A stretch of 35,412 nt of DNA, from assembly GCA_023958085.1 (NCBI GenBank), contig JAMLGI010000017.1, forward strand, positions 1 to 35,412. Reading direction: 5' to 3'. The stretch is from Solirubrobacterales bacterium (GTDB lineage Bacteria > Actinomycetota > Thermoleophilia > Solirubrobacterales > 70-9). The translations under genes and the position numbers were made by a program. The notes beneath the pieces are model-generated. The model was not told where the DNA came from. It did not search any database and saw only the letters and a list, made by a program, of their open reading frames with translations. Positions within the stretch are counted from its first letter, which is position 1. The number at the start of each line of letters is the position of its first letter. Positions 1-35,412 of this stretch are shown here, piece after piece.

Positions 1-49
1 CGGGGGGCGGGCGGTCCGCAGGAACCACCAGAGCGGCGTCTGCGGCGTC

Positions 50-109
50 ACCGGAAGGAAACGACCAGCTCAGGTACGTGGGTACGATCGCGGGCCGTTT
101 CCTTCCGGT
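50..109. repeat. Inverted repeat with 14-bp perfect arms
   Basis: ACCGGAAGGAAACG (50-63) is repeated as its exact reverse complement at 96-109. The 32-nt interior holds a small GTAC-GTGG-GTAC hairpin. There is no U-tract, so a classical intrinsic terminator is not obvious. It may still mark the 3' end of a gene lying left of the window. Confidence 0.7.
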
Positions 110-156
110 TCCTTGCATCCATCCCCTCTGGACGGTCCCGGAGCAGCACCCGCCGC

Positions 157-330
157 GACCGGCAGGGCTGCCGATCCGGGCCCGGTTTGGTCCCTGACCG
201 GCAGGGCTGCCGATCCGGGCGGCACTTGTGGCAGTCACGTCGCGATCGGCAGTGTTGCTCCGGAGCTGATCGGCAGGGCTGGCGATCCGGGTCCGGTTTG
301 GTCTCTGGTTGGCAGGGCTGCCGGTCGGGA
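157..330. repeat. Five imperfect 24-bp repeats, each built on a short palindrome
   Basis: Units begin near 157, 196, 244, 268 and 307. The best units contain CGGCAGGGCTGCCG, a 6-2-6 palindrome, usually followed by ATCCGGG. Two units are also followed by a shared CCGGTTTGGTC segment. Unit spacings are 39, 48, 24 and 39 bp, all multiples of three. Frame 1 is open from the window edge to 417 and would read a repeated DRQGCRSG peptide. The minus strand is also open, with a repeated PDRQPCRS. Neither frame has a good start or a recognisable domain, so I treat 1-512 as repeat-bearing non-genic DNA. Confidence 0.65.
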
Positions 331-461
331 CGGGGGCTCTGCTCGGCGGTCCTTCCTGGAGGAACCCGGGCGGTTGCGTCTGAGGATCCGACCGGGCTGG
401 ATTCGCCCCCTCCCTGAAGGTTGGGTCCCCCCAAAATGCGGGGTGTTTCCGGAAGCCGAAA

Positions 462-474
462 AAGGAGAATCATG
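462..474 (+). promoter_or_regulatory. Orphan strong Shine-Dalgarno plus ATG, out of frame with the Cys-rich protein
   Basis: AAAGGAGAATC directly precedes ATG 472-474. Translation from there gives a 60-residue frame ending at 654 with poor codon usage that overlaps the better Cys-rich frame. Either the ATG opens a short leader peptide, or the Cys-rich gene has a frameshift near its 5' end, or the match is fortuitous. Confidence 0.4.
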
Positions 475-530
475 CGATTTGCGGATTCCGGGGCGACCGG
501 CTCCGGCGACAGTTGCTTGGATGGCACACA

Positions 531-740
531 GTGTCCAACGGCAAGCCCAGGTCCCCCAGTTGCGAAGACTGCTACTTCCGCCAGAAGATGCTCTGCGCGA
601 TGGATCTCGACGAGCCCTGCAGCAGCTTCCGGGAGAGCAAGCCGGAGGGCCTGATGCCACCCCGACAGCCGGTGCTCCTGCTCCGGCCACCCCGCTGGGC
701 CGACGCGGCAGCCGCCCGCCCGGCGCCGTCCACCGGTTGA
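531..740 (+). CDS. Small Cys-rich hypothetical protein
   Basis: About 69 residues from GTG 531; a TTG at 513 would add six. The N-terminal half carries CEDCYFRQKMLC followed by DEPCSSFR, a C-x2-C-x7-C-x7-C pattern that suggests a small metal-binding or disulfide-bonded fold. The C-terminal part is Pro/Arg-rich. Third codon positions are strongly GC-rich in this frame and less so in the others, which is why I call it coding. Start choice is uncertain because no ribosome site precedes 513 or 531. A strong one (AAAGGAG, 462-468) instead precedes an ATG at 472 in another frame. It is the first gene before an MBL hydrolase. I recognise no named family. Confidence 0.55.
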   Translation: MSNGKPRSPSCEDCYFRQKMLCAMDLDEPCSSFRESKPEGLMPPRQPVLLLRPPRWADAAAARPAPSTG

Positions 741-850
741 ACCAAACCACCCTCGCCTGAAGATTCCGACCCGAAATCGGGGAGATCGCCGCTCAACCTC
801 GCTGCTTGGGGAATACTGTCGGCAGCGATGGACGGCCTCGTACCTGGATC

Positions 851-1642
851 ATGAAGCTAACGGTGTTGGGAAAATCACCGGCCTGGCAGGACGCTGATGG
901 TGCCTGCAGTGGGTATCTGATCGAGGAGGGAGGAGCCACTCTGCTGCTCGACTGTGGCAACGGAGTCTTCGGCAAGCTCCGGCGGTACCACGACTACGTC
1001 GATGTCGACGCGATCGTGATCTCCCACCTCCACGCCGACCACTTCTTTGACCTGGTCCCGTATGCGTTCGCCCTGATCCACGCGCCGCGCCAGCAGCCGG
1101 TACCGGTCGATCGCTGGCCGGGAACCGACAGTCCGGCCCGTCCGAAGCTCTACGGTCCCCCCGGGTCACCGGGTGTCTTCAGGCGGCTGGCCGCACTTTG
1201 GGGCCTTGAGTCGCTGGTCGATGACGCTTTCGACATCCATGAGTACGGGCCCGGGTCGCTGGTCTTGGTGAACGGGATCGAGATCGCCTTTCGCGAGGTC
1301 CCGCACTACATCCAGACGCACGCGGTCGGTCTCACCGGGCCGGACGGGCAGCGGATCACCTACGGTGCCGACTGCTCACCGAACCAGAACCTGATCGATT
1401 TCGCGAGTGAAACCGATCTCCTGGTGGCCGAGGCGACCCTTCCGCGTCCCGAACGCACCGGGGTGAGGGGACATCTGACACCCGCCGAAGCCGGAGAACA
1501 CGCGGAAGCCGCCGGGGCGAAGGGGCTGCTCCTCACCCACTTCTCGGACGAGCTGGACGCGGAGTGGGTGGCCGGCCAGGCGAAGCAGCAGTTTTCCGGC
1601 CCGTCCAGGTTGGCGGCCGAGGGACTCGAGCTGACGATCTGA
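851..1642 (+). CDS. MBL-fold metallo-hydrolase, RNase Z-like
   Basis: 263 residues. The metal-binding signature SHLHADH lies at residues 58-64. Further ligands appear as the Asp of GADCSP, the His of GHLTPAEAG and the His of LLTHF near the C-terminus. The overall layout matches the RNase Z/ElaC-like branch of metallo-beta-lactamase-fold enzymes, which cleave phosphodiester or related bonds with two metal ions. It is shorter than typical tRNase Z, and I see no clear flexible arm for tRNA binding, so the substrate is unknown. ATG 851 is chosen because the beta-strand MKLTVLG begins there; a TTG at 806 would add 15 unlikely residues. It lies 81 bp before hsp20 in the same direction. Confidence 0.85.
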   Translation: MKLTVLGKSPAWQDADGACSGYLIEEGGATLLLDCGNGVFGKLRRYHDYVDVDAIVISHLHADHFFDLVPYAFALIHAPRQQPVPVDRWPGTDSPARPKLYGPPGSPGVFRRLAALWGLESLVDDAFDIHEYGPGSLVLVNGIEIAFREVPHYIQTHAVGLTGPDGQRITYGADCSPNQNLIDFASETDLLVAEATLPRPERTGVRGHLTPAEAGEHAEAAGAKGLLLTHFSDELDAEWVAGQAKQQFSGPSRLAAEGLELTI

Positions 1643-1709
1643 AGCCACGGATGGGCTGGCTCCAGGGGTCGGTCCCGGGGGTGCTTCGCAGCCCAGTCGG
1701 AATAGGTCC

Positions 1710-1715
1710 TAAGCT
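1710..1715 (+). promoter_or_regulatory. Candidate -10 box of hsp20-lon (TAAGCT)
   Basis: TAAGCT fits the actinobacterial TANNNT -10 pattern and ends 8 nt before ATG 1724. No Shine-Dalgarno sequence lies between, so a leaderless or nearly leaderless transcript is predicted. I saw no HAIR or CIRCE operator in the 81-bp gap. Confidence 0.45.
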
Positions 1716-1723
1716 AACAGGCG

Positions 1724-2185
1724 ATGACTGAACGCGACCTGTTTTCGAACTTCGCCCGGATGCGCCGGGAGATGGATGAGCTGCTCGGGGGAACCTGGGC
1801 GCGCACCGCATACATCAGTCGCCGGGCGGGCGGCTTTTCCCCGAACGTCGACGTCTACTACGCCGGTGATCCGCAACGCGCAGTAGTCAAGTGCGACCTG
1901 GCCGGGATAGACCTGTCCACGGTCGGGATCGAGGTGAGCGGACGACAGCTGACCATCATCGGCGAACGGCCGGTTCAGGAGACCGAGGGCCGGGTGTACC
2001 AGCAGGTCGAGATCCCCACCGGACCGTTCCGGCATGTGGTCGAGCTCCAGGTCGACGTCGATTCCGAGCGGGCGTCCGCCGACTTCGACGACGGCATGCT
2101 CCGGATCGAACTGCCGCTGAGGAACGACTCGGAGATCAGCCGCCGGGTTCCGGTCGATCGGGTCCGCAAGGAGCGTGATCGGTGA
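1724..2185 (+). CDS. Small heat-shock protein, Hsp20/alpha-crystallin family
   Basis: 153 residues. An N-terminal region (MTERDLFSNFARMRREMDELLGG) precedes an alpha-crystallin domain from about residue 42. The domain includes the typical 'PNVDVYYAGD', 'VKCDLAGI', 'IIGERP' and 'DGMLRIELPLR' strands. Such proteins are ATP-independent holdases that keep unfolding clients soluble in the cytoplasm. The C-terminal IXI motif is not obvious. The stop overlaps the lon start by 4 bp (GTGA), so both are almost certainly cotranscribed and translationally coupled. That pairs a chaperone that sequesters damaged proteins with the protease that removes them. Confidence 0.93.
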   Translation: MTERDLFSNFARMRREMDELLGGTWARTAYISRRAGGFSPNVDVYYAGDPQRAVVKCDLAGIDLSTVGIEVSGRQLTIIGERPVQETEGRVYQQVEIPTGPFRHVVELQVDVDSERASADFDDGMLRIELPLRNDSEISRRVPVDRVRKERDR

Positions 2186-4590
2186 GCGATCCAGACTCGA
2201 ACCAGGTATCGGTGCTGGAGGTGGTTGAGTCCGGCCGGGAGGAGGAGGCGATCCGGGAGAGCGAAGGACTTCCCGACGCGATGCCGGTGCTGCCGCTTCG
2301 GGACACGGTCGCCTACCCGGAAACGATCTCCCCGCTCGGGGTGGGCCAGGAGCGTTCGATCAAGCTGGTCGATGATGTTCTCGGCGCCAACCGGATGCTG
2401 GTCATGGTCGCGTCCCGGGACCCGGAGGACGACACCCCGGGACCTGACCAGCTTCACGAGGTCGGGGTGGTCGGGGTGGTCACCCGGATGCTCAAGGTCC
2501 CGGATGGCACGATCCGGATTCTGGTCGAGGGTGGGCAGCGGGTTCGGCTCGGCCCCTACATCGCCGAGAAGCCGTATCTGGTAGCCCGGATTACCGCGAT
2601 GCCGGACCTGCTGGAACCCTCTCCGGAGATGGAGGCGCTCACCCGCAACGTCCAGCGGACCTTCTCCGAGATCATCGAGCAGATCCCGTACCTGCCGGAA
2701 GAACTCCAGATGGCGGTTGCCAACGTGGATGAACCCTCGGCTCTCACCCACCTGATCGCCGGGGCGCTGCGAATCCCCACCGAGGAGAAGCAGACCCTTC
2801 TGGAAGAGGTGGATGTAGCCAAGCGGCTGCGGACGCTGTCCGGAATACTCGCCCGCGAGCTGGAGGTGATCCAGCTCGGCAGCCAGATCCAGTCGGAGGT
2901 CCAGTCCTCGATCGACAAGGGCCAGCGGGAGTTCTTCCTGCGCGAGCAGCTCAAGGCGATCCAGGCGGAACTCGGCGAGGAGGACGAGCAGCAGGCCGAG
3001 ATCAACGAACTGCGCGACCGGATCGAGGAGGCGGGTCTCCCGGAAGAGGCGCGCAAGGCAGCCGACCGGGAACTTTCCCGGCTGGAGAAACTGCCCCCCG
3101 CGGCGGCTGAGCACGGGGTGATCCGAACCTATCTCGAGTGGCTGGTTGAACTGCCGTGGTCGAAGAAGACGGAAGACAACCTCGACATCGAACACGCTCG
3201 CGAGGTCCTCGACACCGACCACTACGACCTGGAGAAAATCAAGGACCGGATCCTCGAGTACCTGGCGGTCCGCAAACTGAACCCGGATTCGCCCGGGCCG
3301 ATTCTCTGCTTCGCCGGGCCTCCCGGGGTCGGCAAGACCTCGCTCGGCAAGTCGATCGCCCGGGCGCTCGGCCGCGAGTTCGAACGGATCTCGGTCGGCG
3401 GGGTGCGCGACGAGGCAGAGATCCGGGGTCACCGCCGCACCTACATCGGCGCGATGCCGGGCACGATCGTTCGCGCCCTGCGGGACGCCGGGTCGCGCAA
3501 CCCGGTGTTCATGATCGACGAGATCGACAAGATGGGCGCGGACTTCCGCGGCGACCCTTCCTCGGCGATGCTCGAGGTACTCGACCCGGCTCAGAACGAC
3601 TCCTTCCGTGATCACTACCTGGACGTTCCGTTCGACCTTTCCGACGTGATGTTCATCGCCACCGCCAACGTGCTGGACACGATCCCGGGGCCGCTGCGGG
3701 ACCGGATGGAGGTGATCAATCTGGCCGGCTACACGGTCGACGAGAAGCTCCACATCGCCCGCCGCTATCTGGTCCCCCGGCAGATCAAGGCGAACGGCCT
3801 GTCCGGGTCCCGAATCGCCTTCTCGGATCCCGCCCTGACCGCGATCATCGAGGAGTACACACGGGAGGCCGGAGTGCGAAATCTGGAACGGGAGATCGGC
3901 ACCGTCTGCCGCAAGATCGCCCGGACCGTGGCGGAAGGCAACGGGTCGGGCCGGAAGGTCACGGTCTCGGGCAAGAAGGCGAGGGAGCTGCTCGGGCGCC
4001 GACGGGTCTTCTCCGAGACCCGGCGCAGAACCCGGGTCCCCGGGGTTTCAACCGGGCTGGCCTGGACCCCGACCGGCGGCGACGTCCTTTTCATCGAGGC
4101 GACCGCCATGCCCGGCACCGGCAAGCTGGCGATCACCGGGCAGCTCGGTGACGTGATGAAGGAGTCGGCCCAGGCCGCGCTTTCCTACGTCCGGGCCAAC
4201 GCCGCCCGACTGGCCGGGGAACTCGAGGACGACTGGTTTGCCACCCATGACATCCACATCCACGTTCCCGCCGGGGCCGTACCGAAGGACGGTCCGTCGG
4301 CCGGCGTGGCGATGACCGTGGCGCTGGTGTCGCTCATCACCGGCCGTCCGGTCAGAAACGATGTCGCGATGACCGGCGAGGTGACGCTGACCGGCCAGGT
4401 GCTGCCGATCGGCGGAGTCAAGGAGAAATCGCTGGCCGCCCAGGCGGCCCGGATCGGGCTGGTTATCCTGCCTTCCCGCAACGAAGGTGACGTGGCCGAG
4501 ATCCCCGGGCATGAGCGGGAAGGAATCGAGTTCACCTATGCCGACCGGGTCGAGGATGCGCTCGAGGCGGCGCTTGAGGGATCAGGATAG
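2182..4590 (+). CDS. lon: ATP-dependent protease Lon
   Basis: 802 residues, normal for LonA. Order: N-terminal substrate-binding LON domain starting at MPVLPLRDT (about residue 34), a long coiled-coil helical region (about 200-330), the AAA+ module with Walker A GPPGVGKTS (about 378-386) and Walker B VFMIDEID. The C-terminal protease domain carries catalytic Ser706 in PKDGPSAG and the partner Lys in GGVKEK (747-749). It unfolds and degrades damaged and regulatory proteins in the cytoplasm. GTG 2182 overlaps the hsp20 stop and is preceded by AAGGAG (2168-2173), which fixes the start. An extra acidic N-terminal extension of about 30 residues precedes the LON domain. Confidence 0.98.
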   Translation: MSDPDSNQVSVLEVVESGREEEAIRESEGLPDAMPVLPLRDTVAYPETISPLGVGQERSIKLVDDVLGANRMLVMVASRDPEDDTPGPDQLHEVGVVGVVTRMLKVPDGTIRILVEGGQRVRLGPYIAEKPYLVARITAMPDLLEPSPEMEALTRNVQRTFSEIIEQIPYLPEELQMAVANVDEPSALTHLIAGALRIPTEEKQTLLEEVDVAKRLRTLSGILARELEVIQLGSQIQSEVQSSIDKGQREFFLREQLKAIQAELGEEDEQQAEINELRDRIEEAGLPEEARKAADRELSRLEKLPPAAAEHGVIRTYLEWLVELPWSKKTEDNLDIEHAREVLDTDHYDLEKIKDRILEYLAVRKLNPDSPGPILCFAGPPGVGKTSLGKSIARALGREFERISVGGVRDEAEIRGHRRTYIGAMPGTIVRALRDAGSRNPVFMIDEIDKMGADFRGDPSSAMLEVLDPAQNDSFRDHYLDVPFDLSDVMFIATANVLDTIPGPLRDRMEVINLAGYTVDEKLHIARRYLVPRQIKANGLSGSRIAFSDPALTAIIEEYTREAGVRNLEREIGTVCRKIARTVAEGNGSGRKVTVSGKKARELLGRRRVFSETRRRTRVPGVSTGLAWTPTGGDVLFIEATAMPGTGKLAITGQLGDVMKESAQAALSYVRANAARLAGELEDDWFATHDIHIHVPAGAVPKDGPSAGVAMTVALVSLITGRPVRNDVAMTGEVTLTGQVLPIGGVKEKSLAAQAARIGLVILPSRNEGDVAEIPGHEREGIEFTYADRVEDALEAALEGSG

Positions 4591-4640
4591 TCCCAGCGGG
4601 TATTGTCGAGACACACTGACGAGAGGAGCAGCGAGTAACG

Positions 4641-5090
4641 ATGGGTATTGAGAACGCGAGCAGCAGGGCCGGACAGGCCTACACCAAGGCCCGGGACAAC
4701 GAGTACGTGCGCCGGGTGGTCGAGGACGAGGAGCTTCGCGCAAGCCTGGTCGCAGCTTTTCTCGCCGGTCGCAAGGCCCTCGGCCGGATCTCCAGCAACC
4801 GTGCCTCGGCCGTCGAGTCGGTGACCAGCGACCGCCGGGTGAAGCGCGAACTTCGCACCGCGGCCGAGTCACTGCGCGAAGCGGCAGAACGGATCAAGAC
4901 GCCGCCGAAGAAGCGCCATCCGTTCCGCAATCTGGTGGTTGCCGCGGTGATCACCGGCGGTCTGGTGCTGGTCTTCAGCGAATCGGCCCGGAACTCGGTG
5001 CTTGACGCGATCTTCGGGGCCGAGGAGGAGTTCGTCTACACCTCCCAGACCGGCGCACCGGAGATCAACGGAACGCCCGTAGCAGAGTAG
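4641..5090 (+). CDS. Membrane-anchored hypothetical protein
   Basis: 149 residues. The first ~90 residues are charged and probably helical, rich in Ala/Arg/Glu. A basic stretch (TPPKKRHPFRN) then precedes one hydrophobic segment at about residues 97-113 (LVVAAVITGGLVLVFSE), followed by an acidic tail. By the positive-inside rule the N-terminal part is cytoplasmic and the short tail is outside. A purine-rich ribosome site (GAGAGGAG, about 4619-4626) precedes ATG 4641. It sits between lon and typA. I recognise no family; a structural or stress-related membrane role is only a guess from its neighbours. Confidence 0.75.
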   Translation: MGIENASSRAGQAYTKARDNEYVRRVVEDEELRASLVAAFLAGRKALGRISSNRASAVESVTSDRRVKRELRTAAESLREAAERIKTPPKKRHPFRNLVVAAVITGGLVLVFSESARNSVLDAIFGAEEEFVYTSQTGAPEINGTPVAE

Positions 5091-5120
5091 GGGGCAGCGG
5101 CACGTCAGGCCGCTCCCGGA

Positions 5121-5135
5121 TCAATCATCTAGACT
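5121..5135 (+). promoter_or_regulatory. Candidate typA promoter element TCAATCATCTAG with -10 TAGACT
   Basis: TAGACT (5130-5135) fits TANNNT and lies 12 nt before ATG 5148. The 12-mer TCAATCATCTAG (5121-5132) recurs identically upstream of tatD (20530-20541) and, inverted, at 20373-20384. The shared box may be a regulator site or a conserved extended promoter. Confidence 0.5.
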
Positions 5136-5147
5136 CCCGCGGCCCTC

Positions 5148-6980
5148 ATGGAGCGCCGGGAAGACATACGCAACATCGCGATCGTGGCCCACGTGGATCA
5201 CGGCAAGACGACGCTGGTCGATGCCATGCTCTGGCAGTCCGGGGCTTTCCGGCAGGGTCAGGACGTGGACGAGCGGGTCATGGACTCGATGGATCTCGAG
5301 CGCGAGAAGGGGATCACCATCCTCGCCAAGAACACCGCGGTTCGGTACGGCGAGGTCAAGCTGAACATCATCGACACGCCGGGGCACGCCGATTTCGGCG
5401 GCGAGGTCGAACGCGGCCTGACCATGGTCGACGGGGTGGTTCTCCTGGTGGACGCCTCCGAGGGGCCCCTGCCCCAGACCCGTTTCGTGCTCGGCAAGGC
5501 ACTGGCCGCCGGGCTGCCGGTGATTCTGGTGGTCAACAAGGTCGACCGTCCCGATGCCCGGATCGGTGAGGTCGTGGATGAGGTCTACGAACTCTTCATG
5601 GACCTCGGGGCCGACGACGAGCAGATCGAGTTCCCGATCGTCTACACCAACGGCAAGGAAGGCTGGGCCAGCCTCACCGAGGGGGTGGAGGGAACCGATC
5701 TGAAACCGTTGCTCGACCTGATGGTGGAGCGGATCCCGCCCCCGACCTTTGAGCCGGATCACCCGCTTCAGGCCTGGGTGACCAACCTCGATGCTTCCCC
5801 ATATCTCGGCCGACTGGCCCTCTGCCGGGTGATGCAGGGGGAGATCCGGTCCGGTCGGCCGGTCGCCTGGTGTCGGGCCGACGGCTCGATCGAGCGGGCG
5901 ACCGTGAATGAACTCTTCGTGACCGAGGCCCTTGAACGGGTGCCGGCCGATTCGGCCGGACCGGGCGAGATCATCGCGGTGGCCGGGATTCCCGAAGTGA
6001 CGATCGGCGAGACCCTGGCCGACGCCGAGGATCCCCGTCCGCTGCCGGTGATCCAGGTGGACGAACCTTCGCTATCCATGGTGGTCGGGGTGAACACCTC
6101 GCCACTGGCCGGCCGGGAGGGCAGCAAGATCACCGCCCGCCAGATCCAGGCCCGGCTCGATCAGGAACTGCTCGGCAACGTGGCGATCCGGGTGCTGCCG
6201 ACGGACCGGCCCGACGCCTGGGAGGTGCAGGGCCGCGGTGAACTCCAGTTGGTCGTTCTGCTGGAGATCATGCGACGGGAGGGTTTCGAGCTGACCGCGG
6301 GTCAGCCCCGGGTTCTGACCCGGGAGATCGACGGGGCCACTCATGAGCCGTACGAACGACTGGTGATTGACGTTCCGGAGGAGTACGTCGGGTCGGTCAC
6401 CCAGCTTCTGGCCGGCCGCAAGGGCCGGATGGAGAACATGGTGCAGCAGTCCGACACCCGGACCCGGCTCGACTACGTGATCCCGGCCCGTGGCCTGGTC
6501 GGATTCCGCACCGAGTTCCTGACCGAGACCCGTGGCACCGGGATCCTCAACCATCTGTTCGAAGGCTGGGAGCCGTGGGCGGGGGAGATAGTCACCCGAT
6601 CCACCGGTTCACTGGTTGCCGATCGGCAGGGCGCCAGCGCCAGCTTCGCCCTCTTCGGCCTGCAGGAACGCGGGGGGTTGTTCATCGCTCCGGGCGAGAA
6701 GGTCTACGAAGGGATGATCGTCGGCGAGCACGCCCGGGCGAACGACCTCGACGTGAACGCGGTCAAGGAGAAGCAACTGACCAACATGCGCTCCTCAACC
6801 TCTGACGTGCTGGTCCGGTTGACCCCGCCGAAACCGCTCACACTTGAGTCGGCGGTCGAGTTCCTCCGCTCCGACGAGTGCGTCGAGATCACCCCGGAAT
6901 CGATCCGGCTGCGCAAGGTGGTGCTTGACAAGAACGACCGCATGAAGGCCGCCCGTGCGGTGAAGAACCTCTCGAGGTAG
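5148..6980 (+). CDS. typA: Ribosome-binding translational GTPase TypA/BipA
   Basis: 610 residues, typical for BipA. The GTPase domain shows G1 AHVDHGKT (residues 14-21), G3 DTPGHADF and G4 NKVDR. The EF-G-like domains follow, including the '[21 protein letters not shown]' region, and then the BipA-specific C-terminal domain with '[22 protein letters not shown]'. The protein binds 70S ribosomes and supports 50S assembly and stress growth. No ribosome site precedes ATG 5148; a -10-like box sits close by, suggesting a very short leader. It is monocistronic, ended by a hairpin at 7038-7067. Confidence 0.98.
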
Positions 6981-7037
6981 CAACGCCTTCCGGACCTGTT
7001 GGCCGGCCGGCCGGATCCGGCCTCTCCGACAAAGAGC

Positions 7038-7067
7038 GGGGCGGCGAGACCTTGATCTCACCGCCCC
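7038..7067 (+). terminator. Hairpin terminator after typA
   Basis: GGGGCGG (7038-7044) pairs with CCGCCCC (7061-7067), and GAGA (7046-7049) with TCTC (7056-7059) continues the stem. A pyrimidine-rich CTCTATG follows instead of a strict U-run. Confidence 0.7.
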
Positions 7068-7179
7068 CTCTATGCCCTACCCCTGCCAGCCCTGCCTAGC
7101 ATCCTTCCCTGGCGTGCTGACTGTCACTAACAACAGATTTCCGGGCTCAGGGTTGCGGTCTTTTCCCCGGGGATCCGAA

Positions 7180-7185
7180 TAGGTT
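7180..7185 (+). promoter_or_regulatory. Candidate -10 box of ltrA (TAGGTT)
   Basis: TAGGTT ends 7 nt before GTG 7193 and no Shine-Dalgarno sequence intervenes, so a leaderless mRNA is predicted. Confidence 0.45.
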
Positions 7186-7192
7186 TATCCGG

Positions 7193-8383
7193 GTGAGCAT
7201 CCGTCGCCCGGAACCCGCTGAATCGAGCGACAGTTCGTTCGGGACCACCACGTTCGAACTGTTCTTCGACCTGGTCTTTGTCTTTGCGGTCACCCAGGTC
7301 TCCCATCTCCTGATTGACGACCTCACCTGGACCGGCGCCCTGCACGCGACGATCGCTTTCCTTGTCGTGTGGTGGGCCTGGCAGTACACGGTCTGGATGA
7401 CCAACGAGCTGGATCCGGATGTGGTCCAGGTCCGCCTGCTGTTGATCCTGCTGATGCTCGGCAGTCTCTTCCTTGCGGTCGCGATCCCGGACGCGTTCGG
7501 GGACCGTGGGCTCCTGTTTGCCGGGGCGTACGTCTTCATCCAGGTGGCCCGGCAGAGCTACCTCACCTTCGTTCCGACGACAGCCGGTTCGACCGAACGC
7601 AAGCGGTCGGCACACATTCTGGCCTGGTTTCTGATCTCGGGACTGTTCTGGATCCTCGGTGCCACGCTTGACGGGGACGCCCGGGTCGCGGTCTGGCTGC
7701 TGGCCCTGGCGGTCGACTTCGGTGCTCCACGGATCGCCTACCGTCTGCCCTTCGTCAGGCCGGTGACCCTCGATGACTGGGCGGTCGGCAGCGGGCACTT
7801 CTCAGAGCGATTTCAGGCGTTCACGATCATCGCGCTGGGGGAGACAGTGGTCCTGACCGGTGCCACGGCCTCGGGTCTCGATCTCACCCCCGGGGTGGTG
7901 TCCGCGATGGTGGCCGCCTTCGTCGGTACGGTCGCCCTCTGGTGGCTCTACTTCAACACCGTCTCGACCGTCTTCGCCGATCTGCTCGAACACGCTGACA
8001 CCCGGACCGCCGTGGCCCGCGACCTGTTCACCTATGGTCACATCCCGATCGTCGCCGGAATCATCCTCTGTGCGGTCGGCAACGATCTGGCTATCCATCA
8101 GGGCGGGGATACCGTCGGGATCGCGCTGACCACCGTGCTGGTCGCCGGGCCGGTGCTCTACCTGCTCGCCTACGTCCCGGCCCGCTGGCAGGTGGACCGG
8201 AGCCTTCCCCGCTGGCGGATCGGCGGCGCGGGGGCCAGTCTGGTGGCCGGCGTGGTTGCCACGATCGTCGGCGCTTCCGTGCTGGCTCTGGGCGTCGCGC
8301 TCACCCTGATTCTGATTGCGGTGGTGGCCGGGGAGTTCCGGCTTCCGCTCACCGTTCTGACCGACCGCCGGTCCCACAACTGA
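7193..8383 (+). CDS. ltrA: LtrA-like low-temperature-requirement membrane protein
   Basis: 396 residues with about ten hydrophobic helices. The hallmark N-terminus 'FELFFDLVFVFAVTQVSHLL' (residues ~21-40) and the later 'RFQAFTIIALGETVVLTGAT' segment identify the LtrA family of polytopic membrane proteins. The family is named after a Listeria gene needed for growth in the cold; its biochemical activity is unknown. GTG 7193 is the first start before the hallmark motif and has a -10-like box 7 nt upstream. It is followed after 20 bp by an ArsR regulator in the same direction. Confidence 0.9.
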   Translation: MSIRRPEPAESSDSSFGTTTFELFFDLVFVFAVTQVSHLLIDDLTWTGALHATIAFLVVWWAWQYTVWMTNELDPDVVQVRLLLILLMLGSLFLAVAIPDAFGDRGLLFAGAYVFIQVARQSYLTFVPTTAGSTERKRSAHILAWFLISGLFWILGATLDGDARVAVWLLALAVDFGAPRIAYRLPFVRPVTLDDWAVGSGHFSERFQAFTIIALGETVVLTGATASGLDLTPGVVSAMVAAFVGTVALWWLYFNTVSTVFADLLEHADTRTAVARDLFTYGHIPIVAGIILCAVGNDLAIHQGGDTVGIALTTVLVAGPVLYLLAYVPARWQVDRSLPRWRIGGAGASLVAGVVATIVGASVLALGVALTLILIAVVAGEFRLPLTVLTDRRSHN

Positions 8384-8390
8384 CGGGTTG

Positions 8391-8396
8391 TAACCT
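8391..8396 (+). promoter_or_regulatory. Candidate -10 box of the arsR-type gene (TAACCT)
   Basis: TAACCT ends 7 nt before GTG 8404 in the 20-bp gap after ltrA. The same spacing occurs at other heads, which favours GTG 8404 over ATG 8410. Confidence 0.4.
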
Positions 8397-8403
8397 TCAG
8401 GGG

Positions 8404-8748
8404 GTGGCGATGCCGACTCCACTCCCGGATGATCTCGCCGAGTTGATCTCGGGCCAGTTTCGCCTGCTGGCCGAGCCGATGAGGCTGCGGCTCCTGGAGC
8501 GGCTCAGGGCCGGGGAGAGAAGCGTCGGGGATCTGGCGGAGGAACTCGGTGCCTCCCAGCAGAACGTCTCCAAGCACCTGCAGACGCTGTTCGGGGCGGG
8601 GGCCGTGGCCCGTCGCAAACAGGGCAACTCGGTTCTCTACCGGATCGAGGACCCCGAGTTGATGGCGATGTGCGACCAGGTCTGTTCCAGCGTCGAGCGC
8701 AGGTTCGGCCGGGTCGCCGAAGTGCTCTCCTCGATCGATCCCGCCTGA
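8404..8748 (+). CDS. ArsR/SmtB-family winged-helix repressor
   Basis: 114 residues. The ArsR fold is clear: 'FRLLAEPMRLRLLERLRAGERSVGDLAEELGASQQNVSKHLQTLFGAGAVARRKQGNSVLYRI', comprising helix-turn-helix and wing. The classical ELCVCDL metal site is absent (RSVGDLAEEL), but a CDQVC pair lies near the C-terminus and could sense metal or redox state. It precedes a DUF2892-MMPL operon whose promoter region contains GATAG-N7-CTATC, a plausible operator. I infer that it represses that operon or itself; the inducer is unknown. Confidence 0.9.
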   Translation: MAMPTPLPDDLAELISGQFRLLAEPMRLRLLERLRAGERSVGDLAEELGASQQNVSKHLQTLFGAGAVARRKQGNSVLYRIEDPELMAMCDQVCSSVERRFGRVAEVLSSIDPA

Positions 8749-8763
8749 CCCCTCCGGGCACCG

Positions 8764-8810
8764 CCGAGGTGTCGATTGTCCGGCATTATCCCGGCTTTTC
8801 TACACCTCGG
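8764..8810. repeat. Inverted repeat CCGAGGTGT / ACACCTCGG
   Basis: Perfect 9-bp arms at 8764-8772 and 8802-8810 enclose 29 nt with a second small CCGG-loop-CCGG stem followed by CTTTTCT. It begins 15 nt after the arsR stop. It may terminate the arsR message, or insulate the promoter of the next operon. Confidence 0.55.
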
Positions 8811-8830
8811 TGGGGCTGGTGGGGTTTCTT

Positions 8831-8847
8831 GATAGTCTCTTGCTATC
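8831..8847. promoter_or_regulatory. Candidate ArsR operator GATAG-N7-CTATC
   Basis: GATAGTCTCTTGCTATC is a perfect 5-7-5 inverted repeat in an unusually AT-rich patch (8828-8875) that also holds TTGATA (8829-8834) and TATACA (8848-8853). It lies 37 nt before GTG 8885, where a repressor could block transcription. Confidence 0.5.
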
Positions 8848-8884
8848 TATACAACTACACAATGGATTAGTAGAGGAGATCAGC

Positions 8885-9136
8885 GTGACCCCCGACACCA
8901 ACTGTGATGCCAAACGAGGCTGGGCTCTGGAGCGAGTGCTCTTCGCCATGGCCGGAACGATGAGCCTGCTAAGCGCCCTGCTGGCAGCGGTCGTTTCCCC
9001 CTGGTTTCTGCTGCTGACCGCCTTTGTCGGCGTCAGCCAGTGGATGTACGTCCTGGTCGGTGCCTGCCCCGCATCGCTGGTCCTCACCCGGGTCTTCGGG
9101 CTCCGGCCTGCCACGGCTTCCGGAGAGCGTTCATGA
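8885..9136 (+). CDS. DUF2892-type small membrane protein
   Basis: 83 residues from GTG 8885, chosen for the ribosome site AGAGGAG about 7 nt upstream. Two membrane segments (about 17-37 and 41-60) are followed by GACPASLVLTRVFGLRP, resembling the C-terminus of the YgaP-like inner-membrane domain family with its conserved Cys. Members are often found beside rhodanese-like or ArsR genes in sulfur or metal stress clusters; function is unknown. The stop overlaps the MMPL start (ATGA, 9133-9136), so the two are translationally coupled. Confidence 0.8.
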   Translation: MTPDTNCDAKRGWALERVLFAMAGTMSLLSALLAAVVSPWFLLLTAFVGVSQWMYVLVGACPASLVLTRVFGLRPATASGERS

Positions 9137-11226
9137 TGGGCCGCGCCGGCCGGTGGCTGACCGGCCACTTCCGTCTGGTGCTGGCCGCCTGGCTGGTCCT
9201 CGCGGTGGTCATGGGAATCTTTGCGCCCCGGGTCGAGCATGCCCTCTCCGGCGCCGGCTGGGAGGCCACCGGTTCGGAGTCGGTTCAGGTCAGGAACACG
9301 ATCGACCGCGAGTTCGGCGGGATGTCCTCCTCGGCACTGATGGTCGTGCTTCACAGTGAGGACGGATCCTCCGACTCGGATCAGTTCAGGGCTGCGGTGG
9401 ATGAGGTCAAGGCCGTTCTCGGGTCCAGCGAGGACGTGGGCCGGATCGTCACCCCGTACGACCCCGGAGGCTGGGTTTCCAGGGACGGTCGCACCGCGGT
9501 CGTCCAGGGTGCCGCCCTCGCCGACTCGAACCAGATGGTCCGGGCCGCCGACGAGCTCAAGGAGGATCTGGCTGCGCTGGACCTCCCCGGAGTCGATGTT
9601 TCCCTGACCGGGGCATCGGGCATGTGGTCCGATTTCAACCAGGCCAACAAGAGCGCGATGATGAAGTCCGAGCTCATCTCCTGGCCGGTCACGCTCGGGA
9701 TCATGCTGCTCGCGTTCGGGTCGCTGGTTGCGGCGGGGTTGCCACTGATGCTGACCATTCTCGGGCTGGTTGCCGCTGCCGGAATGCTCTTCCTCGGGGC
9801 CCAGATCGCCGACATCTCGATCTGGGCGATGAACTTCGCCCTGATGTTCGCCCTCGCCCTCGGGATTGACTACGCCCTGTTCATCGTCTATCGATTCCGT
9901 GGGGCTCTGATCGATGAGGGCGGCGATCGGGCAGGGGCGGTGGAGACCACCATGGAGACGGCCGGAAAGGCGGTTCTTTTCTCCGGTCTGACCGTGCTGA
10001 TCTCCCTCTCTGCCGTCCTGCTGGTGCCGAGTCCGGCGTTCCGGTCGATGGCGATCGGGATCATGCTCGCGGTCATCTTTGTGCTGGCCGCATCCCTGAC
10101 CTTGCTGCCGGCGCTGCTCGGCCGGATCGGCTTCGGGATAAACCGGTTGTCGCTGCCCTGGGTCAAGGCCGGTGAGCACCGGTCACCGGCCTTCGCCCGG
10201 TGGGGTGAACGTCTCTGGGAAAAGCCGCTCCGTTACGGCATCCCGGCGCTCCTGGCGCTGCTGGTGCTCGCCTCGCCGATCCTCAAGCTGGACACCGGGA
10301 TGCCCTCGATCAAGGTGGTGCCGGAGGCCGACCAGTCCCGTCTGGGCTACGAGCAGATGGTCGTCGCATTCGGGCCCGGCTCTCCGGGGGTCCTCCAGGT
10401 GACCGCCGATGCCGACGAGGCCAGGCAGGTTACGGCGATTCTCAAGGCGGACGACGGGCTGGCGGCGGTAATGCCGGCGATGCAGGGCAGCCAGGGGTCG
10501 GTCCTGATCCAGGCAGTGCCGGTTGAAGATCCCTCTTCGGCCGCCACCGGGCCGATGATCGACCGGCTGCGCGGCGACCTTCCGGCCGGCGCGATGATTG
10601 GCGGTGCCTCGGCCGAGAATCACGATCTCGAACAGGCGCTGGCCGGCAAGACCGCACTGGTGATCGGTGTGGTCATGGTTCTCGGTTTCCTGCTGCTCCT
10701 GTTTGCGCTCCGTGCCCCGGGAGCGGCGCTGCTGGGGGTGATCACCAACCTGCTGGCGGTCGGAGCCGCCTTCGGGGTGGCCAAGTTGATCTTCCAGGAC
10801 GGTCACCTCGCCGGGCTGCTCGGATTCGAGTCCCAGGGCTTCCTCGACGCCTGGGCCCCGGTCTTCTTCTTCGCGATGATCTTCGCGATCTCGATGGACT
10901 ACTCGGTGTTCCTGCTCAGTTCGGCCAAGGAACACTGGGAGAAACACGGGGATCCGAAGAAGGCGATGGTCGGCGGTGTCGCACACTCCGGCCGGGTGAT
11001 CTTCGCCGCGGCCGGGGTGATGGTGGCGGTGTTCTTCACCTTCGCCCTGTCCGGCCCGCTGCCACCGAAGGAGATGGGCATCATCCTCGGGATCGCGGTG
11101 CTTCTGGATGCAGCCCTGGTTCGGCTGCTGCTGCTGCCGGTGCTGCTCAGGCTCGCCGGGAGGTGGGCCTGGTGGCTTCCCTCCTGGGCCGATCGGGTGC
11201 TGCCCCGGGTCCGGTTCGGTCACTGA
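9133..11226 (+). CDS. MMPL-family RND-type membrane transporter
   Basis: 697 residues, typical for the YdfJ/MMPL type. One N-terminal helix (~11-31), a periplasmic-side domain, then two bundles of helices. Signature intramembrane motifs are ALGIDYALFIVYRFR in the first half and ISMDYSVFLLSSAKEHW in the second; these Asp-Tyr pairs are characteristic of proton-coupled MMPL transporters that export lipids or hydrophobic compounds. ATG 9133 is chosen because it overlaps the preceding stop and follows GGAGAG; longer upstream frames lack sense. Cargo is unknown; the ArsR/DUF2892 context hints at stress-induced export. Confidence 0.92.
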   Translation: MMGRAGRWLTGHFRLVLAAWLVLAVVMGIFAPRVEHALSGAGWEATGSESVQVRNTIDREFGGMSSSALMVVLHSEDGSSDSDQFRAAVDEVKAVLGSSEDVGRIVTPYDPGGWVSRDGRTAVVQGAALADSNQMVRAADELKEDLAALDLPGVDVSLTGASGMWSDFNQANKSAMMKSELISWPVTLGIMLLAFGSLVAAGLPLMLTILGLVAAAGMLFLGAQIADISIWAMNFALMFALALGIDYALFIVYRFRGALIDEGGDRAGAVETTMETAGKAVLFSGLTVLISLSAVLLVPSPAFRSMAIGIMLAVIFVLAASLTLLPALLGRIGFGINRLSLPWVKAGEHRSPAFARWGERLWEKPLRYGIPALLALLVLASPILKLDTGMPSIKVVPEADQSRLGYEQMVVAFGPGSPGVLQVTADADEARQVTAILKADDGLAAVMPAMQGSQGSVLIQAVPVEDPSSAATGPMIDRLRGDLPAGAMIGGASAENHDLEQALAGKTALVIGVVMVLGFLLLLFALRAPGAALLGVITNLLAVGAAFGVAKLIFQDGHLAGLLGFESQGFLDAWAPVFFFAMIFAISMDYSVFLLSSAKEHWEKHGDPKKAMVGGVAHSGRVIFAAAGVMVAVFFTFALSGPLPPKEMGIILGIAVLLDAALVRLLLLPVLLRLAGRWAWWLPSWADRVLPRVRFGH

Positions 11227-11244
11227 TCGGTGGATCCAGGCTAA

Positions 11245-11403
11245 GAGCCTATCCCGGTAGGCAGTGCTTGCCAGCGCACCGCTCGACTCGCCGGGGGCCA
11301 TCCGGCCACTCGCACGGGCCACCAGCCCGCGCTTCGCGACCGGATAGCCCGCGGCTTCGCCGAATCGGCACGCTGGGCTTCGCAGCCCTACCGGGATAGG
11401 CTC
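11245..11403. repeat. 159-bp element with 17-bp perfect terminal inverted repeats (MITE-like or structured)
   Basis: GAGCCTATCCCGGTAGG (11245-11261) returns as its exact complement at 11387-11403. The interior is rich in nested stems: GGCCATCCGG with CCGGATAGCC, GGGC-CACCA-GCCC, and GGGCT-TCGC-AGCCC next to the right end. It starts 18 nt after the MMPL stop. No ORF or transposase is inside. It could be a non-autonomous mobile element or a folded RNA. I see no clear target-site duplication. Confidence 0.75.
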
Positions 11404-11410
11404 CAAGAAC

Positions 11411-11448
11411 AGGGAAGCGCGGGCCCGGGGTGTGGCCCGCGCGTCCCT
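11411..11448. terminator. Strong GC hairpin between MMPL and glyS
   Basis: GCGCGGGCC (11417-11425) pairs with GGCCCGCGC (11434-11442), and AGGGA/TCCCT extends the stem after a small bulge. No U-run follows on either strand, so termination is likely but not certain. The rest of the gap (11449-11693) contains only short, unconvincing frames such as 11461-11667. Confidence 0.5.
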
Positions 11449-11693
11449 CCCCCAGACTTCATGGCGACCGTGACCGGTCGGAGATATTCCTCCGAACCGA
11501 TCGCGGCTGCTGCCTCCTGCGCACCCAAGACTCCGTCCCTTTCGCCCGGACTCATTCCGGGACCGCGACGGTTCACATGCCAGAGTCTGCCGGTCGCTTC
11601 CGGTTCTGACAAAGGAAAGAGGCCGTACCTGTGGCGGAACTTCGAAAAACTGCGGGAATCTACCTAAGAATCCGGATGTTTCCGGAAAATGTC

Positions 11694-11709
11694 CTGCCGG
11701 ATCCGGCAG
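11694..11709 (-). terminator. Terminator of glyS
   Basis: CTGCCGGATCCGGCAG is a perfect palindrome starting directly after the glyS stop. On the minus strand it is followed by GACATTTTCC, a short U-rich tail. Confidence 0.55.
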
Positions 11710-13104
11710 TCAGCCCAGCTTGGGCGACTTCCAGGGTTCGGCCAGTTTGCCCGCGATCAGCGCCGGGAGTCCCTCGATCGGGACCCGGATCTGCTCCAGC
11801 GAGTCCCGGTCGCGGAGGGTGACCTGGCTGTCATCCCTGGTGTCAAAGTCGACCGTGACCCCCCAGGGGGTGCCGATCTCGTCCTGCCGGCGGTAGCGCT
11901 TGCCGATCGAGCCGCCGGCGTCGTACTCGGTCTGGATTCCTGCGGCGCGGAGGACGGCGTTGATCTCCCGGGCCTGCTCCGGCATCCCCTCCTTGTTGAA
12001 CAGCGGCAGCACCGCCACCTTGACCGGGGCCAGGCGGGGATGGAGCTTCAGCACGGTGCGCTTGCGGCCCTCGACCTCTTCCTCGTCGTAGGCGTCGACC
12101 AGGAAGGCGAGGGCGGCCCGGTCAGCTCCGGCGGCCGGCTCGATCACATGAGGCAGGTAGCGTTCACCGGAGGTCTGGTCGAAATACTCCAGGTTCTCGT
12201 TTGAGTGGGTCTGGTGCTGGGTCAGGTCGAAGTTGCCCCGGTCGGCGATTCCCTCGAGCTCGGACCATCCGATCGGGAACAGATACTCGATGTCCGAGGT
12301 CTTTGAGGAGTAGTGGGAAAGCTCGTCGCTCTCGTGGGGCCGGACCATCAGGAATTCCGGGCGGATGCCGAGATCGAGATACCAGTTGCGGCGGATCTCG
12401 ACCCACTTCGCCCACCACTCGTCGGCGTCGTCCGGCGGCACGAAGAACTCCATCTCCATCTGCTCGAACTCGCGGGTGCGGAAGATGAAGTTGCCGGGGG
12501 TGATCTCGTTGCGGAAGGACTTGCCCACCTGGGCGATTCCGAACGGCGGCTTCTTGCGGGCGAAGTTGAGCACGTTCTTGAAGTTGATGAAGATTCCCTG
12601 GGCGGTCTCCGGTCGCAGGTAGACCGCGTTCGAGCCATCGGCGACCGGCCCCATGTGGGTCTCGAACATCAGGTTGAAGTTGCGCGGCTCGGAGAGTTCG
12701 CCACCACACCGGGGGCAGACGATCGGGTCGTCGTAGTCGCGGCCCTCGGCCACGTTGTCCTCACGCAGGTGATCCTCCCGCCAGCGTCTCTTGCAATCGC
12801 CGAGGCACTGCACCAGCGGATCGGTGAAGCCGGCCAGATGACCGGATGCCTCCCACACCTTCGGGTGTTGCAGGATCGCCGAGTCCAGTGCGACGATGTC
12901 GTCCCGCTCGGTCAGCATCGAGCGCCACCACTCGTTCTTGACGTTGTTCTTGAGCAGCACGCCGTAGTGGCCGTAGTCGTAGGTCGAGCCGAGCCCGCCA
13001 TAGATCTCCGAGGAAGGGAAGACGAAGCCGCGCCGCTTGGCCAGGGCGACGATCTCCTCCATGGTCACTTCCGTGTTCTTCTCTGTGGCGGGGTCGATCG
13101 ACAT
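11710..13104 (-). CDS. glyS: Glycyl-tRNA synthetase, single-chain class II type
   Basis: 464 residues, matching the homodimeric (alpha2) actinobacterial/eukaryotic-type GlyRS rather than the bacterial alpha2beta2 form. The N-terminus has 'RRGFVFPSSEIYGGLGSTYDYGHYG' (about 25-49). Class II motif 2 is the 'SFRNEITPGNFIFRTREFEQME' region, and the C-terminal anticodon-binding domain starts near 'KLHPRLAPVKVAVLPL'. It attaches glycine to tRNA-Gly in the cytoplasm. ATG 13104 has TACCTT 6 nt upstream and no ribosome site. It is divergent from fmdB (76-bp gap) and convergent with the MMPL operon. Confidence 0.97.
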   Translation of the reverse strand: MSIDPATEKNTEVTMEEIVALAKRRGFVFPSSEIYGGLGSTYDYGHYGVLLKNNVKNEWWRSMLTERDDIVALDSAILQHPKVWEASGHLAGFTDPLVQCLGDCKRRWREDHLREDNVAEGRDYDDPIVCPRCGGELSEPRNFNLMFETHMGPVADGSNAVYLRPETAQGIFINFKNVLNFARKKPPFGIAQVGKSFRNEITPGNFIFRTREFEQMEMEFFVPPDDADEWWAKWVEIRRNWYLDLGIRPEFLMVRPHESDELSHYSSKTSDIEYLFPIGWSELEGIADRGNFDLTQHQTHSNENLEYFDQTSGERYLPHVIEPAAGADRAALAFLVDAYDEEEVEGRKRTVLKLHPRLAPVKVAVLPLFNKEGMPEQAREINAVLRAAGIQTEYDAGGSIGKRYRRQDEIGTPWGVTVDFDTRDDSQVTLRDRDSLEQIRVPIEGLPALIAGKLAEPWKSPKLG

Positions 13105-13110
13105 GGGGGA

Positions 13111-13116
13111 AAGGTA
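13111..13116 (-). promoter_or_regulatory. Candidate -10 box of glyS (TACCTT on the minus strand)
   Basis: Exactly 6 nt separate the box from ATG 13104, predicting a leaderless glyS transcript. Confidence 0.45.
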
Positions 13117-13165
13117 TCGGGCCGGGGTGCCACGCGGGATCGGGACAGTTTTTACGGGGCGCTGC

Positions 13166-13171
13166 CATAAT
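13166..13171 (+). promoter_or_regulatory. Candidate -10 box of fmdB (CATAAT)
   Basis: CATAAT ends 9 nt before ATG 13181. It is one mismatch from TATAAT and no ribosome site follows. Confidence 0.4.
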
Positions 13172-13180
13172 CGGCCTGCG

Positions 13181-13537
13181 ATGCCGATTTACGAATACCG
13201 CTGTGACAACGACCACACCTTCGAGGTGAGGCAGTCGATCACCGAGGACGCCCTGACCGAGTGTCAGGTCTGTGGTGCCCCGGTGCGGAAGGTGCTGCAC
13301 TCCCCGGCGATCCACTTCAAGGGTTCCGGTTTCTACAACACCGACCACGGCACCCGCAAGGCAAACAAGACCAAGGAGACCTCGGGTGCCGAGAAGAAGG
13401 GGCCGGACTCGTCCGGCTCCGATTCCGGCGCGTCCTCCTCCGATGGCGGTGCCTCCAGCGGGTCCGATTCGGGTTCATCGAAGTCCACCTCCGGCGATTC
13501 CGGCGCCAAGGTCGGCGCCAGCTCCAAGTCGGACTGA
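13181..13537 (+). CDS. FmdB-family zinc-ribbon protein
   Basis: 118 residues. The N-terminal zinc ribbon begins MPIYEYRCDNDHTFEV and supplies a second knuckle CQVCGAP, then FKGSGFYNTDH, all typical of the FmdB regulatory-protein family. From about residue 65 the chain becomes a low-complexity Ser/Gly/Asp/Lys tail that is probably disordered. The family is widespread and was named from a formamidase regulator, but its role is largely unknown. ATG 13181 starts exactly at the conserved motif; upstream in-frame starts would overlap glyS. Confidence 0.88.
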   Translation: MPIYEYRCDNDHTFEVRQSITEDALTECQVCGAPVRKVLHSPAIHFKGSGFYNTDHGTRKANKTKETSGAEKKGPDSSGSDSGASSSDGGASSGSDSGSSKSTSGDSGAKVGASSKSD

Positions 13538-13619
13538 TCCAGGCCCCCGGAGGCTGTGCTACCGGCCGTCGGCTGGTGGCTCCCCCGTTCCCGCTTCATT
13601 TTGGCGTGTGTACTGCGTG

Positions 13620-13633
13620 GTACCATTTGGTAC
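13620..13633. promoter_or_regulatory. Palindromic operator and promoter of the toxin-antitoxin pair
   Basis: GTACCATTTGGTAC is a perfect 6-2-6 palindrome ending directly before ATG 13634. It contains TACCAT (13621-13626), a -10-like box 7 nt before the start. Antitoxins of this class autoregulate by binding such palindromes, so it is the likely operator, placed over the core promoter of a leaderless message. Confidence 0.65.
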
Positions 13634-13918
13634 ATGGTGACGATCGGGATCAGAGAACTGAGGGACGATCTGAGCAATCACGTGAAGAGAGCCTCTCGTG
13701 GTGAGGTCGTGGTGATAACGATCGGAGGTGAGCCGCGGGCGAAGATCACGCCGCTGCCGAGCGGACCCGCGCCGGGAAGCATGGAGGAGGCCTACGCGAC
13801 CGGTCGCATCATCCGTGCGCCCCGCAAAGGTCAGACTCCACCGCCGCCTCCCGAGAAAGTAGAGCTTGGGAGACCCAGCGAGGAGATCTTCAGGGAGCTG
13901 CGAGAAGATCGATTCTGA
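13634..13918 (+). CDS. Phd/YefM-type antitoxin
   Basis: 94 residues. The N-terminal 'MVTIGIRELRDDLSNHVKRASRGEVVVITIGGEPRAKI' is the prevent-host-death fold, which dimerises and binds DNA. The Pro-rich middle and charged C-terminus (SEEIFRELREDRF) are expected to wrap the toxin. ATG 13634 rather than an upstream TTG at 13556 is chosen because the fold starts there and the promoter palindrome lies immediately before. The stop shares one base with the toxin start (TGATG). Confidence 0.93.
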   Translation: MVTIGIRELRDDLSNHVKRASRGEVVVITIGGEPRAKITPLPSGPAPGSMEEAYATGRIIRAPRKGQTPPPPPEKVELGRPSEEIFRELREDRF

Positions 13919-14325
13919 TGCTGGTCCTCGACTCTTCCGCCCTGATCAAGCGGTACGCGAGCGAGGCTCACTCGGAATGGGTGGATGATCTGATGAGCCG
14001 GGATCCCGACTGGGCTGCATCGGCACTGATCGCGACGGAGACGGCGATCGGTGTGGGGCGAGGCGACCTGACCAAAGAGGTACTGGCATCAATCGATGTA
14101 CGCCTCAGCCGGGATCTCGAGTTCTTCGACCTGATTCCAATCGATGCGGACTGCCTCGCCCGAGCGGTCGATATCGGCCGCGGCCTCGGAGTGAAGACCC
14201 TGGACGCCATTCATCTCGCTGCGGCTGCGGCGATTCCGGGTGAGTTTCGCTTTGTCACCTTCGACAGTCGGCAGCGACAGGCGGCCGAAGAACTCGGCTT
14301 CAACCTTCTGAGACCGCCGGTCTGA
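13918..14325 (+). CDS. VapC-like PIN-domain toxin ribonuclease
   Basis: 135 residues. PIN-domain acidic residues are visible: Asp5 in LVLDSSALIK, Glu41 in ATETAIG, Asp97 in LDAIHLAAA and Asp116 in TFDSRQ. These would coordinate Mg2+ for RNA cleavage, commonly of tRNA or rRNA in characterised VapCs. The gene overlaps the antitoxin stop by one base and is not separately promoted, as usual. It ends 6 bp from the convergent LCP gene. All four expected acidic residues are present, so the toxin appears intact. Confidence 0.93.
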   Translation: MLVLDSSALIKRYASEAHSEWVDDLMSRDPDWAASALIATETAIGVGRGDLTKEVLASIDVRLSRDLEFFDLIPIDADCLARAVDIGRGLGVKTLDAIHLAAAAAIPGEFRFVTFDSRQRQAAEELGFNLLRPPV

Positions 14326-14331
14326 GCTCGC

Positions 14332-15609
14332 CTATCTGAGGTTGGCCGCGGCCCGCTGCCGTTCCGACTCGGGGATCTCGAGTGAACCTCCCGGACCGTT
14401 GCCGGACGGGATCAGCACGTCCGGCTTGGAGGAGCCGGCGAACACGGTCGAGAGCGCAAGCTGGGGCATGGCCATGAGGCCCATGTCGGAGACGAATGCC
14501 TTCGGGGCGGTCCAGCCGATGATCGGACCCTTGATGAAGTTGTAGGGCAGGCGGAGCGGGGAGGTGAGACGGCCCTTGATCCCGTTCATGATCGACTGCT
14601 GGGCCGCCGCCCGGTCGAGATCGTCGTAACCCTCCGAGTAGGCGGACGGGCCGGATCCGGGGCAGGGACTCGGCTTGCGGGTCCGGGCGTAGGCCAGGGC
14701 GGTTTCACCGTCGAGGGTGTTCGATCCCTTCTTCAGGTCGATCGTCCAGCCCCCGTTCGCCTTGCCGCCCGAGATGTCGGCGCAGAGCCGCACCGGGACA
14801 TCAACCTTGACCCCGCCGATTGCATCGATGAAGTCCTCGAAACCGGTGAAGTTGAGAATCACCACATGTCCGATATCGATTCCGAGGAACTGCTCCACGG
14901 TCTCCACCTGGAGGGCGGCCCCGCCATAGGCGTAGGCGGCATTGATCTTCTGGGCGTCATGGCCCGGGATCTCGGCGTAGCTGTCCCGGGGAATACCGAG
15001 CTTCTTGAACTGACCACCGCCGGCCCGGATCACCATCAGGGTGTCGGCCCTCGCCCCTGCGCAACCGCCGTGCGGGGTCTCACCGCGAGCCTGCTGCTCG
15101 TAGCAGCGTGCATTCTGGGCGGCTCCCGGTTCCAGCGTGTCGGGCGGCCGCGAGTCGGTGCCGATGACCAGGATGTTCTGGGCCGAACCGAGAAGCCAGG
15201 GGTTGCCGCCGAGCGCAGACCTGGCTTCGCCCGAAAGTTTCATCGACTGAATCTGGGAGGAGACCGCGAACGCAAGCAGGCTCAGCCCGGCCCAGCAGGC
15301 TGCCGCAATCACGATCCAGCGAAGCCACCGGCGGCGCCGGCGGGGATGGTCCGGCCGACTGCGCCCGGGCCATCGCGGTCCCCATCGGCGTCGGGGCGAT
15401 TCCTCCCGGATCGGACGATTCCCACGGCCGCCCCGATGGACTTCGTAAGGTAGGTTCTGCCGCTCCGCTGGACGGTCGGTCCGTGAACGGGATTTCTGTT
15501 TCAGCGAGTCGAGCCCGGATCCCCCGGATCGCGGGATGATCCGCCGACGAGCGCGGTAAACGCGGTACTCGGGACGGTCTGGATCGGATTTCTTCCCGTC
15601 TTGAGACAT
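14332..15609 (-). CDS. LytR-CpsA-Psr (LCP) family cell-wall glycopolymer ligase
   Basis: 425 residues. A long Arg/Pro-rich cytoplasmic N-terminus (1-96) precedes one membrane helix (~97-116), then the extracytoplasmic LCP domain from NILVIGTDSR (~145). Key Arg/Asp residues appear in GARADTLMVIRA, GIPRDSYAEIPGH, ETALAYARTRK and DLDRAAAQQSIM. These bind the polyprenyl-pyrophosphate substrate in known members, which attach glycopolymers (teichoic-acid-like or arabinogalactan) to peptidoglycan. The basic N-terminal tail is unusually long and probably disordered. It is divergent from the ROK kinase across 23 bp. Confidence 0.93.
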   Translation of the reverse strand: MSQDGKKSDPDRPEYRVYRARRRIIPRSGGSGLDSLKQKSRSRTDRPAERQNLPYEVHRGGRGNRPIREESPRRRWGPRWPGRSRPDHPRRRRRWLRWIVIAAACWAGLSLLAFAVSSQIQSMKLSGEARSALGGNPWLLGSAQNILVIGTDSRPPDTLEPGAAQNARCYEQQARGETPHGGCAGARADTLMVIRAGGGQFKKLGIPRDSYAEIPGHDAQKINAAYAYGGAALQVETVEQFLGIDIGHVVILNFTGFEDFIDAIGGVKVDVPVRLCADISGGKANGGWTIDLKKGSNTLDGETALAYARTRKPSPCPGSGPSAYSEGYDDLDRAAAQQSIMNGIKGRLTSPLRLPYNFIKGPIIGWTAPKAFVSDMGLMAMPQLALSTVFAGSSKPDVLIPSGNGPGGSLEIPESERQRAAANLR

Positions 15610-15632
15610 GGAGCGCTAGGAACAGTGAACTG

Positions 15633-16595
15633 ATGAGGCAAGTGGAAACGGTTGGACTTGATCTGGGCGGCACCAAGCTCGCCACCGGGGTGGTAGCCGG
15701 AAAACCCGAGGCGGTCTGGAGCAACCAGATCTCGTCGAAGGGATATTCGCAGCTGGAGCTGGTTGACCTGCTCGCGGACCAGATCAACCGGGCACACAGC
15801 GAACGACCGGGAGTTGTCGCCGCCGGGATCGGGGTACCGGCAACGATCGATTTCGACCGTGGCCACGTGGTCAGCACGGTCAACCTCGACCTCGAGGACC
15901 TGCCGCTGCGCGACCTGGTGGCAGAGAAGGTCGGGCTGCCGGTGGTGATCGACAACGACGCGAACCTGGCAATGCTGGCCGAGGCCACATTCGGGGCGGC
16001 AAGGGGGGCCGCAAACGCCCTGCTCTTGACTATCGGCACCGGAATCGGCGGCGGGATCTGGATCGACGGCAAGCTCTACCGGGGTGCCGGCGGGGCGGGA
16101 GCCGAGCTCGGTCACATCGTGGTCGAGATCGACGGTCACCGATGCCAGGGAAACTGCCCCGGACTCGGGTGTGTCGAGGCGATGGCATCGGGCACCGCGA
16201 TCGGCCGCCACGGCCGGGAGGCGGCGGAGAAGTATCCCGAATCGCTGCTCGGAAAGATGGCCGCGGAAGGTGATCGGATCGAAGGGCCGCAGGTAGCCGA
16301 GGCCGCCCGGCAGGGAGATGCGGCGGCCCTGGAGGTGGTCGATCTGACCGGTCACTATCTCGGCAATGCCCTGGTTTCGCTCGCCAATATCTTCCAGCCC
16401 GAGGTGATCGTGCTCGGTGGCGGGGTGATCGCCCTAGGCGAGCACCTGCTCGAACCGACCCGGAAGGTGGTCCGGGAACGGGCGCTCAAGCCGATGAACG
16501 AGACCCCGGTGGTGGCGGCCGAACTCGGTCCCGCTGCGGGAATGATCGGTGCCGCGGAACTCGGCAGGCTCGCCTGGGAAGGAGCCGTGTCCTGA
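15633..16595 (+). CDS. ROK-family sugar kinase, probably glucokinase
   Basis: 320 residues. Phosphate-binding loop GLDLGGTKLATG (~8-19), catalytic region DNDANLAMLAEATFGAARGA, then TIGTGIGGGIWIDGKLYRG and AELGHIVVEIDGHRCQGNCPGLGCVEAMASG. The last is the ROK zinc motif in a variant form (H-x2-C-x3-C-x4-C). An ROK repressor would need an N-terminal helix-turn-helix, which is missing, so this is an enzyme. It likely phosphorylates glucose with ATP in the cytoplasm; other hexoses cannot be excluded. Its stop shares a base with the rsmI start (TGATG). Confidence 0.9.
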   Translation: MRQVETVGLDLGGTKLATGVVAGKPEAVWSNQISSKGYSQLELVDLLADQINRAHSERPGVVAAGIGVPATIDFDRGHVVSTVNLDLEDLPLRDLVAEKVGLPVVIDNDANLAMLAEATFGAARGAANALLLTIGTGIGGGIWIDGKLYRGAGGAGAELGHIVVEIDGHRCQGNCPGLGCVEAMASGTAIGRHGREAAEKYPESLLGKMAAEGDRIEGPQVAEAARQGDAAALEVVDLTGHYLGNALVSLANIFQPEVIVLGGGVIALGEHLLEPTRKVVRERALKPMNETPVVAAELGPAAGMIGAAELGRLAWEGAVS

Positions 16596-17422
16596 TGCCG
16601 GGCAAGCTCGTGGTCTGTCCCACCCCGATCGGCAACATGGAGGACCTGACCAAGCGGGCCCGGAGTGCCCTGGTCGCCGCGGACTACATCGCCTGCGAGG
16701 ACACCCGGCGCACCGGCCGTCTGCTCGAGAAACTGGAGATCAAGCCACGCCCGAGGCTGGTCTCCAACCACGAGGGAAACGAAACATCGCGGGCACCGGA
16801 ACTGGCCAACCGGATCGAGCGCGGGATGCAGGTCGCCCTGGTTTCCGACGCCGGCATGCCGGGGATCTCGGATCCCGGATATCGCCTGGTGCGGGAGTGC
16901 CTCGACCGTGGGCTGCCGGTGGAGGTCCTGCCAGGCGCCTCGGCGGTAACGGTGGCCCTGGTCGCCTCCGGACTGCCGACCGACCGCTGGCGATTCGAGG
17001 GGTTCCTGCCACGCCGGTCGGGAGAGATGGAGCGGGTCCTGAACTCGCCGGAGACCGTGGTCGCCTTCGAGTCGCCCCGCCGGATCTCGAGTTCACTGGC
17101 CGCCCTGGCCGAACTCGCCCCGGATCGTCCGGCAGCGGTCTGTCGTGAGCTGACCAAGATCCATGAGGAGGTTTCCCGGGGGACGCTGAAGGAGCTGGCG
17201 ATCCGCTTCCGGGATGAGGTGAAGGGCGAGATAGTGCTGGTGATCGGCCCCTCGCAGGTGGCCGAGCAGGATCAGGATCTCGGCTACGCGGTCGAGGCGC
17301 TGAAGCGTCTGGTCAAGTCCGGCGCCCGCCCACGGGCTGCGGCGACCGTGGTCGCCTCGCTCACCGGCACCCGCGCCAACGATCTCTACAAGGCCCTGAC
17401 CGGACGCGAACCGCGTCGGTGA
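16595..17422 (+). CDS. rsmI: 16S rRNA (cytidine-1402-2'-O)-methyltransferase RsmI
   Basis: 275 residues, normal for RsmI. The tetrapyrrole-methylase fold is recognised by VCPTPIGNMEDLTKRA near the start, CEDTRRTGRLL, VALVSDAGMPGISDPG (~81-96) and LPGASAVTVALVASGLP. It uses S-adenosylmethionine to methylate the 2'-OH of C1402 in the ribosomal decoding centre. It overlaps the ROK kinase by one base and is the last gene of that unit. Two palindromic repeats (17461-17509 and 17533-17579) follow its stop by 38 nt and may end the transcript. Confidence 0.96.
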   Translation: MPGKLVVCPTPIGNMEDLTKRARSALVAADYIACEDTRRTGRLLEKLEIKPRPRLVSNHEGNETSRAPELANRIERGMQVALVSDAGMPGISDPGYRLVRECLDRGLPVEVLPGASAVTVALVASGLPTDRWRFEGFLPRRSGEMERVLNSPETVVAFESPRRISSSLAALAELAPDRPAAVCRELTKIHEEVSRGTLKELAIRFRDEVKGEIVLVIGPSQVAEQDQDLGYAVEALKRLVKSGARPRAAATVVASLTGTRANDLYKALTGREPRR

Positions 17423-17460
17423 ACCCAAAGCAGGCCTCCCAGCCAGACCGGCCCTGAAAC

Positions 17461-17509
17461 GTTCTGGAGCCGATTGTGGCCAAATAGCCTCCACTATCGG
17501 CTCCAGAAC
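17461..17509. repeat. Palindromic 3'-end repeat, copy A
   Basis: GTTCTGGAGCCGAT (17461-17474) and ATCGGCTCCAGAAC (17496-17509) are perfect 14-bp arms. Inner GTGG/CCAC pairs continue the stem after a T-T mismatch. It begins 38 nt after the rsmI stop and has no U-run. Confidence 0.85.
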
Positions 17510-17532
17510 GGCTGGGGGCAGACGGGGTTTGG

Positions 17533-17579
17533 TTCTGGAGCCGATTCTGGCGGCATAGGCTCCACTATCGGCTCCAGAA
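17533..17579. repeat. Palindromic 3'-end repeat, copy B
   Basis: TTCTGGAGCCGAT (17533-17545) and ATCGGCTCCAGAA (17567-17579) are perfect 13-bp arms. It lies exactly 71 bp after the equivalent point of copy A, forming a doublet upstream of metG. Confidence 0.85.
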
Positions 17580-17621
17580 GACTTTGGTTCTTGCCGATCG
17601 GCCTTTGATCTCGCCACGGAA

Positions 17622-17627
17622 TATCCT
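17622..17627 (+). promoter_or_regulatory. Candidate -10 box of metG (TATCCT)
   Basis: TATCCT ends 8 nt before GTG 17636. No ribosome site lies between them. Confidence 0.45.
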
Positions 17628-17635
17628 CAGTCCCC

Positions 17636-19135
17636 GTGAGTTTCTACGTCACAACCCCGATTTTCTACGGCAACGGTGAGCCCCACCTCGGTCACGCGTA
17701 CTCGACCATGGCCGCCGACATTCTCGCCCGCCACATGCGTCAGCGGGGCGAGGACGTCTTCTTCCTCACCGGTACCGACGAGCACGGCGAGCCGATCGCC
17801 CTGGCCGCCGAAAAGCAGGGGATCTCTCCGCAGGAGCTGGTCGACCGCAGCGCCGGTCAGTTCCGCGAGATGGTGGCCAGGGTCGATGCCACCAATGACT
17901 TCTTCATTCGAACCACCGACCGCGGGCACGTGGAGCGGGTCCAGCGGGTTGTGGACCGGGTGAAGGAGAACGGTTACGTCTACAGGGGGACCTACGAAGG
18001 CTGGTACTGCCCCCGCTGCGCCGACTTCAAGAACGAGTCCGAGATCGGCCCGGGTGAAACCTGCCTGATCCACGAGATCCCGCTCCATCGCGAGCAGCAG
18101 GAAAACTGGTTCTTCAGGCTCTCTGCCTTCCAGGAAAAGCTGGAGCGGCTCTACGAGGAGCACCCGGGGATGATCCAGCCCGATTTTCGTCGGAACGAGG
18201 CCCTCGCCTTCATCCGGCAGGGTCTCCGCGACGTGTCGCTCTCCCGGTCCGAGCTTTCCTGGGGGATCCCGCTCTCCTGGGACCCCGATCAGGTGATGTA
18301 CGTCTGGTTCGACGCGCTGCTCAACTACTACACCGCGCTCGGCTACGCCCGTGACGGGGAGGACCTCACCGACCGCTTCTGGCCCGCCTCGTGGCACATC
18401 ATCGCCAAGGACATCCTCAAGTTCCACACCGTCTACTGGCAGGCCTTCCTGATGGCGGCCGGGATCGAGGTTCCCCGCCGGATCTTCATTCACGGCTACC
18501 TGCTGATGGGCGAGAAGAAGATGTCGAAGTCACTCGGCAACGTGCTCGATCCATTCGAGGTGATCGAACGCTTCGGGGCGGACGCACTGCGGTTCTACTG
18601 CTTCCGGGAGGTCTCCTTCGGCCAGGACGGTTCGATCTCCACCGCCGGCTTCGAGAACCGTTACGAGACGGAGTTGGCCAACGATTTCGGCAACCTCGCC
18701 TCGCGCAGCCTGGCGATGATTTCCCGCTACCGGGAGGGTACGGTCCCGCGGTCCGACCCCGACCCGATGCTCGCCCCGGACTTCGACGGAATCGTCGAAC
18801 GGGTTTCCGGCCTGCTCGACGAGGCGCAGATCAGCCAGGCGCTGGAGGAGATCTGGGTGCTGGTCCGTCGACTCAACCGGTATGTGGAGGAGAGCCAGCC
18901 GTGGGTCTTGGCCAGGGACGAAGGCGACGCTGAACGACTCGATCAGGTGCTCTTCTCCCTGGCCGAGGGGCTCCGGGTTCTCGCCCTGCTGCTCCACCCC
19001 TGGCTCCCGAAATCGAGCGCCACCCTGCTGGCAGGACTGGGCGAGGCGGAGCTGCGGCTGACCGGGTTCGGAACGGGGTCAATGTCCGGACGACAGGTCG
19101 AGAAGATCGCGCCGCTTTTTCCCAAGCTTTCGTAA
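17636..19135 (+). CDS. metG: Methionyl-tRNA synthetase
   Basis: 499 residues. Class I signature HLGH follows TTPIFYGNGEP (~5-20); the KMSKS loop is intact in GEKKMSKSLGN. The connective domain has CPRC and a second pair reduced to C-x2-H (ETCLIHE), suggesting a modified zinc knuckle. No C-terminal tRNA-binding (EMAP-like) domain is present, as in the shorter actinobacterial forms. The enzyme charges initiator and elongator tRNA-Met in the cytoplasm. GTG 17636 is set by the conserved N-terminus and the near -10 box. It heads the metG-tatD-ksgA-ispE neighbourhood. Confidence 0.97.
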   Translation: MSFYVTTPIFYGNGEPHLGHAYSTMAADILARHMRQRGEDVFFLTGTDEHGEPIALAAEKQGISPQELVDRSAGQFREMVARVDATNDFFIRTTDRGHVERVQRVVDRVKENGYVYRGTYEGWYCPRCADFKNESEIGPGETCLIHEIPLHREQQENWFFRLSAFQEKLERLYEEHPGMIQPDFRRNEALAFIRQGLRDVSLSRSELSWGIPLSWDPDQVMYVWFDALLNYYTALGYARDGEDLTDRFWPASWHIIAKDILKFHTVYWQAFLMAAGIEVPRRIFIHGYLLMGEKKMSKSLGNVLDPFEVIERFGADALRFYCFREVSFGQDGSISTAGFENRYETELANDFGNLASRSLAMISRYREGTVPRSDPDPMLAPDFDGIVERVSGLLDEAQISQALEEIWVLVRRLNRYVEESQPWVLARDEGDAERLDQVLFSLAEGLRVLALLLHPWLPKSSATLLAGLGEAELRLTGFGTGSMSGRQVEKIAPLFPKLS

Positions 19136-19185
19136 GCTCTGGTGTGTCGGGCCGTCCGGTCCGGATCAATCAAAGGGGAGGGCGC

Positions 19186-19854
19186 ATGAGTACTCGATCG
19201 AACGATCGCGAAGAGGAGCGGACGGACCGCAGGTTTCGAGTCACGCCGGCAACCGTGATCGCGGGACTGGCACTTTTCGTCGCCCTCGGCGGCACCTCGA
19301 TCGCCGCCACGGGGCTGATCAATGGCAAGCAGATCAAGCCGGGCACGGTCACCGCCAAGCAGATCAGGAACCGGACGATCACCACTGCGAAGCTTGCTCC
19401 GGCCACTGTCAAGGGACTGCGGGGGAGGGTCGGGCCAACGGGAGCGACCGGACAGAAGGGTGAGACCGGAGCTGCCGGGGTAACCGGACCGGCCGGACCT
19501 GCCGCCTTGCCGGCCGCTTTCGAGAACGAGTCGGATCAGCTGGCCATCCCCGCGAACGCCGGGGCGGTCGATCTGGCCGAGCTGAGCCTTCCGGCGGGCC
19601 GCTACCTGATCACCGCCAAAGCGGTTCTGAAACCGGCCGCACCCGCGACCACAAGCTGCTGGGTTCCGGCCGACTACGGTGACTTCGTCGACACCTCGAA
19701 CTGGAACGCAAACGGTCCGGGCGAGGCCGGCACACTGGCGCTCACCGGGATCACCCCGTCCGGCACGACTCACGTCAGTCTGCGTTGCTTCACCGAGGAT
19801 GTGGCTTCGATGACCGGGCGCAACAAGTTGGTGGCGATCCCGGTCGCCGGCTGA
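19186..19854 (+). CDS. Membrane-anchored protein with collagen-like Gly-X-Y repeats
   Basis: 222 residues. A charged cytoplasmic N-terminus (1-20) leads into one hydrophobic helix (~21-41) with the sequence VALGGTSIAA. A segment of K/T-rich pseudo-repeats follows (GKQIKPGTVTAKQIRNRTITTAKL). Nine uninterrupted Gly-X-Y triplets lie at about residues 80-106. The C-terminal ~110 residues look like a beta-rich globular domain with two Cys. It is probably exported as a trimeric surface protein. ATG 19186 is chosen for the ribosome site AAAGGGGAGG just upstream. It is inserted between metG and tatD, and its function is unknown. Confidence 0.85.
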   Translation: MSTRSNDREEERTDRRFRVTPATVIAGLALFVALGGTSIAATGLINGKQIKPGTVTAKQIRNRTITTAKLAPATVKGLRGRVGPTGATGQKGETGAAGVTGPAGPAALPAAFENESDQLAIPANAGAVDLAELSLPAGRYLITAKAVLKPAAPATTSCWVPADYGDFVDTSNWNANGPGEAGTLALTGITPSGTTHVSLRCFTEDVASMTGRNKLVAIPVAG

Positions 19855-19906
19855 TCGGCCGATCCGCCGAGCCATGCAGCTTCTGGACCTGGCGGCGCAC
19901 TGCCTC

Positions 19907-19912
19907 TACTAT
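19907..19912 (+). promoter_or_regulatory. Candidate -10 box (TACTAT) of the small secreted gene
   Basis: TACTAT ends 6 nt before ATG 19919. TGGACC, 17 bp upstream, could act as a -35. It marks ATG 19919 rather than 19874 as the start. Confidence 0.5.
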
Positions 19913-19918
19913 CCAGGC

Positions 19919-20344
19919 ATGTTCAAAGTCAGGGCAGTTGTTGCCTCGATCGCCGTTGCCTTGATCGGTGCCGGCTTCTTTGCGTCGACCGCTCCGGCAG
20001 CGGACACTGCGGCCGTCCCGCTGTCGATCAAGGTCGCCCCGTTTGCCGGCAAGAAGGTCAAGGTTGCCAGGAAACTGAAGGTGATCGTCAGCTGCGATCG
20101 AGATTGTGTCGCCAAGGTGAGAATCACCCTGATCACCCCCGCCGGCAACAGCAAGGTCGGGGGTGCCCGAAGCCTGCCCGAGAATCGAAGCTGGATCACC
20201 GGAATGGTGCTGACCCGGTTCGGGGTCGGAGTGCTCCGAAATCATTTCCGCCGGTCCCGCCTGAAGGTCGTGGTCCGGGCCCGGGACCCGCAGGCCGGAG
20301 CTTGGTCGCAGGTGACCAGAACCTTCCGTTTTCGGCGCCAGTGA
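19919..20344 (+). CDS. Small secreted basic protein
   Basis: 141 residues. A signal peptide is clear: MFKVRAVVASIAVALIGAGFFASTAPAA with likely cleavage after APAA (~28). The mature part is rich in Lys, Arg and Val (VKVARKLKVIVSCDRDCVAKVRITL) with a two-Cys knuckle CDRDC, a beta-sandwich-like pattern. It resembles the basic C-terminal modules of the two large secreted hydrolases at 24881-29823, so it may be a free-standing version of that module binding cell-wall polymer (inference). No catalytic motif is visible. Confidence 0.8.
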   Translation: MFKVRAVVASIAVALIGAGFFASTAPAADTAAVPLSIKVAPFAGKKVKVARKLKVIVSCDRDCVAKVRITLITPAGNSKVGGARSLPENRSWITGMVLTRFGVGVLRNHFRRSRLKVVVRARDPQAGAWSQVTRTFRFRRQ

Positions 20345-20372
20345 GGACGGACCGGACTCGGGCGGCCACGCT

Positions 20373-20541
20373 CTAGATGATTGATTCCTGAGTAACGGGC
20401 GTCCGGGGGTTCGTCCGATCAAGCAGTTCAAGAAGGAGGGCGAAGAGCTTGCCGGTGGCAAGTTCGAGTCCCGACGACGCCGAAATGCGCCGTATCGGGC
20501 GGATCATCCGGACGTGGGTGAGTTGGGAATCAATCATCTAG
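20373..20541. repeat. 16-bp perfect inverted repeats bracketing the tatD upstream region
   Basis: CTAGATGATTGATTCC (20373-20388) and its exact complement GGAATCAATCATCTAG (20526-20541) are 137 bp apart. The right copy overlaps the tatD -10 box. The region between has a purine-rich open stretch without a normal start codon, and no RNA gene that I can recognise. Confidence 0.8.
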
Positions 20542-20544
20542 GCT
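20539..20544 (+). promoter_or_regulatory. Candidate -10 box of tatD (TAGGCT)
   Basis: TAGGCT ends exactly 6 nt before GTG 20551, so transcription would begin at or next to the start codon. Confidence 0.5.
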
Positions 20545-20550
20545 CAAGGC

Positions 20551-21330
20551 GTGATCGATTCCCACGCACACGTGAGCCGCTGTCCGATCTCCCCGGAGGA
20601 GCTGCTCGCCAACGCGGCCGCGTCCGGAGTCGAGCGGATCCTGACCGTGGGCCTCGAGGAAAGCTCGAACCGGGAACAGATCGCGCTCTGCGAAGCCTTC
20701 GACGGGCTTTTTGCCGCGATCGGGCGGCATCCCAACGATGCCGACGGTTTCGATGATGAGGCCGCCGCCGACATCGAGATGCTGGCTGAACACCCGGAGG
20801 TGCGGGCGATCGGCGAGACCGGCCTAGACTTCTTCCGTGACACCGCCGATCCGGCTTCTCAGCGGCGGGCCTTCGCCGCCCAGGCGGGGATCGCCGCCCG
20901 GACCGGCCTGCCGCTGGTGATTCACGTGCGCGACCGGGAGGGTCGTGAGGACGCCGTTGCCGAAGTCTTCGAAACCCTTGACCGGATCACCGAGGAGTCC
21001 GACGAGGGTCTGACCGTGATCCTCCACTGCTTCTCGGCCCCCGGCTGGGTTGAACGGGCGGCCGGGCGCGGCTGGTACTGCTCCTTTGCCGGCAACGTCA
21101 CCTACCCCGCCAACCAGGGGCTGCGTGACGCCGCCGCACAGGTGCCGGAGGAGCTGATCCTGGTTGAAACGGACTCGCCCTACCTCACCCCGCAGTCGAA
21201 GCGACGGGAACGGAACCAGCCCGCAAACGTGGTCGAGACGGCTCGCACCGTGGCCGAGGTCCGTGAGGTCTCGTACGAGGAGCTGGAGCGGACGGTCACC
21301 GACAATGCCGCCCGCCTGTTCGGATGGTGA
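20551..21330 (+). CDS. tatD: TatD-family metal-dependent deoxyribonuclease
   Basis: 259 residues. Metal ligands of the amidohydrolase-like barrel are all present: DSHAHVS at residue 2-8, GETGLDFFRD, VIHVRDREG, ILHCFSAPG and ETDSPYLTPQ. TatD enzymes show 3'-5' exonuclease and D-aminoacyl-tRNA-editing-type activities in various bacteria. GTG 20551 is fixed by the N-terminal His motif. The stop overlaps ksgA by 7 bp, beginning a tightly coupled tatD-ksgA-ispE-DedA/PAP2 run. Confidence 0.96.
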   Translation: MIDSHAHVSRCPISPEELLANAAASGVERILTVGLEESSNREQIALCEAFDGLFAAIGRHPNDADGFDDEAAADIEMLAEHPEVRAIGETGLDFFRDTADPASQRRAFAAQAGIAARTGLPLVIHVRDREGREDAVAEVFETLDRITEESDEGLTVILHCFSAPGWVERAAGRGWYCSFAGNVTYPANQGLRDAAAQVPEELILVETDSPYLTPQSKRRERNQPANVVETARTVAEVREVSYEELERTVTDNAARLFGW

Positions 21331-22106
21331 GGCTCGGCCAGAATTTCCTGGCCGACCCGAACCTGCTCGAGGCGATCGTCCGGGACTCGGGAGTGGGGCC
21401 GGACGACTGTGTGCTCGAGGTCGGGCTTGGTGAAGGAGTCCTGACCGAGCGGCTGGCCGAACGCTGCCGCAGCGTCCAGGTGATCGAACTGGATCGTGGC
21501 CTCGAACCGGGGGTGACCGAACTACTTACCCGCGAGCACGTGACCGTGATCTGGGAGGACGCGGTCAGGACCGACCTGACGAGACTGGACCCGACTCCGA
21601 CCGCGATGGTCGCCAACCTGCCGTACTCGGTCGCCACTCCGGTAATCCTCCGCACCGCATTCGAGCTGCCTTCGATCCGGTCCTGGACGGTGATGGTCCA
21701 GAAGGAGATCGGCGATCGGCTCCGGGCCGAGCCGGGTTCGAAAACCTACGGGGCCCCCTCGGTGCTGCTTCAGCTCACCGGCGAGGTGCGGCGGCTCCGT
21801 CGAGTCCCGCGCGAGGTGTTCCGGCCGAGGCCGAGGGTCGACTCGGCGATTCTCCGCATCGATCGCACCGGGCCCGGGCCGGACGAGCGAACCCGGCATC
21901 TGGTCAAGGCGGCCTTCGCCCATCGGCGCAAGGCCCTGGCCCGATCGGTCGAGCTGACCCTGCCCGGTTCGCTGGAGTCGGTCCGGGCGGCGCTTGACCG
22001 GATCGGGCGTGACCGGGGCGTCCGGGCGGAGGCACTTGCCCCCGGTGAGTTCGAGGACCTTGCCGCCGCGGTTCGCCTTCCGGGAGAATCCGGCCCCGGA
22101 CTGTGA
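21324..22106 (+). CDS. ksgA: 16S rRNA (adenine-1518/1519-N6)-dimethyltransferase RsmA/KsgA
   Basis: 260 residues. It begins with the family hallmark RLGQNFLADPNLLEAIV. The SAM-binding motif I is EVGLGEGVLTERL and the catalytic motif IV is NLPYSVATP. The C-terminal helical domain contains VKAAFAHRRKALARSVEL. It dimethylates two adjacent adenines in helix 45, a late step of 30S maturation. ATG 21324 overlaps tatD; GTG 21327 is an alternative. The stop overlaps ispE by four bases. Confidence 0.96.
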   Translation: MVRLGQNFLADPNLLEAIVRDSGVGPDDCVLEVGLGEGVLTERLAERCRSVQVIELDRGLEPGVTELLTREHVTVIWEDAVRTDLTRLDPTPTAMVANLPYSVATPVILRTAFELPSIRSWTVMVQKEIGDRLRAEPGSKTYGAPSVLLQLTGEVRRLRRVPREVFRPRPRVDSAILRIDRTGPGPDERTRHLVKAAFAHRRKALARSVELTLPGSLESVRAALDRIGRDRGVRAEALAPGEFEDLAAAVRLPGESGPGL

Positions 22107-22996
22107 CCATCGATCTGAAAAGCCAGCCGCCACCCTGGGTGCTTGACGCCCCGGCGAAGCTCAACCTCTGTCTCTATCTCGGTCCGCTGCGTAAGGACGG
22201 GCTACACGATCTGGCCTCGATTTTTGAGCCGCTCGGGCTTGAGGACCGGCTCACCCTGACCCCGGCTGAGCGTGACCGGGTGCGGGCACCGGGAGTGGTC
22301 GGGGAGAACATCGTCACCAAGGCACTCAGGCTGTTGCGTTCCGAAGGCTGGAATGAGGGTCCGTTCACGATCGAGATCGAGAAACGGATCCCGGTTGCGG
22401 CCGGGTTGGGGGGCGGAAGCGCAGACGCGGCCGCGATCCTCCGGCTGGCGGTCGGGGCGGTTGAGGACATCACCGGGATCGCCTTGATGCTGGGGGCCGA
22501 TGTGCCCTCTCAGCTCAACCCGAAACCGCTGCTGGTGGAGGGGGTGGGTCAGCGTCTGACCACGCTGCCGGTCCCGGCCGAGCACTGGGTCGTCCTGCTG
22601 CCGGTCGAGGGCGGGCTTTCGACCGGGGCGGTGTTTCAGGAGGCCGATCGACTCGGGCTCGCTCGAACCCAGGCCGAGATCGACGAGATCTCCGGGCGGC
22701 TCTGGGCCGTGGCGACCAACGGGGTCTCCCCGCTGGCCTATCCGGCGCTGCTTGTGAACGACCTCGAACCGGCGGCGATGTCGCTCAAACCGGAGATCGG
22801 CCTGGCGAAGGAACGAATGGCTGGCGCCGGGGCGGAGTTCACCGGCATGACCGGGACCGGACCGACCGTGTTCGGGATTTTTTCCGAACGGGAGGCGGCC
22901 GAAGCGGCGGCGGTCGGGATCGGTGAGGATGCGATCTTCTGTGCTGCCGGCGCCTGGACCGGAGCTTCAGGGCTGCACCTGGACGGCGAGCGGTGA
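22103..22996 (+). CDS. ispE: 4-diphosphocytidyl-2-C-methyl-D-erythritol kinase
   Basis: 297 residues, a GHMP kinase. The N-terminus has APAKLNLCLYLGPLRKDGLHDL, the ATP loop IPVAAGLGGGSADAAAILR and the GADVPSQLNPKPLLVEGVG substrate-binding segment. It phosphorylates CDP-methylerythritol in the MEP isoprenoid pathway. Both ends overlap neighbours by GTGA (22103-22106 and 22993-22996), a sign of coupled translation. Coupling to a DedA/PAP2 protein is notable because both act on isoprenoid supply and use (inference). Confidence 0.96.
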   Translation: MTIDLKSQPPPWVLDAPAKLNLCLYLGPLRKDGLHDLASIFEPLGLEDRLTLTPAERDRVRAPGVVGENIVTKALRLLRSEGWNEGPFTIEIEKRIPVAAGLGGGSADAAAILRLAVGAVEDITGIALMLGADVPSQLNPKPLLVEGVGQRLTTLPVPAEHWVVLLPVEGGLSTGAVFQEADRLGLARTQAEIDEISGRLWAVATNGVSPLAYPALLVNDLEPAAMSLKPEIGLAKERMAGAGAEFTGMTGTGPTVFGIFSEREAAEAAAVGIGEDAIFCAAGAWTGASGLHLDGER

Positions 22997-24465
22997 GGAT
23001 TCCCGAAAGCAGGCGCGGTCGGATCATCCTGGCGATCGGGATTCTGGTGACTGCCGCGGCCGCTTTTCTACTCTTCCGGCGCTTCTCTCCCAATCTCGAT
23101 CCGCAGCACCTGCTGAACGAGTTCGCCAATCTGCTCGGCGCCTGGACCTATCTTCTGGTCGCGCTGCTCTCCTTTCTGGAGACCGGGGCGTTCGTCGGTC
23201 TCGTGGTCCCGGGGGAAACCGCCCTGCTGGTCGCCGGGGCGATCGCCGGGCAGGGGGTGATCAACCTTTACCTTCTGATCGCGATCGCCTGGCTCTGCGC
23301 AGTACTCGGGGACACCACCAGCTTCTGGCTCGGTCACCGGCTGGGACGGGACTTCATCCTCAAACACGGCTCCCGGATCCTGATCACCCGGGAGCGGTAC
23401 GAGAAGGTCGAGGAGTACTTCGAGGATCATGGTGGCAAGACGGTCCTGGTCGGACGTTTCATCGGGCTGATCCGGGCGCTTTCGCCATTCGTCGCGGGAA
23501 GCTCCGGCATGAAGTTCCCCGATTTCCTCCCGTTCTCGATCCTCGGGGCCGGAGCGCAGGTTTCGATCCATATCGTGGTCGGATACCTGTTCGCCCGCTC
23601 ACTCGATGCCGCGGCCCACTGGGTCGGAATCGGTTTCCTCGTGTTCGGGAGCCTGGTCGCGCTGACTGTGGGTGTGGTCATGGCGCGAAAGTGGCTGCGG
23701 GTGCCGGCCAACCGGGTCCGGTTCCGGCGCAGGCTGGAGTCGGGCCGGTTCACCGGACCACTGCTTCTTCGGCTCACACCCCTGTTCGAGTTCCTCCGGG
23801 ACCGGCTTACCCCCGGTGGCACCTTCGGGCTCGAAGCGACCTCCCTGCTCGCCGTCCTCGCGGTCACCTCCTTCACCGTGATCGCCTTCACCGAGGTCAC
23901 CCTTGACAACCCCGGCCCGACCCCGGGTGATCTCCGGGCGCTCGACGTGGTCGGGTTCCTGCGTGCCGACTGGCTCGACTCGGTTGCCCGGGCGATCACC
24001 GACCTCGGATCGACCGCGGTGCTGCTGCCGTTGATCGTGTTCACCGCAGCCCTGCTGCTGGTGAGCCGACGCCCGCTGGAAGCCACCGTCCTGCTGTTCT
24101 CTGCGGTCACCGTCTTTTTCGGGGTCGACGCGCTGAAGGAGTACGTTCAGCGACCGCGGCCGGAGGGGGCGATCATCGCGGTGCCGGGTTACTCCTTCCC
24201 CAGCGGGCACGCTGCCCACTCGGTCTTCTATCTCTGGCTGGCGATCACGATCGCGGTGCGGTTGCGTCCCGACATGGTGCGGAAGGCCGCGGTGGTGGCG
24301 GTCGGGGCGGCAGTGACCGTGATCGTCGGGTTGAGCAGGGTCTATCTGGAGGTTCACTACCTGAGCGACGTCACCGCGGGCTGGGCGCTGGGCGGCTTCT
24401 GTTACGCGCTCTTCGCAACCGTCACCCTGCTGTCCGTCCGCTTGCGTAACAATCCCTCACCGTGA
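22993..24465 (+). CDS. DedA-PAP2 fusion membrane protein
   Basis: 490 residues with two domains. Residues ~1-220 form a DedA/SNARE-associated domain: FLETGAFVGLVVPGETALLVAG, FWLGHRLGRDFI and VGRFIGLIRALSPFVAGSSGM. Residues ~290-485 are a PAP2 phosphatase with all three motifs: KEYVQRPRP, YSFPSGHAAHS and SRVYLEVHYLSDVTAG. DedA proteins include undecaprenyl-phosphate flippases and PAP2 enzymes include undecaprenyl-pyrophosphate phosphatases, so the fusion suggests one protein that dephosphorylates and returns the lipid carrier. That role is inference from family knowledge. GTG 22993 overlaps the ispE stop. Confidence 0.92.
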   Translation: MRIPESRRGRIILAIGILVTAAAAFLLFRRFSPNLDPQHLLNEFANLLGAWTYLLVALLSFLETGAFVGLVVPGETALLVAGAIAGQGVINLYLLIAIAWLCAVLGDTTSFWLGHRLGRDFILKHGSRILITRERYEKVEEYFEDHGGKTVLVGRFIGLIRALSPFVAGSSGMKFPDFLPFSILGAGAQVSIHIVVGYLFARSLDAAAHWVGIGFLVFGSLVALTVGVVMARKWLRVPANRVRFRRRLESGRFTGPLLLRLTPLFEFLRDRLTPGGTFGLEATSLLAVLAVTSFTVIAFTEVTLDNPGPTPGDLRALDVVGFLRADWLDSVARAITDLGSTAVLLPLIVFTAALLLVSRRPLEATVLLFSAVTVFFGVDALKEYVQRPRPEGAIIAVPGYSFPSGHAAHSVFYLWLAITIAVRLRPDMVRKAAVVAVGAAVTVIVGLSRVYLEVHYLSDVTAGWALGGFCYALFATVTLLSVRLRNNPSP

Positions 24466-24707
24466 TCGCGATTGCGACCAACGTCTGGTACTTCGGTGCC
24501 GCCGGGATCGTCAGTCTGGCCGCCTTCATCGGCCTGATCCTGGTTCCTGCGATGAAGTCCTTCGGCCGCTGGCCGGAGCGAGTCGCCGCCGGGTTTCTCT
24601 CGCTGTTTGTGCTCGGCGGTCTGGTCACGGTCGGGGTGCTGGCCGGACTGGCCTGGGTCCTGGTTTCCCAGGACATCTCCGGGATCTTCCCCTGGTCCGG
24701 CAGCTAA
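24462..24707 (+). CDS. Small two-helix membrane protein
   Basis: 81 residues with two hydrophobic segments (about 9-30 and 44-68) joined by a basic loop MKSFGRWPERVA, which is probably cytoplasmic. GTG 24462 overlaps the preceding stop by 4 bp, so it is the last coupled member of the tatD operon. I recognise no family. Its position suggests it may assist the DedA/PAP2 protein, but nothing in the sequence proves that. Palindromic repeat copy C follows 43 nt later. Confidence 0.75.
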   Translation: MIAIATNVWYFGAAGIVSLAAFIGLILVPAMKSFGRWPERVAAGFLSLFVLGGLVTVGVLAGLAWVLVSQDISGIFPWSGS

Positions 24708-24750
24708 ACCTCGATTCACAGACCTGCACGACCCTGGTCCCCCTTTCTCT

Positions 24751-24797
24751 TTCTGGAGCCGATTTAGGCGGCATGGCCGCCACAATCGGCTCCAGAA
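24751..24797. repeat. Palindromic 3'-end repeat, copy C
   Basis: TTCTGGAGCCGATT (24751-24764) pairs perfectly with AATCGGCTCCAGAA (24784-24797). The inner GGCGGC-ATG-GCCGCC makes the hairpin nearly continuous. It lies between the end of the ispE operon and a convergent gene. Confidence 0.85.
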
Positions 24798-24832
24798 CGG
24801 GTTGGGGCTTTTCGACTGGGTGGAGCTGCAAC

Positions 24833-24864
24833 GAAAAGGGGCGGGATTGCTCCCGCCCCTTTCG
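24833..24864 (-). terminator. Intrinsic terminator of the first secreted hydrolase
   Basis: AAAGGGGCGGGA (24835-24846) pairs with TCCCGCCCCTTT (24851-24862). On the minus strand the stem is followed by TTTTCG. It starts 18 nt after the hydrolase stop. Confidence 0.8.
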
Positions 24865-24880
24865 TCGCGGTCTTCGGGTT

Positions 24881-27256
24881 CTAGCTGACCCTGCCGGTCC
24901 GCTTGATCGTCAGCTTGCCGCTGTTGGTCTGGCCGCCACCCTTGATCCGGACGGTGGCGGTGCCCTTCTTCAGGCCTTTCTTGCGGCCCTTGCCCTTGAA
25001 GGCCTTGCGGGCCTTGGCGGTCAGCTTCAGCTTGACGGTCTTCGAGGCCCCCTGAAGCAGGGCCGGGGTCCGGCCCTTGGCCAGCACGCCCTTGAGCTTG
25101 CCCTTGCCCCGCACCGTGGCACTGCCTGCCTTACAGGAGTTGGCCGCCGTGCAGGTGACCCTGATGGTGAGCGTCCTGCCCTTGGCCGAGCCACGCTTCG
25201 CCGCCGTGCTGGTTCCGACGAGCCGAACCGATCCGATCTTGCTGTAGTCCTTCATCAGCGTCTTGCCGGCCGGTACCGGTTTGGCCAGCGGCTTCTTGAC
25301 CAGGCCCTTCAGCGAGCCCGGCTTCTCCATCACCGGCAGACGGACGTCGATGTTGCTGATCTTCACGTCCCGCTGGTCGTTCGACGGCAGGATGTAGTCC
25401 AGCATCCGCTGGTTCGGATCCTTGTGGCCGTCCCGCGGCAGCAGCTGGAGTCGTGCCGTTGTGCCCGGCTCGAACCGGTAGCCGTTGCCGTGAAGCTGGA
25501 ACACCTGACGGCCGGACTTGTCGGGACGGTAGACACCCCGGGCGATGATCCGTTCCTGGCGGTTCTTGACCTCCAGCAGCCGGGCTGCGATCTGTGACTC
25601 GGGGCCGTTGGCAACGCTGATGTCAGCGGACACCGTCGGTGAACCGGCCAGGGTGAAGCCACCGGCCGGGGTGACCGGGAAGTCAAGCTGGACCACGCCC
25701 GGCTCGTTGACATCCGGGGCGGTGGTGCAGCCGTCATTCACGGTGGTGAACTTGGAGGCGATGCCATCGACGCCACCCGATGCCTTGATCACCTGGCTCC
25801 TGGTGCTGTTCAGACGCAGCTCGCCCGAAGAGAGCGCCGACCAGCTGGGTGCCTTGAAAGGACCGCCCGAGGGGGACGAGTAGGGGCAGACCTGGGTCAG
25901 GAGCTCGACTCCGGCTTCCGGTTGTGCACCCTGGCCCAGCAGGTAGTAGTCGAACCACTTCACGACCGTCTGGAGGCTGGTCTCCTTGTCGGCGTCACGA
26001 CCCTGTTCGATCCCCTGACCGAAGGCAGGGGCCCGGGGATGGCCGATGTCGGCGAACAGCAGGCCGACCTTGGCGTCCGGGTGGTGGGTCTTGGCCCGGT
26101 TGTAGTAGCGGATCGATTCGTCCGGCGGGAAGAGATCGTCGGTCAGACCCTCGGCGATGATCATCGGAGCCGGAGTGACCGAGTCGTCGATGTAATAGGC
26201 CGAGTGGAAGTTGGTCATTTCGTTCAGCATCGTCTTCGCCGCAGCCGCGTTTGGTCCGGTGCCGTACGGTTCGCCCGCGGCCATCATCGAACGCCAGTTG
26301 CGGACGTCCCACTTGGGGCTGGGGGTGAACCCGAGCTCCGGGTAGTCACCGGAGAAGTTGTCACCGGCGCCGAACAGCAGGTTGATGATCGCCGACTTCA
26401 TCACCCCGTACTTGGTGCTGTCCTTGAAGGTTCCGTCGGCGTTCTGTGGGCCGTACGGGTTCAGGGCCGTGTAGTCGAGTGTGGTCCCGTTCGGGACCAG
26501 CGAGTAGGCGAAGTCGGTCGGCGGCACGACCGGGGCCGCGACCGCGATCTCCAGGCTCTTGCCGTCGGGACTCTTCCACGGCTGAAGGCTGCCGTCGGGA
26601 AGCATGATCCGGTTCCTGAGGGAACCGAGATCCATCGACTTGGCACCGCCGTAGGAGGCGCCGACCGAACCGATCTTGTCCGGGATGATCAGGCCTTCGT
26701 CGGCCAGCAGGCCGGCGAAGTACTGGGCGTCACGGACCTCGTAGCGGGCGTCCATCAGGTGGATGAAACCGTCGTCGCAGGCATCCGGGCCGTAGCCGTT
26801 CGGCTGGGTCTGGGTCAGGGTCGCGACCGCATTCTTCTTGCCACAGGAGAACTTGAAGCCACGCTCGGTCATCGAGAACACGGCGACTCCCTTGTCGGTG
26901 AACCGCTTGAGGTCACCGCCAAAGCCCTCCTTGCCGCCACCAAAACCGTGGAAGTACATCGCCATCGGGTAGGGGCCTGGACCAAACTGGCCCGGGTCGG
27001 GCAGGCCGAAGTTGATGTCGATCGGGGTGCCGTCCCAGCTCGGCACGGTCCGGGCGACCGCCTGGTTCGAGCCAGGGGCGGCATTCGGGTCCCCTCCGGG
27101 GCCGCTGCACTCGATCACGTTGGTGGAGCCGTTCTGGGTGCAGGGCAGCTTGCCGTTGAAAACCCCGTCGACTAGCGGGTTGACGGCTGCGTTCGCCGGT
27201 CCGGCGAGCACGAGGGTGGCGACGAGCGCGATCAGAGCGCCGACGAGCTTTCGCAT
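24881..27256 (-). CDS. Secreted S15/CocE-type alpha/beta hydrolase, paralogue 1
   Basis: 791 residues. Signal peptide MRKLVGALIALVATLVLAGPANA (1-23). The alpha/beta-hydrolase domain has a YFHGFGGGKEG oxyanion loop (~101-111) and nucleophile Ser201 in GASYGG. An Asp follows in LTDDLFPP (~372-374) and a His at ~406 in ADIGHPRA, a complete triad. A beta-rich middle domain resembles the C-terminal domain of X-Pro dipeptidyl peptidases. The last ~110 residues are a Lys-rich module ending KLTIKRTGRVS. It is probably a cell-wall-associated or secreted peptidase or esterase; the substrate is unknown. It is paralogous to the upstream gene ending at 27472. A possible ribosome site AGGGAG lies upstream of ATG 27256. 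Confidence 0.88.
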   Translation of the reverse strand: MRKLVGALIALVATLVLAGPANAAVNPLVDGVFNGKLPCTQNGSTNVIECSGPGGDPNAAPGSNQAVARTVPSWDGTPIDINFGLPDPGQFGPGPYPMAMYFHGFGGGKEGFGGDLKRFTDKGVAVFSMTERGFKFSCGKKNAVATLTQTQPNGYGPDACDDGFIHLMDARYEVRDAQYFAGLLADEGLIIPDKIGSVGASYGGAKSMDLGSLRNRIMLPDGSLQPWKSPDGKSLEIAVAAPVVPPTDFAYSLVPNGTTLDYTALNPYGPQNADGTFKDSTKYGVMKSAIINLLFGAGDNFSGDYPELGFTPSPKWDVRNWRSMMAAGEPYGTGPNAAAAKTMLNEMTNFHSAYYIDDSVTPAPMIIAEGLTDDLFPPDESIRYYNRAKTHHPDAKVGLLFADIGHPRAPAFGQGIEQGRDADKETSLQTVVKWFDYYLLGQGAQPEAGVELLTQVCPYSSPSGGPFKAPSWSALSSGELRLNSTRSQVIKASGGVDGIASKFTTVNDGCTTAPDVNEPGVVQLDFPVTPAGGFTLAGSPTVSADISVANGPESQIAARLLEVKNRQERIIARGVYRPDKSGRQVFQLHGNGYRFEPGTTARLQLLPRDGHKDPNQRMLDYILPSNDQRDVKISNIDVRLPVMEKPGSLKGLVKKPLAKPVPAGKTLMKDYSKIGSVRLVGTSTAAKRGSAKGRTLTIRVTCTAANSCKAGSATVRGKGKLKGVLAKGRTPALLQGASKTVKLKLTAKARKAFKGKGRKKGLKKGTATVRIKGGGQTNSGKLTIKRTGRVS

Positions 27257-27416
27257 TGGTTTTGGTTCTCCCTATTTCCGGACTTTGACTTTTTCGGGGC
27301 ATTCCGCAAAGCGGCGCCCACATCTCCCTGTAACACAGGCCAGCCCGAAAGGACCGGCACGAAGGCAAAGAGTATCAGCCGTCCCTGATCGGGCCTGAAT
27401 CGGTTCCGAAAAGCAA

Positions 27417-27444
27417 CCGGCGGCTGTCTGGAGACAGCCGCCGG
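27417..27444 (-). terminator. Intrinsic terminator between the two hydrolases
   Basis: CCGGCGGCTGTCT (27417-27429) and AGACAGCCGCCGG (27432-27444) are perfect arms. On the minus strand TTGCTTTT follows. It begins 27 nt after the stop of paralogue 2, so the tandem genes are probably separate transcripts. The remaining gap (27265-27410) would hold the promoter of paralogue 1, but no clear boxes stand out. Confidence 0.8.
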
Positions 27445-27471
27445 TGTCAGGAGATGAAACGGTCGAAGGCT

Positions 27472-29823
27472 CTACCTCACGCGGCCGGTGCGCTTCACGG
27501 TCACGTGACCGGCGTTCCTGCCGCCGATCGTCACCTTGGCGCGGAGGCTCTTCAGCCCCTTGACCCGCTTGATCTTCACCTTGCCGCGCTTGCGGATCTT
27601 CCTCTTGCTGTCGCGGAACAGCTTCCGGGCCGCGTTGGTCAGCTTGAGCTTGACCGTGGCGGTCTTGCCGGCCTTGACCCTGACCGTGCCGGCGGCCAGC
27701 TTGACGTTCCTGCCCTTGGCCTTCTTGCCCTTCGGAGCGCCCTTGAAGAGCACCTTGACCGGGGCGCACCTGGCGGCACCGGTCTGGGGGGCGGCGCAGC
27801 GGAAGCGGGCGGTGAGCTGCCGGCCCTTCACCGTCACCCGGCCGACCCGGGTGACCGTGCCGTTCTGATAGGCGGCGAGGGTGACCGCGCCGATCTGCTC
27901 GTTGCCCCGGGCCAGGGCGGCACCGGGCCGGGCAGGCAGCACCCGCGGGGCGGGCTTGGTGACCAGTCCCGCTAGGGATCCGGGGCTGTCCTTCACCGGG
28001 ACCCGGAGGTCCATGTCGGAGACGGTCACCGGCTGCTGGCCGTCGGACGGACGCCCGAAGTTGGAGAGCAGGGCGCTCTTGTCGGCCCCTCCGTCGTAGG
28101 GCAGCAGCTCCAGCCGCAGGACGTGACCCTCCTTGACCGTCCAGCCGTTCGGGTTGAGCTGGAACACCTGTCGGCCGGAGTTCTCCGGGCGCCAGAGGGC
28201 GCGGTTGACCAGGGTCTTGACGCTGCCGTCCGGGGAGACATCGACCAGACGGGCGGCGAGCTGCGAGTTTTCACCGGCGACCTGGATCTTGGCGACCACG
28301 GTCGGGGAACCCATCACCGTGAAGCCACCGGCCGGGGCCGGGGCGAGCTCGTAGTTCGCGGTCCCGGCCTCCTGGGCGCCGGGAGCCTCCGAGCAGGCCT
28401 TGCCGGCAGGGGGCGCGCTGGTCGGGTTGAACGCGTTGCCCGAGGCGCGATCACCGCCGCCCGGGGAGACGGTCTGCGAAGCGGCGCTCCGCAGCCGGAT
28501 CTCACCCGGCGACTGCGAGGCCCAGTCCTTGGTCACGAAGGGTCCTCCGTCGGGATCACCGTCGGGGCAGACCTGGGTGAAGGTGGTCACGTCGCTGGCC
28601 GGTTTCGCACCGGTGCCGGCCAGGTAGTAGTCGACCCACTGGTCGTCCAGCGCGTCCTTGGCGGCCCCCACATCGCTGCCGTTCTGGCCACGCATGTGGC
28701 CGAAGGAACCGAAGAACAGTCCGATCGGTGTGTTCGGGTACTGGGCCCGGGTGCGGTTGTAGTAGCGGGTTGCTTCGTTGGCCGGGAACAGGTCGTCGGT
28801 GAACCCGGAAGAGATGAAGAGCGGGGCCGGTGGCTGGCTGTGATCGATGTAGTAGGAGGAGTGGTGAGCGGTGATCTCATCCAGCATCTGCTTTGCACCG
28901 CTCTTGCTGTCGTACGGCTCGCCGGCATCCATGAAGGCCTTCCAGCCGGTCAGGTCGGCTGAGGGGTCCTGCCCCTTCGGCGCGTAGTAGGCCGGGGCCA
29001 GAAGGCCCGAGGTGTAGAGCCCGTTCACGTAGGACTGTTTCATCACGCCGAAGCGGCCGTGGTACGAGGCGTCCTTGATGTAGTCGACGTTGGAGCCGTT
29101 GGGTACCAGCGAGTAGGCGAGGTCGGTCCAGGGGATGTCCGGGACCGAGACCGCGAGGCTCATCGGAGTGCCGTCCGGGCTCTTCCACGGGGCGTACTTG
29201 CCGTCGGGAAGCATGATCCGGTCCTTCAGGGCCGCCAGGGCCATCGACATCCCGCCGCCGTAGGAGCCGCCGGTCGAGGCGATCTTGGTCGGCTGGACCA
29301 GGCCCTCGTCGACCAGCATTCCGGCGAAGGTCTGGGCGTCACGCACCTCGTAGCGGGTGTCGTCCAGTCTCAGGTAACCCTTGGTGGCGCAGACCGGATC
29401 CGCCGCCTTGGCGTTGGCGGTGCCGCAGGACTCGTGGAAGCCGCGGTTCGACTGGCTGAAGACGGCGTAGCCCTTGCTCAGCCAGTGCTGCATGCCGGGG
29501 AAGTTGATCTTGCCTCCGCCGTAGCCGTGGAACATGTAGACCAGCGGGTAGGGACCTTCGCCCCACTGGCTGTTGGTCGGGTTCGGGAGCGCGAAGTTCA
29601 CGTCGATCGGAACCCCGTCGAAGGACTTGACCGTCGACCGGGTGTTGACCGGCTGCGGGTTGTGCTGGCCGGTGCCGCACCAGGTCTGGCCCTCGTTCGG
29701 TCCCGGGCCCTGGGTGGTGCAGCTCACCGCACCGTCAAAGACCGAGGCCGGGGCCGCACCGGCGACCGACGGAACCACAAACAGGGCCGCGAGGGCGGCA
29801 AACAGGACGACAAACTTGCGCAT
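27472..29823 (-). CDS. Secreted S15/CocE-type alpha/beta hydrolase, paralogue 2
   Basis: 783 residues. Signal peptide MRKFVVLFAALAALFVVPSVAGA (1-23). Same layout as paralogue 1: MFHGYGGGKINF loop, nucleophile Ser187 in GGSYGGG, Asp in FTDDLFPANEATRYYNR, His in FGSFGHMRG, a beta-rich domain with QVFQLNPNGW, and a basic C-terminal module (VKLKLTNAARKLF to VTVKRTGRVR). ATG 29823 is chosen over 29874 because GGAGAG lies just before it and the signal peptide begins there. Tandem duplication followed by divergence is evident. The enzyme type is sure; the substrate is not. Confidence 0.88.
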   Translation of the reverse strand: MRKFVVLFAALAALFVVPSVAGAAPASVFDGAVSCTTQGPGPNEGQTWCGTGQHNPQPVNTRSTVKSFDGVPIDVNFALPNPTNSQWGEGPYPLVYMFHGYGGGKINFPGMQHWLSKGYAVFSQSNRGFHESCGTANAKAADPVCATKGYLRLDDTRYEVRDAQTFAGMLVDEGLVQPTKIASTGGSYGGGMSMALAALKDRIMLPDGKYAPWKSPDGTPMSLAVSVPDIPWTDLAYSLVPNGSNVDYIKDASYHGRFGVMKQSYVNGLYTSGLLAPAYYAPKGQDPSADLTGWKAFMDAGEPYDSKSGAKQMLDEITAHHSSYYIDHSQPPAPLFISSGFTDDLFPANEATRYYNRTRAQYPNTPIGLFFGSFGHMRGQNGSDVGAAKDALDDQWVDYYLAGTGAKPASDVTTFTQVCPDGDPDGGPFVTKDWASQSPGEIRLRSAASQTVSPGGGDRASGNAFNPTSAPPAGKACSEAPGAQEAGTANYELAPAPAGGFTVMGSPTVVAKIQVAGENSQLAARLVDVSPDGSVKTLVNRALWRPENSGRQVFQLNPNGWTVKEGHVLRLELLPYDGGADKSALLSNFGRPSDGQQPVTVSDMDLRVPVKDSPGSLAGLVTKPAPRVLPARPGAALARGNEQIGAVTLAAYQNGTVTRVGRVTVKGRQLTARFRCAAPQTGAARCAPVKVLFKGAPKGKKAKGRNVKLAAGTVRVKAGKTATVKLKLTNAARKLFRDSKRKIRKRGKVKIKRVKGLKSLRAKVTIGGRNAGHVTVKRTGRVR

Positions 29824-29906
29824 TTCTCTCCGGTTCAGCTGAGTTGGTTTCCCCAAGCCGGAGCCATGCAGCAAGCGATTCCGGCCGTTGCGGGCACCCT
29901 ATAGAA

Positions 29907-29930
29907 CGCAACTGTTCACAACAAGTTGCG
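29907..29930. promoter_or_regulatory. Candidate promoter-operator of hydrolase paralogue 2
   Basis: CGCAACT (29907-29913) and AGTTGCG (29924-29930) are 7-bp perfect arms 10 nt apart. On the minus strand TTGTTG (-35-like) and TAGGGT (-10-like) lie 17 bp apart across this site. A bound regulator would overlap the promoter. Confidence 0.5.
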
Positions 29931-29962
29931 CCGCTCGACCACCCCGACAACCCCCCCAACCG

Positions 29963-30009
29963 TTCTGGAGCCGGTTTAGGACACATAGCGACCACGATCG
30001 GCTCCAGAA
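29963..30009. repeat. Palindromic 3'-end repeat, copy D
   Basis: TTCTGGAGCCGGT pairs with ATCGGCTCCAGAA at the other end with a single mismatch. It is the distal member of a doublet downstream of tRNA-Gln. Confidence 0.85.
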
Positions 30010-30033
30010 AGTTCGTCTCGGCCTTTGTCCCCG

Positions 30034-30080
30034 TTCTGGAGCCGATTTAGGTCAAATGGCGTCCACAATCGGCTCCAGAA
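30034..30080. repeat. Palindromic 3'-end repeat, copy E
   Basis: TTCTGGAGCCGATT (30034-30047) and AATCGGCTCCAGAA (30067-30080) are perfect arms. It begins 36 nt beyond the tRNA 3' end and exactly 71 bp from copy D. Confidence 0.85.
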
Positions 30081-30116
30081 ACAAGTGGGGGCTGTTGAGC
30101 CAGATGACTGCATTAG

Positions 30117-30189
30117 CTCCGGGGGGAGGACTCGAACCTCCATAGCCGGGACCAAAACCCGGTGGGTTAGCCAGTTACCCCACCCCGGA
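30117..30189 (-). tRNA. tRNA-Gln (anticodon UUG)
   Basis: The minus strand folds into a complete 73-nt cloverleaf. The acceptor TCCGGGG pairs with CCCCGGA. The D arm contains GGGTAACTGGCTAACCC. The anticodon stem CCGGG/CCCGG holds loop TTTTGGT with anticodon TTG, and the T arm is GGAGG-TTCGAGT-CCTCC. The discriminator is G and CCA is not encoded. A GATACT box about 20 nt upstream could be its -10. A tRNA-Gln beside glmU is, from memory, a conserved arrangement in actinobacteria. Confidence 0.95.
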
Positions 30190-30243
30190 AAGCGGTCGGG
30201 ACAGTATCCCCGATCACTGCCGATCTGACGCCTCTGGCCCGGG

Positions 30244-30810
<567 letters not shown>

Positions 30811-30843
30811 ACCCCCGGACTTCCCTCCGGCGTCGTCTGGCGG

Positions 30844-30849
30844 GATAAT
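30844..30849 (+). promoter_or_regulatory. Candidate -10 box of glmU (GATAAT)
   Basis: GATAAT ends 9 nt before TTG 30859 and is one base from TATAAT. Confidence 0.45.
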
Positions 30850-30858
30850 CGGGACGGT

Positions 30859-32265
30859 TTGTCTCCGTCGATCTCGACAACCGCGCTGATCATGGCGGCG
30901 GGTCAGGGTACCCGCATGCGTTCCGACCTGCCCAAGGTGCTCCACCCGCTCTGTGGCCGGGCGATGATCGAGTGGCCGGTCCGGGCCGCCCGGGAGGCCG
31001 GGATCGGGCGGGTCGCGGTGATCGTCTCCCCGGACCGGGACCTTTCCGGCCATCTGCCCGAACAGACCGAGATGGTGGTCCAGCCGGAGGCGAACGGAAC
31101 CGGCGGCGCGGTGCGGGCCGCGATCGACGTGATCCGGGGCTCGGGTGACGTCCTGGTGCTCTCCGGTGACGTTCCGCTGGTTTCAGCCGAGGTGATCTCG
31201 GAGCTGATCGAGGCCCATCGCCAGGCGGCCGCTGCGGCGACGGTGATGACCGCGATCCTCGAGGACCCGGGCTCCTACGGCCGGGTGGTCCGGGACGGTG
31301 ACGGGGCGGTCGAACGGATCGTCGAGGCCAAGGCGCCTGGCGATGCCACCCCGGAAGAGCTCGAGATCCGCGAGGTCAACTCCGGTACCTACGTCTTTTC
31401 CGGCGAGTCGCTCGTTTCGGCCCTGGGCGAGATCGACAGCGACAACGCGCAGGGCGAGTACTACCTCCCCGATGTGCTCAAGGTGATGCGAGGCCGGGGC
31501 GAAGCGGTGGCCGCACATGTTGCCGCCGACCCGGCGATCAACCTCGGAATCAACAGCCGGGCCGATCTGGCCGCGGTCGAAGCCGAGGCCCGGCGGCGAA
31601 TCAATCAGGGTCACATGCAGAACGGTGTCACGATCGTCGATCCGGCTTCGACCTGGATCGACGCCGGCGTCACGATCGGGCGCGACGCCCGGATCGAACC
31701 GGGCACCTCGCTCAAGGGGGCTACCGAGGTCGGACCGGAGGCCGAGGTCGGCCCGCACTCGACCGTGATCGATTCCGGGATCGGGGCCCGCTCCCGGGTG
31801 ATCCATTCCTACCTGAACCTCTGCGAACTGGCCCCGGACTGCACGGTCGGACCGTTCGCCTACCTGCGGCCGGGGGCGCGGCTGGAAGACGGAGCCAAGG
31901 CCGGCACCTTCGTCGAGATCAAGAACTCGACCGTCGGCGCGGGGGCGAAGGTGCCGCATCTCTCTTATGTGGGTGACGCCGAGATCGGCCCGAAGGCCAA
32001 CCTCGGGGCCGGCACCATCACCGCCAACTACGACGGGGTGAACAAACACCGGACCGTGATCGGAGCCGGCGCCCGGATCGGGGTCGACACGATGCTGGTC
32101 GCCCCGGTGGAACTCGGCGACGAAGCCTGGACCGGCGCCGGCACCGTTATCCGGCAGAATGTTCCCCCGGGGGCGCTGGCGGTGAGCCGCGGCGACCAGA
32201 GAAACCTGGATGACTACGCCGAGCGGCGCAAGGCCCGCGAGGCAGAAGAGGATCGAAACTCGTGA
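30859..32265 (+). CDS. glmU: Bifunctional GlmU: GlcN-1-P acetyltransferase / UDP-GlcNAc pyrophosphorylase
   Basis: 468 residues. The N-terminal nucleotidyltransferase has ALIMAAGQGTRMRSDLPKVLHPL (~9-31), PEANGTGGAV and LSGDVPL. The C-terminal left-handed beta-helix shows hexapeptide repeats, with the acetyltransferase region LRPGARL and the catalytic-His area GTFVEIKNS...GAGTITANYDGVNKHRT. It makes UDP-GlcNAc for peptidoglycan. TTG 30859 is needed to include the first beta-strand; ATG 30892 would delete it. The last four bases overlap prs (GTGA). Confidence 0.97.
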   Translation: MSPSISTTALIMAAGQGTRMRSDLPKVLHPLCGRAMIEWPVRAAREAGIGRVAVIVSPDRDLSGHLPEQTEMVVQPEANGTGGAVRAAIDVIRGSGDVLVLSGDVPLVSAEVISELIEAHRQAAAAATVMTAILEDPGSYGRVVRDGDGAVERIVEAKAPGDATPEELEIREVNSGTYVFSGESLVSALGEIDSDNAQGEYYLPDVLKVMRGRGEAVAAHVAADPAINLGINSRADLAAVEAEARRRINQGHMQNGVTIVDPASTWIDAGVTIGRDARIEPGTSLKGATEVGPEAEVGPHSTVIDSGIGARSRVIHSYLNLCELAPDCTVGPFAYLRPGARLEDGAKAGTFVEIKNSTVGAGAKVPHLSYVGDAEIGPKANLGAGTITANYDGVNKHRTVIGAGARIGVDTMLVAPVELGDEAWTGAGTVIRQNVPPGALAVSRGDQRNLDDYAERRKAREAEEDRNS

Positions 32266-33293
32266 CCATCGGACAGTCGGCCGTAGCGGCATCTTCGACC
32301 ATCCCCCACGACTACTCGAAGCGGGCGATGGTCTTCGGCGGACGCAGCTCACAGGAGCTGGCGGCGAAGATCGCGGCCAAACTGGGCCTCTCGGTCGGCG
32401 AGGCAACGCTCAAGACCTTCAGCGACGGAGAGATCTACGGCCGCTACGAGGAGTCGATCCGGGGGGCCGACGTGTTCCTGGTCCAGTCGACTTGCGCCAA
32501 CGTCGAGACCGGGATGACCCCCAACGACGCCCTGATGGAGCTGATGATCATGGCCGACGCCGCCCAGGGCGCCTCGGCCCACCGGATCATCGCGGTGATG
32601 CCCTGGTTCGGCTACGCCCGGCAGGACAAAAAGTCCGCTCCGCGTGAGCCGATCACCGCCCGGGTTGTCGCCCGGGCCCTGGAGTCAGTCGGGATCGACC
32701 GCGTTCTGACCATGGACCTCCACGCCGGGCAGATCCAGGGTTTCTTCGACATTCCGGTCGATCACATGACCGCCACGCCGATGCTGACCCAGTACTTCCT
32801 CGACCAGTACGAGGCCAAGGATCTGGTCGTGGTCTCGCCGGACGCCGGCCGGGCCAAGGCGGCCCGGAACTTCGCCCGCAAGATCGGCACCGAGTGGGCG
32901 ATCATGGAGAAGGAGCGCCCGGAGCAGCAGGTGGCCGAGATCGGCTACGTGGTCGGCGACGTGAGAGACAAGATCGCGGTGATCTCGGACGACATGATCG
33001 ACACCGCGGGCACTCTCTGCGCCGCTGCCCGCACCGTGCTGGACGAGGGTGCCAAGAGCGTGATCGCCTGCGCCACCCACGGGGTCTTCTCCGGTCCCGC
33101 CTACGAACGTCTCGCCTACGAGAACTCGGGGCTGGAGAGGATCGTGGTCACCGACACCATTCCTCTCCGTGACGGGGCCCCTGACAACATCTCGGTCCTG
33201 ACCACGGCCGGTACCCTGGCCGACTCGATCCGCCGCATCTTCACCGACGACTCGGTCTCCGAGATCTTCGCCGGCGAGAACCAGCTGTTCTGA
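32262..33293 (+). CDS. prs: Ribose-phosphate pyrophosphokinase
   Basis: 343 residues, with an N-terminal extension of ~20 residues (MTIGQSAVAASSTIPHDYSK). Motifs: TFSDGEIYGRYEESIRGADVF, the flexible loop YARQDKKSAPREPITARVVA, MDLHAGQIQGFFDIPVDH, and the PRPP-binding loop VISDDMIDTAGTLCAAA. It converts ribose-5-phosphate and ATP to PRPP for nucleotide, His and Trp synthesis. GTG 32262 overlaps glmU. In many actinobacteria rplY and pth follow prs; here a restriction-modification region follows instead. Confidence 0.97.
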   Translation: MTIGQSAVAASSTIPHDYSKRAMVFGGRSSQELAAKIAAKLGLSVGEATLKTFSDGEIYGRYEESIRGADVFLVQSTCANVETGMTPNDALMELMIMADAAQGASAHRIIAVMPWFGYARQDKKSAPREPITARVVARALESVGIDRVLTMDLHAGQIQGFFDIPVDHMTATPMLTQYFLDQYEAKDLVVVSPDAGRAKAARNFARKIGTEWAIMEKERPEQQVAEIGYVVGDVRDKIAVISDDMIDTAGTLCAAARTVLDEGAKSVIACATHGVFSGPAYERLAYENSGLERIVVTDTIPLRDGAPDNISVLTTAGTLADSIRRIFTDDSVSEIFAGENQLF

Positions 33294-33302
33294 TTCAGCA
33301 CC

Positions 33303-33318
33303 GCAACTCAAGAGTTGC
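33303..33318 (+). terminator. Short hairpin after prs
   Basis: GCAACTC (33303-33309) and GAGTTGC (33312-33318) are perfect arms with a 2-nt centre, 9 nt after the prs stop. No U-run follows directly (CTGTTTTCG comes about 10 nt later), so it is a weak terminator or a protein-binding palindrome. Confidence 0.4.
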
Positions 33319-33462
33319 CGGTAGCAGCGCTGTTTTCGATGTTGGCGGTCAGCCCTGGTGGACGGTTACCTTGAGAGTCGATGATCGAGTCGAACCAGGA
33401 CGGGAGAATCGGCGGCGACCCGAGTTTGACTCCTCTGCCTACTCTCGGCGTGATGAGACGAC

Positions 33463-33873
33463 ATGGCTGACAACCTGACCCCTGGTCGGCGAAGCGATCT
33501 GATGCGGCGAGTTCGCACGCGTGACACGGCTCCGGAGGTCGAGCTCCGCAAGGCTCTATGGGCGAGAGGCGTCCGCGGTTGGCGGCTTCATCCAACGGGT
33601 ATTCCCGGCAAGCCCGATGTCGTCTGGATCGGACGTCGGATAGCCGTGTTCGTCGATGGAGCCTTCTGGCACGGTCATCCCGACTACTACCACGGACAGT
33701 CCGGGGAGTTCTGGGATCGGAAGATCGCACGCAACAAGGAGCGGGACCTCAATGTTAATGCGGAGCTGACGGATCTTGGCTGGACCGTCTTCCGGGTTTG
33801 GGATTTCGAGATCGAGCGGGACGCCGGGGCATGTGCCGATCGAGTGGCAAGGTTGCTTGACGCGGCCAGATAG
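33463..33873 (+). CDS. vsr: Vsr-like DNA mismatch (very short patch repair) endonuclease
   Basis: 136 residues, normal for Vsr. It matches the family from SDLMRRVRTRDTAPEVELRKALW through GIPGKPDVVW (catalytic Asp52), FVDGAFWHGHPDYY (active-site His at 70 and 72), FWDRKIARNKERD and LGWTVFRVWDFE. Known Vsr enzymes nick T:G mismatches formed by deamination of 5-methylcytosine, protecting sites modified by a partner methyltransferase. Unlike E. coli Vsr, the three zinc Cys are missing (only Cys124 is present), so the structural zinc site is probably lost. Codon third positions are less GC-rich than in prs, suggesting transfer. Confidence 0.9.
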   Translation: MADNLTPGRRSDLMRRVRTRDTAPEVELRKALWARGVRGWRLHPTGIPGKPDVVWIGRRIAVFVDGAFWHGHPDYYHGQSGEFWDRKIARNKERDLNVNAELTDLGWTVFRVWDFEIERDAGACADRVARLLDAAR

Positions 33874-33917
33874 CAGTACGAACATGCGTTCGCCCTCTCT
33901 CCGTCCGACCGGTGATC

Positions 33918-33923
33918 TAGCCT
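33918..33923 (+). promoter_or_regulatory. Candidate -10 box of the methyltransferase (TAGCCT)
   Basis: TAGCCT ends 8 nt before ATG 33932, supporting this start rather than the upstream ATG at 33884. Confidence 0.4.
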
Positions 33924-33931
33924 CCTCGGAT

Positions 33932-34999
33932 ATGGCGCCCTTCTCTTTGGTCGATCTCTTTGCCGGATGTGGCGGCATGACACTTGGTTTTGAGCAGGCC
34001 GGGGATTTCGATAGTCGGTTCGCCGTGGAGTGGGATGAGGACGCGGCCGAAACGTTTCGAAGGAACTTTGGCGATCACGTTTTCGTAGGACCGATTGAGA
34101 ATGTCGTCGAGTTTCCTTCGGCAGACGTGGTCGTTGGCGGCCCGCCGTGCCAAGGGTTTTCACCGTTGAATATGAAGGGCGTCGGCCTTGAACGAAGGTC
34201 GCTCTGGACCGAGTACCTGCGGGCGTTGGAGCAAGCCGGCCCTCAAGCCTTTGTCATGGAGAACGTTCCCGAGCTGCTCCGTTCGGCCGAATACGCCGCC
34301 TTCCGCGAGGCAGCGGGCCAACTCGGATTCGGGGTTGAGGGACGGATCCTGAATGCGGCTGATTTCGGAGTTCCGCAGCGCCGCCGTAGGGCGATCGTGA
34401 TCGGCACACGTGAGCCCGGTTTTGAATGGCCCGATCCAACTCACTTTCGACCCAACGGAATTTCCCTTTCGGGACGCCCTTGGCGAACCTTTGCCGAGGC
34501 GGTCGACGGACTCCCGCTGGAGCCAACCGGTGAGAACTGGCACAACCCTCGCAACCCTCGCCCCATGAGCGTTGAGCGGTACCGGACGATCCCCAACGAG
34601 GGTGAGGGCCGCTTTGATCTGGCCAGACGCCGACCGGACATCACACCCGCGTGCTGGTTGCGAAAGAAGACCGGTTCCACCGATGTCTTCGGTCGACTCT
34701 GGTGGGACAGGCCGGCCTTCACTATCCGGACCGAGTTCTACAAGCCCGAGAAGGGGAGATATCTTCACCCGAGCGAGCATCGCCCGATCACGGTCAGGGA
34801 AGCGGCTCGCTGCATGACCTTCCCCGATGAGTTCGAATTCCCGCTCGAGCAGTCGATGACTTCGGTGGCAAAACAGATAGGAAATGCGGTTCCACCGACT
34901 CTGGCGACCAGCATCGCCAGGTCCGTGGCGGATCATCTCCGCATGACCGGTACCGATTCGGCCGACGCGGAGATCGAGCCCGCGCTCAGCGCGGCCTAG
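33932..34999 (+). CDS. DNA cytosine-5 methyltransferase
   Basis: 355 residues. Ordered motifs: I LVDLFAGCGGMTLGF (6-20), IV GGPPCQGFSPLN with catalytic Cys73, VI MENVPELL (~109-116), VIII VPQRRRRAIVIG, a target-recognition region, IX ITVREAARCMTFPDEF and X IGNAVPPTLA. It transfers methyl from SAM to C5 of cytosine within a specific site; the site cannot be read from the sequence. The vsr gene lies 58 bp upstream and an HNH endonuclease overlaps convergently by 14 bp, forming a probable type II restriction-modification set. Codon use is more AT-tolerant than in the housekeeping genes. Confidence 0.95.
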   Translation: MAPFSLVDLFAGCGGMTLGFEQAGDFDSRFAVEWDEDAAETFRRNFGDHVFVGPIENVVEFPSADVVVGGPPCQGFSPLNMKGVGLERRSLWTEYLRALEQAGPQAFVMENVPELLRSAEYAAFREAAGQLGFGVEGRILNAADFGVPQRRRRAIVIGTREPGFEWPDPTHFRPNGISLSGRPWRTFAEAVDGLPLEPTGENWHNPRNPRPMSVERYRTIPNEGEGRFDLARRRPDITPACWLRKKTGSTDVFGRLWWDRPAFTIRTEFYKPEKGRYLHPSEHRPITVREAARCMTFPDEFEFPLEQSMTSVAKQIGNAVPPTLATSIARSVADHLRMTGTDSADAEIEPALSAA

Positions 35000-35412
35000 T
35001 CTGTCTCCTTCTTGCCCGCTTCGTTTTCTGCATTTTCTCCGTCTCCCGAACATGATCCGAGTGACAGAGGGTGATCAAGTTGTCGGGCTCGTTGCGATCC
35101 GCAGTTGGCAGCTCACCGATTTCATCGGCGATTGCGACCTTGTGGTGAAGCTCCAGGTAGAACCGTCGATCCCCGGCCGCTTCGGCTGAGTCCCGGTCCC
35201 GGCCGCAGGTTTGGCAGGTGTAGTTGTCCCGCTCGAACACCTTCTGGCGCAGGGCGTCGGGGTAGAGGCGCTGAGAAAGGTCACGGCGGTCTGCCGGATC
35301 ATTGGAAACCAGCCGGTACTCGGAGGGTCTCAGGGACGGATCGTCGATGTGGGTCTCGATCGGCCAGCCGTGTTCGTCACGAAGCTCTCTTAGCCGGCGG
35401 CTGCCCTCCTTG
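34986..35412 (-). CDS. HNH endonuclease, 5' end beyond the window (probable restriction enzyme)
   Basis: At least 141 residues are visible; the frame stays open to the window edge, so the start lies outside. The C-terminal HNH domain is clear: FERDNYTCQTCGRDR, then YLELHHKVAIADEIG, then EPDNLITLCHSDHVRETEK, giving paired Cys zinc knuckles and the H-N-H catalytic residues. Upstream, 'LRELRDEHGWPIETH' and 'LRPSEYRL' suggest a small winged-helix DNA-binding domain. The convergent overlap with the cytosine methyltransferase makes it the likely cognate restriction enzyme (inference). A GTG at 35240 exists but would remove the upstream coding-like sequence. Confidence 0.85.
   Translation of the reverse strand, partial: KEGSRRLRELRDEHGWPIETHIDDPSLRPSEYRLVSNDPADRRDLSQRLYPDALRQKVFERDNYTCQTCGRDRDSAEAAGDRRFYLELHHKVAIADEIGELPTADRNEPDNLITLCHSDHVRETEKMQKTKRARRRQTRPR

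Follow-up and report, generated by a model that had tools for sequence, protein, structure and literature searches.

REP-like tandem hairpin repeats with a co-varying four-base segment in a Solirubrobacterales genome and its congeners

Five similar palindromes stand close to gene ends in a 35,412-nucleotide stretch of DNA (the window) from a Solirubrobacterales bacterium whose assembly, here called G000, comprises 2.44 Mb in 31 contigs and is 95% complete, and they raise the question of whether such repeats are 3'-end signals, binding sites for a protein or mobile elements. All five palindromes of the initial annotation were found, each within one base of its proposed position (Table 1); the first is real, with a start one base away from the proposed 17461. 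The distances to neighboring genes had been given correctly: doublet 1 starts 39 nt past the rsmI stop codon (17422), the single copy starts 43 nt past the stop codon (24707) that ends the ispE operon's last gene, and doublet 3 is located downstream of tRNA-Gln (minus strand, 30116-30189), at a distance of 35 nt. Two of the three sites are doublets with an identical 71-bp pitch. A 13-mer arm has 32 matches in the window with up to three mismatches versus 12.1 ± 3.1 in shuffled sequence (none of 100 shuffles reaches 32), and each exact arm is part of one of the five palindromes. A search of the window and eight loci against Rfam matched tRNA only.

Table 1. Coordinates of the hairpin repeats and adjoining features in the window.
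Feature	Position	Strand	Remarks
Hairpin P1, doublet 1	17460-17510	+	47-bp core 17462-17508, CG added on each side; core RNA fold -27.8 kcal/mol, z -6.6
Spacer of doublet 1, 24 nt	17509-17532		Start-to-start pitch 71 bp
Hairpin P2, doublet 1	17533-17579	+	RNA fold -30.2 kcal/mol
Single hairpin between convergent ends of the ispE operon's last gene and a minus-strand gene	24751-24797	+	RNA fold -36.8 kcal/mol, z -8.8
Separate terminator-like bidirectional hairpin AAAGGGGCGGGA..TCCCGCCCCTTT adjoining the single copy, outside the hairpin-repeat family	24835-24862		
Hairpin P1, doublet 3	29963-30009	+	One mismatch in the first arm (GCCGGT); G variant at position 12
Spacer of doublet 3, 24 nt	30010-30033		
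Hairpin P2, doublet 3	30034-30080	+	35 nt from tRNA-Gln 3' end
Complete doublet 3 including outer flanks, C-rich and G-rich	29951-30092	+	One long hairpin, -75.9 kcal/mol

Elsewhere in the window, two adjacent long genes on the minus strand (24881-27256 and 27472-29874) resemble tandem paralogues, with repeated blocks about 2.6 kb apart; the second has a weak match to CocE/NonD hydrolases, and the first has no NCBIfam match. Positions 3-154 and 157-333 contain a further dispersed repeat, matched up to 8 times among the loci sampled, and a direct repeat at 111-bp spacing.

The palindromes belong, as had been proposed, to a genuine repeat family: a 47-mer pattern searched in G000 with up to three mismatches gave 75 forward matches versus 0 for the reversed control, and 75 copies of the repeat (TTCTGGAGCCG[A/G]TT…ATCGGCTCCAGAA) were counted in loci of about 8 kb taken around all listed copies. 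Because the four copies on contig C29 lie in a near-duplicate of part of contig C7, and a further 46-base variant is found at C9:57515, the distinct copies number at least 72. C29 (L090), a near repeat of part of C7 (L075) and possibly a strain variant, terminates precisely at a hairpin; thus, the repeats break the assembly. Among 71 copies, arm positions 3-11 and 37-45 are 99-100% invariant, whereas positions 12, 15, 16, 20-22, 25, 27-29 and 34 of the middle vary, with splits up to 54/46. The loop frame of the initial annotation (CCAC..ATC) holds for CCAC (30-33), which is fixed; GGC (17-19) and AT (23-24), which it had missed, are fixed as well, and so is G26. Loops recur at unlinked loci of G000, and hairpins from one doublet resemble each other more than hairpins from different loci do (4.2 differences versus 6.6, permutation p <2e-4); the copies are therefore related by descent.

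Doublets make up 30 of the 45 clusters in the loci taken from G000, the other 15 not being doublets (about one third of clusters are singles), and in all 30 the hairpins have the same orientation, head to tail. The start-to-start pitch is 71 bp in 25 doublets, 70 bp in three, 69 bp in one and 72 bp in one, but the 24-base spacers are unlike in sequence from locus to locus; arms and pitch are held far more tightly than loops and spacers. Singles are no more degenerate than doublets (pairwise identity 0.877 versus 0.860). Tandem duplication of a 71-bp segment of the locus was rejected as the origin of doublets, the spacer matching its own flank at 11.4 of 24 positions against 10.0. Uptake sequences used as terminators were likewise rejected, for single arms are not in excess: in 400 kb of G000 background there is no lone arm except one 10-mer inside a gene, and none is intergenic.

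Strong folds are predicted for both RNA and DNA (z of about -6 to -10), with an outer stem of 12-15 bp plus inner pairs; doublet 3 folds into one long hairpin and doublet 1 into two. The outer flank is rich in C on the upstream side and in G on the downstream side. In doublets, the two outer flanks are mutually complementary beyond shuffled sequences (p 0.006 for 4 nt and 0.01 for 8 nt, several lengths having been tried), while complementary flanks extending the feet of single hairpins are not significant against shuffles, which hints weakly at the doublet as the unit. Seven hairpin copies (in L062, L063, L065, L067, L068, L074 and L076) have another dispersed repeat 16-19 nt upstream of them, at about -20 to -165; it is about 145 bp long and has the inverted ends GCGGGCGGTCCGCAGG and CCTGCGAACCACCCGC. 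L068 and L076 also have 233 bp downstream in common (96%).

Placement was assessed with genes called by a simple custom gene caller trained on G000 sequences, against a background of 400 kb of G000 chosen between clusters, in which 36% of intergenic bp are divergent, 16% convergent and 48% co-directional. All copies are intergenic, with no overlap with genes. The 41 cluster gaps include 16 convergent gaps, an enrichment over the 16% of intergenic bp (p 3e-4), 20 co-directional gaps, and only 5 divergent gaps versus 36% of intergenic bp (p 6e-4), one of these being that of the doublet beside tRNA-Gln. The nearest gene boundary is a 3' end for 28 of 43 clusters versus 41% expected at random intergenic points (p 0.001); a 3' end is no more than 45 nt away for 18 of the 43 (24% expected) and a 5' end for 4 (31% expected). 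Thus, comparison of the palindromes with gene ends genome-wide bears out many copies in intergenic DNA and a relation to 3' ends, but as a moderate bias and not the regular placement that had been described: the 5' end is nearer for 15 of 43 clusters, the 3' side is nearer in only 12 of 20 co-directional gaps, and orientation is free, the canonical strand being parallel to transcription in 9 co-directional gaps and antiparallel in 11. A strand-specific RNA element was rejected on this lack of relation to transcription, and a replication-strand orientation on the lack of any link to the GC skew of the 8-kb locus. The earlier conclusion that the placement speaks against random insertion does not follow, since known and presumably mobile REPs show the same 3'-side and convergent bias (PMC3733652) and two congeners lack the repeats in their rsmI-metG gap.

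Enrichment in convergent gaps, the 3'-side bias and very stable RNA folds (z -5.8 to -8.8) are what might be expected of hairpins maintained by the host at 3' ends, whether as tandem bidirectional terminators or as RNA-stabilizing structures without a U tract, selected locus by locus, with arms homogenized or read by an RNA-binding protein. The hairpins of L064, only 14-17 nt from both stop codons, and the compensatory changes across species described below would fit as well, and clusters of hairpins without U tails have been proposed as terminators (PMC8355165). This explanation is nonetheless rather unlikely: for about 35% of clusters the closer boundary is a 5' end, orientation is free, the repeats are present in only about 40 gaps of G000 and are few or missing in ten congeners, the copy at 24751 has a separate terminator-like hairpin beside it, and a terminator requires neither a single fixed arm nor a fixed 71-bp pitch.

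Comparison within the genus (18 species including G000, the congener genomes being 73-96% complete) revealed related repeats with different arms. The arm sequence of G000 is absent from the 17 congeners and from 49 genomes of the family, and in the GTDB collection it has only two unrelated single matches. A palindrome search in 400 kb of congener G001 identified a second family, GTGGGTCGGATTTCCG-N10-CGGAAATCCGACCCAC, that is also found in G006, G008, G010, G011 and G013 and forms tandem pairs at a pitch of 72-73 bp, and a third family in G003 (TCTGG-[CAA/CCG]-CGGTTTC) includes a pair at 72 bp and a triple at 71 and 72 bp. These families and that of G000 have in common the frame TGG-NNNN-GRTTT…AAAYC-NNNN-CCA, in which NNNN differs. 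Thus, seven congeners besides G000 (G001, G003, G006, G008, G010, G011 and G013), a set not previously recognized, share the hairpin frame with another, co-varying NNNN and the same tandem pitch, which is 71-73 bp in G001 (L129), G003 (C2 and the C21 triple), G008 and G011; a few congener clusters have a pitch of 60 or 82-83 bp. A search of the order (232 genomes) for this frame, with NNNN unconstrained in both arms, recovered the seven congeners and scattered matches in three other genomes.

Among 27 hand-picked representatives (the singletons G026 and G125 were left out as chance-looking), NNNN is paired in 100 of 108 cells, with GC, CG, AU and UA all present, although the search pattern did not require pairing, and the covariation score is 0.48 versus 0.13 ± 0.02 for shuffled and at most 0.11 for slid partners. 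With a covariance model, the family was found in 10 of the genus's 18 species: G000 has 139 strand-matches, seven others have 14-71, and G004 and G012 have 2 apiece. Outside the genus, matches are only sporadic, and ten congeners have few or no copies. That the palindrome is kept while its sequence changes shows selection for self-complementarity; co-variation alone would look the same for a folded hairpin and for a dimeric duplex site. In G001 and G011, nearly all loops are different and the arms are perfect. Copies near the same gene in G000 and a congener (L067/L149, L068/L151 and L078/L129) differ in the other flank and are too few to judge.

Arm co-variation is expected of any palindromic site, with no preference for a folded hairpin over a dimer site, and could also arise if the repeats were sites at which a chromosome-organizing or regulatory protein grips two palindromes 71-73 bp apart, protein and NNNN co-evolving. 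Such a protein would account for invariant arms and a fixed pitch amid unconserved spacers and loops, for the conserved GGC, AT and CCAC of the middle, and for a pitch conserved between species with different arms. It is an improbable explanation all the same, with one third of clusters single, carriers patchy within the genus, loops common to loci by descent and no candidate protein identified.

Insertion of the repeats is consistent with the rsmI-metG gap, which is 213 bp in G000 versus about 34 bp in G012 and 56 bp in G014; no base-exact empty site was recovered, even the nearest congeners being distant (MetG identity 85%). A -10-like TATGCT stands shortly before the metG start in several congeners (L095, L096, L097 and L101), and TATCCT in the window (17660-17690), which suggests that a leaderless metG transcript may start downstream of the hairpins.

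The RAYT-type transposase that the initial annotation had thought worth seeking was found neither in G000 (Y1 transposase family PF01797, 0 matches at E<=0.1) nor in any other hairpin-rich carrier (18 genomes of the genus searched), and RAYT/IS200 elements were rejected on this search. The sole PF01797 match in the genus is in G012, on an AT-rich contig (C204, L214) where the Y1 transposase is found among clostridial-looking genes; this contig is probably assembly contamination. The palindrome could alternatively represent the terminal inverted repeats of a MITE moved by a DDE transposase, and the slight difference between left and right arms (CAA/CGG in G003) resembles that of insertion-sequence ends. 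This is very unlikely, since no target-site duplication of 3-9 bp rises above the shuffled maximum at any offset, 47 bp is very short, the spacers are unconserved, and the flanking genes looked at (ten proteins adjoining copies) are ordinary; a classical MITE was rejected on the missing duplication, the 2-bp signal at offset 0 being mostly the palindromic CG. A composite transposon was also rejected: in both L062 and L075, two clusters in inverted orientation, separated by about 2.6 kb, enclose ordinary genes (an NHL-repeat protein, a beta-eliminating lyase, a DUF559/MTES_1575 nuclease-like protein and tRNA-Tyr). Carriage by phage was rejected, viral contigs having no match for two arm types.

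Several known systems resemble the G000 repeats in part. Mycobacterial interspersed repetitive units are likewise head-to-tail tandem units of less than 100 bp at about 40 intergenic sites, but they are not known to be palindromic or hairpin-based. The likeness to REPs and REPINs is closer: the GI REPINs of Pseudomonas fluorescens SBW25 are doublets at a 71-bp pitch (PMC3116915), and they too are intergenic palindromes in tens to hundreds, with fixed-pitch doublets, conserved ends, a variable spacer, species-specific sequence and a preference for convergent and 3' positions. REPIN doublets, however, are inverted (93%), REPINs are linked to RAYTs, and REPIN singles are degenerate remnants, unlike the head-to-tail doublets of G000 and its singles, which are no more degenerate than doublets. 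The GTAG tag that marks one end of a REP palindrome is missing (in none of 43 clusters does GTAG or CTAC come within 12 nt of an outer foot), and the stem of the GTAG superfamily is 5-13 bp, a range from which the outer stem of G000 barely departs at its short end. CGTC-tagged REPs are also palindromic families without a dedicated transposase, in convergent and unidirectional placement, but they have a stem of 8-9 bp, a loop of 4-5 bp and head-to-head dimers, with head-to-tail REP dimers absent, under-represented or negligible (PMC3733652); the G000 stem is longer, and CGTC is within 12 nt of an outer foot in 0 of 43 clusters. BIMEs have mosaic neighborhoods, as does G000 with its 145-bp repeat directly upstream of seven copies, but combine REPs of alternating orientation with GTAG, neither of which is seen in G000. 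Tandem-hairpin (cluster) intrinsic terminators similarly have two stable hairpins past the stop codon and no U tract, but their hairpins are less than 15 nt apart and share no family sequence (PMC8355165).

The G000 family has the broad features of REP-like sequences (multi-copy, intergenic, species-specific palindromes with a 3'/convergent bias). Because the tags, a RAYT and inverted doublets are missing and the stems are longer, the repeats fall outside the known REP and REPIN families: they are REP-like by behavior and not by membership. Together with those of the congeners, they look like a new branch of small, presumably mobile REP-like hairpins in which a four-base signature changes between species while the stem is kept, with a constant tandem pitch, in eight species of one genus and with no Y1 transposase.

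On balance, the repeats are probably REP-like, non-autonomous mobile hairpins of this genus, served by a putative trans-acting factor and perhaps having a secondary effect on RNA 3' ends. The unit would be a quasi-palindrome of 40-47 bp (TGG-NNNN-G-R-TTT / AAA-Y-C-NNNN-CCA), which in G000 normally occurs as a head-to-tail doublet at a pitch of 71 bp (genus range 71-73 bp). A factor encoded elsewhere, and not of the Y1/RAYT type, may recognize the folded stem, conceivably at a single-stranded stage, with the co-varying NNNN as an identity tag, and the same factor would copy units into intergenic DNA. Copies would persist chiefly in convergent gaps and on the 3' sides of genes, leaving promoters undisturbed, and transcribed copies would form very stable hairpins, secondarily able to act on 3' ends from either direction. 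Against mobility, the perfect arms and differing loops of G001 and G011 would fit strong selection on each copy equally well as copying; moreover, PF01797, a target-site duplication, an orientation bias with GC skew and a base-level empty site are all lacking, singles are not degenerate, and some congener pitches are 60 or 82-83 bp.

A more specific proposal, offered tentatively, is a RAYT-independent system in which the putative factor would read head-to-tail hairpins (71-73 bp), with NNNN as a species code, and spread them or hold them at gene ends across the genus. REP-type hairpins are considered dependent on RAYT transposases; a family of this type without a Y1 transposase in eight species is thus a place to seek another enzyme or host function, and the presence of carriers and non-carriers within one genus makes a partner gene searchable by phyletic pattern.

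Palindromes of other designs were also observed in the congeners. Three in G001 (L114:14248, L115:16044 and L127:8647) have a conserved core (CCTTGGTGTGCACAGTCCCAGTCGG or a variant) and arms that differ while remaining self-complementary, the reverse of the hairpin-repeat pattern. Palindromes at L124:6850 in G001 and L174:2257 in G009 have a common core, ACCTCCGGAATGAGGAGCGCAGCGACGGT (one strand), with different arms, and G003 has another palindrome family with arms GGCAGTGA..TCACTGCC (L163:5774, L164:19503 and L167:19386).

Follow-up and report, generated by a model that had tools for sequence, protein, structure and literature searches.

A predicted type II restriction-modification island with a Vsr repair gene and an HNH nuclease next to prs in a Solirubrobacterales bacterium

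NaeI is a restriction enzyme that cleaves GCCGGC. The NgoMIV cut is G^CCGGC (PMC4081073, where the NaeI site is printed in an apparent misprint), the gonococcal NgoAIV is listed as GCCGGC with 5mC (PMC6789123, PMC12871193), and plasmid papers assign GCCGGC to NgoMIV-like systems by similarity (PMC3832669, PMC4447125). The locus described here lies at the right end of the window, i.e. the whole stretch of 35,412 nucleotides that was analysed, which is the entire contig C17 of an assembly of 2.44 Mb in 31 contigs. It resembles the NaeI and NgoMIV systems in that both nuclease families occur beside the same clade of DNA cytosine-5 methyltransferases (MTases); indeed, in the locus of the closest MTase relative (78%; L063, positions 1-9077), a larger island composed of genes for a GHKL ATPase, Vsr, the MTase, a NaeI-type enzyme, Z1 and DUF4420, the NaeI-type gene fills the slot of the HNH gene of the window. 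It differs from them in that its nuclease is an HNH enzyme and not a PD-(D/E)XK enzyme, and in that the gonococcal MTase beside NgoMIV belongs to another clade. As in dcm-vsr of Escherichia coli, a C5-MTase adjoins a Vsr endonuclease, but the window adds a restriction enzyme gene and its Vsr has no zinc cysteines. Fusions of a winged helix to an HNH domain have been described as stand-alone, N6-methyladenine-dependent type IV enzymes (PMC11037411), whereas the enzymes of the HNH family of the window contain two winged helices and come with a C5-MTase of their own (paired in 24/24 and 3/3 loci, see below). Finally, it is already known that Vsr occurs together with C5-MTases and HNH domains in restriction neighbourhoods (PMC2292703, PMC8011034). 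The MORC/paraMORC restriction islands with Vsr (PMC2292703) are matched by the GHKL ATPase, Z1 and DUF4420 of L063, although the locus of the window, with the HNH gene at its end, shows none of these three.

The reading preferred here, to which we assign a probability of roughly 0.8, is that the genes form a mobile island in which a type II restriction-modification system is combined with a repair gene, the MTase and the HNH enzyme most likely acting at GCCGGC. The MTase would put 5-methylcytosine on the host DNA, most likely at this site, and unmarked incoming DNA would be destroyed at the same site by the HNH enzyme, which may read DNA through two winged helices and cut it with a beta-beta-alpha-metal (HNH) site. 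Vsr would nick the T:G mismatches arising from 5-methylcytosine deamination, so that the mark would not erode the host genome. Such a system would be of an ordinary kind, but with an unusual and apparently uncharacterised cutter.

Gene content and position of the probable island

The genes for Vsr, a C5-MTase and an HNH protein that the earlier note had placed directly after prs were all recovered by family matches (Table 1). Vsr matched PF03852 (E 1.2e-25) and TIGR00632 (117.4 bits; cut-off 97.85), the MTase, of which the start codon was taken at 33932, matched PF00145 (2.8e-63) and contained the catalytic PC motif as GGPPCQGFS, and the HNH protein matched PF01844 (1e-5, 26 bits; cut-off 21.4). 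The MTase and HNH genes are convergent and their stops overlap by 14 bp (34986-34999). The HNH frame stays open as far as base 35411, and the contig, and with it the window, stops at 35,412, so that the N-terminal part of this gene is missing; presumably it is intact beyond the contig. No second HNH copy was found elsewhere in the source genome.

Table 1. Features of the locus behind prs (positions of the window)
Feature	Position	Strand	Basis or remark
prs (ribose-phosphate pyrophosphokinase), left neighbour	32262..33293	+	PF13793/PF14572; stop at 33293
Spacer prs-vsr, presumed left island edge	33294..33462	.	Past the prs stop, unlike C6 (direct comparison)
Vsr-family endonuclease, 136 aa	33463..33873	+	PF03852, TIGR00632 above cut-off; 1cw0 E 2.3e-18
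DNA cytosine-5 methyltransferase (MTase), 355 aa	33932..34999	+	PF00145, TIGR00675
MTase target-recognition segment, aa 239-285	34646..34786	+	Alignment of 83 relatives; conserved with each type of partner nuclease
HNH endonuclease, C-terminal 141 aa (end of winged helix 2 and HNH)	34986..35411	-	PF01844; alignment A1
HNH domain proper, fragment residues 66-125	35037..35216	-	PF01844 match; conserved His, Asn, His, Cys present

The positions of the zinc-site cysteines of E. coli Vsr, which we take to be a feature of that enzyme that the family models do not require, align with Ala, Asp and Phe in the window Vsr. The active-site residues of E. coli Vsr are given as E25, D51, H64, H69 and D97 (PMC12907096); the window Vsr keeps the equivalents of E25, D51, H69 and D97 and has Asp at the position of H64, an exchange that is also present in the functional V.NgoAXIII and V.Nme18VIP (PMC12907096). 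The less GC-biased codon use that had been noticed relative to prs was confirmed by GC3 values of 0.684 (Vsr), 0.696 (MTase) and 0.738 (HNH) versus 0.907 for prs. Compared with 23 reference genes of the window picked by GC frame (mean 0.838, SD 0.044, minimum 0.719), Vsr and the MTase fell below all of them, and the HNH gene was low yet within range. The proposal that the three genes form one restriction-modification-repair module agrees with the repeated co-occurrence of Vsr, MTase and HNH genes in many phyla and with the existence of proteins in which Vsr and HNH are fused, namely in L127 and in a Pandoraea plasmid. The three-gene stretch can be classed as an island of the type II restriction-modification kind that also encodes a Vsr repair nuclease. 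Fusions of Vsr with a two-winged-helix HNH part are situated at L174 4072-5430 and L127 7123-8460; in the plasmid record, the fused protein is annotated as Vsr and nothing more.

The region beyond prs was readable in 13 of 17 congeners (three other contigs end too early and one genome had no prs match), and the three genes were absent there in all 13. An MTase of this clade was found in none of the 17 congeners, the five with any match reaching 36-41% in their best segment. In congeners, prs is followed by GDPD, DUF6159, ABC1, rplY and pth; five congeners have a long ilvD-like gene first after prs (the Pfam scan covered the genes neighbouring prs on contig C6 and, from one of these five, the ilvD gene). 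The order prs-rplY/pth given in the earlier note holds loosely, both genes being located further on, with GDPD, DUF6159 and ABC1 in between. Far from being syntenic in all relatives and of normal composition, the three genes are absent after prs in 13/13 readable congeners and low in GC3.

Contig C6 of the same genome opens with the last 128 bp of prs (G000:C6:1-128), 98% identical to those of the window; the 3/128 differences are all synonymous, the similarity stops at the prs stop codon, and DUF6159, GDPD, ABC1, rplY and pth follow. No other prs end comes nearly as close to that of the window as the C6 copy (3 differences versus at least 13 in other species, with G005, of which the row was out of register, and G015, which had no readable end, left aside), so that both copies come from one species. 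C17 ends about 2.1 kb past prs, and C6 starts inside prs. The duplicate on C6 fits either an island that entered the 3' end of prs and duplicated it, or two strains in the assembly. The claim of an integration at the prs boundary is upheld as likely, given the 13 readable congeners that lack it and the 17 without a close MTase; the far island end is off the contig, and no integrase is visible. The insertion point would probably be the prs stop codon or its immediate vicinity. A rather unlikely alternative, concerning the place of the island and not its function, is that its position after prs is an artefact of the assembly or of a strain mixture, the island being elsewhere or in another strain. 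The start of C6 within prs, with three synonymous differences in 128 bp and then the usual neighbours, could be explained in this way, yet the closeness of the C6 copy points to one species, and a site-specific insertion into the 3' end of a gene likewise leaves a duplicated 3' end. The GDPD and DUF6159 genes on C6 (L143 159-2353) are inverted relative to those of the congeners.

Nucleases beside the methyltransferase clade

Partner nucleases were sought within 3 kb of 80 MTase relatives (tblastn, E 1e-5 or better; a locus may count in two classes). A two-winged-helix HNH enzyme was present in 33 relatives, a one-winged-helix HNH enzyme in 13, a member of the NaeI family in 17 and one of the NgoMIV family in nine, a weak HNH match (27%) in L122 being dropped from the counts; no HNH-, NaeI- or NgoMIV-type nuclease was found within 3 kb in 13 of the 80. 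Vsr occurred within 3 kb of the MTase in 57/80 relatives. HNH-type and NaeI/NgoMIV-type genes coincided in four loci (L108, L130, L137 and L138), and the co-occurrence of HNH with PD-(D/E)XK enzymes was below chance (Fisher one-sided p 4e-7, uncorrected for relatedness). Five close relatives (L069-L072 and L074) carried the MTase and a convergent Vsr gene, with no recognised nuclease within 3 kb.

The three nuclease families replace each other between related MTases. In a quick MTase tree of 83 rows, in which many branches are weak, the 65 single-partner rows need at least 17 partner changes. The seven-row subtree of the window contains HNH (window, L065, L067 and L068), NaeI (L063) and NgoMIV (L066) partners; the seventh row is L064, of which the sequence ends 124 bp past the MTase. 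Similarly, in Caulobacter, 88%-identical MTases sit with NaeI (L135) or NgoMIV (L246), and the MTases of L247 and L248 (71-72%) are partnered by HNH; a search of 61 genomes of this genus found four members of the MTase clade. Whatever the partner, the identity of the recognition segment to that of the window does not fall below 0.72, with means of 0.82 (HNH), 0.80 (short HNH), 0.81 (NaeI) and 0.79 (NgoMIV), and the core of the segment is common to at least 90% of the 83 rows. Nucleases of three families, differing in fold or branch, serve a single MTase clade here, and this natural series makes it possible to ask how restriction enzymes of the same specificity originate and supplant one another while the host survives.

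The pairing is equally tight when the search starts with the HNH enzyme. The HNH profile matched 4/396 Actinomycetota genomes, including that of the window, and in the other three (3/3) the MTase is adjacent. Among 43 HNH-matching loci on viral contigs, the 24 with a near-full-length HNH gene (L201-L224) all carry the MTase signature TIRTEF[YF]KPEKG, with an MTase match of at least 200 bits in 23 and of 194 bits in one. The other 19 viral loci are partial or one-winged-helix cases, many of them with other MTases, and the signature was found in L239 only; L235 has an HNH fragment without an MTase, the match lying near the end of the stretch examined. The earlier note regarded the HNH protein as the cognate restriction enzyme because of the gene overlap. 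This claim now rests on the comparison with relatives, in which NaeI and NgoMIV replace HNH beside the same MTase and the HNH enzyme pairs with the clade in 24/24 and 3/3 loci, a pattern that supports its assignment as the cognate nuclease of this MTase. The NaeI and NgoMIV families had no match in the genome of the window itself, in searches of which one of two had silent controls too.

The predicted recognition site

As the NaeI and NgoMIV families, both associated with GCCGGC, share one MTase recognition segment, GCCGGC is the best prediction for the site of the system. All five NgoMIV-type partners scanned contained PF09015, the NgoMIV-type enzyme of L107 has 54% identity to its gonococcal homologue over 286 residues, and NaeI-type partners matched NaeI (1ev7) at 3.8e-33 (L063) and 6.8e-53 (L166). 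A rule for the G preceding the target C in C5-MTases has been described (PMC2413257), and an Arg of the MTase nine residues before its TI dipeptide fits this rule in our application, which would place the mark as GmCCGGC. The gonococcal V.NgoAXIII was assayed on a GTCGGC/GCCGGC mismatch (PMC6116569), so that this context is a possible substrate of Vsr enzymes. In this way, a target that is cheap to test can be predicted for a nuclease family occurring in 12 named phyla and in viral contigs.

Two further lines of evidence were abandoned. Firstly, the gonococcal MTase beside NgoMIV, the one enzyme of known GCCGGC specificity in the comparison, is 27.6% identical to that of the window and has a different recognition segment; being too distant and of another clade, its homology does not show the site and was dropped. 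Secondly, site avoidance was set aside, as the depletion of GCCGGC did not stand out in the HNH partner loci (observed/expected 0.74, rank 13 of 64) or in the window (0.86, rank 14 of 20). A survey of 394 Actinomycetia genomes also speaks against the prediction: within 1.5 kb of most NaeI-family genes, the MTases were distant ones or no member of this clade was present, as judged from the neighbourhoods of 20 of 23 matches. In L124, L185 and L187, a NaeI-type and an NgoMIV-type gene share one locus, i.e. two enzymes with one expected site. Locus L171 (NZ_CP119142.1) is a Neisseria gonorrhoeae 'plasmid' record of 2.17 Mb, the size of a chromosome.

It is unlikely that the same module has another site, either a longer or degenerate form of GCCGGC (e.g. 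YGCCGGCR) or another CCGG-type sequence, to which the NaeI- and NgoMIV-like partners would have drifted too. The solitary Caulobacter MTase ScmA, which may or may not belong to the clade, methylates YGCCGGCR (PMC12907096), and the NaeI relatives found here are just moderately similar to NaeI; against this, two restriction enzyme families from different PD-(D/E)XK branches, both specific for GCCGGC when characterised, stand beside the same segment and even share single loci.

Architecture of the HNH enzyme and its possible relation to NaeI

Full-length relatives of the HNH enzyme are about 310 aa long and consist of a helical N-terminus, two winged helices and the HNH domain. An AlphaFold2 model of L067 (mean pLDDT 88.6, pTM 0.59), for which alignment A1 of 33 rows (the window fragment and 32 full-length relatives) served as input, displayed a helical hairpin (2-49), a winged helix (59-116), a helix (123-136), a second winged helix (142-203) and the HNH domain (221-306), the names being read from the secondary structure of the model. 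Comparison of their profiles shows the two winged helices to be duplicates of one another (99.8% probability), and the residues invariant in A1 include R174, R175 and R177 in the second winged helix and H259, N280 and H289 in the HNH domain. An HNH gene of unrelated full-length architecture, which would have spoken against the module, was not encountered. A literature search found no characterised member of this two-winged-helix HNH family. A Paracoccus 16-kDa HNH system (PMC11473606) and a Pectobacterium McrBC-type system (PMC8989522) were considered and turned out to be other systems.

A module decayed in the source genome, with a broken HNH gene and with the MTase and Vsr working alone, is improbable: 141 C-terminal residues are visible before the gene meets the contig end, and the five relatives with MTase and Vsr show that such loci exist, but the visible part is open, retains the conserved HNH residues and adjoins an intact MTase gene. 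It is more improbable still that the HNH enzyme is a modification-dependent (type IV) or homing-type nuclease travelling with the MTase, as winged-helix-HNH fusions known as N6-methyladenine-dependent type IV enzymes (PMC11037411) and weak PADLOC matches to type IV and other HNH families might suggest, since its strict pairing with one MTase clade and the mutual replacement with NaeI and NgoMIV are the pattern of a cognate nuclease, and REase_II was the best PADLOC model for each of four relatives scanned.

In its second winged helix, the HNH enzyme weakly resembles the C-terminal domain of NaeI. Scanned with Pfam, the window fragment and full-length L067 showed HNH alone and no match to the NaeI family (PF09126), a sequence search of the PDB yielded nothing beyond a weak similarity between the HNH part and 5h0m, and Foldseek with the whole model returned no match at E <=0.001. 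Among 999 chains, all previously ranked by Foldseek, VIA-align placed NaeI (1ev7) at the top, with residues 130-204 of the model superposed onto NaeI 180-275 (75 residues, rmsd 2.5) at a Z of 8.4, which is borderline according to the tool and within 1 of the values of several generic winged helices, these matching the first winged helix instead. With small alignments, hhalign gave 12.7%; the second winged helix against 38 NaeI C-terminal domains reached 69% with a score of 31.1, versus no more than 17.1 when the columns were shuffled 100 times, 9.4 with a reversed profile and 10.9 with the NaeI catalytic domain. In addition, among 13,372 open frames, the NaeI C-terminal profile matched HNH enzymes best after NaeI itself (up to 4.6e-9); in the same frames, NaeI was a weak match of the winged-helix profile (best 0.021), behind three other ORFs with HNH-like parts, two of which adjoin NaeI genes. 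As this frame set was enriched for the loci concerned and held no counted generic winged helices, homology between the second winged helix and NaeI is proposed as a hypothesis. Tentatively, and with the balance somewhat against it, the HNH winged helix and the NaeI C-terminal domain may have a common ancestor in a domain that read GCCGGC and became joined to two nuclease folds unrelated to each other, the MTase and Vsr staying the same.

Next to NaeI-type genes, ORFs were found in which an HNH-like region is followed by a winged-helix-like part (L178:2208-3362, L179:2477-3313, L180:515-1477 and L191:590-1468). In those of L179, L180 and L191 the catalytic His seems to be lost. These HNH-like ORFs beside NaeI possibly represent a former HNH enzyme turned into a DNA-binding accessory.
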